Assembly: GCF_004335015.1 (NCBI RefSeq)
Contig: NZ_RQRU01000001.1
Span: 868,001-932,000 of the forward strand
Direction of reading: 5' to 3'
DNA length: 64,000 nucleotides
From: Psychrobacter pygoscelis
GTDB lineage: Bacteria > Pseudomonadota > Gammaproteobacteria > Pseudomonadales > Moraxellaceae
Position 1 is the first letter of the stretch. Each line of letters begins with the position of its first letter. Under the pieces are notes generated by a model. The model made no database searches and was not told where the DNA came from. It saw only the letters and a list, made by a program, of their open reading frames with translations. This document shows, piece after piece, positions 1-64,000 of this stretch. A program made the translations under genes and the position numbers.

Positions 1-418
1 TGTTCTCTTGGTCATCGACATAGATACCTTGCTGGCAATGATGCATAAGGTAGTAATTATTGGGCATGTCTTTAGACTTAGCCAAGCTCAGAGCGCGGAC
101 GATGTCTTTAGTTTGCACTCGCTCTTCTTCTATCACCACATTCCCAGCACTGTTTTTACTCACAAGCTCAGGGGTGGATAAGGTTAACCAAACACTATGC
201 ACTCGGCAATTAGCCATATCTTCAGCATCTTGAATGGCTTGTCGAATGGCGCTTTTTAAGCGCTCCCAATGCTTTATTTGCCCTTGAAAGAAGTCATTAT
301 TTGCTATCTGACCCACACCCATGATTCGAATGTCTGATGCAGACACAACTTGACCTATCACTGCATAGACAGCAGAGGCACTTAAGTGAATGACGACCAG
401 ATTTTCAGTTTTTTTCAT
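1..418 (-). CDS. ftsA: Cell division protein FtsA, N-terminal part (cut by window edge)
   Basis: FtsA is the actin-like protein that ties FtsZ to the inner membrane and recruits later divisome proteins. Reading from the ATG at 418 gives about 139 open residues that run off the window. They align with E. coli FtsA across the 1A/1C domains: a first beta hairpin, then IMGVGQIAN, an amphipathic stretch with AIRQAIQDAEDMANCRVHSVWL, and LSTPELVSKN where E. coli has LSGKHISCQN. The usual phosphate-1 loop (E. coli GLEIGTAKV) reads IHLSASAV here, losing the acidic residue and the Gly-Thr pair. The gene lies downstream of ftsQ in the same direction, as in a normal dcw cluster, but about 490 bases away instead of nearly adjacent. 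The identity is firm because of order and alignment; nucleotide binding is doubtful. Confidence 0.88.
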   Translation of the reverse strand, partial: MKKTENLVVIHLSASAVYAVIGQVVSASDIRIMGVGQIANNDFFQGQIKHWERLKSAIRQAIQDAEDMANCRVHSVWLTLSTPELVSKNSAGNVVIEEERVQTKDIVRALSLAKSKDMPNNYYLMHHCQQGIYVDDQEN

Positions 419-909
419 GTTGGCAAGCAAACTATTACAATTAGAGGAAGCAAAAGACGTTTTTAATATTCAAAAACAACTTTAAGACATTAGAACTAAA
501 CACTGCACTACCCTAGCACCTGAGATAATAAGAACATAATCGTTATCGCGCACTCACTACAAATGTACGGCTAGAGAATCACGAATCCTTATCTTTTCTT
601 TTTTACTGCTGTGCTTAAAGCATGGCTTTTTCAATAAAACTTTAGTATCTCGCATTTAGCCTTTGATATTTAGCATCTAGGCGTAAAAACGCTCATCGGA
701 TGCCAATCTAAAAACCATCACGCCAGTCTAAACACTTAAATCTAAAGGTTACTACTACAAGATTACTGTAGCTAGTAGCGGTACTAAAATGCAAATTTAC
801 ACTGCTACTTATACTTAATTTAAACCGCCTAAGCCGAAACCACTAGAGCCGATATCACTACAGCTTATACCATTTGAAGCTGACACAGGCAGGGACGATT
901 AAGCGCTTT
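419..909. other. Long ftsQ-ftsA intergenic gap
   Basis: No convincing ORF, RNA gene or strong terminator is seen in these 490 bases. They are AT-rich. In most gammaproteobacteria ftsQ and ftsA overlap or nearly touch, so this gap probably carries a separate ftsA promoter; that is inference. Confidence 0.5.
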
Positions 910-1767
910 TTAATCGTATTGTACGTCAGAATCTTGAGCTAGATCCTCAGTCACCACAGGCTTTGGTGCTGATTTTAAAAGTCCATTGTCAGATTTCCAA
1001 GTAATGGCAAAACCATTTTTATAGCGTAGATCAACGGCTTGAATATCAGATCGACGACTTTTTAGCTGATTGCCTAATAACTGGCTAAGGTTTAATAACT
1101 TTTGCGCGGTATTTTCGTTATCAACAATTACGCGAAACCCATCATCAAAGCGCACAATCCAAGTCATTCTCGGGGTTAGGATAATGTCGACTACTTTAAT
1201 ACCAAGGGGGTCGTACCAATCATTAATTTGCTGCATTTGCTGCATAATGACAGGCGCTTGATTTTTGCTACCCTGCAGGGTGACCAATTGCTCTGAACTT
1301 ATCTTTGTCGCTGCCGCATCTGCTGGGACAAATACTTGACCTTTTGCATCGACCAAGCGCTCAGTACCGAACTTTGCGACGGCCTGCTTTGGTAGAGCAG
1401 TCACCACAATACCGCGCTGCCAGTCTCTGACTACGCTGACCTCATCTACCCAAGACAATCCTAATGCAATATTGCGCATAGACTGTAAGTCTGCACTAAA
1501 GTAGCTACCTGCAGCCTGCTCGCCCATTGTCGCTTTTAAGGTGTGGTATTGTGCGGACGATAAGCCGGTAGGACTAATGTATATAGCCGCTGGTGGCGCA
1601 TCTTGGTAACTACGAATCGCAAAAGAGACGACAGCAGCAATGATAATAGCCAATAGAATATAGACTAAATATCGAGACCACTTAGGCATAGCAAAAGAGG
1701 CTCGGGAAGCATGATCTTCTGAGCTGGACTCATTAGCGTCTGATTGTAATGTCGAGCCATCTAACAT
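910..1767 (-). CDS. ftsQ: Cell division protein FtsQ
   Basis: FtsQ is a bitopic inner-membrane protein that links early and late division proteins through FtsB/FtsL. The 285-residue product has a short cytoplasmic head, one membrane span at about residues 32-50 (RYLVYILLAIIIAAVVSFAI), a POTRA domain at about 58-130 and the FtsQ beta domain, with the family-like segment GLSWVDEVSVVRDWQRGIVV. The start ATG at 1767 leaves a head of normal length. It lies between ddlB and ftsA, all on the minus strand, the classic dcw order. It ends in an acidic tail. Sequence similarity in this family is low, so the call rests on topology, the POTRA pattern and position. Confidence 0.93.
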   Translation of the reverse strand: MLDGSTLQSDANESSSEDHASRASFAMPKWSRYLVYILLAIIIAAVVSFAIRSYQDAPPAAIYISPTGLSSAQYHTLKATMGEQAAGSYFSADLQSMRNIALGLSWVDEVSVVRDWQRGIVVTALPKQAVAKFGTERLVDAKGQVFVPADAAATKISSEQLVTLQGSKNQAPVIMQQMQQINDWYDPLGIKVVDIILTPRMTWIVRFDDGFRVIVDNENTAQKLLNLSQLLGNQLKSRRSDIQAVDLRYKNGFAITWKSDNGLLKSAPKPVVTEDLAQDSDVQYD

Positions 1768-2526
1768 TGAATGTTATTACACCAAGTATTTTTACAGTTA
1801 ATTATGTGGTAATTATGCTTTTGCTCTAAAGCGGTTCAAACTAGAAATTAAAGCCAGATATTAACCCTATCAACTAGTGGACTAGTGTTAATAAGTATAA
1901 TGCCAGACTTGGTATCTACAAGAGACCAGTAATCCAATCTATCTGTTCGGCTGACTCTATAACCAACCTTTAAGCCATCTATAACAACGAAGCAGTTACA
2001 CTTCGTTTTTTATCCAAGCGATTTGTTAACTTATAGGAGAATACAAAATAATCAAACAAGGCACGCACCAAAATAATAGACTTAGGTTTGGTAAAACTAT
2101 GCTCTATAGTCAAGCTTGATTTAGAGTTCAAGGGCGATAATCTTTAGATGCTACCATTTTATGAACCACTAATTAGAAACCAGCCAAAGCTTGCGACCCT
2201 CATTTAGTTACTAAGCTTCTGCTTCGCACGTCAGATAATTAAATTGTTTTAAGATAAAATTCAACCTATTTTAAAAAGCAGAAGCTTACCTAAATAGTAC
2301 TATAGTAACGCATTATTAAGTCAAACAATAGTCAAATCCTTTGCTAATCTCTAGCTTTTACACAAGATAACTTGTTAATTTACGATTGTGTAAGCTATTA
2401 ACAATAGCGGTTATAGTGTGGTATTGATTAACTATTACCACCCTAACTATGGCGTTAACTTATAGTCAAGCAACTTTAGTAGCCATAAAAGCTTCAACGC
2501 CCTAATTACCACGGCGCATTAAGGGA
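1768..2526. other. Long ddlB-ftsQ intergenic gap
   Basis: About 760 AT-rich bases with no ORF I can support. The only clear structure is a terminator-like hairpin reading on the plus strand near 1986-2012. No plus-strand gene lies upstream of it. Confidence 0.5.
1986..2012 (+). terminator. Orphan rho-independent terminator-like hairpin
   Basis: The stem ACGAAG/CTTCGT with an 8-base loop is followed directly by a run of T residues on the plus strand. Both flanking genes (ftsQ, ddlB) are on the minus strand, so it does not end any annotated gene. It could close a small plus-strand RNA or limit antisense transcription; that is inference. Confidence 0.45.
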
Positions 2527-3555
2527 CTATAAAGTCTGGGCTAGAATGTGCCAACATAAGGATTCAAAATCCAAGCCCTTAGCCTTAGCCGCCATCGGAA
2601 CCAAGCTATGATCCGTCATTCCAGGTACTGTATTAATCTCTAGTAGCCAGAAGTTACCCGCCTCATCCTGCATGGCATCGATACGCCCCCAACCTTTTGC
2701 ATCTACAGCGCGGAAGGCAGCCAGACTTAAGGATTGTAGGTATTTTTCATCGTCTGCCGACAGCCCACAAGGAATGAAATATGACGTATCATTACGATTG
2801 TATTTTGCTTCATAATCGTAGAAATTGGTAATATCAGCAGGCTCTAGACGAATGACAGGATACGCTTCATCATCGATAATCACAATGGTAAACTCGCGGC
2901 CAGTAATCCACTTCTCAGCCATGACTACATCACCACATTCGACGGCTCGCTTAAAAGCATCGGGTAGCTCATCTAATTGATTGACTTTACTCATACCGAT
3001 ACTAGAGCCTTCATGAACCGGCTTAATAATCAGCGGCAATCCTAAAGTATTTACAATTTGCTGCCAATCCGTCTGCTCGGTCAATATGGCAAAAGGTGCG
3101 GTAGCAATACCACAGCCCTGCCAAAGCTGCTTGGTTCGCACTTTATCCATACCTAGCGCCGATGCTAAGATGCCAGAACCTGTTTGCGGAATCTGTAGCC
3201 ACTCCAGTAGACCTTGCAATTGACCATCTTCGCCGCCGCGACCATGCAATACATTAAACACGCGATCGTATTGTCTAAGCTCAGTAATATCTTGATGCTT
3301 CGGATCAAATTGCTCCGCATCCACACCTTGCGCCTGCAGTGCTGTCAAGACGGCCATACCACTATTTAATGAGACTTCGCGCTCATTGCTATGTCCCCCG
3401 CAGACTACCGCAACCTTACCGAAGACACTTGGGTCAGCATCATTGTGACTTTTGCTGATTACAGATGGGCTTTGAGATGCAGTAGTGGCATTAACATTGT
3501 TAACTTGGGCTTGATCAGGCACATTATTCGTAGGGTTAGAGTTGACAGCAACCAT
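2527..3555 (-). CDS. ddlB: D-alanine--D-alanine ligase
   Basis: Joins two D-alanines using ATP to make the dipeptide that ends the peptidoglycan stem; a cytoplasmic ATP-grasp enzyme. The 342-residue product shows the Ddl signatures: VVCGGHSNEREVSLNSG near residue 50, NVLHGRGGEDGQLQG near 98, the ATP-grasp strand PLIIKPVHEGSSIGMSKV near 174, and the metal-binding end WLLEINTVPGMTDHSLVP. About 45 residues of low-complexity, Asn/Thr/Ser-rich sequence precede the catalytic fold, longer than E. coli DdlB (306 residues). It sits directly downstream of murC in the dcw order, which supports the ddlB name over ddlA. Confidence 0.97.
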   Translation of the reverse strand: MVAVNSNPTNNVPDQAQVNNVNATTASQSPSVISKSHNDADPSVFGKVAVVCGGHSNEREVSLNSGMAVLTALQAQGVDAEQFDPKHQDITELRQYDRVFNVLHGRGGEDGQLQGLLEWLQIPQTGSGILASALGMDKVRTKQLWQGCGIATAPFAILTEQTDWQQIVNTLGLPLIIKPVHEGSSIGMSKVNQLDELPDAFKRAVECGDVVMAEKWITGREFTIVIIDDEAYPVIRLEPADITNFYDYEAKYNRNDTSYFIPCGLSADDEKYLQSLSLAAFRAVDAKGWGRIDAMQDEAGNFWLLEINTVPGMTDHSLVPMAAKAKGLDFESLCWHILAQTL

Positions 3556-3621
3556 AATAATTTTCTCGAGAAATACAGTTAATTTTAAGCTATTTTGATA
3601 ATTTTAATAGAGAATAATGCT

Positions 3622-5127
3622 CTACTTATCAGCCGTTAGATACAGGTCATTGGCGGCAAGATCAAGAGCAATCTGACCCACATTACCCGCGCCTTGGGTG
3701 ATCAATAAATCCCCAGCTTTGAGTAAACGCTGCATCACCGGCGCCAGATTGTCTTTATCGACCAAGTTTGGTTCTACCTCACCACGTAACCGGATACTAC
3801 GCGCCAATGACTTGGTATCAGCGCCAGTGATAGGTGCTTCTCCTGCTGAATAGACATCTAACATCAATAGCTCATCCACACTCGATAGCACCTCTACGAA
3901 ATCATCGTAGCAGTCACGGGTCCGGCTATAGCGATGCGGCTGAAACAGCATGACTAAACGGCGATCAGGATAGCTCTGGCGCGCGGCTTTGATAGTGGCT
4001 TCAACTTCTTTTGGATGGTGACCATAGTCATCGACTAATAGTATATCGCCTTCTGAGCTGCCATCATCGTTGGTTACAGCAACGCAAGCTTGCTGCTCGA
4101 ATCGACGACCTACGCCCGCAAATTTCTGCAGGGCACGCTTGATGGCCTCATCGTCAACACCTTCATCTGTCGCCATGGTGATAGCGGCCAAGGCGTTATA
4201 AACATTATGCTCGCCTGGGATGTTTAGGGTCAGTGCTAAAGGCTCTCGATCCTTTCGCAATACCGTAAAATGTGTCCTCGTACCCTCACTTTTGACATCT
4301 ACTGCCTGAACATCATTGTGTGGCTCAAGGCCAAAAGTCAATACCGGACGACCAATATCATCAATCATGGCATACAATTCGCTGTCATCACCGCAAACAG
4401 CAGCTAGACCATAGAAAGGCATGTTTTGTAAAAACTGAACATAAGCCGCTTTGAGCTTATCAAAGCTATTCTCATACGTCTCCATATGATCTTGATCGAT
4501 ATTGGTGACAATTGCCGCCATAGGATGCAAAGATAAAAATGAGGCATCTGACTCATCCGCTTCGGCGACTAGGTAGCGACTGCCACCGAGCGCTGCATTC
4601 TTACCCGAAGCATTTAATTTACCACCTATGACATAAGTAGGATCTAGCCCTGCTTCATCAAGCATAGTGGTCAGCAGGCTTGTCGTCGTGGTCTTGCCAT
4701 GAGCGCCTGCCACAGCGATGCTATGACGATAGCGCATAAGCTCGCCTAGCATATCAGCACGGCGTACTACAGGTAGACGAGCTTTTAAGGCGGCTTGAAT
4801 CTCAGGGTTGTTACGATCAATGGCGGTAGACACTACCAGCACATCAGTATTAGCGATATTTTTGGAGTCATGGCCGATATAGACTTCAATTCCTGCGTCA
4901 CGCAGACGCTCAGTAACAGGACTGTCCTTAATATCCGAGCCGCTTACCCCATAGCCTTGGTTATGCATTACTTCTGCAATACCACACATACCAGAACCGC
5001 CAATGCCCACAAAGTGGATATGTTGGATTCGGCGCATTTCAGGGATTTCTATCAGGCGTTTTGGTAAAGCTTTCGGTGTGGTTGGTACTGATTTAGTACC
5101 CGTATCGCTACCAGTTTCTAGGAGCAT
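3622..5127 (-). CDS. murC: UDP-N-acetylmuramate--L-alanine ligase
   Basis: Adds L-alanine to UDP-MurNAc, the first amino acid of the peptidoglycan stem, in the cytoplasm. The 501-residue protein has the three Mur-ligase domains: the N-terminal Rossmann part with [17 protein letters not shown] near residue 37, the central ATPase with [16 protein letters not shown] near 141, and the C-terminal domain with [14 protein letters not shown] and [11 protein letters not shown]. About 30 extra residues precede the family start. It lies 66 bases upstream of ddlB and 110 bases downstream of murG, on the same strand. Confidence 0.98.
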
Positions 5128-5236
5128 AATGGACTCTCAAAGTTAATCAATATAAATATAATCGTGAAAAGCGTTGGGCGTAGTCGCGATATAAAGTACC
5201 TTAAGACAGACTAAAACCAGCTCACTGTCAGAAGTG

Positions 5237-6379
5237 CTACGCTGTGGCTAGCATCTGCAAAACAATATCAGCAACACGTTGACTAGCGCCGCGCTGTGCC
5301 TGAGCATAACCTCGCTCTGCCATCGCCAGACATTGGCTACGATCAAGAGATGATAATAGCTCTGCGAGCCTTGGCGCTGTCAACTCCCTTTGCGGCAGTA
5401 GTATGGCAGCATCAATATCTGTCAGAGTTTTCGCATTGGCTGTCTGATGGTCATCTACCGCATGCGGCAAAGGCACAAATATCGCGGCGATACCGACGTT
5501 CTGAATTTCTGTCACTGTCAAAGCCCCAGCGCGGCATACGATAATGTCTGCCCAGTTGTATGCAGCCGCCATGTCTTCTATAAAAGGACTCACCTCTACC
5601 TGATGACGACTGGTATCTACGCTCGCGTATGCAGTCTGAGTCGCTGCTTCATTATTGCGCCCACACTGATGGCGGACTTGTAGCGGCTGTTGCATCAATG
5701 CTAGGGTCTGAGGCACGGTCTCATTTAGGACCTGCGCGCCAAGTGATCCACCAACGATCAGTAGCTTTAATGGCTGCTGACTGGTCAAGTCATAACGTTG
5801 ATTAGGTACTGCGACCCCTGAGATGGCGTTACGAATTGGGTTACCTACTGTCTCAAGCTTGGCCGACTTGCTACTGTCACTAAAGGTATGCTCAAAAGCT
5901 TGAAGTACTTTACTGGCCATCTTCGCTAAATAACGATTACTCATACCCGCTATCGCATTTTGCTCATGAATCACCAGTGGCGTTCCTGTCATGCGAGCTG
6001 CTAAGCCGCCTGGCGCCGTCACATAACCACCAAAGCCAATCACCAAGTCAATCTGATTACTACGGATAATCTTTACCGCAGCTAGGGTCGCAGACAACAA
6101 GGTGCCAGGTAGTTTTAATAGCCTTCCAATACCTTTACCACGAAGCCCCTGCATATGAATGGCATGCATAGGATAGCCGGATGGCTTTACCAAGTCATTT
6201 TCCATACCACTTGGCGTACCCAGCCAATGGATAACAGCGCCGTGATTGACCAACTCCTCAGCAACGGCCAATGCAGGAAAGACGTGACCACCAGTACCTG
6301 CTGCCATAACGAGAATTCGCGGTGCATTTACTTGCTGCACGCGGTTATGATTTTGGCTGGTGGTTGAGGAAGCTGGCAA
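5237..6379 (-). CDS. murG: UDP-GlcNAc:lipid I N-acetylglucosaminyltransferase
   Basis: Transfers GlcNAc onto lipid I to make lipid II on the inner face of the cytoplasmic membrane. GT28 signatures are present: ILVMAAGTGGHVFPALAVAEEL at the N-terminus, the second Gly-rich loop LLIVGGSLGAQVLNE, and the donor-site region VCRAGALTVTEI. The frame is open back to 6517, which would give a 65-residue extension not usual in MurG. A strong AGGAG sits 8 bases before an in-frame TTG at 6379, giving 380 residues, close to the family length of about 355. I therefore place the start there; this is inference from the ribosome binding site. Confidence 0.95.
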   Translation of the reverse strand: MPASSTTSQNHNRVQQVNAPRILVMAAGTGGHVFPALAVAEELVNHGAVIHWLGTPSGMENDLVKPSGYPMHAIHMQGLRGKGIGRLLKLPGTLLSATLAAVKIIRSNQIDLVIGFGGYVTAPGGLAARMTGTPLVIHEQNAIAGMSNRYLAKMASKVLQAFEHTFSDSSKSAKLETVGNPIRNAISGVAVPNQRYDLTSQQPLKLLIVGGSLGAQVLNETVPQTLALMQQPLQVRHQCGRNNEAATQTAYASVDTSRHQVEVSPFIEDMAAAYNWADIIVCRAGALTVTEIQNVGIAAIFVPLPHAVDDHQTANAKTLTDIDAAILLPQRELTAPRLAELLSSLDRSQCLAMAERGYAQAQRGASQRVADIVLQMLATA

Positions 6380-6607
6380 AGGAATATCTCCTAGATTTAA
6401 CGCAATAACAGAGGGGTTTAACTTCGCAAAATCATAGCATAATTCAAGTGGATAGGCGACGCTAGATAGTATGTTTAGCGTCAATAAAGCGATAAAAGAG
6501 ACTGGTCGAAAAGACAAAATAATTAACAGAGTAACAGTATGATTAGTCTATACACACTGACATTAATACTAAAAATCAAGTAACAGTTAAAATTAACCCA
6601 CGTCTAC

Positions 6608-6738
6608 AGTCAATCCGTTTTAGGTTTGATATAGAGTCGCTAGGATAAATTTACGCCTGCCTTAGCCATCTCATAACTTCTAGCCAATAAATCTATACCA
6701 GCTACTTTTTTACCTTCCAATTTTAAATCGGATTGACT
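6608..6738 (+). repeat. 131-bp MITE-like element, copy 1
   Basis: The left end AGTCAATCCG and the right end CGGATTGACT are perfect inverted repeats, with a TA dinucleotide just outside each side. The interior shares long blocks with the copies at 7347 and 18763, such as AAATTTACGC and TTCTAGCCA. There is no coding capacity, so any movement would need a transposase in trans. Confidence 0.8.
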
Positions 6739-6916
6739 ATATAAACTATAGTTAGTTCAAAATAAAATAATATAAATTAGCTTTAGCGCAAGTAAGTAAA
6801 TTTTAAACAGTGGTTTTTTATTAAGGAAGCTACTCATTAAAGAGGAAGCCATATGATTCCATAACCAGTTAAACCCACTAAAAAACACTAACAATATCTA
6901 AGCAATTATAAATAAG

Positions 6917-6955
6917 TAAAAACCAAGCCGTAATATTACGACTTGGTTTTTTATT
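6917..6955. terminator. Bidirectional terminator-like hairpin
   Basis: A long stem, AAACCAAG.CGTAAT paired with ATTACG.CTTGGTTT, is flanked by A-runs on the left and T-runs on the right, so it can act on either strand. It lies about 575 bases downstream of gshB and about 540 bases upstream of the murG start, so it may insulate the two transcription units. Confidence 0.6.
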
Positions 6956-7346
6956 TATCTTAATAAATAACTAAACCACAATATCCATTATTAAAACTCA
7001 ATAGCTAAATAGATTGAAGAACATAGTACCACCAATCTAGAAACAATAAACTAATACTCTGATAGCCGCGTAACTTCAAGGTATTGCCAGTTAACATAGC
7101 TTTACCAGAGAAGATAGTGCCCGTTTAGGTGCAATGCCGCTACCGCCATTATTGGGACTGTTAGGATTTACCTTTAAACCTCAAAGAACAGTAGCACCTG
7201 TCAGCGGCTTATTATGGTATTTGTCCTATTTAAGTTAATTACTTATAAAATAGCTAACAGATAATCTATAACTAGCACGGTCCGAGGTTATTAACCCTTA
7301 GTCAAACTTAATAGTACCTTGTAAATTAAAATTGGCTTAGTTATAG

Positions 7347-7477
7347 AGTCAATCCGCTTTAGATTTAATATAGAATCGCTAGAACAAATTTACGCCCGCC
7401 TGAGTCATCTCATGACTTCTAGCCAGTAAATTTATTCTAGCGACTCTTTTGTGTATCAGTTGTAGATAGGGTTAACT
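7347..7477 (+). repeat. 131-bp MITE-like element, copy 2
   Basis: Same orientation and same length as the copy at 6608. The left end AGTCAATCCG is intact. The right end has drifted to AGGGTTAACT but is still followed by TA. Interior blocks such as GTCATCTCATGAC form a small palindrome that is also present in the third copy. Confidence 0.75.
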
Positions 7478-7530
7478 ATAGCTACTTTCAGGCTATTAGT
7501 GGCTGGAATTATGAATTAACACTATTCCAA

Positions 7531-8517
7531 TTAACAGCTTAATTTACTTTCTATCGCTATGATTAGATCTGTTGCGATACTAGTACCACACTGATCATCT
7601 ATTTCACGCACACAAGTGGGACTTGTAACATTAATCTCAGTAATGCGCGCGCCTATAAGATCCAGCCCGACGAATAGCAGCCCTTTTTCCTTAACGATTG
7701 GCGCTACTTTGCGCGCTACTTCACGCTCTGCCTCAGTCAGTGGCATAGCAACTCCGCGGCCACCAGCTGCTAAGTTACCTCGAGTCTCACCTTTGCTTGG
7801 AATGCGCGCTAAAGCGTACTCGACCACCTCACCGTCTACAATAAGCACGCGCTTGTCGCCTTCACTAATCTCAGGCAAATAACGCTGCGCCATAATTGGC
7901 AAGCTCTCAAGCTCGGTGAGCATCTCAAGCGTCGCACCAATATTAGGGCTATCAGCCGTTAGTCTAAAAATCCCAGTACCGCCCATACCATCTAGTGGCT
8001 TGACGATGACATCTTGCTGCTCAGCAATAAACTGGCGAATATGTGCCTGCTTACTGGTGACAATAGTGGGACTCATATACTCGCTGAACCAAGTGGCAAA
8101 TAGCTTTTCGTTACAATCGCGAATACTCTGTGGGTCATTGACGACCAATACACCAGCTGCTTTGGCATGGTCAAGCATATAGGTGGCATAGATAAAGCGC
8201 ATATTAAATGGTGGGTCTTTACGCATCAAGATGACATCATAGTCCGTGATGGGCTGGGTAAGCTTATCTGCTAAAGTGTAAAAGTCATTAGGATCACGAC
8301 GTACCGTTACTGCTTGAGCATCTACCTTAAGCTGACCTTGATCCAACCATAAGTCATGAGCCTGACAGTAGCCAAGCGCATGCCCTCGATCTGCCGCTGC
8401 CCACATCATCGCCAGCGTGGTATCTTTTTTGTAGTTTACCGTCTCGATAGGGTCCATAATGACTAAGATATTCAAGGATTTCTTAGTAGAAGACGGTGAA
8501 TTTTGCTCTAAGCTCAT
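7531..8517 (-). CDS. gshB: Glutathione synthetase
   Basis: Joins glycine to gamma-glutamylcysteine with ATP to make glutathione in the cytoplasm. The ATP-grasp fold is clear: an N-terminal MDPIETVNYKKDTTLAMMWAA segment as in E. coli GshB, RKDPPFNMRFIYATYML, the ATP loop VIVKPLDGMGGTGIFRL, and the metal/ligand end EINVTSPTCVREID. The ATG at 8517 follows AAAGGT by a good distance and gives 328 residues. The frame continues five codons further to a TTG at 8532, which is less likely. It is followed by the long repeat-bearing gap, so it is probably the last gene of its transcript. Confidence 0.97.
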   Translation of the reverse strand: MSLEQNSPSSTKKSLNILVIMDPIETVNYKKDTTLAMMWAAADRGHALGYCQAHDLWLDQGQLKVDAQAVTVRRDPNDFYTLADKLTQPITDYDVILMRKDPPFNMRFIYATYMLDHAKAAGVLVVNDPQSIRDCNEKLFATWFSEYMSPTIVTSKQAHIRQFIAEQQDVIVKPLDGMGGTGIFRLTADSPNIGATLEMLTELESLPIMAQRYLPEISEGDKRVLIVDGEVVEYALARIPSKGETRGNLAAGGRGVAMPLTEAEREVARKVAPIVKEKGLLFVGLDLIGARITEINVTSPTCVREIDDQCGTSIATDLIIAIESKLSC

Positions 8518-8616
8518 GAGGTGACCTTTCAATCAAAAAAATTATTATGACCAACAAGTAATAATGTTCGGCAAGAGGACAAACGCTGACGGTTTATTTT
8601 TAACTAGGCTCTAGCG

Positions 8617-9291
8617 TTATACCCCGTATTGCTCGCGGTAGTGGCGCATCTTAGCCAGCTGGGTCGCTTCACCGCAGCGCTCAATATAGCCAATAATATC
8701 ATCAATATCGACCAAGGCTTTAACAGGGACTTGTAGTTGTTCTGCTAATTCTTGAATAGCTGATAGCTCTTTTAGACCTTTTTCTTTGCGATCTAAAGCT
8801 ACGATAATCCCAGCAACAGTCGCGCCAGCTGCCGTTAATAACTCTACGACTTCACGCATGGCTGTACCTGCTGTGATCACATCATCCAAAACCCAAACGG
8901 CTTTGCCACTCACATCAGCGCCTACCAGATGACCACCCTCACCATGGTCTTTGACTTCCTTACGGTTATAGCCCCATTTGGCATTAATACCATGGTTAAG
9001 CCACAATGCCTGTGCAGTAGCTGCGACAAATGGAATGCCCTTATATGCCGCACCGAAAATGAACAATTCTGGCGCTTCATCACCATTAGCCGTTGATTGA
9101 ACTTGCTTAGCCAAAAGCTCAGCATAGCCACTGGCCAATACGGAAAGCATCTCTCCAGTAGCTAGTAAACCGGCATTAAAAAAGTATGGGCTAATGCGCC
9201 CAGACTTAAGAACAAACTCACCGAATTTTAAGACTTGGTTATCGAGTGCAAGGTTAATAAAGGTATGCGATGAAAATGACGCCGATTGCAT
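8617..9291 (-). CDS. pyrE: Orotate phosphoribosyltransferase
   Basis: Makes OMP from orotate and PRPP, the fifth step of pyrimidine synthesis. The 224-residue protein carries the type I PRTase loop VWVLDDVITAGTAMREV near residue 121, the orotate-site start GRISPYFFNAGLL, and ELFIFGAAYKGIPF. Its length matches E. coli PyrE (213) with slight extension. It is 100 bases upstream of gshB on the same strand, so the two may be cotranscribed. No attenuator-like leader was recognised upstream. Confidence 0.97.
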   Translation of the reverse strand: MQSASFSSHTFINLALDNQVLKFGEFVLKSGRISPYFFNAGLLATGEMLSVLASGYAELLAKQVQSTANGDEAPELFIFGAAYKGIPFVAATAQALWLNHGINAKWGYNRKEVKDHGEGGHLVGADVSGKAVWVLDDVITAGTAMREVVELLTAAGATVAGIIVALDRKEKGLKELSAIQELAEQLQVPVKALVDIDDIIGYIERCGEATQLAKMRHYREQYGV

Positions 9292-9481
9292 GGAGTATCC
9301 TATAATTAATGGGAAATGAGCGATATTATTTGAGCGATATTGTACGCAACTTTATGGATATTGACCAATAATTACTAGGAAATATAACCATTTTATGTCG
9401 TACTACCTTACTATCAAACTGGCTGTTTAAACCTTCTGTTTAAAACCAAAGTTAAAACAACTGCTTTAAGCAATCTCTTCT

Positions 9482-10489
9482 TTATCCTAACCAACCATTA
9501 ACATAATAGTCACTGACATTAGGATAGCGAGACAGTAAGCCGCAGCGTGAAGACACGTTAAAATAACACATGCCATCCGCATCTAGCTGAATCTCCCAGC
9601 CTAAATAATAGGCGGCGACAATGACATGTCCTGCAAATAGACGAATCTGGCGATACTGTTGCCGATGCTGCGGCAACAACGACAGCTGACTTAATAGGTA
9701 GCTGCGCAGATAGTGACAGATATCCTTCGCACTATAGCGGCAATTAATTGTCTTACGCGTCTCACAAGTACGTAAAGCATGGACAGCAACACTACAAGGC
9801 AATATATCTGATACCAAGCTACCCTCGCCACTATCAAAGCGCTCAGGATATAACAGTACCTCCCAATCATCGGCGTAGATACTGTTCAATAGCTCATCAG
9901 CATCATAATTGTAACGATGCTCAGTGTGCTGTGCTGCAGGGGTAAGCTCTGAGTACGAGTTGGTGCGCAAAGCGATCCCGTAGCGTGTCAAATCTGGATA
10001 CGCCTTGAGCGCAGCATGAATGTCTACCATGTCCAATAACGTCAATTGGCTCAAAGATGGTAGTAAGGGCTGCTCACTATAATTGGTATAAAAACTCGCT
10101 GGTAGCTCAATGAGACCCGCCGCCGTCAGTAACGCTAAGTGCTCCGCTAGAGCCTCAGACTCAATAAGCGCCCATTTTGATAGCGTCGCTTCTGCTCTCA
10201 TAAAAGTCTGAGAACGTTGCAACTTAGCGCTCTTATATTGCGACTTGGTGCCCTTATAAAGCCGCCGAAGCTGGCCATTATAATTTGGGGCCGGATCAGG
10301 GATATCAGTTAAGGGTCGAGCCGGATTAATCGGGGTCTTAGTCGGGTCAAAATTTGGGTGACGAATGGCAGGCGCTTGGGACAGTTGTTGAGCTTTATTA
10401 TTATCTGACGCAGTAGCGATTTTTCGTGAGCTTTTAGCGACTATCATGGCGTCTTGTGCGGAGGATTCAGAGGCGGAGGGCTGAGTCAT
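9482..10489 (-). CDS. Lineage-specific protein of unknown function
   Basis: Not recognised. The preferred ATG at 10489 follows GGGAGATGTC, giving 335 residues; an alternative ATG lies four codons upstream. The first 75 residues are polar, Ser/Ala/Pro-rich and probably disordered. Residues about 75-335 look globular, with many Leu and Tyr, a Lys/Arg-rich start (YKGTKSQYKSAKLQRSQ) and several cysteines near the C-terminus. There is no signal peptide or membrane span. The C-terminus ends YYVNGWLG. It sits between pyrE and the YeeZ-like gene with gaps of about 190 and 230 bases, so it seems a single-gene unit. Base usage resembles the neighbours, so it is probably native to the genus. Confidence 0.75.
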   Translation of the reverse strand: MTQPSASESSAQDAMIVAKSSRKIATASDNNKAQQLSQAPAIRHPNFDPTKTPINPARPLTDIPDPAPNYNGQLRRLYKGTKSQYKSAKLQRSQTFMRAEATLSKWALIESEALAEHLALLTAAGLIELPASFYTNYSEQPLLPSLSQLTLLDMVDIHAALKAYPDLTRYGIALRTNSYSELTPAAQHTEHRYNYDADELLNSIYADDWEVLLYPERFDSGEGSLVSDILPCSVAVHALRTCETRKTINCRYSAKDICHYLRSYLLSQLSLLPQHRQQYRQIRLFAGHVIVAAYYLGWEIQLDADGMCYFNVSSRCGLLSRYPNVSDYYVNGWLG

Positions 10490-10716
10490 GACATCTCCCA
10501 ATAAATATCTGGCGGCGGCGAATCAACAACTTATCAATACAAACCTGTGGTGAGGCAGCACTACGTAAAGTTGATATGGCTACGATCGGTAGAAATACGG
10601 CTAAGATGATAGCATACGCCTGCTATGGATACGTCATTGACTTGGTATATTATTGCGGCTGCTTTCTTGATTTCTAAAGCCAATTACCTAACAAGGTAGG
10701 CACGTAAAATCATCCA

Positions 10717-11562
10717 TTATAACTTTGCTAATATATACTGATAGCCTGCCTGCCAATCTGGAAACTCCAGCCAATCTCTAGGAATATTGCTATGTAGTCT
10801 CTTGCCTGAGACGGGCTTTGACTCATCAATCGTAGGCGGCGTAGTACCCAACTGCTCGCATAACCACTTTAGCATTTCATACGATGTCACCGGTCTATAG
10901 TCAGTCGCTAAATAAACGGGCTTAGGCGCTGATTCTAACGTTAGCACTTTAGCAATAAGGGTAATTAGGTCACTATCCATGATACGATTGGACCAAGCGT
11001 ACTCTGGCATTGCGGTCTTATCTTGCTCCTGAGCTTTACGAATGCGCATCAGGCGCTCTACCCCGTAAATACCGCTAGGGCGAATAATAACCGTCTTATC
11101 AGCATAGGCTTGCTGCAAAGCTTGCTCTGCCTTGAGAATATAAACGGACGACTCACGTTTGGGCGTCGCAGGCGCTATTGTCTCATCAATCCACTCGCCA
11201 TCATCCTGACCATAGACACCTGTTGAAGAGATAAACACGACCCGTTCAAGTTTTGGTAAGTTGTCTGACAGCTGAGCTATATGCTGGGCGATGCCAAGAT
11301 AGGTATTTTTATAAGCGTCCACATTGTACTCGTCAGGGGTGACAATAATCGCAATGTGGCTAAAGTCATGCACCTGCTCAGAGGTAAGAGTCAAGGCATC
11401 AGCTTGAATAAATTTGGCCGACTCGTGCAGCTTGTAGCTGCTACGCTCACCTCGAGCCAGTCCAGTCACCTGGTAGCCTTGCTCGGTCAGCTTATTAGTG
11501 ACCGGCGCACCAATATCACCCTGGCCGATAATGAGAATATTAGGTTGGGAGAGCTGGGTCAT
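10717..11562 (-). CDS. NAD(P)-binding epimerase-like protein (YeeZ/SDR family)
   Basis: An extended SDR-type Rossmann protein of 281 residues. The nucleotide-binding motif GQGDIGAPVTNKL (GxGxxG) is at about residue 13. The segment VFISSTGVYGQDDGEWIDE near 108 and the catalytic-type Tyr/Lys pair in SSVYILKAEQAL near 140 follow the family plan. RPSGIYG near 160 is also typical. YeeZ-like proteins are predicted sugar-nucleotide epimerases with no firm substrate, so the reaction is unknown. It stands alone on the minus strand between an unknown gene and an acetyltransferase. Confidence 0.85.
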   Translation of the reverse strand: MTQLSQPNILIIGQGDIGAPVTNKLTEQGYQVTGLARGERSSYKLHESAKFIQADALTLTSEQVHDFSHIAIIVTPDEYNVDAYKNTYLGIAQHIAQLSDNLPKLERVVFISSTGVYGQDDGEWIDETIAPATPKRESSVYILKAEQALQQAYADKTVIIRPSGIYGVERLMRIRKAQEQDKTAMPEYAWSNRIMDSDLITLIAKVLTLESAPKPVYLATDYRPVTSYEMLKWLCEQLGTTPPTIDESKPVSGKRLHSNIPRDWLEFPDWQAGYQYILAKL

Positions 11563-11684
11563 GATGGCATCCTTATTGTCGTAAATATTGTCTTGATATA
11601 AATTAGCAATGGCTGACCATTCATTCTAAGGACAATATTTAAAAAAGCCATTGTCTTTCGTATCCAAGGTAGAGCCTCTTATAA

Positions 11685-12266
11685 TTAGCTGCCGTTACTT
11701 GCCGTCCATTCTCGTCGCGTGATTTTATATAAAACATGCCTCGCTAAGGGATGGGTCGGATCTGACTCAGGTATAGCAGGATGCTCAAAGTCGCTTTGCG
11801 TATTGGTCATGCCCAAACGCTCCATGACTAACCGAGAGGGCTGATTGATCGCTGCAGTAAAAGAGACGACTTCATTGGCATTGAGCACTTCAAAGGCGAA
11901 TTCTAATGCAGCACGACCAGCTTCTGTCGCGTAGCCTTGACCCCAATAGTTAGGATGTAGTCGCCAACCGACCTCAATACACGGCGCAAAGGGCAAGTCT
12001 GCTTGTGGCTCATGCAAACCCACAAAGCCAATAAATCTGCCAGCTTCGTGACTCTTCTTTAAGCCAACGGCCCAAAAGCCCCAGCCTCTATCTGCAATAA
12101 GCTGTTGGCACTTTGCCGCAATTTGGTTGCTCTGCTCTACTGATAATAGCTTGGGGAAGTATTTCATCACTCTTGGGTCGGCACTCATCTCGGCAAAGCG
12201 TGCAAAATCATCTTCTACCCATTGCCTAAGATAAAGCCGCTCGGTTTCTAGTATCCAATTTGGCAT
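11685..12266 (-). CDS. GNAT-family N-acetyltransferase (RimJ/RimL type)
   Basis: Acetyl-CoA-dependent acetyltransferase of the RimJ/RimL subgroup; the substrate could be a protein N-terminus or a small amine. The family start ETERLYLRQWVEDD is followed by the GNAT core, with the acetyl-CoA loop region EVGWRLHPNYWGQGYATEAGRAALEFAF near residue 95 and MERLGM near 150. The open frame extends to 12362, but AAGGTGG lies 6 bases before the ATG at 12266, which gives 193 residues and the canonical N-terminus. It lies about 60 bases after a possible 35-residue membrane peptide on the same strand. Confidence 0.92.
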   Translation of the reverse strand: MPNWILETERLYLRQWVEDDFARFAEMSADPRVMKYFPKLLSVEQSNQIAAKCQQLIADRGWGFWAVGLKKSHEAGRFIGFVGLHEPQADLPFAPCIEVGWRLHPNYWGQGYATEAGRAALEFAFEVLNANEVVSFTAAINQPSRLVMERLGMTNTQSDFEHPAIPESDPTHPLARHVLYKITRREWTASNGS

Positions 12267-12325
12267 GGACGCCACCTTATCAATAGTCTCTGCCAACAAT
12301 GACAAGAGATTTGATAGCACTAATT

Positions 12326-12433
12326 CTAAACGCTCCAAAGTATAATCGTATAAGCTTCCCAAAGCAGCCAGCCTACAATGGCTATACTTAATAGTAAGAT
12401 AATAATTATTGAATACTTAATTTCTTTCTTCAT
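12326..12433 (-). CDS. Possible 35-residue single-span membrane peptide
   Basis: ATG at 12433 to TAG at 12326 encodes a basic head (MKKEIKYS) followed by a strongly hydrophobic stretch (IIIILLLSIAIVGWLL) and a short tail, a typical small inner-membrane peptide. The ribosome binding site is weak (TAAAGAT). It lies between the DUF4105 gene and the acetyltransferase on the same strand. A chance ORF in AT-rich DNA is a real alternative; conservation in related genomes would decide. Confidence 0.35.
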   Translation of the reverse strand: MKKEIKYSIIIILLLSIAIVGWLLWEAYTIILWSV

Positions 12434-12511
12434 ATCTTTAGAAATATAGTATTAATTGATAAATAAGGTTTTCGCTATATCAAAACCTAATGCTTACCTG
12501 AAATATCGATT

Positions 12512-14644
12512 TCAAAAATACTTCACGTAAGCCAGCTGCACGTCGTCTTGATCGCGGACACGATGTTGAAAATCATGACTGCCTTGCAATCTTACTGCTT
12601 GGGCACGATCGATATCATACTGTACACCAAAGGTAGCAATAGGCTGCCAATAATGGCCGCTGGCATTGCTATCAACGCTCTTGTCTGAGATTTTATTAAT
12701 ATCGCCATGATACCAATACGGCAATTGCAATTCAGCGTGAGCACGCAGCTTGGGGTTGAGCTGATAACGACAGCCTAGATTGGCCCCAATACCGACACGC
12801 CAACCATTATTAATGCCTTTACCTACTTGGGTAGCCCCCATTCCCAGTGCATAACAAAGCTGTGGGGGCAATTCACCTGAACCAGCTGTTGGTGTCCCAA
12901 AGGCCATGGAGATGCCGTGCTCGTAAGCGGCGTTTGCCACAAGACGATCGCCAGCATTGGCTTCGGAACCATCATTGACTCGGGTTGCCCCAAGATTAGC
13001 GCCCCACGTCTTGCCAGACTTGGCACTATTGATAGGGTTAAAGGAGCGGCCGCGAATGAGTGTAAAGTCTTGTAGTTGGATACGGTCCTGATAAGGGTGG
13101 TCATTATTACCATCATTAGCGTAAACGCGTAGATTCGCTGACAAGCCTTCAAAATCAAAGTTTTGCGGATAACCTGCTGGTCGGTCTAGTAAGTCGTTAA
13201 ATCCAGCCCGCAAACCAAAGCTAAGATAAGCATCGTTGTTATTTTTACCATCAATCTCACCGCTTCGTTGGCCAATACCAACCTTGACTCTGTTAATAGG
13301 ATGAGCGTCGTTAGGGTTGTTACTAGCGGGCGTGATAGCCGTGGGTAATAGCTTGTTATCCTCGCTAATAGCACTATCAGGTAAGGCGCGCGCCGTACTA
13401 ACCACAGCGCTTTCGGTGACCGCTGCGGCATTACGTTTTGCTTGCTTTAGAGTATTGTCAGCCGGCAGATAGCTTTGCTCGGTAATTAGCCCTTCTTTAG
13501 TCAACAGTCGCACCACATCTGATGGTACGACCACATACGGTAACTGGCTCAGCAAGCTACTCTCTGGTCGCACAATATCGATATAACGCAGTATCTCAGA
13601 GGCACAATTGTCCGTGGTAAAATAATACGGCAGTCCTAAGTCCTTGGTTTCCCACACATGACGCATGATCTGTTGAACCTCGGCTTGGGTAAGTGCCAAG
13701 GGATAGCTCCAGACATCACGATTGTCTTTTTTGAGATAATGAGCAAGCTTTTGTGGATAAGGGTCGATAGTTATGTCATTGGGATAAGCCCCGATGATGG
13801 ATTTGCCCGCGTAAACCACAAAGCTATCGTCAGGACTGCCTGCTACGGTATCGTTGAGAGCATGAGCGGCATCAATATTGGCTGGATCAGCCAAGCTCTT
13901 AGTAGAGTCGATAAGCATCAGCGTATGGGCGAAGGCCGATAGCGGATTGTCCAAGTACTCACCTGCGAATACTACAGACAGTCGCTGTGCATCGAGCTTA
14001 TCCATCCACGCATCAAACTCGGGGCAATGAACCTCATCAAGCACTTTGTTAGGAATCTCAAGTTGGCTCTGCAACCAATATCTACGCGCAGGGAAGCGGC
14101 ACAAGGTGGTATGGCGAGATCGCTTATCCGTAGCACTTAATGAAGAAGTCGGAGCTAACATCAGCTCAAGCAAGGCCTCTAGCTCAGCCTGTGCATTAGT
14201 CTTGCCCTCTGGGCTAATAAAAAACTCAGGGTTATCTACTTGACTTGCGCCTTTGCTACGCGAGTTAGTCTGCTCGGTGTAATATAATAAACGTCGCCAA
14301 GTCGGATGCTCTGCCAGTTTTTTCTGCAAAGCTTGTTGACGTAACTGTGGATAAAGGCTGTGCTGGTTGTGGCTATCACTATCAATGCCGCTATCAATAT
14401 TATTCGTTTGTCCTGCAACGTTGGTAATCGACGTCAGCGTCACTACATCGGGCTTGTCTAGGTTATTGGCATCAGCCGTCGTCTCTGCTACCGCACTGCT
14501 ACTAGCCATTACAAAAAAGCTGACTCCTGCCAGCAACGTCGCCACTCGCTGTAACGTCACTCGACTACAATCACTGTAGCAATTAACTGCTACTAGATGA
14601 GCATCGATATCATCATGCTTAGTCGGGGTTAGTATAGGTGACAT
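12512..14644 (-). CDS. DUF4105 (Lnb N-terminal) envelope protein
   Basis: A 710-residue exported protein. A basic, polar head is followed by a hydrophobic segment ending in Ala-X-Ala at about residue 52 (VMASSSAVAET), an Sec-type signal. Residues about 180-390 match the DUF4105 pattern, with CRFPARRYWL, a His in FAHTLMLID and a Cys in TTDNCASEILRYI, the residues thought to form a papain-like centre. The C-terminal 270 residues are rich in alternating Gly/aromatic strands (VKVGIGQRSGEI, LSFGLRAGF) and end in YVKYF, suggesting an outer-membrane beta barrel. The role is not established; it may act on envelope lipoproteins or peptidoglycan. A polar linker separates the two halves. Confidence 0.85.
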   Translation of the reverse strand: MSPILTPTKHDDIDAHLVAVNCYSDCSRVTLQRVATLLAGVSFFVMASSSAVAETTADANNLDKPDVVTLTSITNVAGQTNNIDSGIDSDSHNQHSLYPQLRQQALQKKLAEHPTWRRLLYYTEQTNSRSKGASQVDNPEFFISPEGKTNAQAELEALLELMLAPTSSLSATDKRSRHTTLCRFPARRYWLQSQLEIPNKVLDEVHCPEFDAWMDKLDAQRLSVVFAGEYLDNPLSAFAHTLMLIDSTKSLADPANIDAAHALNDTVAGSPDDSFVVYAGKSIIGAYPNDITIDPYPQKLAHYLKKDNRDVWSYPLALTQAEVQQIMRHVWETKDLGLPYYFTTDNCASEILRYIDIVRPESSLLSQLPYVVVPSDVVRLLTKEGLITEQSYLPADNTLKQAKRNAAAVTESAVVSTARALPDSAISEDNKLLPTAITPASNNPNDAHPINRVKVGIGQRSGEIDGKNNNDAYLSFGLRAGFNDLLDRPAGYPQNFDFEGLSANLRVYANDGNNDHPYQDRIQLQDFTLIRGRSFNPINSAKSGKTWGANLGATRVNDGSEANAGDRLVANAAYEHGISMAFGTPTAGSGELPPQLCYALGMGATQVGKGINNGWRVGIGANLGCRYQLNPKLRAHAELQLPYWYHGDINKISDKSVDSNASGHYWQPIATFGVQYDIDRAQAVRLQGSHDFQHRVRDQDDVQLAYVKYF

Positions 14645-14868
14645 AAGGACCTCAAAGCGAAATAGTGGTACTAAACAAGGCGCGGATGAGTCCGCTGCTT
14701 TATTGTGTTGAGTTAAGATGATATTACCATGACAAATATTTGCCTAGCGATATAAATCGCTATCATAGCAGCAAAATTATTGTCCAACACTAGGCTAGTG
14801 CTTGCATCCTAGAGATATCTAACCTAGGCTATCATGAATATTTACCATTCTTATTTTGAAACTAAACT

Positions 14869-15477
14869 ATGCCCACACCTACTCTGCCAATATCTGACAC
14901 TTTTAATATCATTGATGGTCGCCTGACTTCGGCCAATTGGGTGCCTTCGCCTAATTTTAACGCGCGGCCCGATGACACTGAAATTAGCGCTATTGTCATT
15001 CATAACATTAGCTTGCCGCCTAATGAGTTTGAAAAAACGGACGCTCGTGGTATCCATTACGTTGAGGCGCTATTTACCAATACCTTAGATTGGGAAGCTC
15101 ATCCCTACTTTAAAGCCATTGAAGGTATGGAAGTCTCAGCGCATTTGTTCATTCAGCGCGATGGTAACGTGACTCAGTTTGTCAACTTTGCAGATCGCGC
15201 ATGGCATGCGGGGCGCTCAAGCTATTTGGCCCAGCCAGAGTGTAATGACTATACGATTGGCATTGAGCTTGAAGGCTCTGACTTTCAGTCTTTTGCCGAT
15301 GCTCAGTACGCGACCTTGGCGCAAGTGATTGCTGCAGTTTATCAGGCCTATCCCAAAACGCGGCGGCACTTAACAGGACATAGCGATATTGCGCCAGGGC
15401 GAAAGACTGACCCAGGTGAATTTTTTGAATGGACAAGACTGCGTAAAATGGTAAGCGATTTACTACTTCCATCCTAA
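14869..15477 (+). CDS. ampD: 1,6-anhydro-N-acetylmuramyl-L-alanine amidase
   Basis: Cytoplasmic zinc amidase that cleaves the peptide from anhydro-muropeptides in peptidoglycan recycling, which controls AmpR-type beta-lactamase induction where present. The 202-residue protein shows the Amidase_2 residues: His45 in IVIHNIS, the HLFIQRDG strand, RAWHAGRS, TIGIELEG, and the zinc/catalytic end TGHSDIAPGRKTDPG. Length and order match E. coli AmpD (183). The ATG at 14869 has only a weak ribosome binding site. It starts the plus-strand pair ampD-murJ. Confidence 0.97.
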   Translation: MPTPTLPISDTFNIIDGRLTSANWVPSPNFNARPDDTEISAIVIHNISLPPNEFEKTDARGIHYVEALFTNTLDWEAHPYFKAIEGMEVSAHLFIQRDGNVTQFVNFADRAWHAGRSSYLAQPECNDYTIGIELEGSDFQSFADAQYATLAQVIAAVYQAYPKTRRHLTGHSDIAPGRKTDPGEFFEWTRLRKMVSDLLLPS

Positions 15478-15626
15478 CTGTCTAACCAAATACCTTTAAG
15501 GTGAGCAGGGCAATTAATCTATTTAGAAGCTTCAATCTAGTTACCACCTTATTCCATCTCAAATCCATCATACCGACTTGAGATAATGCTATAATCCACT
15601 CCATTTCGTTGGGTTAAAGGCATTGA

Positions 15627-17183
15627 TTGTTCATGGCAAAAAGTAAACTGTTTCGCTCGACCATGGTCGTCAGTTCTATGACGATGCTGTCACGCGTTTT
15701 AGGTCTCGTTCGTGATATGGTGCTAATGAGCGTCTTTGGCGCAGGCGGATTGATGGATGCCTTTTTAGTCGCCTTTAAGATCCCTAACTTTTTACGCAGG
15801 CTATTTGCCGAAGGTGCTTTTAGCCAAGCCTTTGTTCCTGTCCTCTCTGAATACAAAGAGCGCTTTACCCTCCAAGAAGTTCAGATTCTTATCAGTCGCA
15901 CCTCAGGCGCCTTACTGATGATTTTGTCGCTACTCACAGTGGTGGTAATCTTAGCAGCGCCATGGGTAATTACTTTATTTGCCCCTGGCTTTGCCGACAG
16001 TCCGGATAAATTCGCCACTGCCAGTGAGCTACTACGCCTCACCTTCCCTTACCTGTTGTTTATTTCCATGACGGCCTTTGCCGGTAGTATATTGCAAAGT
16101 TATGGCCGCTTTGCAGCGCCCGCTTTCGCGCCAGTGCTGCTTAACCTCTGTATGATTAGTGGGGCGCTCATCTTTGCTCCGATGTTCTCTAAGCCTATCA
16201 TGGCACTTGGCTACTCGGTCGCCATCGCTGGTCTATTGCAGTTTATGATTCAGCTGCCACAGCTGTGGCAACAAAAGCTGTTGGTTGCACCTAAGGTCAA
16301 CTTCCAACATGAAGGGGTCCGCCGTATTCTCAAGCTAATGCTACCGGCCATCTTTGGCGTTTCGGTCACCCAAATTAACTTACTACTCAACACCGTATTT
16401 GCCTCTTTGATGATGGGCGGCTCTGTATCTTGGCTTTATGCCGCTGAGCGCTTAAGCGAATTGCCGCTTGGCCTGATTGGTGTGGCGATTGGTACAGTGA
16501 TACTGCCTAGCCTATCGGCTAGTGAAGCCAAAAAAGATGACGTTACTTTTAGGAAGACTTTAGATTGGGCCTCGCGCCTGATTATCCTAATCGGTATCCC
16601 TGCCGCTGCGGCGCTCTTCGTCTTGTCTGATGTGTTGATGCAGTCGCTATTTATGCGCGGTGAGTTTGTGCTTCGTGATGCTCAAATGAGTGGTCTTGCG
16701 CTTCGTAGTATGTCGGGTGGTATCTTAGGCTTTATGTTAATTAAAATATTTGCCCCTGCATTTTTTGCACGTCAAGATACCAAGACACCAGTGAAGATTG
16801 GTGTCGTGGCCGTTATTGCCAACATGGTATTCAGTGTTATTTTTATCGGTGTGTTTTACTTCTTTAAATTGCCACTACATGGCGGCTTGGCACTCGCGAC
16901 GACTGGTGCTTCATTTGTAAACGCGGGTCTGCTCTATTATTTCTTACACAAGCGCGACCTATTTCGCTTCGGTCCACATTGGAAGAAGCTGTTTGCCCAA
17001 TTTGGTTTTTCGTGCGCAGTTATGGTAGCGGCTCTTTATGCCATGCTACCCTATTTCCCCACCCATTCTGCCCAGTGGCAGCGCATCGGGGCGCTGTTGA
17101 TCATCAGTGCCATTGGCGCTGCGGTCTATGGTGTCGTACTATTGGCAACGGGCTTTCGACCGCGTCAGCTTAAACACGGTTAA
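15627..17183 (+). CDS. murJ: Lipid II flippase MurJ
   Basis: Moves lipid II across the inner membrane for peptidoglycan assembly. The 518-residue MOP-superfamily protein has about 14 membrane spans. The family start STMVVSSMTMLSRVLGLVRDMVLMSVFGAG contains the first-helix Arg/Asp residues, and KIPNFLRRLFAEGAFSQAFVPVLSEYK is nearly canonical. The start is ambiguous: AAAGG lies 6 bases before a TTG at 15627 and 12 bases before an ATG at 15633; the difference is two residues. It follows ampD by 150 bases. Confidence 0.97.
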   Translation: MFMAKSKLFRSTMVVSSMTMLSRVLGLVRDMVLMSVFGAGGLMDAFLVAFKIPNFLRRLFAEGAFSQAFVPVLSEYKERFTLQEVQILISRTSGALLMILSLLTVVVILAAPWVITLFAPGFADSPDKFATASELLRLTFPYLLFISMTAFAGSILQSYGRFAAPAFAPVLLNLCMISGALIFAPMFSKPIMALGYSVAIAGLLQFMIQLPQLWQQKLLVAPKVNFQHEGVRRILKLMLPAIFGVSVTQINLLLNTVFASLMMGGSVSWLYAAERLSELPLGLIGVAIGTVILPSLSASEAKKDDVTFRKTLDWASRLIILIGIPAAAALFVLSDVLMQSLFMRGEFVLRDAQMSGLALRSMSGGILGFMLIKIFAPAFFARQDTKTPVKIGVVAVIANMVFSVIFIGVFYFFKLPLHGGLALATTGASFVNAGLLYYFLHKRDLFRFGPHWKKLFAQFGFSCAVMVAALYAMLPYFPTHSAQWQRIGALLIISAIGAAVYGVVLLATGFRPRQLKHG

Positions 17184-17533
17184 TTAAACAAATAATTTAA
17201 CGAGTCGTCTTCACTACTGCCCATAGCTATTAATTACAGCTATAGTCGAGTCTAGATAAAGTAGCGTCATCGTAATATGATGCGCAACGGGTACATACTT
17301 TTTTGGCTGGCGGCGGGCACGCTGACAGAGGCTGCAGAAAACTCATCCCAGTATCACTAATAAACTTACTACATGCCGTCTGCGCATCAGACCAGTGACC
17401 GACAGTCAATCTGGACTGACGCTTAAAATAATATCGTGAGCACACTGTAGCATTGAAAATTGCCGGTCATGTCATCACTTCTATTAAAGTACCCGTCATT
17501 AAAAAAACTTTATTCATCTACAAGAGAAGAAAT
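17184..17533. other. Intergenic region after murJ
   Basis: No supported gene. A 71-codon minus-strand frame at 17230-17445 begins with GTG and is cysteine-rich, but it has no ribosome binding site or family match and is not called. The frame of the downstream lipoprotein also extends back to 17453 without a good start. Confidence 0.4.
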
Positions 17534-18175
17534 ATGTCATTATCAGCGAAGATTTTACCGCTAACTGCCGCCCTAGCAGCGACCATAGCCATCTCAGGTT
17601 GCAATAAGCAAGAACCTACTGACACCGAGACGCAAACTACCGCCGCGACGACCAATGAAAATACAGCGACTACGAGTGAAGCTACTGACACCGACCCCTT
17701 AAATACTGAACCTAGCGATACAGCCACTAGCGCAGAAGTAGCAGCGGATACAGTAGCAGATCTAGATGAGCCAAACGCGGCCACTAACACCAGTACAAGC
17801 GATGAAAATAAAGACACTGGCCTAACAACAGCGACGGACAATAAAGCGCAGCAAAGTCTAATGACCAACCCAGTCGCAGCTGGCAGCCCTGAAGCCACAC
17901 TAAAAGCGGCTCTTGATACCCTATACTACGGAGATGCCAAAAAAGCCGCGCGTTATTACCAAGTAGATATGGAAAACTTCAGCGAGGAGCTTGCTAAGAC
18001 CCAGTTTGCCTTTCAGCAAACCGTCGAGGGAGTCACCGTAACCAACACCACCTATAATGCGGATAAAACCAAAGCGACCATCGAAGGCGAGCTGATGCTC
18101 AAAGATCAACAAGACCCAGCGCCCTTAACCTATGAGCTACAAAAGATCGATGGGCAGTGGAAGATTCTTGGTTAG
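17534..18175 (+). CDS. Putative lipoprotein with DUF4878-like C-terminal domain
   Basis: A 213-residue predicted lipoprotein. MSLSAKILPLTAALAATIAISGC gives a lipobox ISGC with the lipidated Cys at residue 23. Residues about 25-115 are a Thr/Asp/Ala-rich, disordered linker. Residues about 120-213 resemble the DUF4878/NTF2-like fold, with SPEATLKAALDTLYYGDAKKAARYY and a final strand QKIDGQWKILG. The frame is open from 17453, but AGAAGAAA before the ATG at 17534 and the signal peptide fix the start. The function is unknown; it is anchored in an envelope membrane. It is tail-to-tail with the acetyltransferase. Confidence 0.85.
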   Translation: MSLSAKILPLTAALAATIAISGCNKQEPTDTETQTTAATTNENTATTSEATDTDPLNTEPSDTATSAEVAADTVADLDEPNAATNTSTSDENKDTGLTTATDNKAQQSLMTNPVAAGSPEATLKAALDTLYYGDAKKAARYYQVDMENFSEELAKTQFAFQQTVEGVTVTNTTYNADKTKATIEGELMLKDQQDPAPLTYELQKIDGQWKILG

Positions 18176-18192
18176 ACCCTGCTAATATTAGG

Positions 18193-18729
18193 CTACTGTG
18201 ATGGGAGGATCGCTCTTCCCAACATTACCACATCGGCAGTAAATCCATCCATATCGCAAACTTGTGGCATCACGCCCCACCGTACAAACCCTAAGCGCTC
18301 AAATAGCGCTAAGCTAGCCTCATTATGAGCAAATACTAGCGCCACCACGTTATGGATACCAAGCTTAGGGGCTTGAGCTAGCATCCAATCAATGAGCTGC
18401 CGCGCTAGCCCCTGACGCTGAAAGTCTCTACTGACATAGATACTAATCTCACTGCTGATATGATAGGCGGGACGCTCATATAAATTACTAAAGCTACCCC
18501 ACGCCATCATCTCGCCCAAAGCATTCTTGATAACATAAATGGGCCGATGGGGGTCAGTCAGATGACTGTCAAACCATGCTTGACGCGCTTGCACCTCTAC
18601 AGGCCTTAAGTCTGCAGTCGCTTTTTTTGCCTCGATATTCTGATTGTAGATGGCGACGATAGCCTCAAGATCTGCGCTGTCAGCAAGACAGATATGCCGC
18701 GAGTGAGTCAACTGAGCAAGTGCTGCCAT
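18193..18729 (-). CDS. GNAT N-acetyltransferase (phosphinothricin/MnaT-like)
   Basis: A 178-residue acetyl-CoA-dependent transferase resembling phosphinothricin and methionine sulfone/sulfoximine acetyltransferases. Family marks are the N-terminal DLEAIVAIYNQNI, the segment RPIYVIKNALGEMMAWGSFS, the strand SSEISIYVSRDFQRQGLARQLIDWML with the QxxG acetyl-CoA loop near residue 110, and SLALFERLGFVRWGVMPQV. AAGGAAG lies 8 bases before the ATG at 18729; the upstream extension to 18768 would run into a repeat end. The substrate is unproven. Confidence 0.9.
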   Translation of the reverse strand: MAALAQLTHSRHICLADSADLEAIVAIYNQNIEAKKATADLRPVEVQARQAWFDSHLTDPHRPIYVIKNALGEMMAWGSFSNLYERPAYHISSEISIYVSRDFQRQGLARQLIDWMLAQAPKLGIHNVVALVFAHNEASLALFERLGFVRWGVMPQVCDMDGFTADVVMLGRAILPSQ

Positions 18730-18762
18730 TATCTTTGCTTCCTTAGTTTTATACTGATATAT

Positions 18763-18892
18763 AGTCAATCCTATTTAAAACTGGTACGTAAATAGTCGTT
18801 GGTATAAATCTACTGGCTAGACGTCATAAGATGACTGAGGCGAGCGTAAACTCATCCCAACGACTTTGTAGTAAATCTAAAATGGATTGATG
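18763..18892 (-). repeat. 130-bp MITE-like element, copy 3
   Basis: Inverted relative to the copies at 6608 and 7347. The ends are AGTCAATCCTATTTA on the left and TAAAATGGATTGAT on the right. It has the clearest inner dyads: GTCGTTGG pairs with CCAACGAC, and GTCAT-AAG-ATGAC forms a small hairpin. It begins 34 bases before the start codon of the acetyltransferase, so it may lie within that gene's promoter or leader. Confidence 0.78.
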
Positions 18893-19228
18893 ATAGTAGA
18901 TTCACTCGATCCAGAATACAGGGCTACCAGATTGTGCTTCACAAAAAATAGCTTAGACTCTGTCAGCGTGCGCGTAGCAAACTAGAATCAGCTAAATCAG
19001 TAGCGCACTAATAGGAGCGTGTCTTTATTATTATCTTAACTCGACTATCAAGGCTGGGTGAGTGATTGGCTATTTAGGCTTATTTATGACTTTATACTAA
19101 GTTTGCTAATCTTCACGCTATTTATGCAAAGCTTAGTCGCAATTTACTTTATAATGGCAGCCTAATACACAGTCGTCCATCCCATCTGGCGGGCTACTTT
19201 CTCACTATTGTATGCGCTTAATTTGCCT
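18893..19228. other. Intergenic region upstream of ribF
   Basis: No gene, terminator or riboswitch was recognised between the repeat element and ribF. It must contain the ribF promoter. Confidence 0.4.
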
Positions 19229-20302
19229 ATGAAAATCTATTTTCTCGACGAGCTTTTGCACACCCACTCTGACCCTTCACCATCAGCCAGGACTTTGCCA
19301 ACCAGCACTTTACCTGCTAGTACCTTAACCATAGGTAACTTTGATGGGGTTCATCGAGGTCATCAGGCCATGCTAAAAGAAATGCTATCGCAGGCTCAAG
19401 AGCGGCAGCTTAGCAGTGCAGTGATGCTATTTGAGCCGCAGCCGCGAGAGTATTTTGCTAAGTTATCAGGAAAGCCAAATAGCGCGCCTGCTAGATTGAC
19501 GAGCCTTGGTGAAAAGCAAGCTTTATTGGCAGACTTCGGTATCGAGACTCTAATCATTGCACGCTTTGATGAGGCTTTTCGCTCCTTATCTGCTAAGGAG
19601 TTTGCCCAAATTCTCACGCAGAACCTCAATGTAGAAGCACTGGTATTGGGTGATGACTTTCGTTTTGGTCACGACCGCACAGGCGATAGTGAGTTTCTAC
19701 GTAAATTTGGCTTACCTGTGACCACACTAGATACCATCACCGATAATACTTTATTGGCGGAGCGCATTAGCTCAACTCGGATTCGACATCTACTAGCCAA
19801 AGGTGAGCTTTGCGCGGCAAGCGAGCTTTTAGGCCGTGACTATAGTATTACAGGAGAGGTGGTCAGAGGTGACCAAATTGGGCGCACCCTAGCCTTCCCT
19901 ACCGCCAATATTGCCCTAAACCGACTAAAGCCAGCTCTACATGGGATCTATGGTGTCGATGTGGTGATACTAGATAAAGACGGTAATATCGATAAGGATG
20001 GTTGGCAAGCAGCGGCAGATACTGCCTCAGCTGGTGTCAAAGGTCTGCGTAAGCACAGCTTATTCGGTACCGCGAATATCGGCATCCGCCCTTCAATTGA
20101 CAGACCCTCTGATTGGCGACTTGAGATCTATTTCCCAGAGTTTAAAGGGGATCTATATGGTAAAACTCTCAATGTCCGCTTTATTCACTATCTTCATGAC
20201 GAAAAAAAATACGCTGACCTTGACGCCTTAAAGTCCGGTATCGATCAAGATGTAAAAGAACTTTTGGCTTGGCGACAGTCGCAGTCCTTAGCAAACAGTT
20301 AA
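19229..20302 (+). CDS. ribF: Bifunctional riboflavin kinase/FAD synthetase
   Basis: Phosphorylates riboflavin to FMN and adenylates FMN to FAD. The N-terminal FAD-synthetase half has LTIGNFDGVHRGHQAML, the nucleotidyltransferase HxGH motif, at about residue 35, and ISSTRIRHLLAKGEL near 185. The C-terminal kinase half has GRTLAFPTANIAL near 228 and LEIYFPEFKGDLYGK. The kinase half contains an extra polar insert (about residues 250-280). The ATG at 19229 (MKIYFLDELL) is preferred over a TTG seven codons upstream; no strong ribosome binding site is visible. ribF is often followed by ileS-lspA, but not here. Confidence 0.96.
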   Translation: MKIYFLDELLHTHSDPSPSARTLPTSTLPASTLTIGNFDGVHRGHQAMLKEMLSQAQERQLSSAVMLFEPQPREYFAKLSGKPNSAPARLTSLGEKQALLADFGIETLIIARFDEAFRSLSAKEFAQILTQNLNVEALVLGDDFRFGHDRTGDSEFLRKFGLPVTTLDTITDNTLLAERISSTRIRHLLAKGELCAASELLGRDYSITGEVVRGDQIGRTLAFPTANIALNRLKPALHGIYGVDVVILDKDGNIDKDGWQAAADTASAGVKGLRKHSLFGTANIGIRPSIDRPSDWRLEIYFPEFKGDLYGKTLNVRFIHYLHDEKKYADLDALKSGIDQDVKELLAWRQSQSLANS

Positions 20303-20378
20303 ATGTTTTTATGACATCATTGGTTTGTCATTTGCTGATTTATTAGTATAAACCAACTGCTGTTTATTGCTTTAAGCC

Positions 20379-20412
20379 AAAAAAAACCTGCTTTGAAAAG
20401 CAGGTTTTTTTG
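20379..20412. terminator. Bidirectional terminator between ribF and DUF2789
   Basis: The stem AAAACCTGCTTT/AAAGCAGGTTTT is flanked by A-runs and T-runs, so it can end the plus-strand ribF transcript and the minus-strand DUF2789 transcript, which converge here. Confidence 0.85.
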
Positions 20413-20485
20413 GTTTCAACAAGCTCTAAGCTATTAAATACCGCTCTAGACAGTTAGTTAATAAGCTGTAGGCGGTTAACAGGCT

Positions 20486-20725
20486 CTAAGCAGTAGGGTG
20501 TAAGCGTACGTTTAGCTCATCAATGACCTCTACCCAAGCTGCGTCTTGCTTCCACTCTTCTTGTAAAAACATACGTTGCTTGTCATTCCAAACATGAGCG
20601 TCAGTAAGTTTCTCTTCTTTTGCCAACTGATTGTTGTTAATAAATTCTTCAATCGCTTCATCTGAGCTGTCTAGCCCCAACTGAGCAAAAAGATTATTCA
20701 TCGTGTATTCGTTTTCACCTAACAT
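20486..20725 (-). CDS. DUF2789 family small protein
   Basis: A 79-residue acidic protein matching the DUF2789 plan: an N-terminal MNNLFAQLGLDSSDEAIEEFI helix pair, then DAHVWNDKQRMFLQEEWKQDAAWVEVIDELN. AGGAGAGACTGC before the ATG at 20725 supports the full start. No signal peptide or membrane span. The function is unknown for the family. It converges with ribF. Confidence 0.85.
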   Translation of the reverse strand: MLGENEYTMNNLFAQLGLDSSDEAIEEFINNNQLAKEEKLTDAHVWNDKQRMFLQEEWKQDAAWVEVIDELNVRLHPTA

Positions 20726-21035
20726 GCAGTCTCTCCTAAAAAGTAAATATCCATGATACTAAAGTAGCCCCCTGACGGGTGACCTTAGGTTATAAATAGT
20801 CGGACTAGAAGCAACCCAGTCCAACTAGACAGATTGCTTACATCGCCCTAATTATTTGATCCAGTTATCAGTTTAATCATCCAATCCCGTATCTAACTGG
20901 CGACTTAGGGACGCTTATTAATCACTAATTAAATATAGCAAATTATCGTAACATTTTATCGTAACATGCTGTTATTCATCGTAACGGGTCGTAGGCTATG
21001 CGTATCACGACTTATAATAAAACCTTATGATAATA

Positions 21036-21066
21036 AAAATCCTCTATACCATAGCATAGAGGATTA
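21036..21066 (-). terminator. Terminator of mdh
   Basis: On the minus strand, the stem AATCCTCTAT/ATAGAGGATT is followed by TTTTTA. It lies about 45 bases downstream of the mdh stop. Confidence 0.82.
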
Positions 21067-21109
21067 TATAGCTTTAACAGTCAATCAATTTTACCAGCTT
21101 AAGCAAAGC

Positions 21110-22093
21110 TTATGGTAGTAGATGAGCCACGCCATCACGCTCTTCAGTAAGCTCTTGCTCTGTGGCCTTCATTTTTTCTTTCGAGAAATCTGATGAGACA
21201 TCTATGCCTTCTACAATTGACCAGTCGCCATTGCTGCAAGTGCAAGGGTACGAGTAGATTAAGCCTTCAGTGATACCGTACTCACCGTTTGAGTAGACAC
21301 CCATAGAGACCCAATCATTCTCATCAGTGCCAAGCGCCCAAGTACGCATGTGTGCGATAGCTGCATTGGCAGCAGAGGCTGCTGATGATGCACCGCGAGC
21401 TTGAATAATAGCTGCGCCGCGCTTTTGTACGCTTGGGATATAGCTGTTTTCGTACCAATCACGATCAACCAAATCAAGCGCTGGTTTACCTTCAACAGTA
21501 CAAGCTGTTAGGTCAGGGTATTGAGTCGATGAGTGGTTGCCCCAGATGATCATTTTCTTCACATCGTTAACAGTCGTTTTGGTCTCTTCAGCCAACTGTG
21601 CCATAGCTCGGTTGTGGTCAAGGCGCGTCATGGCAGTGAAGTTACGTGGATCTAGATCTGGTGCATTGCGTTGAGCGATCAAGGCGTTGGTGTTTGCAGG
21701 GTTACCGACGACCAATACTTTGACATCACGGCTAGCGACAGCATTCAAAGCTTTACCTTGTGCTGAGAAGATAGCAGCGTTAGCTTCTAATAAATCTTTA
21801 CGCTCCATGCCTGGTCCACGTGGGCGCGCACCAACGAGCAATGCATAATCTGCATCTTTAAAAGCAACTTCTGCATCATCAGTCTGAACGATACCAGCTA
21901 ACAGAGGAAATGCACAGTCTTCAAGTTCCATAACCACGCCTTTTAGCGCGTCTAGGGCTGGAGTAATCTCAAGTAATTGCAAGATTACAGGCTGATCATT
22001 GCCCAGCATCTCGCCTGCAGCAATACGAAATAACATGGCATAACTAATATTACCAGCGGCACCAGTAACGGCAACACGAATAGGCTGTTTCAT
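21110..22093 (-). CDS. mdh: Malate dehydrogenase
   Basis: Interconverts malate and oxaloacetate with NAD in the TCA cycle. The 327-residue protein belongs to the cytosolic-type MDH group (like Aquaspirillum and Acinetobacter enzymes), with [23 protein letters not shown] at the N-terminus (NAD loop), [20 protein letters not shown] (substrate loop with Arg pair), [13 protein letters not shown], and the catalytic His in [13 protein letters not shown] near residue 187. CGGAGAATTAT precedes the ATG. It is a single-gene unit with its own terminator. Confidence 0.98.
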
Positions 22094-22566
22094 ATAATTC
22101 TCCGGTTGAAATGAAATAAATAATGATGACTTATACTGTCATTAACAAAGGTAACTCAAAGTATGGTAGCAATGAGCCGGTACAAAATTGGTGTTAAATT
22201 AATGCTAAATTCAAGTTATAGCCGCCGTAAAAATACAGTAGCGACCTTAAGCAATAGAAATACCATACCATAATTGGACAATTTTGCTACTAGCAGCCCT
22301 CTGATTGAGCTGAAGTACAAACTTTGAATAACTCAACTTGCAAGAGAGTCTATGAAGCAGGTATTGAGGCAAAAAAGAGACTTGCGGACTGCACACTCTC
22401 AGCTGATGGTATATTTTTCGTCAGCTAGTGTACCACCTCGCTTGCGCAAGCGTCTAGGCACAATTAGGCGGGTTATCCCTGTCATTAGATGAATAAATAT
22501 TGGGGTGAATAGAATAAATGGTCATCGATATAAGAAAGACACATCACCCAAAGCACTGTCAAACCG
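22094..22566. other. Gap between the RNase I-like gene and mdh
   Basis: No gene was recognised. It holds the mdh upstream region. No clear repeat or terminator was seen. Confidence 0.4.
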
Positions 22567-23235
22567 TTATCTGTCACCTGAAATAATAAAGTTGCTACCA
22601 CAATTATCGATAGTGGCTGGGCAGCGTCCAAAACTGCTACCTTCATAACAGATATGAATCTCGGTAAGAACAGATTGCTTACGACTCGCGTCCTGACAGA
22701 TGAGATCTACTCCTGAAGCCTGCATACCTGGATTCAGGCGAGTTAGCTGCCGCAAGAACCGCGACTTAGAGACGGTATAACTATTACCTGTATTAAGCTC
22801 GCGCGGCAGCTTCAGCTGACTGGCATGCGTCACAATCTGGCGAAAATAAAAGCTAGATCGTAATGGGCTACAAGCGCCATAACGACGCCAAGCTTGATTG
22901 CGCACAGTGGCATCAGGCATAACGCGATTGACCACTCGTAGCTGTAACGGGGTTAGCTTAGGCGTTCCACCGCGACCACAGCTATCACCATAACCCAAAT
23001 CCAATCCTGCTACGGTAAGAGAGTACCCTTCTAAGCATTGCCGCATTCGAGCGCGTGAGGGATAAATAGCACACATCGCTGGGGTCATCTCAATCATCAA
23101 AATTCGCTGACCCACCTTGGCCCCTTCTGCTGAATGAGCGGGAACACAAAATAAAAAGGAAGCAATTAAAAGTAGGCCAGATGCAGTTTGAGACATTAAG
23201 CTGCTAATCAGCAATCGAAATTGCTCAGCTCTCAT
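22567..23235 (-). CDS. RNase I (RNase T2 family) homologue lacking catalytic residues
   Basis: An exported protein homologous to E. coli RNase I. After a signal peptide (LLLIASFLFCVPAHSAEG) the T2 order is visible: the CAS I strand LTVAGLDLG where E. coli has LTVHGLWPG, RVVNRVMPDA versus KLSEVMPGA, CAS II AWRRYGACS versus EYAKHGACF, a YF start of the next helix, YTVSKSRFLRQL versus KTVSRRDFDAAF, LICQ versus LTCQ, LTEIHI versus LTEIQI, and NCGSNFII versus NCGKTFVI. The two catalytic histidines become Ala and Tyr and the Glu becomes Ala, so RNA cleavage is unlikely. The structural cysteines are kept. The start is uncertain: the frame opens at a TTG (23349), with ATGs at 23235 and 23196; 23235 or 23196 fit the signal peptide. 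Confidence 0.75.
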   Translation of the reverse strand: MRAEQFRLLISSLMSQTASGLLLIASFLFCVPAHSAEGAKVGQRILMIEMTPAMCAIYPSRARMRQCLEGYSLTVAGLDLGYGDSCGRGGTPKLTPLQLRVVNRVMPDATVRNQAWRRYGACSPLRSSFYFRQIVTHASQLKLPRELNTGNSYTVSKSRFLRQLTRLNPGMQASGVDLICQDASRKQSVLTEIHICYEGSSFGRCPATIDNCGSNFIISGDR

Positions 23236-23349
23236 CAGTAATAAAGTCTTAAAAGACTTAGGAGCGGTCAAATAAGGCTTAAGGCATGAAACCAAAGAGT
23301 TATTATTAAATTCACTCACAAACACAGGATATACCTTACTGGCTGTCAA

Positions 23350-24164
23350 TTATAATTAAGCGCAAAATACTGTTTAAAACATGATATAAATTCAAAATCT
23401 AATAGACAATCTGTCTTAGAGCCGCACTGACAAAACAGACTGCTCACATGCTACTAGCTAGCAATATTAGCTAACTGCTCAATGCGCTACAGCACTAAAC
23501 TGTGCAAAAACCTATAAATATACTGGTTCAATAAGACAGTTCAACTGTCCAGTAAGCACAAACTCTACCCTCAGACGAGCAGCTGGACTAGGGTTTGCGC
23601 TTAACAGCTGACTTCATTACCTACCTTATTATTTCGGTAAATTATTGTGCCGTTATAAGTAGCACTATAGTAGTCAGCACTCATGATCTGAGGACGGAAA
23701 CTAAGCTATACAAGACGCTAACTAATATTAATATCTAATACTAGGATATTCTATTTTAAATACCATAGTTAATACGTACATTTCACGTAAAAGTAAGTTG
23801 TTTTTTTAGAGAATTTATCCGCAGCAGCTGCGAGTATTGAGTTTATCGTTAACTAATTCAAAATATTTTATTTAAAAAATTAAATAAATAGGTTTAAGCT
23901 TTTTATAGTACAGGCTTATAATAAGCTTACTATCAACCAAAACTTGATATCGATGATGGATAAAGATCGCTCAAATTTGAACCCTATAGAGGCTATAAAA
24001 TAAGACCCTATAAACCTTCCATAAAAAAAGCGATACCCTTAGGCATCGCTTTTATTCACTATTAAAACCTACTCATAGACAAGATACTTCAATCGACCAT
24101 TCATTAACTACTCAATACCTACTGGCAATAAGTTAATAGTATTTATTACGCCGATATTCATGAC
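23350..24164. other. Gap between slt and the RNase I-like gene
   Basis: About 815 AT-rich bases with no supported gene. The only clear feature is the slt terminator at its left side (24022-24054). Confidence 0.5.
24022..24054 (-). terminator. Terminator of slt
   Basis: On the minus strand, AAAAGCGATGCC pairs with GGTATCGCTTTT and is followed by a T-run. It lies about 110 bases beyond the slt stop. Confidence 0.8.
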
Positions 24165-26324
24165 TTAGAACGATGTTGGAATAGTCCCCATGCGCTGAGT
24201 AATTGGCTGTGGTTGACCTAGTAAACTACTGTATATCGTCGCATTTTCCATAACATGTTTGACATAGTTTCGAGTCTCAGGATAAGCAATCGACTCGACA
24301 TACTGATCGGCAGTAAGCTGACCATACACAGGTTGCCAGCGTTTGGCTTTATTAGGACCAGCATTGTAGCCTGCTGTCGCCAATACGGGCTGGTAGTTTA
24401 GCTTAGCTAAGATATCACCCATATACCACGTGCCATAGCGAATGTTAGTATCACCGCTATTGGCTCTACTGGCGCTATATGACTCCCCTAGGTTACGAGC
24501 AATATACTTGGCTGTATCTGGCATAATCTGCATCAAGCCGCTAGCCCCAACATTAGAGCGCGCTGAGGTGACAAAGCGGCTCTCTTGACGCATGATGCCA
24601 TAGGCCCATGCTGGATCTATTCCAGCCTCACGGCTGTACCTAACCACAGCGTCTTGATGCGGCATGGGATGTGATAGGCCTAGACTTACAGCATTATCCG
24701 AGTTATCAATCGCATAGATAGCGCGGTCCAGCCAGCCCATATCATAAGCTTGGCGCGCGGCAGCAATGATCAAGTTATTATCGCGATTGTCCCGAGCTTG
24801 TTTCACCGCCCAGTTCCACTCGCGGTTGGCATAGCCACTACTGGCAGGAGAGTTATAAAGCGCAAATGCGCGCGCAAAGTGTGGGTCTTGCATCACGCGA
24901 GCACGATCATAGCTACTAACCTGTGGTAGAGCTGAGCCGCCTAGACTACGCGCGTCAAAGCGTTGACCCACTTTGTCTTTGGCCAGCAGCCCATAATAAG
25001 TGTTTTTATTCGCTAGGCGTTGGTATATCTGTTTGGCCAGATTACGTTTACCCGCATCACTGCCCTGCTCATAAGCACGGGCCAGCCAATACTGCCAGAT
25101 ATCTTCGGTCTGGACTTCAGCATCCATACTAGAGACTGCCTGAATCACATCATCCCAACGGCTAAAGCGAATAGCCGCTTGCGCATAGTCTTCTGACTCT
25201 TCAAAGTTAAATGGCTCACCTAGACTTTTACGGAACCAGTCCACCGCTTCAGAATTAAAGCCATCATCAGTATTGTGATTCATTCGCTGAACACCAAGGA
25301 TACGATAGGCATAGCGGCGAGTCTCATCACTCAAAAGATGGCTTGGCCGCAAATCGTCTTGCTTGATATCGAAGTCAAGTTGCATAGCCGCTTCTCGGTA
25401 CGACTTATTAGCCAGCCTACCGATAGCGTATAAATACAAAGATTGATTAATGTCACTATACGGCTGATTGGCAAAGCGATTCAAAAATGCAGTAGGATTT
25501 AGCTGGATTTCACTTAAGGCCGAATAATCAATAGGTACCCCAAGCTGACTTGACAGTGCCATGATATCGCCTGTCTTGCCTTCTCGCAGCATCCGCTTTA
25601 ATCGCGCCTGCCGATCGCTATTAGTAATTAGAGGGTTACTGCCTAATTCTAGTGCCAGCTGATTACACAGCTCAGGCTGCTTTAAAGTCGTCAGCCATAC
25701 ATTGGGCTTCTCAGTGAGCGCGCGCATCGTATCACCACCATGGTTAAAGCCTAATGCTAATGCACAACGCTCACTGCGATCAGGATTGGTCACCATATTG
25801 GCTACCTGCCGCACTGCGGCATAATCACCGGATCCGGCCTTAACTTCTGCATAGTCTGCCGCTAATTTTTCTGCCATTACTGATCCTGAGTATTGGCGCG
25901 CAAACTGAGCAATGGCCGCTGGGCTCTGACTGCTTAAGTCATTATTTAACCGCCAATATGCCGGATACATAGCAAATAGTCCGCCATTCATCATTTGCTC
26001 ATAGTTATACAATGCCCCAGTATCCTGCCTATTTGCCGCTTCTGCGGCAGCCATAAAGTAATTTATACTGGTATCGTTTTGATAAGAGCTGGCTTGATAA
26101 CTAACGGGCTCGGCACAGGCCACTTGAGCAATACCTAGTGATCCCAAAGTACTAATAACGCCAACACTACTCAGCCGTAGTGAGCGAGCATTGACCCAGT
26201 GACCAGTAGCAAAAAAGCTTGACACTGGTACCGCTTTTATTCTGCCAAAGATAGGCGGCTTATAGCGTTGGTGCAACTTACTTTTGAGCACTTGTAAAGA
26301 CAATTTACTTAAATTTAATCTCAC
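24165..26324 (-). CDS. slt: Soluble lytic murein transglycosylase
   Basis: Periplasmic enzyme that cleaves peptidoglycan glycan strands to 1,6-anhydro ends, which AmpD-dependent recycling then uses. The 719-residue protein has an N-terminal export signal, a long alpha-superhelical U/L region, and a C-terminal SLT domain with the catalytic Glu in YGIMRQESRFVTSARSNVGASGLMQIMPDTAKYI near residue 580, then YNAGPNKAKRW and ETRNYVKHVMEN. The domain order is that of Slt70. A GTG at 26324 follows AAAGGT. The signal region is long (about 70 residues), so a later start is possible. Confidence 0.94.
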   Translation of the reverse strand: MRLNLSKLSLQVLKSKLHQRYKPPIFGRIKAVPVSSFFATGHWVNARSLRLSSVGVISTLGSLGIAQVACAEPVSYQASSYQNDTSINYFMAAAEAANRQDTGALYNYEQMMNGGLFAMYPAYWRLNNDLSSQSPAAIAQFARQYSGSVMAEKLAADYAEVKAGSGDYAAVRQVANMVTNPDRSERCALALGFNHGGDTMRALTEKPNVWLTTLKQPELCNQLALELGSNPLITNSDRQARLKRMLREGKTGDIMALSSQLGVPIDYSALSEIQLNPTAFLNRFANQPYSDINQSLYLYAIGRLANKSYREAAMQLDFDIKQDDLRPSHLLSDETRRYAYRILGVQRMNHNTDDGFNSEAVDWFRKSLGEPFNFEESEDYAQAAIRFSRWDDVIQAVSSMDAEVQTEDIWQYWLARAYEQGSDAGKRNLAKQIYQRLANKNTYYGLLAKDKVGQRFDARSLGGSALPQVSSYDRARVMQDPHFARAFALYNSPASSGYANREWNWAVKQARDNRDNNLIIAAARQAYDMGWLDRAIYAIDNSDNAVSLGLSHPMPHQDAVVRYSREAGIDPAWAYGIMRQESRFVTSARSNVGASGLMQIMPDTAKYIARNLGESYSASRANSGDTNIRYGTWYMGDILAKLNYQPVLATAGYNAGPNKAKRWQPVYGQLTADQYVESIAYPETRNYVKHVMENATIYSSLLGQPQPITQRMGTIPTSF

Positions 26325-26676
26325 TAGGTAACCTTTTTTAATGTTTAACGTTTAATATTTAATAAAAAATAAATATGATATTAATGGTAAATAAAGCAAT
26401 TTATTATGACGTTAATTGACAGGGTGTAAAGAGAATTCCAGCTATATTCTCTACATCATTTTGACTTATTTTTACGGTGACAGTCTCTATGTCGTAACCA
26501 ATAGTCCTTTATTGGCCGTTCTCTATCGGCGAGTTATATCCCGCTAACTTAATTAATAGACCTCTCAAACCGCAACTGTGACATTCTAAACTATCAATAA
26601 TGACCAGCGCATAATCAGTTATGAGCACCTAAGTCATCTAAGTCATCTAACTACCGTGATTCAAGTAGTTTAAGTA

Positions 26677-26755
26677 AAATATCTTAAATGCTTTACCTCA
26701 CGTTAAGTGCCTTAACTAATAAAGTATCTTAAATTTAAATAATTAAGTGCCTTAA
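26677..26755. repeat. Four short palindrome-like motifs AA(G/A)T(G/A)(C/T)CTTAA
   Basis: AAATATCTTAA at 26677, AAGTGCCTTAA at 26705, AAGTATCTTAA at 26722 and AAGTGCCTTAA at 26745. Spacings are 28, 17 and 23 bases. They may be a cluster of regulator sites or decayed repeats; I cannot tell which. Confidence 0.45.
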
Positions 26756-26793
26756 ATTAACTGCTCATACGCTATTGTGTGGAGTTTTGGGGT

Positions 26794-26928
26794 ATGTCTT
26801 CCCATCATACTATATCCCTGCTACTCGTCACTAGCTCTCTTACTATTTGTCTATATTTGGCAGGATGTGAGAAACACATGACGGACTTTAGTATCAGTTT
26901 GTCATTAAGGTTTATTATTTTCCTATAG
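26794..26928 (+). CDS. Possible 44-residue lipoprotein or lipoprotein remnant
   Basis: ATG at 26794, with GGAG 9 bases before it, encodes a short polar head, a hydrophobic stretch (ISLLLVTSSLTICLYLAGC) and a lipobox LAGC. Only about 20 residues follow before TAG at 26926, and these are not typical of a mature lipoprotein. The stop falls at the left end of a possible repeat element, so this could be a lipoprotein gene truncated by an insertion, or a chance ORF. Confidence 0.3.
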   Translation: MSSHHTISLLLVTSSLTICLYLAGCEKHMTDFSISLSLRFIIFL

Positions 26929-27059
26929 TAAGTTTATGATAAAAACGATACAGCGGTACTCAATTGAAGTTCTGGCGACCTCTAGCCGCGTGCCTACAGC
27001 AAGCTTGGAAACTTATACCAGCTGCGCTGGTAGTACGGTGACTCTACTTAGGATTGACC
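26927..27059. repeat. Possible diverged member of the 131-bp repeat family
   Basis: Right end TTAGGATTGACC and left end ATAGTAAGTTTATG resemble the family's ends, and the 133-bp length fits, but the interior shares little with copies 1-3. It contains its own dyad, TACCAGC paired with GCTGGTA. It may be a related element or coincidence. Confidence 0.3.
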
Positions 27060-27301
27060 ATATTTATCCCTAAAATAACACTTAGAATGAGTGCACTATT
27101 TAAGCCGAGCTGCGCGCAGTGAGCTTTATTTACAACCTTCTTTAACTCATTAGACGCATGGAATAGCACACCATTACTATGGTAAAATAGAGGGTTAGAT
27201 AACTCTTTTGCGGCTTGTTACGATTTGAAGTCGCGCCGTCAATATTATTACCCCAGATTGCATGTTTATCATTTTGACATGCTGCAACGAATGGATAGCT
27301 C

Positions 27302-28825
27302 ATGACCGTTACCATATTTACGCCTAACCCAAAAGACGCCTTAAAAGCTGATAACACCGCACATAGCGAGCATCATTTTGAGAAGTCATTAATGGATGAG
27401 ACTCGGCCGACTGTGAATACGGATGTTGAGATGGGCATGAACTCTGAGCAGAAGCCGCGCAAAAAGGTATTTATCGCCACCCAAGGCTGTCAGATGAATG
27501 TCTATGATTCAGAAAAGATGGGCGATGTGCTGGGTGACTCCCATGATATGGAAGTAACCACCAATATTGATGAAGCCGATGTGCTCCTAATGAACACCTG
27601 CTCTATCCGCGAAAAAGCACAAGAAAAAGTGTTCTCTGAGCTTGGTCGTTGGCGCAAACTAAAAGAGAAAAAGCCAGAGCTGGTCATTGGCGTGGGCGGC
27701 TGCGTGGCTTCACAAGAAGGGGATAATATCCAAAAGCGTGCCCCTTATGTGGATATGGTGTTTGGTCCGCAGACTCTCCACCGGCTGCCTGAGCTATATG
27801 ACCAATCGACGACACAGCAGCATGTCTCTCCCAAAAATCGTATCGGTATTGTCGATGTCTCCTTCCCTAGTATCGAAAAATTCGACTTCCTACCAGAGCC
27901 AAAAGTAGAGGGTTATCGCGCCTTTGTCTCAATTATGGAAGGCTGCTCAAAATACTGCTCTTTTTGCGTAGTGCCGTATACGCGCGGCGAAGAGCTGTCT
28001 CGCCCCCTTGATGATGTGTTGGCGGAGATTGATAGCTTGGCTGAGCAAGGTGTGCGCGAGATCAATCTACTGGGTCAAAACGTCAATGGTTACCGCGGTG
28101 AAAAAGACGACGGCAGCATCTGCCGTTTCGCTGAGCTGCTGCACTATGTCTCCCACATCGATGGTATCGAGCGCATTCGCTTCACTACCAGTCATCCGCT
28201 AGAGTTCACTGATGACATCATTGATGCTTATGCAAAATTACCCAAATTAGCCTCACATCTACATCTGCCTGTACAAAGTGGCTCCAACCGAATCCTTGCA
28301 GCGATGAAGCGCAACCACACCATTGATGTCTACATCAAGCAGATCGAAAAACTAAAAGCAGTACGTCCAGATATTCACCTATCAAGTGATTTTATTATTG
28401 GCTTCCCAGGCGAGAGCGATGAGGACTTTGCCGATACGCTAAACCTAGCAAAAGATCTCGACTTTGACCACTCCTATAGCTTTATCTACTCTAAGCGTCC
28501 CGGAACGCCTGCCGCCGAGCTGCCTGATGATGTCCGCCTTGAGACTAAAAAAGAGCGCCTAGCAGAATTTCAGAAAGTCATCGTAGAGTCAACTCATCAA
28601 AAGACCCGCGATATGGTTGGTACTATTCAGCGCGTGTTAGTAGAGCAAGTGGCCAATCGCTATCCTGATCATCTTATCGGTACGGCAGACAATACTCGCT
28701 CGGTTATCTTCCCATATCCCGAGTCAGAGATGGATGAGCTAATGGGCAAAATCGTCAGTGTGCGCGTTACTGAATATATTAGTCCGCATATGGTGCAAGG
28801 TGAGATGCTTGAGGTATTAAGTTAA
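27302..28825 (+). CDS. miaB: tRNA-2-methylthio-N6-dimethylallyladenosine synthase
   Basis: Radical SAM methylthiotransferase that converts i6A37 to ms2i6A37 in tRNAs. The UPF0004 domain starts at [20 protein letters not shown] with cysteines in [15 protein letters not shown] and GVGGCVAS that bind one iron-sulfur cluster. The radical SAM motif CSKYCSFC (CxxxCxxC) is near residue 215, and a TRAM domain forms the C-terminus (VLVEQVANR onward). The first 58 residues are an extra polar extension before the conserved start; ATGs at codons 30, 44 and 46 are alternative starts. No strong ribosome binding site separates them. Confidence 0.96.
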
Positions 28826-28877
28826 GCACGCTGTTAAATCCATAAGATTAAGGTATCAAGCCCAAGCGCTAGATATG

Positions 28878-29585
28878 TTAGTGGGAAAAGATCAAGGCTA
28901 AATCCATCGCCACCACTTCCCACATTAGCGCTAGTGCAATCAGGATAAATATAACCCCACAGCTGCGGTTCAACCATAACAGCCGAGAGCCACTACCTAG
29001 CCAATTAGCCAGCTTGGTACCACCAATGGTATAAGCCATCTGCCAAGTGGTCTCACTGATATAAAAGCCTAGCGTCAAGAGTACGTATTGCGGCAGCAGT
29101 GGCGCACTAAAATTGATAAACTTAGGAAAAAATGCCGCGAAGAATAAGATCGCCTTGGGGTTGGATAACGACACCCAAACACCTTGGCAGAAGCGCCTCC
29201 AAGGCGATTTTAAGGTAGTAATTGCCGCAGCATGGGCGGTGCTAGGACGATTCCGGTTATGGGAAGTCGTGATAGGTTTGACTAAAAGCTCAGCGTTATC
29301 CTTGGCATGACGCCATGATTGAATACCCAGATAAGCAAGATAAAACGCGCCGATACCCTTGACTGCTGTCAGTAGCCAAGGTAGTTGCCGACTAATAATA
29401 TCGATACCTAAAAGCGCTGTTAACAGTAGCAAAAACAACCCAGCGCTCAGGCCCGCTAGTGTCCAAAGCGCTGCGCGCACACCGTAATTCAGACCTTGCT
29501 GAAAAGCCAATAACATATTAGGGCCAGGTGTCGCCGATATCAAAAAGGTGCTAAAAAAGAACAGTAAAAATTGCGGTAAGCTCAT
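28878..29585 (-). CDS. LysE/RhtB family exporter
   Basis: A 235-residue inner-membrane transporter of the LysE superfamily, which exports amino acids or related metabolites. The family start FFFSTFLISATPGPNMLLAFQQGLNYGVRAALWTLAGLSAGLF has the TPGPN motif at about residue 20, and WVSLSNPKAILFFAAFFP lies near 138. About six membrane spans are visible. A polar loop (HNRNRPSTAHAAAI) separates the halves. The substrate cannot be told from sequence. It converges with miaB. Confidence 0.9.
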   Translation of the reverse strand: MSLPQFLLFFFSTFLISATPGPNMLLAFQQGLNYGVRAALWTLAGLSAGLFLLLLTALLGIDIISRQLPWLLTAVKGIGAFYLAYLGIQSWRHAKDNAELLVKPITTSHNRNRPSTAHAAAITTLKSPWRRFCQGVWVSLSNPKAILFFAAFFPKFINFSAPLLPQYVLLTLGFYISETTWQMAYTIGGTKLANWLGSGSRLLWLNRSCGVIFILIALALMWEVVAMDLALIFSH

Positions 29586-29728
29586 CTATATTGCCTTTAA
29601 AATGGCTTTTAAATACTAATCTTACCTGAATTTATACTGAGTGCTTAGTATTTTGAGTAGGTGACCCTGAATAGATAACTCCTCAAATAGATAGCTTCTT
29701 TTTGCTTCCTAGCCTGTTCTTTAGCGCT

Positions 29729-31024
29729 TTATCCCTTGCTCAGACTTTGCAGCAACTTCCTCAGAAACGCATCACACTGTGCCAACTGCTCAAGCGCCAC
29801 GTATTCATTGGCTTTATGCGCCTGCTCAATACTACCAGGGCCACAAATCACAGTAGGAATTCCGGCATTGGTAAATTGTCCACCTTCCGTAGCATAAGCC
29901 ACCTTATGACAGCCTTTTTGTACCACCAAGCCTTCGACCAGCTCTCGCAGTGCTACACTATCACTATCTGTCATCGCTGGAACATTCTCTTCTTGAATCA
30001 GCTCTATACCTGTATTCGGGTCGATAGCTTGCATCTGTAATTGTAGCGTAGCAATATAATCCTGAATCGGCGCTAAGATATCCGCATGCTTCATATGCGG
30101 TAGATTACGATAATCAAAGGTGAACTCACACAGATTGGGCACGATATTGGTCGCGCTACCTCCTGAGATGGTACCGACGGACAAGGTAGAATACGGTACG
30201 TCAAACTGCTCATCACTGTCCGCACGTTCGCTTAGCTGCTGGGCTAGCTCATCGACATAACCAATCAGGCGACTGGCATAACTAATGGCATTGACTCCCT
30301 GCGGTGTCAGCGAAGAATGTACCGACTTACCATGCACGCGGCAGCGGTATACTGATATTCCCTTATGCGCGCTAACCATCGTCATTAAGGTCGGCTCACC
30401 CACGATACAGTAGTCTGGCTTAATGCCACGCGCCGCTAAATCAGCGAGCAGTAGCGGCGCGCCAAGGCAGCCAATCTCTTCGTCAAAGGACAAAGCCAAA
30501 TGTAGTGGCTGTGCCAGCTGACCTGCCGTTGCGAGACGAGCGGCTTCAGGCAATGCACTCAAGGCGCAAGCAATAAAGCCCTTCATATCACAAGCGCCGC
30601 GGCCATAAAGATTGTCACCACGAATCTGCGCTATAAATGGATCTGATGACCACTCTTGACCATCCACTGGCACGACATCGGTATGACCCGAGAGCACAAT
30701 ACCCCCAGATTGCATATCCTGCTCCTCTCCTGCAGGCACGGTCACAAATAAGTTGGCCTTGCTTTGCTCTTCATTAAAGGTCAGGTACGGTGTCAACCCT
30801 AACTGCTCACAATAAGTCCGAATGTCGTTAATAAGTGCCAAATTTGAGAGCCGGCTCACCGTATCATAGCCAATAAGACGCTTAAGCCAATCGATACTGG
30901 TCGTAGGATAACCCTTTAGGGAAGTGGTCGGACTTAAATCGACATCCTCAATGGCGTCAGACTGGGCAGTGACAGAATAGGACGAAGATAGTTCACGAGG
31001 GTCATACTCTATTTGAGGGCTCAT
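29729..31024 (-). CDS. argE: Acetylornithine deacetylase (M20 family)
   Basis: Zinc enzyme that deacetylates N-acetylornithine in arginine synthesis. M20 marks are VLSGHTDVVPVDGQEW (first metal His/Asp), GRGACDMKGFIACAL, LSFDEEIGCLGA with the catalytic/metal Glu pair, and CGPGSIEQAHKANEYV with the last His. ATEGGQFTNAGIP fits the ArgE subgroup. At 431 residues it is longer than E. coli ArgE (383) because of a polar N-terminal extension. AGGATCAAT precedes the ATG at 31024. Another M20 substrate cannot be excluded. Confidence 0.9.
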   Translation of the reverse strand: MSPQIEYDPRELSSSYSVTAQSDAIEDVDLSPTTSLKGYPTTSIDWLKRLIGYDTVSRLSNLALINDIRTYCEQLGLTPYLTFNEEQSKANLFVTVPAGEEQDMQSGGIVLSGHTDVVPVDGQEWSSDPFIAQIRGDNLYGRGACDMKGFIACALSALPEAARLATAGQLAQPLHLALSFDEEIGCLGAPLLLADLAARGIKPDYCIVGEPTLMTMVSAHKGISVYRCRVHGKSVHSSLTPQGVNAISYASRLIGYVDELAQQLSERADSDEQFDVPYSTLSVGTISGGSATNIVPNLCEFTFDYRNLPHMKHADILAPIQDYIATLQLQMQAIDPNTGIELIQEENVPAMTDSDSVALRELVEGLVVQKGCHKVAYATEGGQFTNAGIPTVICGPGSIEQAHKANEYVALEQLAQCDAFLRKLLQSLSKG

Positions 31025-31174
31025 ATTGATCCTATTTGGCGCTTATTGAATGGCTGTTATAAATTGACGTGTAATAGATGGCGTTTAATAATCGTTGACT
31101 ATGCTATTAGCTGCTATTAATTACCATTATGGCATATCATCGTTTGAGCTTGCGAGATGCTTACGAATAAACAG

Positions 31175-31654
31175 TTACAGGTCATGATGAAAGGCGTCAT
31201 GCAACTGCCTAACTTCCTCATCAAGCTTTGCTACAAGACCTTCCACTGGGACATCGGGGGCAATGGCATTAATTGGTAACATAGTGACGGGAGAGTCTGC
31301 TATTCCCCAGTCCTTCAGCCACTGTGCCAGTTGTGCAGATGAGCTGACATAGACAATACGGCCCAGACCCGCCCAGGCATGAGCGGCCGCGCACATCGGA
31401 CAGTGCTCTCCTGACGTATAGACGGTCGCGTCGCGCCGTGCTTGAGCAGACATATTTTGCGCGGCCCAGCGCGCTACAGCAATCTCAGGATGATAAGTGG
31501 CCTCTTTGGAGTTAATACGATTTCTATCTTCGTAGCAGACTTGAGCTTCGGCATCGACGAGCACACTACCAAATGGCTCATCGCCCGCATCTAGTGCCTC
31601 TTTCGCTAATTCAATACAGCGGCGCAGATGTGGCATGTCTTGGTCCGTTATCAT
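31175..31654 (-). CDS. Cytidine/guanine-type nucleoside deaminase family protein
   Basis: A 159-residue zinc deaminase of the CDA/TadA/GuaD fold. The zinc and catalytic motifs are HPEIAVARWAAQ (the usual HAE is HPE here) near residue 55 and CPMCAAAHAW near 84. The start is placed at ATG 31654 because AAGGA lies 7 bases before it; the frame extends to 31678, inside a terminator. The HPE variant and TYHPEI context differ from TadA, so a base or nucleoside deaminase is more likely than tRNA editing. The substrate is not known. Confidence 0.85.
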   Translation of the reverse strand: MITDQDMPHLRRCIELAKEALDAGDEPFGSVLVDAEAQVCYEDRNRINSKEATYHPEIAVARWAAQNMSAQARRDATVYTSGEHCPMCAAAHAWAGLGRIVYVSSSAQLAQWLKDWGIADSPVTMLPINAIAPDVPVEGLVAKLDEEVRQLHDAFHHDL

Positions 31655-31676
31655 AGTGATTCCTTTACAGTGGTCC

Positions 31677-31715
31677 AAAAAAAGCCCTTTCAGATGGTCT
31701 AAAAGAGCCTTTTTA
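31677..31715 (-). terminator. Terminator downstream of the UPF0149 gene
   Basis: On the minus strand, AAAAAGGCTCTTTT pairs imperfectly with AAAGGGCTTTTTTT and ends in a T-run. It lies 25 bases after the YgfB/YecA-like gene and just before the deaminase start. Confidence 0.7.
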
Positions 31716-31739
31716 CAATGATCAAAATATCTGCAAAAT

Positions 31740-32393
31740 TTAAGATGGATTGTTCTTATTCATTGCGTCAATGACCGGTGGCATAGGCTTTGGCGTATGA
31801 CCTTCTGCTTGTAACTCTTGAGCAGTCTTGGCATCCACAGGTAGGCCTGAGATTAGCGCCAGCTCGCTAATGGGTTTGCGCTTACGCACTGCTAGACTCA
31901 CAGGTACCATACGGGCGAACTCATATAAATGTAGATAAGACTCCTCACCACCTTCAAACTCATCGTCAGGCTCAATGCGAATACCGCCGATCTGCGACAA
32001 GGTACTCAGTAGCTCATTTTCTTCTGGATTCAAACGGCAGTCGGAAATACCAAAGCCTGTCATAAAGCCATTAGCCCAGTGTTTCAGCGCTATTACCCGC
32101 TCGTACAAGTCATGTTCATCATCAGGTACCAAGGGCATATAGGCATAAGCATCATCTTTGTCTTTGAGCTGAAATACGGTATCCTCTGCCTCTTCAGTAA
32201 GTAGGCTTAGCGCAGCCTCATCCAAAGGTGCAAAGCTAAGCTCGCTCAATACTTGAGCCCAGCCGTCCTCATCAGGTGGCTCGCAAGCCGTCATAAGACC
32301 GCTCATAAGACCATGCAGCTCACTAATACTGACGTCACTCCAGTTTTCAAAAGCGGCGCTCCAATCATTCCAGCCTGAAATATTATCGTTCAT
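31740..32393 (-). CDS. UPF0149 (YgfB/YecA) family protein
   Basis: A 217-residue acidic protein of the YgfB/YecA family. Family-like segments are SISELHGLMSGLMTACEP, LPLVPDDEHDLYERVIALKHWANGFMTGFGIS and the C-terminal EFARMVPVSLAVRK. In several gammaproteobacteria this gene lies beside zapA, and here it diverges from the coiled-coil-zapA pair. YgfB of Pseudomonas aeruginosa affects ampDh3 expression and beta-lactam tolerance; that role is not shown here. Confidence 0.88.
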   Translation of the reverse strand: MNDNISGWNDWSAAFENWSDVSISELHGLMSGLMTACEPPDEDGWAQVLSELSFAPLDEAALSLLTEEAEDTVFQLKDKDDAYAYMPLVPDDEHDLYERVIALKHWANGFMTGFGISDCRLNPEENELLSTLSQIGGIRIEPDDEFEGGEESYLHLYEFARMVPVSLAVRKRKPISELALISGLPVDAKTAQELQAEGHTPKPMPPVIDAMNKNNPS

Positions 32394-32577
32394 AGTATTG
32401 TCCTAATTATGGCGTTCTACCCTACATTATAGTCTGATAGCTGGGGTTGGCAAAAAGGGAATTAATGTCTTACTATCATAAGTATAGATATTATGCGGGC
32501 ACCTGTGGCATTATTAAAGCATATGCCCTGATAATAACGACAGGGCATAAAATCAAAAACAAGGTAAATAACTCATT

Positions 32578-32997
32578 ATGATTGACCAACTAAAGACGCT
32601 AGAGAGTACCCTTATACAAATCCGTAAGCAGTACCAGCAAAAGACTGAAGAGCTAGCTAATCTAAAAAACAAACCTCAAGTAGACCCCAGTCAAATCGAT
32701 GCATTAACGTCTAAACTTGCAGCCGCTACTAAAGAGCGTGACTCGCTAAAAAGCAACCTAAATGAGCTTGATCGCCGCTATCAGTCACTGGCCGAAGCCC
32801 ATCATCTTATCGGTGAAGAGCAAGACAAGCTGCAACAACAGCTAGACGCCTTAGAAGCGCAAAATAAAGCGTTAAAAGAGCAAAATGCTAAGCTCGCTCA
32901 TCAAAATGACCAACTGCATGAGAAAAACTGTATTGCCGCAGAGCGTACTGAGATCGTCATGCAGCGGCTGACGCAAATTGACCAGATAGAAGAGTAA
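32578..32997 (+). CDS. Coiled-coil protein upstream of zapA
   Basis: A 139-residue protein that is almost entirely coiled coil: regular heptads run from IDQLKTLESTLIQIRKQYQQ through LQQQLDALEAQNKALKEQ to about residue 125. No membrane span or signal. A short coiled-coil family (TIGR02449-like) commonly precedes zapA; this one is longer. It may be a ZapB-like partner of ZapA at the Z ring, which is inference from position and shape. The gap to zapA is 87 bases. Confidence 0.8.
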   Translation: MIDQLKTLESTLIQIRKQYQQKTEELANLKNKPQVDPSQIDALTSKLAAATKERDSLKSNLNELDRRYQSLAEAHHLIGEEQDKLQQQLDALEAQNKALKEQNAKLAHQNDQLHEKNCIAAERTEIVMQRLTQIDQIEE

Positions 32998-33084
32998 GCT
33001 TCACTAATCAGCAACTCCTCTTCTCGACCACGCCATATCTACGCGCACTCACAACCATCATATTCGTTACTTGTAGGATTTCTT

Positions 33085-33519
33085 ATGTCAGACTCTCAGT
33101 CCACTGAAAATATCACCGCCACCAAAGAGACAACCCACGGCGAAAGTGAGAATCAAGCCACTAGCTCATCTTCGTTCAACGAGACAACCACCTCATCTGA
33201 GCTAACTAAGACAGCCAAACCTGAAGCTACGAAAAAGGTCAATATTGTCATTGCCGGCAAAAACTACCCTATCAATTGCCCAGCCAATGAAGAAGAGGAG
33301 CTGCGCCGCGCTGTCTACTACATTAACAACTTCGTACTAGGTATTAAGCAAGATGCGCCGCACCTCAATCAAGAAAACCTACTGGTCTTATGCTGTTTGA
33401 ACCTATACGAGCAAATCAATGCCCATCAAGAGTCTAGCAACAGTCAGCGCCAGCTGAGTCAAGAGGCAGATGCACTATTGAATAAGATTATCAAAGAGGC
33501 ACAGTCTATTGTCAGCTAG
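33085..33519 (+). CDS. zapA: Cell division protein ZapA
   Basis: Binds FtsZ and bundles its filaments at the Z ring. Residues about 50-144 form the ZapA domain: VNIVIAGKNYPINCPANEEEELRRAVYYIN, then a long helix with the LLVLCCLNLYEQI segment. The first 48 residues are Ser/Thr/Glu-rich and disordered, longer than in E. coli ZapA (109 residues). The coiled-coil gene lies just upstream. No 6S RNA was recognised after it, although ssrS often follows zapA in this class. Confidence 0.93.
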   Translation: MSDSQSTENITATKETTHGESENQATSSSSFNETTTSSELTKTAKPEATKKVNIVIAGKNYPINCPANEEEELRRAVYYINNFVLGIKQDAPHLNQENLLVLCCLNLYEQINAHQESSNSQRQLSQEADALLNKIIKEAQSIVS

Positions 33520-33599
33520 CCCTAACTAGCGTTGATACTGAGTATTTGTCATTTATTACTTATGGTTTATTGAGTAACAGGCAAGCCGCATTAATAGCA

Positions 33600-33631
33600 A
33601 AAGGCTGTACTTCAATCACAGCCTTTTTGTT
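33600..33631 (+). terminator. Terminator of zapA
   Basis: AAAAGGCTGT pairs with ACAGCCTTTTT and runs into T residues, about 80 bases after the zapA stop. Confidence 0.82.
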
Positions 33632-33719
33632 CAGTCTAGTATAACCGGCTAAATGAGTAATAAAGAAGATGGCTAAAAATAGCCGCTGCCCGCTGCCTAT
33701 TTAAAGGCATAAACAGACC

Positions 33720-33989
33720 TTAATGTGGCGACTGATAAGTCTTGCCAGCATGAAAATCAGCTTGATGCTCATAATTACAGAAAAACCACTCCCCGTCACC
33801 TTGTGGTTTGCTTTCTAACACACCGCGATACTCCTCCAAATCATGACCGCAAAAATCACATTGGCGCGGGGTTAACACATCACCTTCTTGAGGGTAATAA
33901 TGTGTAGGCGGCTTGGGGTACATAAACTTGTAGAACAACCACATCACTATCCAGATAATGATAAGGGTGGTGATAAGAGCAAACAACAT
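33720..33989 (-). CDS. Small membrane-anchored zinc-finger protein (PP0621-like)
   Basis: An 89-residue protein with one N-terminal membrane span (LFALITTLIIIWIVMWLFYKF) and a cytosolic or periplasmic tail with likely zinc ligands: CDFCGHDLEE, then FFCNYEHQADFH. This matches the PP0621-type small proteins. No partner gene is evident. The function is unknown. It is a lone minus-strand gene after the zapA terminator. Confidence 0.78.
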   Translation of the reverse strand: MLFALITTLIIIWIVMWLFYKFMYPKPPTHYYPQEGDVLTPRQCDFCGHDLEEYRGVLESKPQGDGEWFFCNYEHQADFHAGKTYQSPH

Positions 33990-34376
33990 GAACTCCTTAA
34001 CGCTTTATATTAAAAATTAGGTGAGGTGACTCGGCCTATCTATCATAAGACTCCTAGCTGTAGAAGATTCTTATAGCGCTGTATCAAGGGCAACACGTCT
34101 ATAGTTAAAGGTGCTACCTCAAGGTGAGTTGTGCCCTTGTTGGGGTTCAGTATTTCCCTACAAGCTGTCGTCATCCCAGACAGACTAGAGCGGTTAAGTA
34201 GATAGCCGTCAATCATAGCACACTTTATTTATTATAATTTCATAAGCCAGATAGTAAATGCCCAAGACTCAGTCATGAATCTTGGGCGTTGACATTACTT
34301 TAAGGCTGTCTTAGATAAAACAACTGAGATAAACCAGACCTTTAGTATGGTGATTCCCAATGTAATTTAAATTTTG
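33990..34376. other. Gap between the phosphatase operon and the PP0621-like gene
   Basis: No gene seen. A hairpin at 34258-34288 (GCCCAAGA/TCTTGGGC) without a strong T-run may weakly end the phosphatase transcript. Confidence 0.45.
34258..34288 (-). terminator. Hairpin downstream of the phosphatase genes
   Basis: An 8-bp stem GCCCAAGA/TCTTGGGC, extended by paired bases in the loop, lies about 90 bases after the stop of the lipoprotein phosphatase. The T-run is poor, so it may be a processing or stability hairpin. Confidence 0.45.
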
Positions 34377-35987
34377 CTACTTACTCGCCGCTTCTGCTTG
34401 AGCAACCAAGTTAGCCGCGTGATTCATCACATGGAAGATCACGTTTTGCTCGCTCGTGCCTTTTAACAGATGTGCGCCAGGACCACGAGCATACACACCG
34501 ACATCTTCACCCGCATGCGTCTCTGAACTAGTGGGCACTAATGCTTCTTGATAAAAATCAGGGTCAGTAGTATCGATATTTGCTAGATTTGCACGGCCAC
34601 CATCATTTATCTCAAGCTCTTTATCCCCCATGCCAACACCTTGACCATTGGCATAGCCCAATGTCGTGTAAGGCATATCATCTTTGGCCAGTGTGGGCGT
34701 AGATTCTGCTACACCATTAGCATTATTACCGATGACTTTACCTAAGATTGGGTTGCCTCGAGTGGGATAACCGGCGATGGTAAACACATGGCTGTGATCC
34801 GCGGTGACGATGATTAAGGTATCTTCAGCTGATGTCTTTTCCATTGCCGCGGCCACGGCTTCGGACAGCTCAATGGTATCATTTAACGCTTTATAGGCAC
34901 TACCGCCATGATGGCCATGGTCTATTCGGCCCGCCTCTACCATTAGGAAATAACCCTTATCATTGTTGCTTAGCAGATCAATAGATTTGGTCGTCATCTC
35001 CGTAAGTGACGGCTCACCTGCTTTGTCCTTTTGACGATTGACCTCATACTCCATGTGCGAGGAGTTGAACAATCCCAAAACCTTGGTCGCGTCATCAGCA
35101 ATGGCATTGAATCCAGCCTGATCTTCGACATACACACCGCTGGTGGCTGCCTTCCACTGCTCTACCAGATTTTTGCCATCGGTACGTTTGCCAGATTTAC
35201 CCTCTAAATCTTCCATCGTTTTTGGAATAAAGTGACGACGACCACCAGCAAAGGCGACATCAATATAGGGAGACTCTACAAACTGAGTGGCGATATCTTT
35301 ACAGCCGTTTTTACGTGCCTCGTCATTGAGTTTATCGTTACTCTCCCAACCGCGCTCTGACGTCTTAGCATAAGTGGCAGCCGGGGTGGCATGGGTAAGT
35401 CTTGCAGTAGAGACAATGCCGGTAGACTTGCCTGCCATTGATGCCAGCTCCAGCGCCGTCACCAGCTCTTTGCCTCGTTGACCTTTTGCGCCGCCACAAG
35501 TCCCACGATCGCTGTTATCATTAATGTTGATAACCCCAGCTTTGGTTTTGACACCTGTCATCATCGCCGTCATAGTACCAGCAGAGTCAGGCACTTGTTG
35601 GTTGGTGTTATAGGTTTTGATCAGACCAGTATAAGGCATCTTTTCAAAAGACAATAAATTCTCCTCCCCCATCATACCTTTTTGCTGACCATCTAAGATA
35701 CGTGCAGCCGTGACGGTCGATACACCCATACCATCACCAACAAACAAAATGATATTCTTAGCAGCGCCGGTCTCCTTTACAATCTTCTCCAGCTCTTCGC
35801 TATTATTCGCTACCGCCACTTGACCCGCTTCAAACCAAGCTTTACTCTCGCCTTTTAAATTGGCTTTGGCCTCTAAGGCAGTGTTGTCTTGATCATCATT
35901 TGCGCTACTGTCATCATCGTCCCAACAAGCAGTAAGCGCCGTTGAACCGATGATCAGGATACTTAACGCTAAAATTGACTTTTTCAT
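34377..35987 (-). CDS. Alkaline phosphatase, predicted lipoprotein form
   Basis: A PhoA-family phosphomonoesterase, 536 residues. The lipobox LTAC puts the lipidated Cys at residue 21, followed by Asp-rich sequence, so it is likely membrane-anchored. Metal and catalytic motifs are LFVGDGMGVSTVTAARI, the Ser nucleophile in VPDSAGTMTAMMTG near residue 130, GRIDHGHHGG, TADHSHVFT and SSETHAGEDVGVYA. It lies 24 bases downstream of a close paralogue on the same strand, so they form an operon from a tandem duplication. It probably releases phosphate from external esters under phosphate shortage. Confidence 0.93.
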   Translation of the reverse strand: MKKSILALSILIIGSTALTACWDDDDSSANDDQDNTALEAKANLKGESKAWFEAGQVAVANNSEELEKIVKETGAAKNIILFVGDGMGVSTVTAARILDGQQKGMMGEENLLSFEKMPYTGLIKTYNTNQQVPDSAGTMTAMMTGVKTKAGVININDNSDRGTCGGAKGQRGKELVTALELASMAGKSTGIVSTARLTHATPAATYAKTSERGWESNDKLNDEARKNGCKDIATQFVESPYIDVAFAGGRRHFIPKTMEDLEGKSGKRTDGKNLVEQWKAATSGVYVEDQAGFNAIADDATKVLGLFNSSHMEYEVNRQKDKAGEPSLTEMTTKSIDLLSNNDKGYFLMVEAGRIDHGHHGGSAYKALNDTIELSEAVAAAMEKTSAEDTLIIVTADHSHVFTIAGYPTRGNPILGKVIGNNANGVAESTPTLAKDDMPYTTLGYANGQGVGMGDKELEINDGGRANLANIDTTDPDFYQEALVPTSSETHAGEDVGVYARGPGAHLLKGTSEQNVIFHVMNHAANLVAQAEAASK

Positions 35988-36011
35988 CTTTATATACTCC
36001 GTAATAGCCGA

Positions 36012-37562
36012 TTATTCAGCGTTAAGTCCGAGGGCTTTATTGATAATGTGGAAGATTGAGTTTTGCTCGATGACTCCTTGGACATAAGCGGCGCCCGGCC
36101 CTACCGCATGTACCGAGATATCCTCTCCTGAGTGCGTCTCAGAGCCTAATGGGATGAGAGCTTCTTGGTGAAACCCTGGCAGGGTCGTATCAATAGCAGT
36201 TAAATCATGACGGCCTGTGATTGGCTCATCAGCGTAGCTGGCATCAGCATTGGTTTCACTACCAAGGTTTCTAAACCCTAGGCCGTTGGTATAGCCTAAT
36301 GTCGTGTAGGGAAGCTCGTCTCGGGCTAAAGTAAGCTCTGATTTGGGGTTGCCGCTCCTATCCGTTCCCACCACTTTACCTAAAATGGGATTGCCACGTA
36401 CTGCATAGCCTGCCATGGTAAACACGTGACCATGATCCGCTGTCACCATGATTAAGGTGTCATCACCTGCCAGCTCTTTGGCTGCATTAATCGCATTGGC
36501 ATATTCAAGTGTATCTTTTAGCGCGTTATAAGCATTGCCTGCATGGTGCGCATGATCAATCCGCCCCGACTCCACGACTAAGACATAGCCTTTGTCGCCG
36601 CGTTTATTGAGAATATCGATAGCCTTGGTAGTCATCTCTGTGAGTGACGGCTCGCCCGCGACATCGTTGGCGCGGTCGGACTCATACCGCATGTGTGAGG
36701 CGTTAAACAGCCCCAGTACCTTGGTGGCATCAGCAGGAATGCTGTCAAAGCCTGCTTTATCTTCGACGTAAGTGCCTTGCGTCTTCTCTTGCCATTTTTC
36801 GGTAAGGTTCACGCCGTCAGTACGCTTACCTGCTTTGCCTTCAATATCAGTGACATCTTTAGGAAGGAAATGACGGCGACCACCACCGAAAGCGACATCG
36901 ATACCATCACCTTTGCCAAACTCTACAAACTGCGTGGCAATATCGGTACACCCTGCTGCTTTGGCTTCATCGGTTAGCTTGTCATCGCTCTCCCAGTTGC
37001 GCTCAGGGGTCTTGGCAAAAGTCGCCGCTGGCGTTGCATGGGTAATACGGGCCGTTGAGACCACACCTGTGGATAGACCTTGGGCTTCGGCATATTCAAA
37101 AATAGTGGTCAGCTCAAAACCTTTGCTACTATCGCAATCGCCGCGTAGGCCATTCGGAGCAATGTTTAGCACGCCCGCTTTGGTCTTGATGCCTGTCGCC
37201 ATCGCCGTCATAGTACCGGCTGAATCTGGCGTTTGCTGGTTGGTATTATAAGTTTTAACAAGGCCTGTATAAGGGAAGCGCTCAAAGCTTAAAAAGTTCT
37301 CCTCCCCCGTCTCGCCTCTCATCTGGCCTTGCAAGATTCGCGCGGCGGTCATGGTTGAGACGCCCATACCATCACCGACAAACAAGATGACATTCTTAGC
37401 TTTGTTAGTATCTGCGACTAGATTGTTTCGCTGCTCGACGACATCTTTGGCATCGACGAACCACTGATCGGAGGTTTGATAAGAAGGAAGTACTGAGGCA
37501 ACGGCATTGATAGCGCATAATGTCATCGCTAAACATAGCGCTTTGGGGATTAATATTTTCAC
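36012..37562 (-). CDS. Alkaline phosphatase, periplasmic form
   Basis: A 516-residue PhoA-family enzyme with a cleavable Sec signal (KALCLAMTLCAINAVASVLP) and no lipobox. The motifs match its downstream paralogue: LFVGDGMGVSTMTAARI, TPDSAGTMTAMATG with the Ser nucleophile near residue 115, ESGRIDHAHHAGN, TADHGHVFTMAGYAVRGNP and GSETHSGEDISVHAVGPGA. The GTG at 37562 follows AGGATGAG. A Pho-box-like site lies about 85 bases upstream, so phosphate control is likely. Two sister genes with different anchoring suggest one soluble and one tethered enzyme. Confidence 0.93.
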   Translation of the reverse strand: MKILIPKALCLAMTLCAINAVASVLPSYQTSDQWFVDAKDVVEQRNNLVADTNKAKNVILFVGDGMGVSTMTAARILQGQMRGETGEENFLSFERFPYTGLVKTYNTNQQTPDSAGTMTAMATGIKTKAGVLNIAPNGLRGDCDSSKGFELTTIFEYAEAQGLSTGVVSTARITHATPAATFAKTPERNWESDDKLTDEAKAAGCTDIATQFVEFGKGDGIDVAFGGGRRHFLPKDVTDIEGKAGKRTDGVNLTEKWQEKTQGTYVEDKAGFDSIPADATKVLGLFNASHMRYESDRANDVAGEPSLTEMTTKAIDILNKRGDKGYVLVVESGRIDHAHHAGNAYNALKDTLEYANAINAAKELAGDDTLIMVTADHGHVFTMAGYAVRGNPILGKVVGTDRSGNPKSELTLARDELPYTTLGYTNGLGFRNLGSETNADASYADEPITGRHDLTAIDTTLPGFHQEALIPLGSETHSGEDISVHAVGPGAAYVQGVIEQNSIFHIINKALGLNAE

Positions 37563-37645
37563 AAGCTCATCCTAATTAATTATGATTATGAAATCTATAA
37601 ACTTCAGGCAACAGCTTAGTTTTAACATGGCATTGTTAAATTAAA

Positions 37646-37663
37646 GTGAATAATTTATGACCG
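37646..37663 (-). promoter_or_regulatory. Pho-box-like PhoB site before the phosphatase operon
   Basis: On the minus strand CGGTCATAAATTATTCAC matches the E. coli Pho box CTGTCATAAATCTGTCAC at 14 of 18 positions, with both TCA cores kept at 11-base spacing. It lies about 85 bases before the GTG start. Function is inferred. Confidence 0.5.
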
Positions 37664-37916
37664 TTTTAATACTTTGTAACTTTAAGGTTATAAATCAGCA
37701 ATATTCGTTTCCCAGTCAACCCTTTACTACTCAAAGCCAATAAATATTTTTTACCCAATCTCTATTATCAGCCTAGAATATACCCATTATCAGTAAAATT
37801 AGATAAGTTAAATTGATATTAATAATAGAGTGCTAAATAGTAGCAGACACCTAACAAGGCGGGATGGATGGAGGTAATAAGCGTGACTTGAAAATAATTC
37901 AAAAGCAGCTATCAAT

Positions 37917-37948
37917 AAAAAAGCGCCTATCAAAGATAAGCGCTTTTC
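37917..37948 (-). terminator. Terminator of the glyQ-orf-glyS operon
   Basis: AAGCGCTTATC pairs with GATAGGCGCTT on the minus strand and is followed by TTTTT. It lies about 130 bases beyond the glyS stop. Confidence 0.78.
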
Positions 37949-38078
37949 ATAATATGAAGGAGATAAGGCTAAATAAAGGGAAGTAATATTAATTAAAGAC
38001 TAAAAGAGTCTAAAGGACGCGCAAAAGACATTGAGTCTACTCGCCCTAAGCAATCTAATTTACTCCCTAAGCGGTAAC

Positions 38079-40172
38079 TTAGGCCTGTAGCTCACCCACA
38101 TCGGCAACCAGTAAGAATAACTCACGAACTTGCTTAAGTAGCGCCAAGCGGTTGGCCTTGAGGCTGGCATCATCGCTATTGACCATGACGTGATCAAAGA
38201 AGTTAGTCAATGGCGTCTCAAGCTGTGTGAGCGTTTGCAAAATGCCCTTATAATCGGCATGCTCCTGCATTGGTGCGACGGTATTTTGAGCTTTAGTCAC
38301 CGCCTCATGCAGCGCCTTTTCAGCATCTTCTGTTAATAAGCCAGCATCTACTGATTCAGCCACATCACCTTCAGACTTGGCTAGGATATTAGCAACGCGC
38401 TTGTTAATCTCCGCCAAAGTTGCAGCTTGCGGCAAGGTGCGGAAGTCTGTCACCGCACGAATGCGCTGATCAAAGTCGAGCGGCATGTGCGGATTGATCG
38501 CTTGCACTGCTTGAATGGTATCGACGCTGACGCCTTGCTCAGTATACATGGCACGGTAGCGCGAGTTGATAAAGTCGATGACCTTGGTAAAGGTCTCGCC
38601 AAGCTTAGCCAGCTTACCCTCACCGTCAGTATTGTAGTTTCGGATTGCTTGCTCAACTAAGCTGACAAGATTAATCGGTAGCTCTTTTTCGATTAGGATT
38701 CTTAATACCCCGATTGCCGAACGGCGTAAACTAAACGGGTCTTTTGAGCCAGTAGGCGCTTGATCAATACCGAAGATACCGACCAATGTATCAAGGCGAT
38801 CGGCTAAGGCCAAGCAAATACCAATCGGAGTGCTCGGTAATTTATCACCGCTGAACTTAGGCAGATACTGCTCTTCGATAGCCGCAGCAACTGCCTCAGG
38901 CTCACCATTAAGACGCGCATAATAGGTGCCTGCGATACCCTGTAGCTCTGGGAACTCACCGACTAACGTACTGGCCAGATCAGCTTTGGACAATATGGCC
39001 GCGCGCGTGGTTTCAGCAACGTCGATATCTTGGCCTTGCTCTTTCATCAAGGCCGCAATATAAGCGGCAAGCTTAGCGACGCGTTCTGACTTCTCCCAAA
39101 TTGTTCCCAGCTGGTCTTGGAAGACGCGGGTTTTGAGATTCTCAGTTAAGGTAAATAGCGGCTGCTTTTGGTCTTGTAAGAAGAAAAACTCAGCATCGGC
39201 TAAGCGCGGTCGCACCACTTTCTCATTACCATAGATCACTTGCTGTGGATCTTTGGACTCGATATTACTGATAAAGATAAAGTACGGCTGTAGCTTGCCA
39301 TCAGCGTCTGTTAGACAGAAATATTTCTGGTCGGCTTGCATGGTCTTGATGAGCGCTTCTTGCGGGACTTGAAGGAATCGCTCTTCAAAGCTGGCGCGCA
39401 GCGCTACTGGCAGATCAACCAAAGCTGTCACTTCATCAAGTAAGTCCTGTGGAATAATAGGCGTCGCATTCACCTCACTAGCTAGCGCCGCTACTCGCTC
39501 GCTAATTAGTGCTTGACGCTTATCAAAATCAGCGACGACTTTGGCTTCCTCTAAGGTTTTTTCATAATCCGCTGCATGGGCAATCGTCATAAAATCAGGA
39601 GCGTGGAAGCGATGACCGCGTGATTGATTATTGCTTGATAACCCTTGAATAGTAGACTCAATAACGTGGTCATCTTGCATGAGTACGACCCACTGAACAG
39701 GACGAACAAACTCTTCGCGGCTAGCGCCTGAGCGCATACGTTTAGCAATCGGCAGCTTGTCTAGAGCATTTTGAAAAATTTCAGGCAGTAGCTCAGTGAC
39801 TGGCTGACCAATAATGGTTTGCTCATAACCGATGTAATCGCCTTTATCTGTCTTAATAGTCGTCAGCTCACTGACATCAATGCCAAGACCCTTGGCGAAA
39901 CCTTCAGCAGCGCGAGTAGGATTACCGTCAGCGTCAAAAGCGGCCTTGATAGCAGGGCCACGCTTTTGCTCAGTTCGGTCTGGCTGCTTGTCCGCAATAC
40001 CTTCAATCTGAATTGCCAAGCGGCGCGGCGCAGCAAAGGCTTTTAGCGAGTCATAAGCGATATCAGCCTCTTTAAGCTGACTCTCTACGCTTGACTGGAG
40101 TGAATCACGGAGTGGCTTTAGACTTTTTGGTGGCAGCTCTTCGCAGCCAAGTTCAAATAAAATGGTGGTCAT
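38079..40172 (-). CDS. glyS: Glycyl-tRNA synthetase beta subunit
   Basis: Beta subunit of the heterotetrameric bacterial GlyRS, which binds and helps charge tRNA-Gly. The 697-residue product starts with LFELGCEELPPKSL as in E. coli GlyS, then HGHRFHAP-like GHRFHAPDFM, DQKYFCLTDADGKLQPYFIFISNI, the HD-like region SKADLASTLVGEFPELQGIAGTYYA, and the C-terminal anticodon/DALR domain FDHVMVNSDDASLKANRLALL. Lies downstream of glyQ with an unknown gene between them. Same strand, probably one operon. Confidence 0.98.
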   Translation of the reverse strand: MTTILFELGCEELPPKSLKPLRDSLQSSVESQLKEADIAYDSLKAFAAPRRLAIQIEGIADKQPDRTEQKRGPAIKAAFDADGNPTRAAEGFAKGLGIDVSELTTIKTDKGDYIGYEQTIIGQPVTELLPEIFQNALDKLPIAKRMRSGASREEFVRPVQWVVLMQDDHVIESTIQGLSSNNQSRGHRFHAPDFMTIAHAADYEKTLEEAKVVADFDKRQALISERVAALASEVNATPIIPQDLLDEVTALVDLPVALRASFEERFLQVPQEALIKTMQADQKYFCLTDADGKLQPYFIFISNIESKDPQQVIYGNEKVVRPRLADAEFFFLQDQKQPLFTLTENLKTRVFQDQLGTIWEKSERVAKLAAYIAALMKEQGQDIDVAETTRAAILSKADLASTLVGEFPELQGIAGTYYARLNGEPEAVAAAIEEQYLPKFSGDKLPSTPIGICLALADRLDTLVGIFGIDQAPTGSKDPFSLRRSAIGVLRILIEKELPINLVSLVEQAIRNYNTDGEGKLAKLGETFTKVIDFINSRYRAMYTEQGVSVDTIQAVQAINPHMPLDFDQRIRAVTDFRTLPQAATLAEINKRVANILAKSEGDVAESVDAGLLTEDAEKALHEAVTKAQNTVAPMQEHADYKGILQTLTQLETPLTNFFDHVMVNSDDASLKANRLALLKQVRELFLLVADVGELQA

Positions 40173-40317
40173 GATTGTCTCTGATTATGAATTCGTTTTA
40201 AAAGTTTTGGCACTAATGAATAAGGTAAATAGGATAAATTATAGCAAAATCAACTGGCCATTAAGCAGGCTATTACCAACAAGCTCTAGTCTAGGCTGAG
40301 GTTCGACATGAAATAAA

Positions 40318-41007
40318 CTAAGCAATCTTCACCATTCTCGACTTAGCACACAGCGGATAAGTACTGACAAATGGCTCAATGCGCTTGACCATTTGCTCAT
40401 AGCTATTGCCATACATATAAAGGGCCGTTTCCGAATTGCCTTCCCAATAGCTATTCACCATACCTATGCCTTTAAGTAAGCTATTACACTTATCAAAGAC
40501 ATGTTTGATGTTATACTTTTTATAAGTCTTCATCGGTAAATCTCTACCATTTAAGTAAAGCGCCAAGCCTTCTTGGTGACCGAAAGGAATTTGACGACCT
40601 ACTTTTTCTACTTCGCTTATTAGGTTTTCATCAGCTTGAGGCGGATTACTTTGAATATCAGCTAAGTCACCTTGATGGGCGTCATCCTTACCAGCTGCGT
40701 CCGCTTTGCCAACCTGATCAAACACAAATAAGCTAGAGCCTTTGGGTGCTAGCGTCGCTTCAAAGAAGGCAATAATATGGTCGGTAAGGTAATCGATATT
40801 GCCATCATTACACTCGGCCAAAGCAATCTCAATCACACTCTCGACACTCTCGCCGTTATCATCTACAAGACTGCCGCCACCTATTATCTCAGCATTGATA
40901 TTCAACTCTTGGGCCACTTCAAGAAAAGCGTCTTCTAGCTCGCCTTGATCTTCTGGACGAAGCTTGGCATTCAAATGAACCAAGGCGATGGTTTCTTTTT
41001 CATTCAT
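40318..41007 (-). CDS. Unknown protein encoded between glyQ and glyS
   Basis: Not recognised. ATG at 41007 follows AAGAGAAG and gives 230 residues; the frame is open 19 codons further to 41064. The protein is acidic, with no signal or membrane span. An N-terminal alpha/beta part (residues 1-95: ALVHLNAKLRPEDQGELEDAFLEVAQELN, then IIGGGSLVDDNGE and a strand/helix ending FFEATLAPKGSSLFVFDQ) is joined by a polar linker to a C-terminal part with several Tyr and Cys (YKKYNIKHVFDKCNSLL, LYMYGNSYEQMVKRIEPFV). Position inside the synthetase operon suggests coexpression with GlyRS, but the sequence shows no tRNA-binding motif. Confidence 0.8.
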   Translation of the reverse strand: MNEKETIALVHLNAKLRPEDQGELEDAFLEVAQELNINAEIIGGGSLVDDNGESVESVIEIALAECNDGNIDYLTDHIIAFFEATLAPKGSSLFVFDQVGKADAAGKDDAHQGDLADIQSNPPQADENLISEVEKVGRQIPFGHQEGLALYLNGRDLPMKTYKKYNIKHVFDKCNSLLKGIGMVNSYWEGNSETALYMYGNSYEQMVKRIEPFVSTYPLCAKSRMVKIA

Positions 41008-41135
41008 ATTGCTTCTCTTAACGGCTATCTTTAGCTGGCCATGATCTGGCCTGATGATTAGCACCCTGAATTATTAGCAATGAGCGTCCCTTATTAATAA
41101 CTACTCAGAGCACTAACTTAAGCCAATTCAATTAC

Positions 41136-42092
41136 TTACTTGTCCTGAGGATCAGCTTCATCCGCAGCTGCTTCTTTGGGCAAATATTTATTTAACGCGG
41201 CTTCTTTATGGGCGTCATCTGCGAGTGGGAAGCCTAACTTCGCGCGCGCTTCGACATACTTCTGAGCAACTTTGCGTGCTAGCGTCCGCACACGCAGAAT
41301 AAAGCGCTGACGTTCAGTCACCGAGATAGCACCGCGAGCATCTAGCAAGTTAAAAGTATGTGAGGCCTTGAGTACCATCTCGTAGGCTGGCAGTGGTAGA
41401 CCGGCTTCGGCCAATTTGTCCGCTTGCTGCTCATAAAAGTCAAACAGCTCAAACATCTTAGGCACATCGGCGTGTTCGAAGTTATAAGTCGACTGCTCGA
41501 CTTCGTTTTGATGGAACACATCGCCGTAGGTTACCGTACCGAACGGACCGTCAGTCCAGACCAGATCATAGACGCTATCGACGCCTTGGATATACATGGC
41601 TAGGCGCTCTAGACCATAAGTGATCTCGCCAGTGACAGGGAAGCATTCTATACCACCGACTTGCTGAAAATAGGTAAACTGAGTGACTTCCATACCGTTG
41701 AGCCAGACTTCCCAGCCCAGCCCCCAAGCCCCAAGAGTTGGCGACTCCCAGTTGTCTTCAACAAAGCGCACATCATGGGTCAGTGGATCGACACCAATGG
41801 CCTTTAACGAGTCAAGGTACAGCTCTTGGATATTAGGCGGATTGGGCTTGAGGACGACCTGAAACTGATAATAATGCTGCAGGCGATTGGGGTTATCGCC
41901 ATAGCGGCCATCAGTTGGCCTGCGTGACGGCTGCACATAGGCGGCATTCCAGATTTCAGGCCCTAATGAGCGTAAAAAGGTCGCCGTGTGAAAGGTTCCC
42001 GCACCCATCTCCATATCATAAGGTTGCAGTACCACGCAGCCTTTATCTGCCCAATAAGATTGCAAAGTTAAAATAAGCTGTTGAAAAGTCAT
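41136..42092 (-). CDS. glyQ: Glycyl-tRNA synthetase alpha subunit
   Basis: Catalytic class II subunit of the alpha2beta2 GlyRS. The 318-residue sequence has the near-invariant N-terminus [77 protein letters not shown] and [35 protein letters not shown]. The C-terminal tail is slightly extended and acidic. It opens the operon that ends with glyS. The start ATG at 42092 fits the family start. Confidence 0.98.
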
Positions 42093-42222
42093 AACGTCGT
42101 CACTGTAGAATTGTCTTAAGAATAAAACGGCAAAAATTGTCGAGTGCTGTCGTAAGCACTCATTTCTGTGCTCACCTTACTAAAAAACCATGATTTTATC
42201 CATAGCTTGACCCACGATAGAC

Positions 42223-42253
42223 AAAAAAATACCTAGACGGAAGGCCATCTAGG
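42223..42253 (-). terminator. Terminator of the PspC-domain gene
   Basis: On the minus strand GCCTAGATGG pairs with CCGTCTAGG (one mismatch) and is followed by TATTTTTTTG. It lies 80 bases past the PspC stop and before the glyQ start. Confidence 0.72.
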
Positions 42254-42333
42254 CAGGAGGAAAACAACATTTAGAAGTATTATCATGAATGGGGTATGAC
42301 TGTCATCAGTCAACTGACACTAGCGTCAATCCC

Positions 42334-42546
42334 CTAGCGGTAAGAGGCCGCCGTCGCGTTAGGCATCACCAGCCATAGGATAATATAGACCAGTATTCCT
42401 GGTACTGCGACGCTTGCTGTGGAGATAATAACGAATAAGATTCGAGTCAGCATAGGAGACCAGCCTAAATACTCAGCAATACCGCCCATCACTCCAGCAA
42501 TCATACGATGCTGACGAGATCGATGTAACTTAACCAGCTTAGCCAC
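42334..42546 (-). CDS. PspC-domain membrane protein
   Basis: A 70-residue protein that is a single PspC domain: a basic head (KLVKLHRSRQHRMIAGVMGGIAEYLGW) with the typical AGVxGGIAEYLG motif, followed by two hydrophobic segments (TRILFVIISTASVAVPGILVYIILWLVMP). PspC proteins take part in envelope-stress responses, but no psp operon is present here, so a stress role is only suggested. A single-gene unit with its own terminator. Confidence 0.88.
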   Translation of the reverse strand: MAKLVKLHRSRQHRMIAGVMGGIAEYLGWSPMLTRILFVIISTASVAVPGILVYIILWLVMPNATAASYR

Positions 42547-43273
42547 TACCTGCTCCTTATTAAAATTATCTTCTTGCCAACTTCAACAACAAGTTGAATA
42601 GGCTAGCTATTTACTAGCTAATAAATAGCTAAATTTATTGCCTAAATAGCTCAATTAAACAGCATTAAATTTAACATTTACTGACACAGTTAATATTAAT
42701 ATTGACGCTTAGTCTCATTGTCATCTTAGTGCCGTTTACCTAGCATCATATTTCGACTCATGACTCTCAACCTATTATAAAGTTTAACTAACCTAAACTT
42801 TACCAAGATTATTCATAAGAGTTAAAGCATATATAGGTCAACATTAAGTCGTTGTCATTACCAACCTAACTAAAAATGACTGTCAAATCGAGTGATACAA
42901 CACTAGCCATAGTACCTAACGCACCAATCACTAAGCATTGATGACATGTCTTTTATAGCTAAGTATTATAGACATTAATAGTTAGCTTGACTGTAGGGTA
43001 TTTAGAATTAGTTTGTGAATATTTGCTAAAGAAGCTTACATCAACCTATCCTCTCTAGGTATAAGCTCTTGATTTAACGTAAATATTTCAAAATGTTTCA
43101 TAGAAATAATTGTTACTGGATTATTTTTAGAAAGTTAGATAGGGGCAAATTGCTATTTTGAGCTGCCGTTTAAATTTAGCTAGAGACTTATAGACAAAGC
43201 AGATAATTGTCGGTCTAATATCAGCTACTTATACCTTTTACCATACCTTCGCTAGTTAATTTGAGGATATCTT
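42547..43273. other. Gap between pspC-like gene and nadR
   Basis: About 725 AT-rich bases separating divergent genes. No ORF, repeat or RNA I could support. It must hold two promoters. Confidence 0.45.
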
Positions 43274-44353
43274 ATGAACGCTTCAGGAGTCATGATCGGC
43301 CATTTTGAGCCGTTGCACTTAGGTCATATGCGCAGTATTTTACATGCGGCAGGTCAAGTGAGTACCTTACATGTGATTATCACCACACACCCTAGCCCTA
43401 ACCCCAATTATAAGGTAACTTTGCAGGACAAAGCTCGTTGGTTACAGATGGCTTGTGCCAGCCTACCCTTTATTCACATTCATACGACTGATGAGATTAA
43501 GCTGCCCATCCATGATAACTTCGATTCAGCAACCATTGATATCCACAAGACCAATGCCAAATTGCGACTGCTACTCAAGCAGCTGGCTATCGTTGAAGAG
43601 GTTCACAGCTTAGAGGATGCTGATAATAAATCTAACCTACCGCTATTATTCGTCGCGGATAACCACCCACTGGCGAGACCAGCACTGCGTGAGCAGTTGG
43701 CTTTATCCGTCGTCACTACCCCTGAGCAACCAGACTATCACTCAACGGATATCGCTCTTGACCCCGTCGCCCACTGGCAAGCCATCCATCCAGAAGCGCG
43801 GGGCAGTTATACCAAGACCGTCGCTATCGTCGGCGGCGAAAGCTCTGGTAAGACGACTTTGGTGCATAAGCTCGCCAACTACTATGGCGCTAGCTTTGCT
43901 TTAGAGATGGGCCGCTTATATGTCGGTACAGATTTGGGCGGCTCAGAAGTCGGCCTGCAATATAGCGACTACGCACCCATCGCCCTCGACCATGCCGAGG
44001 CTATCCGTGTGGCGAAATACCGCGCACCCGCTCCCCTTACTTTGGTCGATACCGACTTTGTCACAACACAAGCATTTTGTGAAGAGTATGAGGGCCGTAC
44101 CCATCCGTTTGTGGCCGCCTGCATTGATGAGCTTCGCCTTGATCATACCTTATTTTTGGCCAATAACACCCCTTGGGTCGCCGATGGTATGCGCTCTTTG
44201 GGCAGTACATCCTCGCGTGATCGCTTTGAGGCCAGACTCACTGAGATATTCGCGCGGCATGACATTACGTCTTTTCGCATTACCGACCCTAACTATGAAG
44301 CAAGGTATCAGGCGGCTATCCACTACATTGACCAACATATTTATTCAAAATAG
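43274..44353 (+). CDS. nadR: NadR-type NMN adenylyltransferase/ribosylnicotinamide kinase
   Basis: Bifunctional enzyme of NAD salvage: it phosphorylates nicotinamide riboside to NMN and can adenylate NMN to NAD. The N-terminal domain has the nucleotidyltransferase motif GHFEPLHLGHMRSIL at residues 9-23. The C-terminal kinase has Walker A (VGGESSGKTTLVHKL, about residues 187-200) and DTDFVTTQAFCEEYEG. There is no N-terminal helix-turn-helix domain, unlike the E. coli repressor form, so it is probably a pure enzyme. pnuC follows 98 bases downstream and supplies the substrate. GAGGATATCTT precedes the ATG. Confidence 0.93.
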   Translation: MNASGVMIGHFEPLHLGHMRSILHAAGQVSTLHVIITTHPSPNPNYKVTLQDKARWLQMACASLPFIHIHTTDEIKLPIHDNFDSATIDIHKTNAKLRLLLKQLAIVEEVHSLEDADNKSNLPLLFVADNHPLARPALREQLALSVVTTPEQPDYHSTDIALDPVAHWQAIHPEARGSYTKTVAIVGGESSGKTTLVHKLANYYGASFALEMGRLYVGTDLGGSEVGLQYSDYAPIALDHAEAIRVAKYRAPAPLTLVDTDFVTTQAFCEEYEGRTHPFVAACIDELRLDHTLFLANNTPWVADGMRSLGSTSSRDRFEARLTEIFARHDITSFRITDPNYEARYQAAIHYIDQHIYSK

Positions 44354-44451
44354 CCCTTCACCTATATTAATATGCGTGAATGGTCCTTTAATTTGCTATT
44401 ATCGACTTAATTTTGTTGGTTTAGTTCTATTGGCGAAACTTAGAGGCACAG

Positions 44452-45201
44452 ATGCGAATTCAATTATTAGATAACATTACGGGTAAATGGTCGATGCAGT
44501 GGATCATCGGCTGGTTTATTTGCGGAGTACTGGCGTTATCGCTTGGATTTTGGAAGTTTACCGAGCACCAGGCTCTAGATTGGTTCTATTTAGGGGTGTC
44601 ATTAGTTGGCTTGATTTGCGTAGTATCGCTGTCTTTTCGCAAGAATGTCATGGGCAATGGCCTTGGCATGGCTGCTACCGCAGGCGAAGTCGTTGTTCAA
44701 GCGACTTCTGGCGCTGTGGGCCTTATGTTAGCACCGTTATTTAACTTTTTTACCCACGTCTACGGTATATTCTACTGGTCGAAGAATACCGACCCCGATG
44801 GCGACATGGTGCCAAAGTCCGCTAGCAAATGGATCTGGATACTGACAATAGCCTTTATTGCCTTAGGCTTAGCGCTATTTCCAATCGTGAACGATTGGCT
44901 GGCGCAAAAAGGCTATAATGTCGTCGAAGATGATGGCAGTCAGTTCCTAGGTATGATTGATTTTTATTGGATCAACGTCTTGGCCTTTGTGTTGTCAATT
45001 ACCGCACAAGCCACCATGATTTTACGCTATTCGTTTAACTGGTGGATTTGGATCGCTGTAAACTTCGTCTGGCTAATTGTCAATCTAATGACCGGCAACT
45101 ATATCTTCGCCATTCAGACCATGGTCTATCAAATCAATGCTTTTATCGGTCTTTATGAATGGCATCGCAGTGAGCAACTGGCCAAAGGTAAGCTTGCTTG
45201 A
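44452..45201 (+). CDS. pnuC: Nicotinamide riboside transporter PnuC
   Basis: Imports nicotinamide riboside by facilitated diffusion, trapped by NadR kinase. The 249-residue inner-membrane protein has about seven spans and the substrate motif FNWWIWIAVNFVW (WxxWxxxN) near residue 200. AGAGG precedes the ATG. It forms an operon with nadR. No NadR-type operator or NAD riboswitch was recognised upstream of the pair. Confidence 0.95.
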   Translation: MRIQLLDNITGKWSMQWIIGWFICGVLALSLGFWKFTEHQALDWFYLGVSLVGLICVVSLSFRKNVMGNGLGMAATAGEVVVQATSGAVGLMLAPLFNFFTHVYGIFYWSKNTDPDGDMVPKSASKWIWILTIAFIALGLALFPIVNDWLAQKGYNVVEDDGSQFLGMIDFYWINVLAFVLSITAQATMILRYSFNWWIWIAVNFVWLIVNLMTGNYIFAIQTMVYQINAFIGLYEWHRSEQLAKGKLA

Positions 45202-45665
45202 GGTAAAACTCCTTAATGTTTTAATGCGTATACCTTAAACCAGCGCCTACTGTCCCTTAGCTACATTAACAGGGCTAAGGCCATATACTAAAGCCGTGAC
45301 TTTGGTTTTGCTTTACAAGCTTCTAGTGAGCGGCTAACTATAGCGATAGTAAATTTACTATAAAAAGAATACAGTAATACTGGGATGAATTTTTTTAGCC
45401 TCTATCAACGTAGACACAATTAGCTAGAAAAATTTGTACCAGTATCGCACTTGAACTTAGTGCTCTCTCTTTTATTTTCGCCCGACTATATAGTAGTCAA
45501 TACTGACAAAGAGGTTAGTCTAATCCGCACTGCATCAAAACCAGACGCTCTCTTGAGCAGTGGCTCTCCGAATATGCGCTAAACCCTCAAAACCCTGTGA
45601 ATAAAAAAAGCCATTGGCTCTGCGGCCCACTGTCTTTATAAGTGTCCTCGATATGGGATATAGGG
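45202..45665. other. Gap after pnuC with a long inverted repeat
   Basis: No gene supported. A long imperfect inverted repeat at 45378-45446 is the only structure seen. Confidence 0.45.
45378..45446. repeat. Imperfect 23-bp inverted repeat
   Basis: ATACTGGGATGAATTTTTTT... pairs with ...GAAAAATTTGTACCAGTAT at about 19 of 23 positions, with a loop of about 23 bases. Its arms recall the inner dyad of the 131-bp elements (TTGGGATGAGTTTA), so it may be a distant relative. Confidence 0.5.
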
Positions 45666-45830
45666 ATGCCGCTGTCTGTCTGCTGTACCTTGGTCATAAC
45701 CGCGCTTATCGGTGTCTTTTACCTTGGCCTCTGTAAGCAGCTGTTTATGGCGATGGGTATCTTTACCCTACTTTGTCTGTCAGTGACGGCAGTTATGCTA
45801 CTAGGCTTTAAGCTCTGCTGTGCAATGTGA
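45666..45830 (+). CDS. Possible small hydrophobic membrane protein
   Basis: 54 residues from ATG 45666 (a GTG eight codons upstream, at 45642, is also in frame). Nearly all hydrophobic, with two possible spans (VCCTLVITALIGVFYLGL and LFMAMGIFTLLCLSVTAVMLLGF) and four or five cysteines. The ribosome binding site is poor (ATAGGG close to the ATG). It could be real or a chance ORF. Confidence 0.3.
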   Translation: MPLSVCCTLVITALIGVFYLGLCKQLFMAMGIFTLLCLSVTAVMLLGFKLCCAM

Positions 45831-46336
45831 TTGTTTCTTTGTCATAGTAAACTCCTTATCAAGTTATTAGCTTACCAAGTTTTACTCTAGGGTTTCTTTA
45901 GCCTCCCTCAATGATGAGATAGAGGAATTAGCTGTAGATAATAAGTAGATTAATTACTATGAATTCAAAAGAGTAAAGCACTGATCTAACTTAAAAATAG
46001 GCAAGGAATTCTCTCGGATATGTATAGAATTAAGATGAGTAATTGAAAGTTGGAAAGTGTTAATAAAGGAGAAAATTGTGACTAAATACTATGTTAAGTT
46101 GTTAGGTTATTAAGTAGTAAAGAGCAAAACTCTATTCAAAGTTAGGTTGGTGTCATTTTCATAGTCGGGGTGCTTGGAATTTGTCACGTTTTGCTCAAGC
46201 TCGGTATGTTAGGCAAAACTGCTGTTCACAATATTTTTTATATTAATGAAAGTTCTTTCAAACCCCTAATTTTAGAGTAAAAAAAAGCCCCACTAATAAG
46301 TGAGGCTTTTTTAATGCTTATATTTCAAAGCGAATT
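45831..46336. other. Gap between the small ORF and tRNA-Gly
   Basis: About 500 AT-rich bases. It ends with the tRNA terminator at 46279-46312. Nothing else was recognised. Confidence 0.45.
46279..46312 (-). terminator. Terminator of tRNA-Gly
   Basis: AAAAAAGCCTCACT pairs with AGTGGGGCTTTTTTTT on the minus strand and ends in a T-run, 25 bases beyond the tRNA 3' end. Confidence 0.85.
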
Positions 46337-46411
46337 TGGAGCGGGATAAGAGATTCGAACTCTCGACCCCAACCTTGGCAAGGTTGTGCTCTACCACTGA
46401 GCTAATCCCGC
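46337..46411 (-). tRNA. tRNA-Gly (anticodon GCC)
   Basis: On the minus strand the 7-bp acceptor stem GCGGGAT/ATCCCGC, D arm with AGCTCAGTGGTAGAGC, anticodon stem CAACC/GGTTG around TTGCCAA (anticodon GCC), a T arm with GTTCGAATC, and an encoded CCA. The discriminator base is U, as expected for tRNA-Gly. It is transcribed alone with its own promoter and terminator. Confidence 0.98.
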
Positions 46412-46757
46412 ATTGTTGTCAGACAACCTATTAAAACTTCATAATACTGAATAGTGGTTGTCGTCGTTAGGTGGGCTATTTTAGCAATTTTTTGCGGCCT
46501 GTCAATCTTTTTTTTCTATTTTTTTAATAATTATCTATATTTTTGCTGTTGAAGGGGCTATCGACCTCAAGTAATCGTGTATTTTTAGTGTCCATGCAGG
46601 CGTTCAAGTGGTTTTATTGATATAAAATTACTATACTGAAACCAGCTAAAAATGAGCGGATGATGCGAGTTAACTTACAGTAGTACTTGGACTCAACCAG
46701 TCGACAGTATCTGCTATATAGAGGTCATTAAACATTTATCACATTATGAGGTCTTGA
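46412..46757. other. Gap between tRNA-Gly and the M48 gene
   Basis: It carries the tRNA promoter (46478-46505) and, on the other strand, the M48 peptidase upstream region. No gene was recognised. Confidence 0.5.
46478..46505 (-). promoter_or_regulatory. Sigma-70 promoter of tRNA-Gly
   Basis: On the minus strand a perfect -35 TTGACA and a -10 TAAAAT are separated by 16 bases and followed by a GC-rich AGCCCACC stretch, as in stringently controlled stable RNA promoters. Confidence 0.8.
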
Positions 46758-47579
46758 ATGCATAAATTACTTTCAAAAACCGTCTTAGCGGTAAGTATTA
46801 CTGCTATGACCGCTACTGGATTATCTGGCTGTGCTAGTACTACAAGCGCTGGCGCTGTGGGGGTGGACCGTCAGCAGCTGTTGCTAATCTCCAGTGAGCA
46901 AGTGCAGCAGATGTCAGCGCAAAGCTATAATAAAAGCATCGCTGAAGCAAAACAGCGCAGGTTACTCGACACCAATCCCGCCCAGTTGGCTAGGCTGAAG
47001 CGTATCGCCAATAATCTAGTTAATCAAGTCAGCGTGTATCGTCCTGACGCTGCGCGCTGGAACTGGGAAGTACATACTATTAAATCAAAATCATTGAACG
47101 CCTTTGTTATGCCAGGCGGTAAAGTGATGTTTTATACCGGTATTATTGACCGTCTAAATCTTACCGATGATGAGATTGCCGCTATTATGGGCCACGAGAT
47201 GGCGCATGCACTACGTGAGCACTCACGCGAGCGACTCTCGCGCGAAGTCGCTACGCAGACAGGTATTGGCATTGCCGCTAGTGTCTTTGGACTATCTCAA
47301 GGTCAAGCGCAGCTTGCAGGTGTCGCCGGTGATTTAGGGCTTAGCCGTCCGCACAGCCGTACCCAAGAGAGTGAGGCCGATCAGATCGGTCTGGAGCTGA
47401 TGGCGCGTGCAGGCTACAATCCACAAGCCGCTGTTAGTCTATGGCACAAGATGCAACAAGCCAGCAAAGGCGAGCCACCGCAATTTCTGAGCACTCACCC
47501 TAGCAGTAGCAACCGTATTGCTAAACTGCAAGCCTTAATGCCAAGGGTAATGCCGCTATATCAACAAAATCGCCATTAA
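46758..47579 (+). CDS. M48-family metalloprotease lipoprotein
   Basis: A 273-residue zinc metalloprotease of the LoiP/YcaL/BepA-like M48C group, probably involved in outer-membrane quality control. A lipobox LSGC puts the lipidated Cys at residue 26. The zinc motif HEMAH starts at residue 146, and the third ligand Glu is in ESEADQIGLELMARAGYNP. FLSTHPSSSNRI near the C-terminus is family-typical. There is no TPR tail, so it is the short LoiP-like form, not BepA. It stands alone 157 bases before bolA. Confidence 0.94.
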   Translation: MHKLLSKTVLAVSITAMTATGLSGCASTTSAGAVGVDRQQLLLISSEQVQQMSAQSYNKSIAEAKQRRLLDTNPAQLARLKRIANNLVNQVSVYRPDAARWNWEVHTIKSKSLNAFVMPGGKVMFYTGIIDRLNLTDDEIAAIMGHEMAHALREHSRERLSREVATQTGIGIAASVFGLSQGQAQLAGVAGDLGLSRPHSRTQESEADQIGLELMARAGYNPQAAVSLWHKMQQASKGEPPQFLSTHPSSSNRIAKLQALMPRVMPLYQQNRH

Positions 47580-47735
47580 GTAAGCTAGGCTTTATAGTTC
47601 TTATACTATGCTAGCAGTGTTGTCGAACGCTGCTATTAAAAGCAGCCAGAAGCCATTAGTTTAGGTTACTGGTTGTTTTTTGTTCTGGGTATCAAGGGGT
47701 TCGAGAAGCCCTATTTAAGGGGATAAGGAGAGACT

Positions 47736-48053
47736 ATGACTACGGCAGATCAGCTAAGCCAATACTTGCAAGAATTGCAGCCGGCTCACCTAGATTTAGT
47801 GAATGAGTCTATGAATCATGCTGGCTACTTTGATGGTAAAGAGAGCCACTTTAAGCTGACCATTGTCAGTGAAGCCTTTACAGGTAAGCGTCCTGTCATG
47901 CGCCATCAGCTCGTTTACGCAGCGGCAGCCCCGTTACTCACCAGTCAAGGTGGCACTATTCACGCCTTAGCCATTCATGCCTATACGCCAAGTGAGTGGT
48001 CTTCTATAGATGCTGCTCCTGATAGCCCGCAATGCGCTGGTAAAAACCAATAG
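47736..48053 (+). CDS. BolA-family protein
   Basis: A 105-residue BolA-fold protein. BolA proteins pair with monothiol glutaredoxins to handle iron-sulfur clusters, and E. coli BolA also affects morphology genes. Family marks are HLDLVNESMNHAGYFDGKESHFKLTIVSEAFTGKRPVMRHQLVYAA with the invariant His, and IHALAIHAYTPSEW. The ATG follows GGATAAGGAGAG. The C-terminal 15 residues are polar. It is closer to BolA than to IbaG by the FxGK and RHQ segments. Confidence 0.92.
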   Translation: MTTADQLSQYLQELQPAHLDLVNESMNHAGYFDGKESHFKLTIVSEAFTGKRPVMRHQLVYAAAAPLLTSQGGTIHALAIHAYTPSEWSSIDAAPDSPQCAGKNQ

Positions 48054-48204
48054 CCATTAATAACTTACTCATGGTTGCTAAGGATGTAGACGAGCTATAC
48101 CCTGACCTTCCTCATCACTTTGCGGTTATTTATTTGAGCAAGTGAGATATCATTCAGCCCGCATCGTCTTAGTGTTTACTTCGATTGCCAGCTAAGGATT
48201 GTTA

Positions 48205-48564
48205 ATGAAACACTTACATTTATTGATGGTATTAGTCATCATCAGTTTATTTATCTACCAGTGCTACACGGTAATGCCGCCACGCCAGCCTATTAAGAAG
48301 CCTGTTAAGATTATTACCCATATTAGCTATGCGTTGGTCATCCTGACAGGTGGCTGGATGCTAATGCAGCTGATGTCTGTCAATGCACCAGTGCAGTGGG
48401 CATTCGCGAAGATTGTTCTGTTGATTGCCGCCATTAGTGCTAGTATCAAGGCCTTTCGAGCGACTGCCACCCCTGCTCAGTCTAAAGCCGGTATGTTTAT
48501 CGCGGCTATCGCTTATGTCGGCATTATTACTTTAGCCGTCATTAAGCCAGACAATTTTATTTAG
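48205..48564 (+). CDS. SirB-family membrane protein
   Basis: A 119-residue inner-membrane protein with four predicted spans, matching the SirB/SirB2 family: MKHLHLLMVLVIISLFIYQCY, IITHISYALVILTGGWMLMQL, FAKIVLLIAAISASIKAF and AGMFIAAIAYVGIITLAVIKP. AAGGA is 6 bases before the ATG at 48205; a TTG two codons earlier is less likely. The family function is unknown (SirB was named as an upregulator of invasion genes). Confidence 0.82.
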   Translation: MKHLHLLMVLVIISLFIYQCYTVMPPRQPIKKPVKIITHISYALVILTGGWMLMQLMSVNAPVQWAFAKIVLLIAAISASIKAFRATATPAQSKAGMFIAAIAYVGIITLAVIKPDNFI

Positions 48565-48666
48565 ACCATTATTTATCCCTCCTCAAAGGTCAGTTGCTCT
48601 TTGGACGTCAGTTCTTTATGCATCAGTGCTGATACGTTCGTGCTGTCCTTATGGGCCTGTGTTATA

Positions 48667-48702
48667 GTTAGTTAGTCAATAAAAGTTAGTTAGTCAATAA
48701 AA
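48667..48702 (+). repeat. Two tandem 18-bp direct repeats before the lipoprotein gene
   Basis: GTTAGTTAGTCAATAAAA occurs twice in a row, 25 bases before the ATG at 48728. It could be a slippage product that alters the promoter or leader spacing. Confidence 0.6.
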
Positions 48703-48727
48703 GTTGTCTGATTGTCTTGGAGTCATT

Positions 48728-49138
48728 ATGCGCCCTATCCCCTCTCGCTCATTCACTATACTTACCTTCGCTATAAGCTCCCTGCTATTTGCAGGATGTG
48801 CTAGCACGGGTAATGTAAGTCCGCAGTATATTCCACCAAATCATTACCAAGGCTACGACTGCTCAGGCCTTTCGCAGGAATATAAGCGCATTGATACCTA
48901 TATCGAGCAGACCAAAAAGCAGCAATCTACATTAGCAGCAACGGGAGTCGGCATTGGGGTATCAGCGGGTCGCTGGGGCATCTCGCCCAACATTACCTTT
49001 GGCGTGGGCAAAAGCAACAATACTAAGGCCCGCGATGCTAAGCTGTCTCGCCTCTACGGTGAGCGCGATGCGGTAATCCAGTCTGCACGTCTTAAGCAAT
49101 GCAGCTTTGCCAATGGGCTAAAAGTGTTTGGTGAATAG
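48728..49138 (+). CDS. Putative lipoprotein
   Basis: A 136-residue predicted lipoprotein. MRPIPSRSFTILTFAISSLLFAGC gives lipobox LFAGC with Cys at residue 24. The mature part has a Pro/Tyr-rich start (QYIPPNHYQGYDCSGL), a helical region, a Gly-rich hydrophobic turn (AATGVGIGVSAGRWG) and a basic helix at the end. The start ATG 48728 follows GGAG by 6 bases; the frame opens at 48704 without a signal peptide. The family is unknown but resembles short envelope lipoproteins. Confidence 0.8.
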   Translation: MRPIPSRSFTILTFAISSLLFAGCASTGNVSPQYIPPNHYQGYDCSGLSQEYKRIDTYIEQTKKQQSTLAATGVGIGVSAGRWGISPNITFGVGKSNNTKARDAKLSRLYGERDAVIQSARLKQCSFANGLKVFGE

Positions 49139-49162
49139 ATGCACGATTTATTCAATAGCTGA

Positions 49163-49202
49163 ACGAAAAAGCTGACCCACGATTGTGATCAGCTTTTTTT
49201 GT
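49163..49202 (+). terminator. Terminator of the lipoprotein gene
   Basis: AAAAAGCTGA pairs with TCAGCTTTTTTT, with a loop of about 16 bases. It lies 25 bases after the stop and may also serve trxC from the other side. Confidence 0.78.
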
Positions 49203-49239
49203 GGTTCTCACTAAAGATAAGCGCTTGTTAACTCACAAG

Positions 49240-49686
49240 CTATCGCGGCAAACTTTGTATCCACTGCACTATCTGACTGCTACGAAGAGCACCAGACTGC
49301 CGCGCTATTTCTTTGCCATTTTTAAAGGCCACCATCGTTGGCAAGCTGCGAATGTCAAAAGGTGCAGCGGCTTGCTCAAACTTATCCGTTTGTAGCTTGG
49401 CAAAGACCACTTGCGGCAGCTGACTGGCTGCCGTCGCAAATTGCGGCGCCATCATCAAGCACGGCTGACACCAGCTGGCCCAAAAATCTACGATGGTCAG
49501 TACCTCGTTTTTTTGGATAACCTTGCTAGCAGTTTGCGCAGTAAGGTCAATAGGTGCGCCAGTTAATAGCGACTGCCGACATTTGCCACAAGTGGGCTGC
49601 TCACTCAGTCTTGATGCTGGGATTCGATTGGTAGCTTGGCACTGCGAACAGACAAGATGTAAGGACTCTACTGAGGTATCGCTCAT
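49240..49686 (-). CDS. trxC: Thioredoxin 2
   Basis: A 148-residue cytoplasmic thioredoxin with an N-terminal zinc module (VCSQCQATNRIPASRLSEQPTCGKCRQ, two CxxC pairs) and the redox site WASWCQPC near residue 72. Length matches E. coli TrxC (139). In enteric bacteria trxC belongs to the OxyR regulon; no OxyR site was recognised here. It lies 56 bases downstream of the metallo-hydrolase on the same strand, so the two are probably cotranscribed and may both act on persulfides. Confidence 0.95.
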   Translation of the reverse strand: MSDTSVESLHLVCSQCQATNRIPASRLSEQPTCGKCRQSLLTGAPIDLTAQTASKVIQKNEVLTIVDFWASWCQPCLMMAPQFATAASQLPQVVFAKLQTDKFEQAAAPFDIRSLPTMVAFKNGKEIARQSGALRSSQIVQWIQSLPR

Positions 49687-49742
49687 TATTAACTCCGACT
49701 ATAAATTTAGAAGATAAATTCAAAATCAACCTAGGGCGTGTC

Positions 49743-50627
49743 CTACGTTAAATGGTTCAGCGGTACTTTTAGATAGCGCACGCCATTGGCTTCTGGCGCA
49801 GGTAAGTTGCCTGCATCAATATTGACCTGAACCGCAGGGATAATTAGCTTGGGCATCGAGAGCGTGGCATCTCGGCGCTCACGCATCTGTACAAACTCGC
49901 TCTCAGTAATGCCTTCTTTGACATGGATATTGCTCATCTTTTGCGCTTTCACCGTCGTGGTTGGACAGTGCTTGCGTCCCTCGCATGGATAGTCATGACA
50001 CAGGTACATCATCGTGTCATCAGGTAGTGCCAATAGCTTGTGAATAGACTGATAGAGTGTCGCCGCATCGCCACCTGGGAAGTCACAACGCGCCGTCCCC
50101 ACATCAGGAGCGAATAGCGTGTCACCTACGAAGACAGCAGTCTTTGCGCCTGAATCAGTCGAGCTTGATTGAGCAACATAAGCCATATCTGCTGGCGTAT
50201 GGCCTGGGACATGCATTGCGGTAATGATAATGTCACCTAGCATCAGGTTTGTCCCCTCTTCTGTCAAGATATCGAACTGACTGGCATCAGCTTTAAAGGT
50301 AGTATCAAAGTTAAAGACCGCTTTAAATATCTTTTGTACTTTAGTGATGTATTTACCGATAACCAGCTTACCGCCAAGCGCCTCTTTAACATGCGGCGCA
50401 GCAGAAAGATGATCAGCATGCGCGTGGGTCTCTATAATATATACCGTCTGCCAGCCATGCTCACGTACAAAGTCAATAACCTCATCAATACTGTTCGTAC
50501 TGGTGTGACCAGCTTTTTCATCGAAGTCGAGGACAGGATCAATGACCGCACACTGCCGACTATTAGCATCTACTAAGACGTGGGTATAAGTCTCGGAGTC
50601 ATTGTGTAAAAAGGAATAAACATCCAT
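49743..50627 (-). CDS. MBL-fold hydrolase, ETHE1/Blh-like persulfide dioxygenase
   Basis: A 294-residue metallo-beta-lactamase-fold enzyme. Metal ligands are in ETHAHADHLSAAPH near residue 65, VPGHTPADMAYV and GDTLFAPDVGTARCDFPGGDA, then YLCHDYPCEG. This is the ETHE1/Blh pattern of glutathione persulfide dioxygenases that detoxify sulfide. It faces a SulP transporter and two DUF442 proteins, as in sulfide-response clusters controlled by BigR/SqrR. A perfect 15-bp inverted repeat lies 29 bases before the ATG, the right place for a repressor site. Confidence 0.9.
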   Translation of the reverse strand: MDVYSFLHNDSETYTHVLVDANSRQCAVIDPVLDFDEKAGHTSTNSIDEVIDFVREHGWQTVYIIETHAHADHLSAAPHVKEALGGKLVIGKYITKVQKIFKAVFNFDTTFKADASQFDILTEEGTNLMLGDIIITAMHVPGHTPADMAYVAQSSSTDSGAKTAVFVGDTLFAPDVGTARCDFPGGDAATLYQSIHKLLALPDDTMMYLCHDYPCEGRKHCPTTTVKAQKMSNIHVKEGITESEFVQMRERRDATLSMPKLIIPAVQVNIDAGNLPAPEANGVRYLKVPLNHLT

Positions 50628-50655
50628 AATTGCCTCATCATTCGAAATAAAATTT

Positions 50656-50690
50656 AATATACATAATTATATAATATAATTATGTATATT
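50656..50690. promoter_or_regulatory. Perfect 15-bp inverted repeat, candidate BigR/SqrR-type operator
   Basis: AATATACATAATTAT and ATAATTATGTATATT are exact reverse complements separated by five bases (ATAAT). The site lies directly upstream of the persulfide dioxygenase-like gene. AT-rich dyads of this kind are bound by ArsR-family persulfide sensors; that match is inference. No such regulator gene is in the window. Confidence 0.7.
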
Positions 50691-50864
50691 GTATCCAAAC
50701 GTTAAATTTCAACTCAGTCGGGATATATCTTTTAAACACTCGTTAATAACTGTTAGGCGCTTATGAATCATAGTCTTTATTCTGCCCGTGCGCAAAGGGC
50801 CAATAGAGCTTATGAAGTAAAAATAATATTGGGTCTGACGACCATGAACCGCTAAGGGGCAACG

Positions 50865-52613
50865 GTGACAGCCAAGCAAGCGACACCAAGACAACCAGTA
50901 GTCAATAAGCTAATCCCAGAATGGGTATGCTCTTATAGCCCTTCTAACCTTCCTGCCGATGTTATAGCGGGACTGGTCGTTGGCGTACTGGTCATTCCAC
51001 AGAGCTTGGGCTATGCTGTACTTGCCGGTCTACCGCCAGTATATGGTCTTTATGCAGCGATAGTGCCTGTTCTGGTATATGCGTGGGTAGGCTCAAGCAA
51101 TGTTCAAGCCGTAGGGCCTGTGGCGATCACCGCCATAATGACGGCCAGTAGTCTTCATGGTTATAGCGATGACGGTGTAGCAAAGTACGCCCTGATGGCT
51201 AGCTCGCTTGCACTTATGGTGGGCGCTATGCTGTGGCTCGCTGGACGCCTGAAGCTTGGCTGGGTGGTGCAGTTTATCAGTCGCGGCGTTTCAGCAGGCT
51301 TTGTCAGCGGAGCGGCAATATTAATATTTGTCAGCCAACTCAAATATTTGACAGGAGCCAAGGTCTCGGGCAACACGCTATTACAGTATCTAGAGTCACT
51401 AGAGCAGCATTTAGCAACGGTCAACCTGCCAACCTTATTAGTGGGCGTGGCCTCTCTACTGTTGTTTTTGTTAAATCGCTATGGCAGCCGTTGGCTATGG
51501 GAGAGCTGGCTACCAAAATCAGCTGCGGTCTGGGCCGGACGCTTGTTTCCGTTAGTACTGGTTATAGTCGCTATTATCGCCAGTACGCTAGGGAGCTGGA
51601 CCACACTTGGTATTCACACTATTGGTGATGTACCAAGTGGCCTGCCCGCATTTCAATTACCGCTACCCTCGCCGCTGCCTTCTGTCCAAGACATGCTGCA
51701 ATTACTGCCTACCGCCGCCTTAATGGCGCTTATTGCTTTTGTCTCTAGTAGCTCAGTCGCCAGTACTTACGCCCGCCAGCGCGGTGAGCGCTTCAATGCT
51801 GATGATGAGCTTCGAGGCTTAGGATTGGCCAACTTAGCCGGTGGCTTTTTTCAGAGCTTTCCGGTAGCAGGTGGCTTTTCACGCACTGCTATTAATGTCG
51901 ATTCTGGTGCCAAGTCGCCGCTTGCTAGTCTCGTTACAGTCGGCGTGATGATCGCTGCGCTGCTAGTGCTAGGAGATGTCATCGCACCACTACCCTATGC
52001 GCTGCTTGGGGCGATGATTATGGCCTCTATCGTCAGTCTGGTCGATGTGGCTACCTTTAAGTCGGCTTGGCGCACCGACCGCTTAGACGCCATTAGCTTC
52101 GCCGCGGCCTTCATTGGTGTATTGGCCTTTGGGCTAAATACTGGGCTGGTCATTGGACTAATTACTTCATTTGCAGGGCTAATCTGGCAGTCGAGCCAGC
52201 CGCATATAGCTGTGGTCGGTCAGCTCGCAAACACTGGTCACTTTCGCAATATCAACCGCCATGACGTCACCACTTATCACAATTTACTGATTATGCGCGT
52301 CGATGAGAGTTTGTTTTTTGGTAATAGCGAGTCGGTACATCGGCAGATTCAGACGGCGATTGAACGCTATCCAGATGCCACTGAGCTAGTGCTCATTATG
52401 GCAGCAGTCAATCATATTGATTTGACCGCGCAAGAGATGCTCATCACCCTCAACGAGGAGCTAATGGCGCAAGACAAACGCTTGCATTTTAGCTTTATCA
52501 AAGGGCCAGTCATGGATATCATTGAGCATACCGCCATTATTCAAAGGCTATCAGGACGGGTGTTTATGAGCACGATGGCGGCGGTGGAGACACTCGCAGA
52601 GCAAGACAGCTAG
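50865..52613 (+). CDS. SulP-family anion transporter with STAS domain
   Basis: A 582-residue inner-membrane SLC26/SulP protein, importing or exporting sulfate, bicarbonate or related anions. About 12 spans are followed by a cytosolic STAS domain (about residues 440-560, with NHIDLTAQEMLITLNEEL). The family start PADVIAGLVVGVLVIPQSLGYAVLAGLPPVYGLYAAIVPVLVYA is clear, and VAGGFSRTAINVDSGAKSPLASLV matches the SulP core. GTG at 50865 follows AGGGGCAAC. It diverges from the persulfide dioxygenase gene, which suggests sulfate or sulfite movement, but bicarbonate import is possible. Confidence 0.93.
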   Translation: MTAKQATPRQPVVNKLIPEWVCSYSPSNLPADVIAGLVVGVLVIPQSLGYAVLAGLPPVYGLYAAIVPVLVYAWVGSSNVQAVGPVAITAIMTASSLHGYSDDGVAKYALMASSLALMVGAMLWLAGRLKLGWVVQFISRGVSAGFVSGAAILIFVSQLKYLTGAKVSGNTLLQYLESLEQHLATVNLPTLLVGVASLLLFLLNRYGSRWLWESWLPKSAAVWAGRLFPLVLVIVAIIASTLGSWTTLGIHTIGDVPSGLPAFQLPLPSPLPSVQDMLQLLPTAALMALIAFVSSSSVASTYARQRGERFNADDELRGLGLANLAGGFFQSFPVAGGFSRTAINVDSGAKSPLASLVTVGVMIAALLVLGDVIAPLPYALLGAMIMASIVSLVDVATFKSAWRTDRLDAISFAAAFIGVLAFGLNTGLVIGLITSFAGLIWQSSQPHIAVVGQLANTGHFRNINRHDVTTYHNLLIMRVDESLFFGNSESVHRQIQTAIERYPDATELVLIMAAVNHIDLTAQEMLITLNEELMAQDKRLHFSFIKGPVMDIIEHTAIIQRLSGRVFMSTMAAVETLAEQDS

Positions 52614-52752
52614 GCGAATTGGTATTACCATTTAATACCTTAAACTTTTAATTTATCGAATAATTGTAAATAGTCATAACGACAATGGTGAAATGCGGCG
52701 ATAGTCGTTATTATAGGACTTATCTTTAATCACTCTGAATAATTGTCACTAT

Positions 52753-53079
52753 ATGAACGACAACATTACTATCTATAAGCAAATCTATCCGGCACAATGC
52801 GCTAAGCTTGCTGAGTTGGGCTACCGCTCGCTGATTAACATTCGTCCTGAGGCGGAAACCGAAAATCAGCCAGAGAGCCAAGCCTTACAACGTGCGGCGA
52901 TTGCGGCTGATTTGGACTACATCTATCTGCCCTTTGATTGCGAACGCCTAAGTTTGCAAACCATCGAGAGCTTCGCCCAGCACTACCATGCGCTTCCCAA
53001 GCCTATCATGCTATTTTGTGGTACGGGTGCTCGCGCTAAGCTGCTGTATCAAAGCGCCTTAATGCAAAGTCTCTTGTAG
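52753..53079 (+). CDS. DUF442 (TIGR01244) sulfurtransferase/phosphatase-like protein, copy 1
   Basis: A 108-residue protein of the beta-lactamase-hydrolase-like DUF442 family, which has a DSP-type fold and is often fused to Blh persulfide dioxygenases. YPAQCAKLAELGYRSLINIRPEAETENQPES, then LPFDCERLS and the active-site loop LFCGTGARAKLLY. The loop departs from the paralogue's CRTGNRS. About 50 bases before a second copy, and close to the persulfide dioxygenase gene. A role in persulfide sulfur transfer is inferred. An inverted repeat near 52675-52716 lies in its leader. Confidence 0.85.
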   Translation: MNDNITIYKQIYPAQCAKLAELGYRSLINIRPEAETENQPESQALQRAAIAADLDYIYLPFDCERLSLQTIESFAQHYHALPKPIMLFCGTGARAKLLYQSALMQSLL

Positions 53080-53131
53080 TCATCAAACGTTATATACTTT
53101 AAAACTCTACATTAATACCAAGGAATAAAAA

Positions 53132-53464
53132 ATGAGCCATCAAGTTAGCTTTACCGGTCAAATTACCCCAGAACAACTACAAACCATCGCTGATGACGGC
53201 TTTAAGACAGTGATTAACAACCGTCCAGATGGCGAAGATGCCAACCAGCCAACCAGCAGCGAGATTGAAGCCGCTGCCAAGCAAGCGGGTCTTGCGTACA
53301 AGGAGATCTCTTTTGCCGGTAATGCGTTAACTCAACCTATCGTCGAAGAGTTTGCCGACTACTTTAACGAAGCCGAGCAGCCAATTCTTATGTTCTGCCG
53401 CACCGGCAATCGCTCAAACGGCCTTTATGAAGCGGCTAAGCAGATGGATTTGTTGGACGACTAA
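53132..53464 (+). CDS. DUF442 (TIGR01244) sulfurtransferase/phosphatase-like protein, copy 2
   Basis: A 110-residue paralogue of the preceding gene, with the canonical family pattern: VSFTGQITPEQLQTIADDGFKTVINNRPDGEDANQPTS, KEISFAGNALTQPIVEEFADYF and the active-site loop MFCRTGNRSNGLYE. AGGAATAAAAA precedes the ATG. Tandem with copy 1, so they are a duplication. The second copy keeps the CxxGxRS loop. A strong terminator follows. Confidence 0.9.
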   Translation: MSHQVSFTGQITPEQLQTIADDGFKTVINNRPDGEDANQPTSSEIEAAAKQAGLAYKEISFAGNALTQPIVEEFADYFNEAEQPILMFCRTGNRSNGLYEAAKQMDLLDD

Positions 53465-53491
53465 TTGAAGTTGCTTAATGTATTAAAACTA

Positions 53492-53522
53492 ACGCCCATT
53501 TTTTTTAAATGGGCGTTTTTAT
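53492..53522 (+). terminator. Terminator of the DUF442 pair
   Basis: ACGCCCATTT pairs with AAATGGGCGT, followed by TTTTTATT, 30 bases after the stop. Confidence 0.85.
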
Positions 53523-53543
53523 TATTGCAAACCTAAGCTATAG

Positions 53544-53708
53544 CCTCAGATATCCAGCTTGCCTACCGCTGCTACTGAACAGTACTGCGAGACGATATTA
53601 AACCATCCGCATGTTCAGGCTTGGCGTGAGGCGGCGTTACAGGAGGTACGAAGAATTGAGCAAGATGAGGCGGGTGAGATTTTGAGTTTGGTTGGGGCGT
53701 TGGGTTGA
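53544..53708 (+). pseudogene. Glutathione S-transferase C-terminal remnant
   Basis: An open stretch of 54 codons with no start ends in TGA at 53706. It reads LPTAATEQYCETILNHPHVQ, then AWREAALQEVRRIEQDEAG, which is the usual end of bacterial glutathione S-transferases (YC..IL.HP....W...A..E...I..DE). The frame closes upstream at a TAG, and the DUF442 terminator ends 21 bases before it, so the N-terminal 150 or so residues are gone. It reads toward the convergent SIR2-TPR gene and ends 44 bases from it. Confidence 0.7.
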
Positions 53709-53751
53709 TTTCATCAAACTTCGATGGCTAATTCATACATCAGTAATCATA

Positions 53752-56739
53752 TCAGCGATTAATTGAATTCCAAACCTTGTCTAATAAGATTTTAAAGTCA
53801 GCATCTTTAGGGACAGGGAACTGGGCTATGTCTTCGATTGTTCCATCATACAGTTCCTGACCTCCTAATTTCAATGCCGTAGTTAAATGCTCCTCGGATT
53901 GGAAAATTTTCCCTTGCAAAAATTCTGTATAAGCAAGATTGCCTATGAGTACTGCTTTGTTATCATCTGCTATATTCTCTAATCCTTTAGATAAAACATC
54001 ATATGCTTGGCTTAAATAGTTTTGTACCAACTTCTGGTCTGACCAATGTTTTTTAGCTTCTAACAAATAATAATATCCCTGACCATTTAAGGCGTAACCT
54101 ACCTGTTCTTGTAATGCTAACTCACTACTCTTACCAAATTTATCAATGATGGCATCATAGGCAGCTATAGCTTCCTCTGTCTTTTCAAGCTCACCTAATG
54201 ATACGGCTTTATAAACCATTACCTTGGCTACTTGCTCTTGTAATGCTAACTCACTACTCTTACCGAATTTATCAATGATGGCATCATAAATGGCTATAGC
54301 TTCCTGTGTCTTTTCAAGCTGATCTAATGTTACTGCCTTATTAACCATTACCTTGGCTACTCGCTCTTGTAATGCTAACTCACTACTCTTACCAAATTTA
54401 TCAATGATGGCATCATAAATGGCTATAGCTTCCTCTGTCTTTTCAAGCTCACCTAATGATACGGCTTTATTAACCATTGCTTTGGCTACTTGCTCTTGTA
54501 ATGCTAACTCACTACTCTTACCGAATTTATCAATGATGGCATCATAAATGGCTATAGCTTCCTCTGTCTTTTCAAGCTCACCTAATGATACGGCTTTATT
54601 AACCATTGCTTTGGCTACTCGCTCTTGTAATGCTAACTCACTACTCTTACCGAATTTATCAATGATGGCATCATAGGCAGCTATAGCTTCCTCTATTTTT
54701 TCATGCTCACCTAATGATACGGCTTTATTAACCATTGCTTTGGCTACTGGCTCTTGTAATACCAATTCACTACTCTTACCGAATTTATCAATGATGGCAT
54801 CATAAACGGCTATTTCTTCCTCTGTCTTTTCAAGCTCACCTAATGATACGGCTTTATTAACCATTGCTTTGGCTACTTGCTCTTGTAATGCTAACTCACT
54901 ACTCTTACCGAATTTATCAATGATGGCATCATAAACGGCTATTTCTTCCTCTATTTTTTCATGCTCACCTAATGATACGGCTTTATTAACCATTGCTTTG
55001 GCTACTGGCTCTTGTAATACCAATTCACTACTCTTACCGAATTTATCAATGATGGCATCATAAATGGCTATAGCTTCCTGTGTCTTTTCAAGCTGATCTA
55101 ATGTTACTGCCTTATTAACCATTACCTTGGCTACTCGCTCTTGTAATGCTAACTCACTACTCTTACCAAATTTATCAATGATGGCATCATAGGCAGCTAT
55201 AGCTTCCTCTGTCTTTTCAAGCTCACCTAATGATACGGCTTTATTAACCATTGCTTTGGCTACTTGCTCTTGTAATACCAATTCACTACTCTTACCGAAT
55301 TTATTAATGATGGCATCATAAATGGCTGTAGCTTCCTGTGTCTTTTCAAGCTGATCTAATGTTACTGCCTTATTAACCATTGCTTTGGCTACTGGCTCTT
55401 GTAATGCTAACTCACTACTCTTACCAAATTTATCAATGATGGCATCATAAATGGCTATAGCTTCCTGTGTCTTTTCAAGCTGACCTAATGATACGGCCTT
55501 ATTAACCATTACCTTGGCTACTAGCTCTTGTAATGCCAACTCATTGCTATTACCAAATTTATTAATAATTAAATCATAATATTTAATTTTTTCTCGCTTA
55601 TCAGATTGACTCAAGGCTAAATTAAAATATGCACGAGCGAGCCATGATTTTTGCTCATCGTCTAAATCTTGTTTCGCTTCTAGTACTTCTACTACCCTCG
55701 CATAGTCACCTCGTAAGAAGATAGGCAATATATTCGAATCGTTTTCTTGCTCTCTTTTTTGAGCTTCTTTTAACCGCTTTTTGGTCTCTAACAAAATATC
55801 TTGGGTATCATTCGCAAGTCCAGCAGTCATATCGTGTTTTTCATTCACAGACATATCATTATTTCGTGACGGATAATTTGCTATACCTTCTAACTCATTA
55901 ATTAAATGCTCATAAGGATTTGCAAAAATAGTAGGCGGAAAACAGTCTAGAGCCTGAGCTAGTTCGATAAGAAAAATATCTGAACCACCCTCATGACAGC
56001 TGATATAGTGCGCTAACCTTGACTCTAAAATAGAGTTTTGCAAATGGGTAGGTGCATTTTGATTCATATCGACCCAAAATAGTCGGTGTTGTCCAGCGAA
56101 CTCTGTTTCAATTTGAGGAAAAAAAGCATCGTTAAGACCGCTATAGCCGATGAATAATGTTGGCGACTCATTTAGAGTATGGCGAACGAACTCTTCAAGT
56201 AGAGGTGCATGACCATGCGTTTCTGATTCTGAGTTCAGCTGTACAAAGCCGTGTCCTTGACCATGTAAATGAACAATAGCAGGATCATCTATTAAGTTAT
56301 ACAGGTTTAAATTTGAAGCAGTAAAATCATAAGTAGCAGGGTATAAGCCAAGCAAACCACAACTTCTTGCTAATAAATTATCGAAGTTAAATGTTAAGGT
56401 ACGTCTAATGTAACCTTCTTTCATTAAGCAAGCTAAGGCGATATGCGCCCAGTTTATTTTTGCTTTATCAATATAATCTTTTAAGTAATCTCGACGCTTA
56501 GAGACTTCAATACACTCCATACATTTGCCATAATCTTTACGTTCTTCCTCAGCCAAGACTTTTAGCTCTAGCCTAAACCTATCATTAAGCTCTTCAACTA
56601 TTTTACTCGCTAAAGGAATACCTGCTGAGACGGAACATCCAGCGCCTGTGAAAAAGACATAGGGCTTCTCAGCATCTTTAGCGTCTTTCATAAACCTAGC
56701 TAAATCTTCAACACTGTACTGCTGACTCGAACTACCCAT
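53752..56739 (-). CDS. SIR2-domain protein with long near-identical TPR array
   Basis: A 995-residue protein. Residues about 1-290 are a SIR2-like (SIR2_2) domain: the NAD loop FFTGAGCSVSAGIPLASK near residue 29, TFNFDNLLARSCGL, the likely catalytic His in IVHLHGQGHGF, and LFIGYSGLNDAFFPQIE. Residues about 385-875 hold one degenerate and eleven near-identical 43-residue TPR-like units (core YDAIIDKFGKSSELALQE.VAKAMVNKAVSLGELEKTEEAIA). Residues after 880 are a distinct capped helical end. SIR2 domains in Thoeris, DSR, Avs and pAgo systems deplete NAD on phage infection. The frame opens to a GTG at 56796, inside the ahpF terminator, so ATG 56739 is preferred. The gene appears AT-richer than its neighbours. 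No partner gene is adjacent. Confidence 0.88.
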   Translation of the reverse strand: MGSSSQQYSVEDLARFMKDAKDAEKPYVFFTGAGCSVSAGIPLASKIVEELNDRFRLELKVLAEEERKDYGKCMECIEVSKRRDYLKDYIDKAKINWAHIALACLMKEGYIRRTLTFNFDNLLARSCGLLGLYPATYDFTASNLNLYNLIDDPAIVHLHGQGHGFVQLNSESETHGHAPLLEEFVRHTLNESPTLFIGYSGLNDAFFPQIETEFAGQHRLFWVDMNQNAPTHLQNSILESRLAHYISCHEGGSDIFLIELAQALDCFPPTIFANPYEHLINELEGIANYPSRNNDMSVNEKHDMTAGLANDTQDILLETKKRLKEAQKREQENDSNILPIFLRGDYARVVEVLEAKQDLDDEQKSWLARAYFNLALSQSDKREKIKYYDLIINKFGNSNELALQELVAKVMVNKAVSLGQLEKTQEAIAIYDAIIDKFGKSSELALQEPVAKAMVNKAVTLDQLEKTQEATAIYDAIINKFGKSSELVLQEQVAKAMVNKAVSLGELEKTEEAIAAYDAIIDKFGKSSELALQERVAKVMVNKAVTLDQLEKTQEAIAIYDAIIDKFGKSSELVLQEPVAKAMVNKAVSLGEHEKIEEEIAVYDAIIDKFGKSSELALQEQVAKAMVNKAVSLGELEKTEEEIAVYDAIIDKFGKSSELVLQEPVAKAMVNKAVSLGEHEKIEEAIAAYDAIIDKFGKSSELALQERVAKAMVNKAVSLGELEKTEEAIAIYDAIIDKFGKSSELALQEQVAKAMVNKAVSLGELEKTEEAIAIYDAIIDKFGKSSELALQERVAKVMVNKAVTLDQLEKTQEAIAIYDAIIDKFGKSSELALQEQVAKVMVYKAVSLGELEKTEEAIAAYDAIIDKFGKSSELALQEQVGYALNGQGYYYLLEAKKHWSDQKLVQNYLSQAYDVLSKGLENIADDNKAVLIGNLAYTEFLQGKIFQSEEHLTTALKLGGQELYDGTIEDIAQFPVPKDADFKILLDKVWNSINR
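54110..55600. repeat. 129-bp tandem array (12 units) within the SIR2-TPR gene
   Basis: The block CTCACTACTCTTACC (with small changes) recurs exactly every 129 bases, from 54124 at the distal end to a degenerate CTCATTGCTATTACC near 55543, that is 11 periods. Units are mosaics of a few variants, such as LALQEQ, LALQER and LVLQEP ends. Confidence 0.95.
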
Positions 56740-56787
56740 ATCTTTATACTCACTGCAAAATCCTTTATAGCTAAATACTATAGCAGA

Positions 56788-56822
56788 AAAAGCCACCTCA
56801 ATTAATGAGATGGCTTTTTTAT
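56788..56822 (-). terminator. Terminator of ahpF overlapping the upstream frame of the SIR2 gene
   Basis: On the minus strand AAAAAAGCCATCTCATT pairs with AATTGAGGTGGCTTTTT. It ends the ahpF transcript 26 bases after its stop and just before the SIR2-TPR gene, so that gene needs its own promoter or read-through. Confidence 0.82.
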
Positions 56823-56847
56823 TGACTTAAAGTTTAAAACTTAATTC

Positions 56848-58416
56848 TTACTGCATAACCAAGTATTCAAAAGCTGATAGTGCTGCTTTAGAGCCTTCGC
56901 CCATAGCAATGTTAATCTGCTTGAACGGTACGGTAGTTACATCACCACAAGCAAAGATGCCTTTGCGGTCGGTGTGGCAACGCTCATCAATTTCGATCTC
57001 GCCAAAGCGGTTGACATCGACGAAGCCTTTGATGAAGTCAGAGTTCGGTACAAGGCCAATCTGCACGAATACAGCAGCTAGATCTAGCTCTTTGGTCTCG
57101 CCTGACTCGCGATCTTCATAGACGATTGAGCTTACTTTACCATCAGTCGCTTTGATCTCTTTGGTCGCAGCAGAGGTAATGATATCGATGTTGTCTTTAG
57201 ACTTGGCTTTGTTGACCAAGACTTGGTCAGCTTTTAGCGTGTCAGCGAACTCAAAGACGGTGACGTGACTCACGATGCCAGCTAAGTCTAGCGCTGCCTC
57301 GATACCTGAGTTACCCCCACCGATGACGGCGACATCTTTGCCTTTAAAGAATGGACCGTCGCAATGTGGGCAGTACGCCACGCCATTACCGATGTTCTCT
57401 TCTTCGCCTGGGACGTTCAGCTTACGCCACTGCGCGCCGGTCGCCAAGATGATACTGCGGCTCTCAAAGGTCTCACCAGTATTTAAGTGAATCGCGTAGT
57501 TTTCGTCGTCAGTTTCTGTTAGCTCTCTGACGTTCACGTGCTCTTTTAGCGTGATGTCATACTCTTTTAGATGTTTGTAAAAGTTCGCAGACAACTCAGT
57601 ACCATTGGTTAGCGGTACAGAGATTAAGTTCTCGATGTCTTGCGTGTCTTTGACCTGACCACCGATACGGTCAGCGACGATGGTCACTTTTAGACCTTTA
57701 CGAGCGGTATAAATCGCCGCAGCGACGCCTGCTGGGCCACCACCGACGATGGTCACATCTTGACGCTCAAGCTGATCTGCGTCGTCTTCGTTTGGTGCCG
57801 ACATCAAGTCTGGGAACTGCTCTTGTAGCTTGTCTAAGATACGTGCAGTATCGACTTTACCATTGATAAATGGCTTACCGTTTAAGAATACCGCTGGGAC
57901 GCCTTGGATATTATTGGCTTCAACTTGCTCTTGGAACAGCGCGCCATCAATCATCTCGTTGCTAATGCCGTCATTCAATAGTGCAAATTGGTTAAGCGCT
58001 TGCACGACGTCTGGGCAGCTGTGGCAAGACAGCGATACATAAGTCTGAAACTGCATGGGCTGATTAAAACGTTTAACAAGCTTTTGAATGCCTTCATCAA
58101 GCTTTAGAGTATGACCACCTGCTTGCAGTATCGCTAAGATAAACGAGGTAAACTCGTGGCCGCCTGGGATGCCACTAAAGACGATACCCGTATCACGGCC
58201 TTCGGTCATGACTTTAAAGCTAATTGGGCTAGGTAAGCTGGCATCGACATCAGCGTCATTAAAGTTAATCTTATCGCTAGTACCTGAGACCTTAGTCAAG
58301 AAATCCACTAGCTCAGCACGTTTGCTGTGCTCACCACTGCCAATGACAAAAGTGACAGGACGAGTCATCTTTTCACTATAGCTCTTTACCGCGTCTAATA
58401 AACCTTGGTCCAACAT
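56848..58416 (-). CDS. ahpF: Alkyl hydroperoxide reductase subunit F
   Basis: FAD/NADH disulfide reductase that reduces AhpC. The 522-residue protein has the N-terminal double thioredoxin fold with the CxxC in SLSCHSCPDVVQ near residue 130, then the TrxR-like core with VTIVGGGPAGVAAAIYTARKG, the redox pair in YCPHCDGPFFKG near residue 345 and FACGDVTTVPFKQI. AAGGAAAATTCT precedes the ATG. ahpC lies about 2 kb away, not adjacent. An OxyR-like site lies about 110 bases upstream. Confidence 0.97.
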   Translation of the reverse strand: MLDQGLLDAVKSYSEKMTRPVTFVIGSGEHSKRAELVDFLTKVSGTSDKINFNDADVDASLPSPISFKVMTEGRDTGIVFSGIPGGHEFTSFILAILQAGGHTLKLDEGIQKLVKRFNQPMQFQTYVSLSCHSCPDVVQALNQFALLNDGISNEMIDGALFQEQVEANNIQGVPAVFLNGKPFINGKVDTARILDKLQEQFPDLMSAPNEDDADQLERQDVTIVGGGPAGVAAAIYTARKGLKVTIVADRIGGQVKDTQDIENLISVPLTNGTELSANFYKHLKEYDITLKEHVNVRELTETDDENYAIHLNTGETFESRSIILATGAQWRKLNVPGEEENIGNGVAYCPHCDGPFFKGKDVAVIGGGNSGIEAALDLAGIVSHVTVFEFADTLKADQVLVNKAKSKDNIDIITSAATKEIKATDGKVSSIVYEDRESGETKELDLAAVFVQIGLVPNSDFIKGFVDVNRFGEIEIDERCHTDRKGIFACGDVTTVPFKQINIAMGEGSKAALSAFEYLVMQ

Positions 58417-58528
58417 AGAATTTTCCTTATTTGATTTTTACAAGTGTCTGAATTTGATAACGCTATTATCTGTTTTTGACCGATTAACTTCAATCTGAGA
58501 ATGTCAAACACTACGATTTATAAAACAA

Positions 58529-58565
58529 ATAGATATAGGATTTCTTATTGATAGATTATATTATA
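58529..58565. promoter_or_regulatory. Candidate OxyR site before ahpF
   Basis: Two ATAGAT half-site starts are spaced 22 bases apart (58529 and 58551), matching the OxyR pattern ATAGnT...n7...ATAGnT on the plus strand. The CTAT halves are degenerate. It lies 113-149 bases before the ahpF start. Confidence 0.5.
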
Positions 58566-58696
58566 ACTCAATGGTATGTATCTTGTTTAACCTATCAATT
58601 TTATTGGAGAAAAGCTGCTGAGTTAGATACAATCATAAAAGGGAAGCCAAGCTATTACGCCCTGCCCTCGTTAATTTTAACCACAAGGACTATGCT

Positions 58697-58921
58697 ATGT
58701 TTCATGAACACCGTGATCTGATCAGCGACTTAAAACAATCCGACGCCCACTTTGCCAAGCTATTTGACGAACATAATGAACTCGATAACGAAATTGACAA
58801 GTTAGAAAATGATGTGGTTAAGCATGCCAGCCGAGATGAAGAAATTGAGGTTAAAAAACGCCGAAAACTGCAATTAAAAGATGAGATTTATCGAATCTTA
58901 GAAAGCCATAAGGCCTCCTAG
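58697..58921 (+). CDS. DUF465 (YdcH-like) small protein
   Basis: A 74-residue charged helical protein of the DUF465/YdcH family: MFHEHRDLISDLKQSDAHFAKLFDEHNELDNEID, then a helix ending with KKRRKLQLKDEIYRIL. The ATG follows AAGGACT. Function is unknown. It diverges from ahpF and has its own terminator. Confidence 0.9.
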   Translation: MFHEHRDLISDLKQSDAHFAKLFDEHNELDNEIDKLENDVVKHASRDEEIEVKKRRKLQLKDEIYRILESHKAS

Positions 58922-58965
58922 TACTACTAATCTGGCTATCCCTTATTAGTTATTACCTCCTTCAT

Positions 58966-59001
58966 CAAAAACCCCATCAGCCTGAGCAAATGGGGTTTTT
59001 C
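58966..59001 (+). terminator. Terminator of the DUF465 gene
   Basis: AAAAACCCCAT pairs with ATGGGGTTTTT, 45 bases after the stop. It can also serve the convergent SDR gene. Confidence 0.8.
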
Positions 59002-59051
59002 TGTTACTCTCAAATTCTATTGTTCTCTTAAAGCCTTAGCTTCGACAAATG

Positions 59052-59936
59052 CTAGCCGCCCACTATCTCGCCACCATTAACATGGATAACTTGACCAGTT
59101 ACGTAGCTGGCATCTTCGCTTGCCAGATAGACATACGCAGGCGCCACTTCATTCGGCTGACCCGCCCTACCCATCGGACTGTTTTGACCAAACTCTGCCA
59201 CTTCTTCTTCTGTAAATGAGGCGACGATTAATGGTGTCCAAATTGGGCCAGGGGCTACCGCATTGACGCGAACACCGCGCTCTTCACTGGTAAAGTTATT
59301 GGCCAAAGATCGGGTAAAGGCCAAAATTGCCCCTTTGGTAGACGCGTAATCGATCAGATGGTCACTACCGCGGTAAGCCGTGATCGATGTTGTATTGATA
59401 ACACTACTGCCCGCCTTTAGATGCGGCGTGGCATATTTGGCGAGCCAAAAGTAAGCATAAAAGTTGGTACGAAAGGTCTTATCGAGCTGCTCAGTGCTGA
59501 TATCTTCGATTCGAGTCTGCTCAACCTGCCTACCCGCATTGTTCACCAAAATATCAAGCTTGCCAAACTCATCGATGGTCTTTTGTACCAGTGCTTTACA
59601 GTTGTCCTCAATGCTCAAATCAGACGGTACGAGCAAGCAGCGCTGACCATACGATTCGATATGCTTTTGCGTCTCTTTAGCGTCTTCATTTTCGCTCAGA
59701 TAGGCCACTGCCACATCCGCGCCTTCTTTGGCAAACAATATAGCCACGGCTTGACCAATACCACTGTCCGCGCCAGTGACGATCGCGACCTTTCCGGCAA
59801 GCTTGCCGCCTTGATAATCTTTAGGCAGACAGTCAGGCTTGGGGCTTTGCTCTTGCTGCGATCCGGGTAAGTCTTGGCTTTGTTCTGGGAATGCTTGGTC
59901 TTGATTAGTATTGTCATTTTTAGCATCGTTACTCAT
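59052..59936 (-). CDS. Short-chain dehydrogenase/reductase (YghA-like)
   Basis: A 294-residue classical SDR. An N-terminal polar extension (residues 1-40, rich in Gln/Pro) precedes the NAD(P) loop AIVTGADSGIGQAVAILFAKEGADVA; NNAG is at about residue 135, the catalytic Ser in INTTSITAY and the YASTK motif near residue 200, and VAPGPIWTPLI follows. The subgroup includes E. coli YghA and glucose-dehydrogenase-like stress proteins. The ATG at 59936 follows GGAGATACC; another lies six codons upstream. It lies between ahpF and ahpC, so it may belong to the oxidative-stress set. Confidence 0.9.
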   Translation of the reverse strand: MSNDAKNDNTNQDQAFPEQSQDLPGSQQEQSPKPDCLPKDYQGGKLAGKVAIVTGADSGIGQAVAILFAKEGADVAVAYLSENEDAKETQKHIESYGQRCLLVPSDLSIEDNCKALVQKTIDEFGKLDILVNNAGRQVEQTRIEDISTEQLDKTFRTNFYAYFWLAKYATPHLKAGSSVINTTSITAYRGSDHLIDYASTKGAILAFTRSLANNFTSEERGVRVNAVAPGPIWTPLIVASFTEEEVAEFGQNSPMGRAGQPNEVAPAYVYLASEDASYVTGQVIHVNGGEIVGG

Positions 59937-59954
59937 GATGGTATCTCCACTCAT

Positions 59955-60328
59955 TAGTGATAATAATTTTTATAATCTACTGCCCACTAATTACGACATA
60001 ATTAATAGCCAATATCCGCTTTTTGTATGATAGATTTGGTAGAACGTTTGATGAAACGTGGCGTGTTACTGTTATCGATTTTTATAGTTATATTAAAGGT
60101 CAATAGTTACCCTTACTGAGTTTCAATGTGTTCATGTTGTGTAGCACGATGTAGCCTATTTCTCGTTAACTTTACTCAAGTTAGAACGCCTGAAAGACAA
60201 AAAAGCCCCTATCAATTTGATAGGGGCTTTTTGAAGCGATGGTGATTGGCCGATTGTTAACAAAGAAAACAAGTGGTAAAACTTATTAGCTAATTATACA
60301 GCCAGCTCATCATCAATCTAAGCAGACC
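59955..60328. other. Gap between the SDR gene and ahpC
   Basis: Contains the ahpC terminator (60199-60232). No gene recognised. Confidence 0.5.
60199..60232 (-). terminator. Terminator of ahpC
   Basis: AAAAAGCCCCTATCAAATT pairs with the mirrored AATTTGATAGGGGCTTTTT, ending in a T-run. It lies about 100 bases beyond the ahpC stop. Confidence 0.85.
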
Positions 60329-60895
60329 TTAGATTTTACCTACTAGGTCAAGGCTTGGCTTAAGAGTGGCGCTACCTTGTTCCCAAGCTGCTGGGCAAAC
60401 TTCGCCGTCGTTGTCACGAACGTACTGAGCTGCTTTTACTTTACGAACCATGTCTTTAGCGCTACGGCCAATACCTAGGTCATGAATCTCAGCAACTTTG
60501 ATAAGACCATCTGGATCTACTAAGAAAGTGCCACGAAGGGCAGCATTGTCTTCTTCGATCATGATATTGAAGCCACGAGTGATTTTACCAGTACCATCAC
60601 CAAGCATTGGGTAAGTTACTTTACCGATTGCTTCTGAAGAGTCATGCCATGCTTTGTGAACGAAATGCGTATCTGTAGATACCGCATACACTTCAACGCC
60701 AAGGCCTTTTAGCTCTTCGTAATGGTTGGCCATGTCTTCAAGTTCAGTTGGGCAAACAAACGTGAAGTCATGTGGGTAAAACATAAAGATAGCCCAGCTG
60801 CCTTTTACGTCTTCTGAGGTGATAGTTTTGAACTCACCGTTAACAAAGGCTTCAGTTGAAAATTCTGGGATTTCTTGATTAATAATAGCTGCCAT
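60329..60895 (-). CDS. ahpC: Alkyl hydroperoxide reductase subunit C (peroxiredoxin)
   Basis: A typical 2-Cys peroxiredoxin of 188 residues that reduces hydrogen peroxide and organic peroxides with AhpF. The peroxidatic Cys is in FYPHDFTFVCPTELEDMA near residue 48 and the resolving Cys in DGEVCPAAWEQG near residue 167. AAAAGGAGCCAATC precedes the ATG. An OxyR-like half-site lies 42 bases upstream, and oxyR itself is about 790 bases away, divergent. Confidence 0.98.
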   Translation of the reverse strand: MAAIINQEIPEFSTEAFVNGEFKTITSEDVKGSWAIFMFYPHDFTFVCPTELEDMANHYEELKGLGVEVYAVSTDTHFVHKAWHDSSEAIGKVTYPMLGDGTGKITRGFNIMIEEDNAALRGTFLVDPDGLIKVAEIHDLGIGRSAKDMVRKVKAAQYVRDNDGEVCPAAWEQGSATLKPSLDLVGKI

Positions 60896-61688
60896 GATTG
60901 GCTCCTTTTTAGTGGGTTTTAACTGTAGTTAAGGATATACTTATCAACTATCACATCTGTAGCGCTTAGTCTAACAATCATCTATGTCAGCGATATGACG
61001 ATGTTTTATCCTTAATAGGTTTACAAGACTCACTATACGCTAATCTCATAATTAATCTAATTAAAAGTTTTTAATCTGATGATTTATTTTATAAAACTTG
61101 ATAAAATAGCATTCACATTATGTTTGGCGAAGAAGGCGCTTCATTTATCCAATATATTCAGTAGTTAATTGTCACTAATTAGACAGCTACGATCATCTTG
61201 TTAACTCTAAAACCTGTTAACTGGAGAGATGGTCTGAACACTTCTGTATTTATCCAGATAACTGCCTGATAAATATCTGCCTGATAAACGCTGTAAGGAT
61301 AAAAATAGACCATGATAGTCATCAGGCTGTAAACCAACTATGACGGACTATAATGAAGCTGAATTTTTAGATAGCCCTAGCTTTTAAATTTAGCTTCTAA
61401 CTAAAGCTTATCGTTTAGCACCACTGCTAACAATACAGTAAATGCCTTGCTCGACCATCCACCGTTTACAGTAAATTCATCGTTTAAATTAAGGCACTTT
61501 AATTAATATTTATTTCGATAATCAATATAACAAGGAAGTATCGATGTTTTTGTTAGTTATGCGTTTTAATTGTTATCAAAACGTCACTTATTTTTGCCAT
61601 AGACTTTTGTTGTTAGTAGACTATATATTTGTTTACTCTACTAATAATATGACTTTACCATCAAAGCCCTACCTTTAAGAGACCCCAT
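60896..61688. other. Divergent ahpC-oxyR intergenic region
   Basis: About 790 bases with the ahpC OxyR-like site at its left end. A duplicated CTGCCTGATAAA near 61265 is the only other pattern. No gene or RNA seen. Confidence 0.5.
60937..60973. promoter_or_regulatory. Candidate OxyR site before ahpC
   Basis: The first half ATACTTATCAACTAT fits the OxyR half-site ATAGnTnnnAnCTAT at 9 of 10 fixed positions. A weaker second half (TAG and A in place) follows after seven bases. It starts 42 bases before the ahpC ATG. Confidence 0.5.
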
Positions 61689-62615
61689 ATGATCACTCTG
61701 CGTCAATTAGAATTCGCGCTAGCAGTGGCTAAACATCGCCACTTCAAACGCGCCGCTGAAGAATGTAATATCTCTCAATCTGCCTTAAGTCTGGGTATTG
61801 CCGAGCTTGAAAAACAGCTCGATACTCAGATATTTGAGCGTAATAATAAACAAGTCCTGATTACCCCTATCGGTGATGAGATTCTGACCCGAGCACAGCG
61901 TGTGTTCTCCGAAGTGAATGATTTGACCACGCGTGCGCACAGTCATCAGACACCGCTCGCCTATCCTATGACGGTGGGAATTATCCCGACTATTGCACCG
62001 TATCTACTGCCTAAGGTATTGCCCGCTGTTAAACAACAATATCCAGACTTTCGTTTGACCATCGTTGAAAATCAAACTGAGCGCCTGCTTGAGCAAGTCC
62101 GCTACGGTCACATTGATACCGCCGTTATCGCCCTACCTTATGCTGTTGAAGGGCTACATACTTTTGAGTTTTGGACTGAAGACTTCTTTGCCGTTTTCCC
62201 TAGTGATGACTTTCATGCCAAGCTAGACACCATCGATGCCGATGAGCTTACTACCGCCAACTTAATGCTGTTAGGCGAAGGTCACTGCTTGACCGATCAA
62301 GCACTATCAGTATGTCACTTTGACAAAGATGCCATGAAATCTAACTTCTCAGACGCCAGTCTAAATACGCTTATTCAAATGGCTCTGGCGGGCATGGGCA
62401 CCACATTAGTTCCCGAAATGGCTCTTGATCAGCTGCATCTTCAGAATCAAAATGCTACGGCCATCCCCTTGGCAGAAGAAGGGCCGCATCGGCGCATTGC
62501 CTTTGTCACTCGCTTAAACTATGCGCGGGTAGACGACGTTAATTTATTAGGATCTGTGTTTAAGAACGCACTAATTGCTGATAGAGACCGCGATAGAGGT
62601 ACGCCAGAGAGCTAG
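61689..62615 (+). CDS. oxyR: Hydrogen peroxide-inducible regulator OxyR
   Basis: A LysR-type activator that senses peroxide by disulfide formation. The N-terminal helix-turn-helix is FALAVAKHRHFKRAAEECNISQSALSLGIAELEKQL (residues 8-43). The C-terminal sensor has both redox cysteines in OxyR context: LLGEGHCLTDQALSVCHFDKD (E. coli GHCLRDQ and the second Cys), then LIQMALAGMGTTLVP. 308 residues match E. coli OxyR (305). GAGACCCCAT precedes the ATG. Divergent from ahpC, its likely target. Confidence 0.97.
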   Translation: MITLRQLEFALAVAKHRHFKRAAEECNISQSALSLGIAELEKQLDTQIFERNNKQVLITPIGDEILTRAQRVFSEVNDLTTRAHSHQTPLAYPMTVGIIPTIAPYLLPKVLPAVKQQYPDFRLTIVENQTERLLEQVRYGHIDTAVIALPYAVEGLHTFEFWTEDFFAVFPSDDFHAKLDTIDADELTTANLMLLGEGHCLTDQALSVCHFDKDAMKSNFSDASLNTLIQMALAGMGTTLVPEMALDQLHLQNQNATAIPLAEEGPHRRIAFVTRLNYARVDDVNLLGSVFKNALIADRDRDRGTPES

Positions 62616-62676
62616 CATAGCTGTGAGATGTATCTGTCTTAGCGAGACGTAAAAGCAACGACGACTAGGGGATGAA

Positions 62677-63396
62677 ATGACAGAGTCGCAAGAGGACATC
62701 TGGCACAAAAATAGGTGGCAATCTGCGCTTACTGTGTCTCCAATCTCGCTCAGATCACGGTTCATCTCGCACCTTACCACGCTAGCAATCGATATTTATA
62801 CCGAGGATAGTGAGAGGCTCTGGAATGACATTGCTCAGCGCTATACGGAGCCGCAGCGTTATTATCATTCGCTGGAGCACTTAGACTATTTGTTTGCTCA
62901 CTTTGATTGTGTAGCGCACGATCTTAAGCAGCCCAGTATTGTGGCTTTGGCATTGTTTTATCACGATGTTATCTACGAGCCAAAGCCTCAACCCAAGCAG
63001 GACAGTAATGAGCTAAGAAGCGCTGAGCATGCTGCGCGCCAGCTTGCGGGTTATTTAGCGGCTGACCAAATTAAACAAATTAGTTCGCTTATATTAATGA
63101 CTGAATCTCATCAATTAGATGAGGTTGATAACCGTGCCCGTGACGCAGCCTACTTATTGGATTTGGACTTGAGCATCCTTGGTGCCTCATGGTCTAAGTA
63201 TAACGCCTACGCTAAAGCGGTACGCCAAGAGTATCATCATGTGACTGATGCCCTCTACCAATCAGGGCGAACTGCGGTATTGGCAGGACTGCTCGCCAAG
63301 CCAAGACTGTATTTGACGCCCTATTTTTATGAGCGCCTTGAGCAGCAAGCTAGAGGTAATATCAATCAAGAGCTAGCAGCTTTGCACGCAGAATAA
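62677..63396 (+). CDS. HD-domain predicted metal-dependent phosphohydrolase
   Basis: A 239-residue HD-superfamily protein of the COG4339 type. After a 40-residue head the family pattern begins with RYTEPQRYYHSLEHLDYLF, then ALALFYHDVIYEP, the HD metal motif, and RSAEHAARQLAGYL, ISSLILMTESH and LLDLDLSILGASWSKYNAYAKAVRQEY. The substrate is unknown. The stop overlaps the convergent methyltransferase by about 35 bases. A later in-frame start near residue 28 is possible. Confidence 0.87.
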   Translation: MTESQEDIWHKNRWQSALTVSPISLRSRFISHLTTLAIDIYTEDSERLWNDIAQRYTEPQRYYHSLEHLDYLFAHFDCVAHDLKQPSIVALALFYHDVIYEPKPQPKQDSNELRSAEHAARQLAGYLAADQIKQISSLILMTESHQLDEVDNRARDAAYLLDLDLSILGASWSKYNAYAKAVRQEYHHVTDALYQSGRTAVLAGLLAKPRLYLTPYFYERLEQQARGNINQELAALHAE

Positions 63397-63988
63397 CAAA
63401 AAGCTCACTACCTTGCCGTGCAGGATGCGAGTTATAACAGCGCTGCATGACCTCAATCTCAAAATACGGTGCAAATAACGCCCGATACTCTGCTTCACTG
63501 CCGCCAAATGGCGGTGTCATACTCGAAAACTCCCTATCGAACAATACCCCGACCAGCTTACCATTGGCCTTTAGCAGCGCATGCATCTGCCGAACGTATT
63601 CTACTCGCCATTGCGGCTCAATCGCACAAAAAAAGGTCTGCTCAATAGCCAGATCAAACTGATACTGCTCAGAGGATAACTTAAAGAAATCTGCACAGAC
63701 CAGATGATCTTTAGGAAAATCAGGGTGACTATTGGCAAAATTATTGAGCGGCGCTGCAGCAATATCAAACACCGTTACTCGATCAAAGTCTAGCTCATGC
63801 AAATAGCCGACCTCATAGGCGTTCCCTGCCCCTGCCACCATAATATCAAGTGACTTGGCAGACGCTGGAAGCTGATCGATATAGGCTTTTATCGGTGGCG
63901 ACACTTGACCCATATCCCACTTTAGCTCGCCTGCTGCATAGCGCTGCTGCCAGAAGTCAGCGTCTATTTTAATGTCACGCTTAATCAC
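63362..63988 (-). CDS. TPMT-family SAM-dependent methyltransferase
   Basis: A thiopurine S-methyltransferase-like protein. The start FWQQRYAAGELKWDMGQVSPPIKAYIDQL, the SAM loop IMVAGAGNAYEVGYLHELDF, the acidic residue after FDRVTVFDIAAAPL, and DLAIEQTFFCAIEPQWRVEYVRQMHALLKANGKLVGVLFDREF match the family. In bacteria such enzymes methylate selenium, tellurium or thiols; the substrate is not known here. The call starts at a GTG (63988); the frame is open to the window edge, so the true start may lie outside. Convergent overlap with the HD gene. Confidence 0.88.
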   Translation of the reverse strand: MIKRDIKIDADFWQQRYAAGELKWDMGQVSPPIKAYIDQLPASAKSLDIMVAGAGNAYEVGYLHELDFDRVTVFDIAAAPLNNFANSHPDFPKDHLVCADFFKLSSEQYQFDLAIEQTFFCAIEPQWRVEYVRQMHALLKANGKLVGVLFDREFSSMTPPFGGSEAEYRALFAPYFEIEVMQRCYNSHPARQGSELFVILRAKLLALD

Positions 63989-64000
63989 GCCATTTGCGTG

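What the first reader, a model, noticed from the sequence alone, without database searches (positions are those of the whole stretch)
53752..56739. SIR2-TPR protein as a candidate single-gene phage-defence or NAD-depletion system
Seen: an N-terminal SIR2-type NAD-binding domain (GAGCSVSAGIP, the TFNFD segment and a catalytic-type His in VHLHG) fused to a long TPR array, in an AT-richer gene lying between conserved housekeeping genes beside a broken GST. Known: SIR2 domains in Thoeris ThsA, DSR1/2, Avs5-type and SIR2-pAgo systems destroy NAD when they sense phage. Inference: the TPR part senses a phage or cellular protein and triggers NADase activity. I recognise no named system with this exact arrangement and no partner gene.
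Basis: partly seen in the sequence, partly recalled or inferred. Interest (0 to 1): 0.82.

Follow-up and report, generated by a model that had tools for sequence, protein, structure and literature searches.

The report
Solitary sirtuin with fast-changing repeat array
A single bacterial gene joins an NAD-cutting-type enzyme to a long repeat domain; close relatives ride in phages, so it is probably a one-protein phage alarm, of a subfamily for which I found no name or test in print.

Summary
Window 53752-56739 (-) encodes 995 aa: a SIR2 head with intact N118 and H159, a ~97-aa linker without NTPase, eleven to twelve 43-aa TPR units (units 2-11 average 86% identical; units 4 and 10 DNA-identical) and a helical cap. 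It is accessory (2 of 105 genus genomes) and lies in a small variable interval that in one other species holds type I restriction genes. The head's nearest solved folds are defence sirtuins (SPARSA Z 21.9, then KomC, ThsA, DSR2). In a tree of 30 heads it joins a supported clade of eight SIR2-linker-TPR proteins, apart from SPARSA and PDC-S65; two of these and a further relative lie in phages or prophages. In three pairs heads stay 68-72% identical; repeats are only 39-40% identical in the two pairs measured. Most likely it is a one-protein abortive-infection NADase working like DSR2. NADase and anti-phage activity are inferred, not shown. Against: no defence genes around it or its relatives, two clade members lack a catalytic residue, two have poorly conserved repeats, and the window repeats show no positive selection. 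New variant of a known kind.

The parts
53752..56739 (-). SIR2-TPR gene, 995 aa, ATG start, includes stop
   Evidence: start choice:
55870..56739 (-). SIR2 head (residues 1-290)
   Evidence: Pfam SIR2_2; AF2 model of residues 1-296, mean pLDDT 74.7, pTM 0.79; SPARSA Z 21.9, 3.7 A over 261 residues
56386..56388 (-). codon of N118 (TFNFD), expected catalytic Asn
   Evidence: codon AAC; invariant in 8 aligned sequences, the window and seven relatives
56263..56265 (-). codon of H159 (HLHG), expected catalytic His
   Evidence: codon CAT; invariant in the same 8 sequences
55579..55869 (-). linker (residues 291-387), too short for a STAND NTPase; no Walker A
   Evidence: pattern scan of the protein found no P-loop; 43% identical to JB385 over 96 residues
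54160..55578 (-). TPR array, units 1-11 of 43 aa (129 bp)
   Evidence: TRF 54099-55566; unit comparison; solenoid pLDDT mostly above 85
54031..54159 (-). unit 12, repeat-like in its first half only
   Evidence: 37-51% identical to units 1-11
53755..54030 (-). C-terminal helical cap
   Evidence: AF2 helices; 45% identical to JB385 over 114 residues that include part of unit 12
53562..53705 (+). GST remnant (46 residues of the C-terminus)
   Evidence: tblastn with the intact JB385 GST, residues 201-246, 54%; the name GST is recalled
53132..53464 (+). flanking Blh-like gene (name recalled), one border of the variable interval
   Evidence: found in 105 of 105 genus genomes
56848..58416 (-). flanking AhpF-like gene (name recalled), other border
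   Evidence: found downstream of Blh in 39 of 40 genus stretches read; the 40th (L020) ends early

Best explanation
A one-protein anti-phage system that works like DSR2 (and like Avs5 without its NTPase). The TPR solenoid, the linker and the cap hold the SIR2 head inactive. When the solenoid binds a phage-made protein (or a host protein altered by infection), the heads assemble into an active form, hydrolyse NAD+ through N118/H159, and the cell stops before phage are released. The array is the specificity part; in several members it has been rebuilt recently from near-identical units, so similar heads are found with arrays of different sequence and length. Shown: architecture, intact Asn/His, defence-type fold, accessory distribution, phage carriage of relatives, divergent arrays on similar heads. 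Inferred: NADase activity, phage sensing by the TPRs, abortive infection, activation by assembly.
For: Head model is closest to SPARSA SIR2 (Foldseek 1.3e-10; Z 21.9), then KomC 18.8, ThsA 18.5, DSR2 17.4. N118 and H159 are kept. Foldseek of the full model puts DSR2 chains among the first 50 hits, 8zc9_A rank 5, E 4.2e-8, though TM is only 0.2. Close relatives sit as cargo in phages: L084, 53% identical, between integrase and a CI-like repressor; L085, upstream of a terminase; L114/L115, among genes that look like phage tail genes by eye. More distant heads are cargo in a Vibrio P2-like phage, a Vibrio PM2-like element and Haloferax virus Halfgib1. Full-length gene in 2 of 105 genus genomes, in an interval that in G123 carries type I restriction genes. 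Clade of eight, 99/99. Divergent arrays on similar heads.
Against: No activity was measured. No other PADLOC match among 46 window ORFs; around seven relatives only one Csa3 and one mad2 hit besides seven SIR2 matches in 106 ORFs, neither followed. Two clade members lack a catalytic residue: L075 has Asn for His159, L082 Ser for Asn118. Z-scores of some defence chains (EcThsA 15.2, some DSR2 chains, Avs5 16.4) are tied with deacetylases (Hst2 15.8, SIRT3 15.2) within the aligner's stated margin. Window units show dN 0.067, dS 0.195, ratio 0.35: no positive selection; units of L075 and L084 are only 37 and 35% alike within their own arrays. The head model rests on four sequences with weak patches. 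PADLOC matches cover only the SIR2 part.
Confidence: 0.6

Rival explanations
1. Defence protein with another chemistry: the SIR2 head ADP-ribosylates a protein or nucleic acid, or makes an ADP-ribose signal, instead of draining NAD+.
For: Same fold and residues would serve; Iyer et al. 2022 (PMC9503650, passages read) propose macromolecular ADP-ribosylation for some phage sirtuins. Catalytic substitutions in L075 and L082 suggest that chemistry varies in the clade.
Against: The nearest solved folds, SPARSA, KomC, ThsA and DSR2, are NAD-degrading defence effectors (DSR2: abstract; the others recalled).
Confidence: 0.14
2. Host stress or regulatory deacylase with a TPR docking array, not related to phages.
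For: In the six bacterial-genome members of the clade the gene stands among ordinary-looking genes, judged by eye; NCBIfam gives weak hits to NAD-dependent deacylases; Z of deacetylases 15-16 ties with part of the defence chains.
Against: Best fold matches are defence sirtuins by about 3 to 6 Z units and no deacetylase is among the first 50 Foldseek rows; NCBIfam scores 17-25 bits against cut-offs of 221-320; gene in 2 of 105 congeners; phage carriage of close relatives.
Confidence: 0.09
3. Element-serving function: a lysogenic-conversion or anti-defence gene that in the chromosome is a leftover of a lost prophage.
For: Three distinct phage or prophage carriers close to the clade.
Against: No phage gene recognised by eye among the window ORFs. 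Both Psychrobacter copies are intact frames (995 and 737-746 aa).
Confidence: 0.1
4. Repeat-rich gene with decaying or no function; the array is a neutral product of slippage.
For: Units near-identical with dN/dS 0.35; a GST beside it is decaying.
Against: Full-length frame, active-site residues kept; head constrained against JB385 (dN 0.21 with dS 2.97, saturated).
Confidence: 0.06

Closest known systems
DSR2 (defence-associated sirtuin 2)
   Same: One protein with an N-terminal SIR2 head and a long helical C-terminal part; in DSR2 the distal regulatory-sensing module binds a phage tail tube protein and switches on NADase (abstract of PMC11087589). Full model matches DSR2 chains in Foldseek (TM 0.2); head Z 17.4.
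   Different: No Dsr1/Dsr2 model among PADLOC hits up to E 1; the solenoid here is a regular TPR array of near-identical units.
SPARSA / short-pAgo SIR2 (SIR2-APAZ)
   Same: Nearest solved head fold (Z 21.9) and best PADLOC score (Aga_SIR2 model, E 4.7e-14, SIR2 part only; that this model stands for SPARSA-type proteins is recalled).
   Different: No APAZ part matched and no Argonaute gene found; head falls outside the SPARSA clade (98/96) in the tree.
Avs5 (SIR2-STAND-repeat)
   Same: SIR2 effector at the N-terminus, TPR-type sensor at the C-terminus (PMC12931631, passages); head Z 16.4.
   Different: No STAND NTPase: no Walker A, no NTPase family, linker about 97 aa.
PDC-S65 (PADLOC candidate single-gene system)
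   Same: SIR2 head matches positions 21-290 of the 592-position model, E 6.7e-11.
   Different: No match in the C-terminal half; the full-length PDC-S65 match (L006) sits in a separate clade, 100/100.
Fungal NLRs with highly conserved WD/ANK/TPR repeats (HET-D/HET-E kind)
   Same: Receptors whose units within one protein are about 85% alike and turn over by concerted evolution (PMC4986451, passages).
   Different: Bacterial, no STAND switch; the positive selection reported in fungi is not seen among the window units.

Membership tests
SIR2_2 / SIR2-like NAD-binding domain | profile match above curated cut-off | tested here: met
   head alone 25.8 bits against 24.5; the whole protein scores 23.1, just under
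Defence-associated sirtuin (broad kind) | SIR2 fold with catalytic Asn and His, best matches to defence effectors rather than deacetylases | tested here: met
   margin over deacetylases is about 3-6 Z units for the best defence chains, none for the weakest
Defence-associated sirtuin (broad kind) | NAD+ hydrolysis and phage protection | not testable with these tools
   needs expression and phage assays
Defence-associated sirtuin (broad kind) | clusters with other defence genes | tested here: not met
   no other PADLOC match at 1e-10 among 46 window ORFs; around seven relatives one Csa3 and one mad2 hit at 1e-8 besides seven SIR2 matches in 106 ORFs. One congener holds type I restriction genes in the same interval
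DSR1/DSR2 | match to family model | tested here: not met
   no Dsr model among PADLOC hits up to E 1
DSR1/DSR2 | SIR2 head plus long helical solenoid in one protein, no NTPase | tested here: met
SPARSA | APAZ region and adjacent short pAgo | tested here: not met
   Aga_SIR2 and pAgo models match only the SIR2 part; no pAgo match among the other 45 window ORFs
Avs5 | central STAND NTPase | tested here: not met
   no NTPase family and no Walker A
PDC-S65 | full-length model match | tested here: not met
   aligned to model positions 21-290 of 592 only
Thoeris ThsA | SLOG domain behind SIR2, ThsB partner | tested here: not met
   TPR array behind SIR2; no ThsA model hit for the window protein and no other PADLOC match among window ORFs

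The most novel reading that the evidence does not exclude
The clade is a bacterial and phage counterpart of the self-rearranging fungal immune receptors: a fixed NAD-destroying head on a TPR array that bacteria and temperate phages rewrite by unequal recombination between near-identical units, so that phage recognition changes within a lineage without any new gene being acquired.
Probability: 0.22. Interest if true: 0.82.

Novelty: new variant of a known kind. Interest (0 to 1): 0.6.

Why it matters
As far as I recall, most SIR2 defence systems use a partner protein, an NTPase switch or a fixed sensor. Here one polypeptide joins a defence-type head directly to a tandem array that, in some members, has been rebuilt since the heads diverged. 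If it protects, it would be a very simple modular SIR2 sensor, and it makes testable whether bacteria change phage specificity by repeat recombination. It is also a defence-type gene standing alone among ordinary genes, which island-based searches would miss.

Tried and rejected
Searches that gave nothing beyond the window itself: the whole protein in 57 genomes, the own one and 56 relatives; the window head alone in viral contigs; the L064 head in viral contigs; the gene in E. coli genomes by blastn. The six-unit array stretch alone has no match in phage records and one plasmid match, a Variovorax gene annotated as hypothetical. Similar 43-aa arrays occur in 8 of 398 genomes of the phylum, the own one included (E <= 1e-25). 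I fetched six of the seven others; the N-terminal stretches of five gave no SIR2 match in Pfam, one a NACHT/AAA match (L101); L106 was seen by eye only, G550 not at all.

Dropped rows: G015 and G088 (matches over 88-89 residues at E near 1e-3) were not counted as carriers. G1139 (E 9.1e-21) was not examined. L020 ends before the AhpF-like gene. L085, L086 and L087 hold identical DNA and count as one; L114 and L115 are 99.7% identical and count as one. L110 to L113 repeat loci already held. L114/L115 are not in the tree.

A defence island was tested and rejected. Positive selection on the window repeats was tested and not found. By hand, with canonical TPR numbering recalled and no call, the variable positions of the units do not gather on the concave face. 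That arrays are homogenised throughout the clade was rejected: mean identity within an array is 79% (window, all 12 sliced units), 70 (L085), 64 (L055), 60 (L076) and 52 (JB385), but 37 (L075) and 35 (L084).

Structure caveat: pdb_via rows compare only Foldseek's own top chains; the long array fills the list of the full model, so the head was modelled and searched alone. The viral structure library was not searched.
Full report
WHAT IS THERE. The gene at 53752-56739 (-) encodes 995 residues. Residues 1-290 are a SIR2 head; 291-387 a linker; 388-860 eleven TPR units of exactly 43 residues, with a twelfth that fades; the rest is a helical cap. Pfam supports SIR2_2 and TPR. There is no Walker A motif and no NTPase family. 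Names of neighbours (Blh-like, AhpF-like, GST, BASS symporter, SulP transporter) are recalled from their sequences, except where a Pfam call is cited.

THE HEAD. Asn118 and His159, the pair expected from defence sirtuins, are invariant in the window protein and seven relatives aligned with it, as are G32/G34/S36, T116, F119-D120 and G160. AlphaFold2 with four sequences gives pLDDT 74.7, pTM 0.79. Nearest solved structures are SPARSA (Z 21.9, 3.7 A over 261 residues), KomC 18.8, ThsA 18.5, DSR2 17.4, SIR2-HerA 16.8 and Avs5 16.4; protein deacetylases follow (Hst2 15.8, SIRT3 15.2), which is tied with Avs5 and with the weaker ThsA and DSR2 chains. Among the first 50 Foldseek rows all are defence sirtuins. 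A shared fold is not proof of activity.

THE SOLENOID. The full model (mean pLDDT 78.5) has a confident TPR solenoid like OGT, LGN and designed TPRs. In the Foldseek list DSR2 chains appear repeatedly among the first 50 hits (8zc9_A rank 5, E 4.2e-8), but TM-scores are only about 0.2. I take this as likeness of layout, not of family.

DISTRIBUTION. In the genus 4 of 105 genomes give a match at E <= 1e-3, of which two are full-length: the window genome and G117, whose contig length (460926) equals that of the Psychrobacter sp. JB385 record. Wider profile searches, all counts including the window genome, hit 8 of 390 genomes of the order and 15 of 398 of the phylum and, with a narrower profile, 3 of 369 of the class. 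Many of the hits fall into the SPARSA or PDC-S65 clades. In a tree of 30 heads, the window protein, JB385, L055, L064, L075, L082, L084 and L085 form a clade (99/99), apart from the SPARSA clade (98/96) and the PDC-S65 clade (100/100). Seven of the eight have TPR matches above Pfam's cut-offs; for L082 they are below cut-off (E 2e-5).

LOCUS. The Blh-like gene is found in 105 of 105 genus genomes. I read 40 of the 105 past it. Up to the AhpF-like gene (found in 39) the interval runs from about 0.1 to 9 kb with changing cargo: GST, BASS symporter, other transporters, a PT-HINT protein and, in G123, hsdR, hsdM and a disrupted hsdS-like region of a type I restriction system. JB385 has its SIR2-TPR gene in the same interval but on the other side of the GST, so these may be two arrivals or one that was rearranged. 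Otherwise the gene stands alone: no other PADLOC match at 1e-10 among 46 window ORFs of >=120 aa. Around seven relatives (L002, L074, L075, L076, L107, L084, L085) 106 ORFs gave seven members matching SIR2 models, presumably the seven SIR2-TPR genes, and otherwise one Csa3 and one mad2 hit. This is a clear result against the defence-island expectation.

PHAGE CARRIAGE. L084 (IMG/VR, 53% identical) reads integrase, unknown, SIR2-TPR, a CI-like repressor, then early genes; integrase and repressor are PHROG matches, the rest judged by eye. L085 carries SIR2-TPR upstream of a terminase (PHROG match) with replication-type and lysozyme-type genes by eye. L114/L115, found through L085, carry one next to a catalase-like gene amid genes that look like phage tail genes by eye. 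More distant heads, one with TPRs (Halfgib1) and two with C-terminal halves of no Pfam family, lie between CI repressor and integrase in Vibrio phage 10N.286.45.B12_PE001, beside the integrase of a PM2-like Vibrio element, and two small genes from the integrase in Haloferax virus Halfgib1. Iyer et al. 2022 name Halfgib1 as the single archaeal virus with a sirtuin in their survey (PMC9503650, passages). Rousset et al. 2022 show that P2-like phages and P4-like satellites carry defence hotspots; in the P4 hotspot STAND proteins with TIR or SIR2 heads and C-terminal repeats occur (PMC9122126, passages).

ARRAYS. Units 2-11 of the window average 86% amino-acid and 92% nucleotide identity; units 4 and 10 are identical in DNA. 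JB385's head is 70-72% identical, but its repeats match the window's at 39% on average (best pair 49%), while identity within the arrays is 79% (all 12 window units, sliced) and 52% (JB385). L055 and L084: heads 69%, repeats 40% (best 56%); within L055 64%, but within L084 only 35%. L085 and L114: heads 68%, proteins of 1185 and 633 aa; L085 has 16.8 copies, L114 about five by eye. Periods of eight proteins are 43, 43, 41, 47, 44, 41, 44 and 35 residues (the last, L077, lies outside the clade). Linker and cap also evolve fast (31-45% identity), so part of the contrast is a generally fast C-terminal half. In the window and JB385 identity within arrays exceeds identity between them, which needs expansion or homogenisation after the split; in L084 and L075 it does not show. 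dN/dS among window units is 0.35: no sign of positive selection. Fungal NLRs with about 85% internal repeat identity under concerted evolution are the nearest precedent I found (PMC4986451, passages).

MECHANISM. The most economical reading is a DSR2-like abortive-infection protein. In DSR2 a phage tail tube protein docks on the distal sensing module and activates clustered SIR2 NADases (abstract of PMC11087589); in Avs5 a phage protein is sensed through a C-terminal repeat domain that holds a TPR motif (PMC12931631, passages). Here head and repeats are joined by a short linker. Shown are the anatomy, the fold class, the distribution and the divergent arrays; the trigger, NAD+ loss and protection are inferred.

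CAUTIONS. Two clade members have lost a catalytic residue (L075 His to Asn; L082 Asn to Ser), so not every member need be an NADase. The genome is a draft.

NOVELTY. The string 'SIR2-TPR' is in no paper of the open library. Searches that combine sirtuin, TPR and phage-defence terms returned Avs5, STAND, FAM118 and review papers, seen as listings; passages were read in PMC9503650, PMC9122126, PMC12700824, PMC13092281, PMC7159879, PMC12931631, PMC10907252 and PMC4986451, none of which described this arrangement in the passages shown. The library lacks most subscription papers, and supplementary tables were not read.

Noticed in passing
L041 (G123) 465-7375: In another species of the genus the same Blh-AhpF interval holds hsdR, hsdM and an hsdS-like region interrupted by transposase-like ORFs (transposase recognised by eye).
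   Followed up: partly
L014 2191-3075 and L015 441-1301: Proteins with a Hint-like ending, PT-HINT by Pfam in L014 (L015 not tested), occupy the same interval in two relatives.
   Followed up: partly
L017, L037, L042: One to three tandem paralogues of an exported-looking protein of about 275 aa fill the interval in other species; the one tested (L037) has no Pfam match.
   Followed up: no
L101, L102, L103, L105, L106: 43-aa TPR arrays resembling the window's sit behind other N-termini that look cyclase-like by eye, with a NACHT/AAA region in L101.
   Followed up: partly
L075 9995-13090 and L107 7492-9495: Two members of the SIR2-TPR clade lack a catalytic residue (His159 to Asn; Asn118 to Ser).
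   Followed up: no
L114 3718-7857: A phage-like region carries a catalase-like gene directly beside its SIR2-TPR gene (catalase recognised by eye).
   Followed up: no
window 54154-55473 (-): A promoter-like pair recurs nine times at multiples of 129 bp inside the array; it is a by-product of the repeat.
   Followed up: yes
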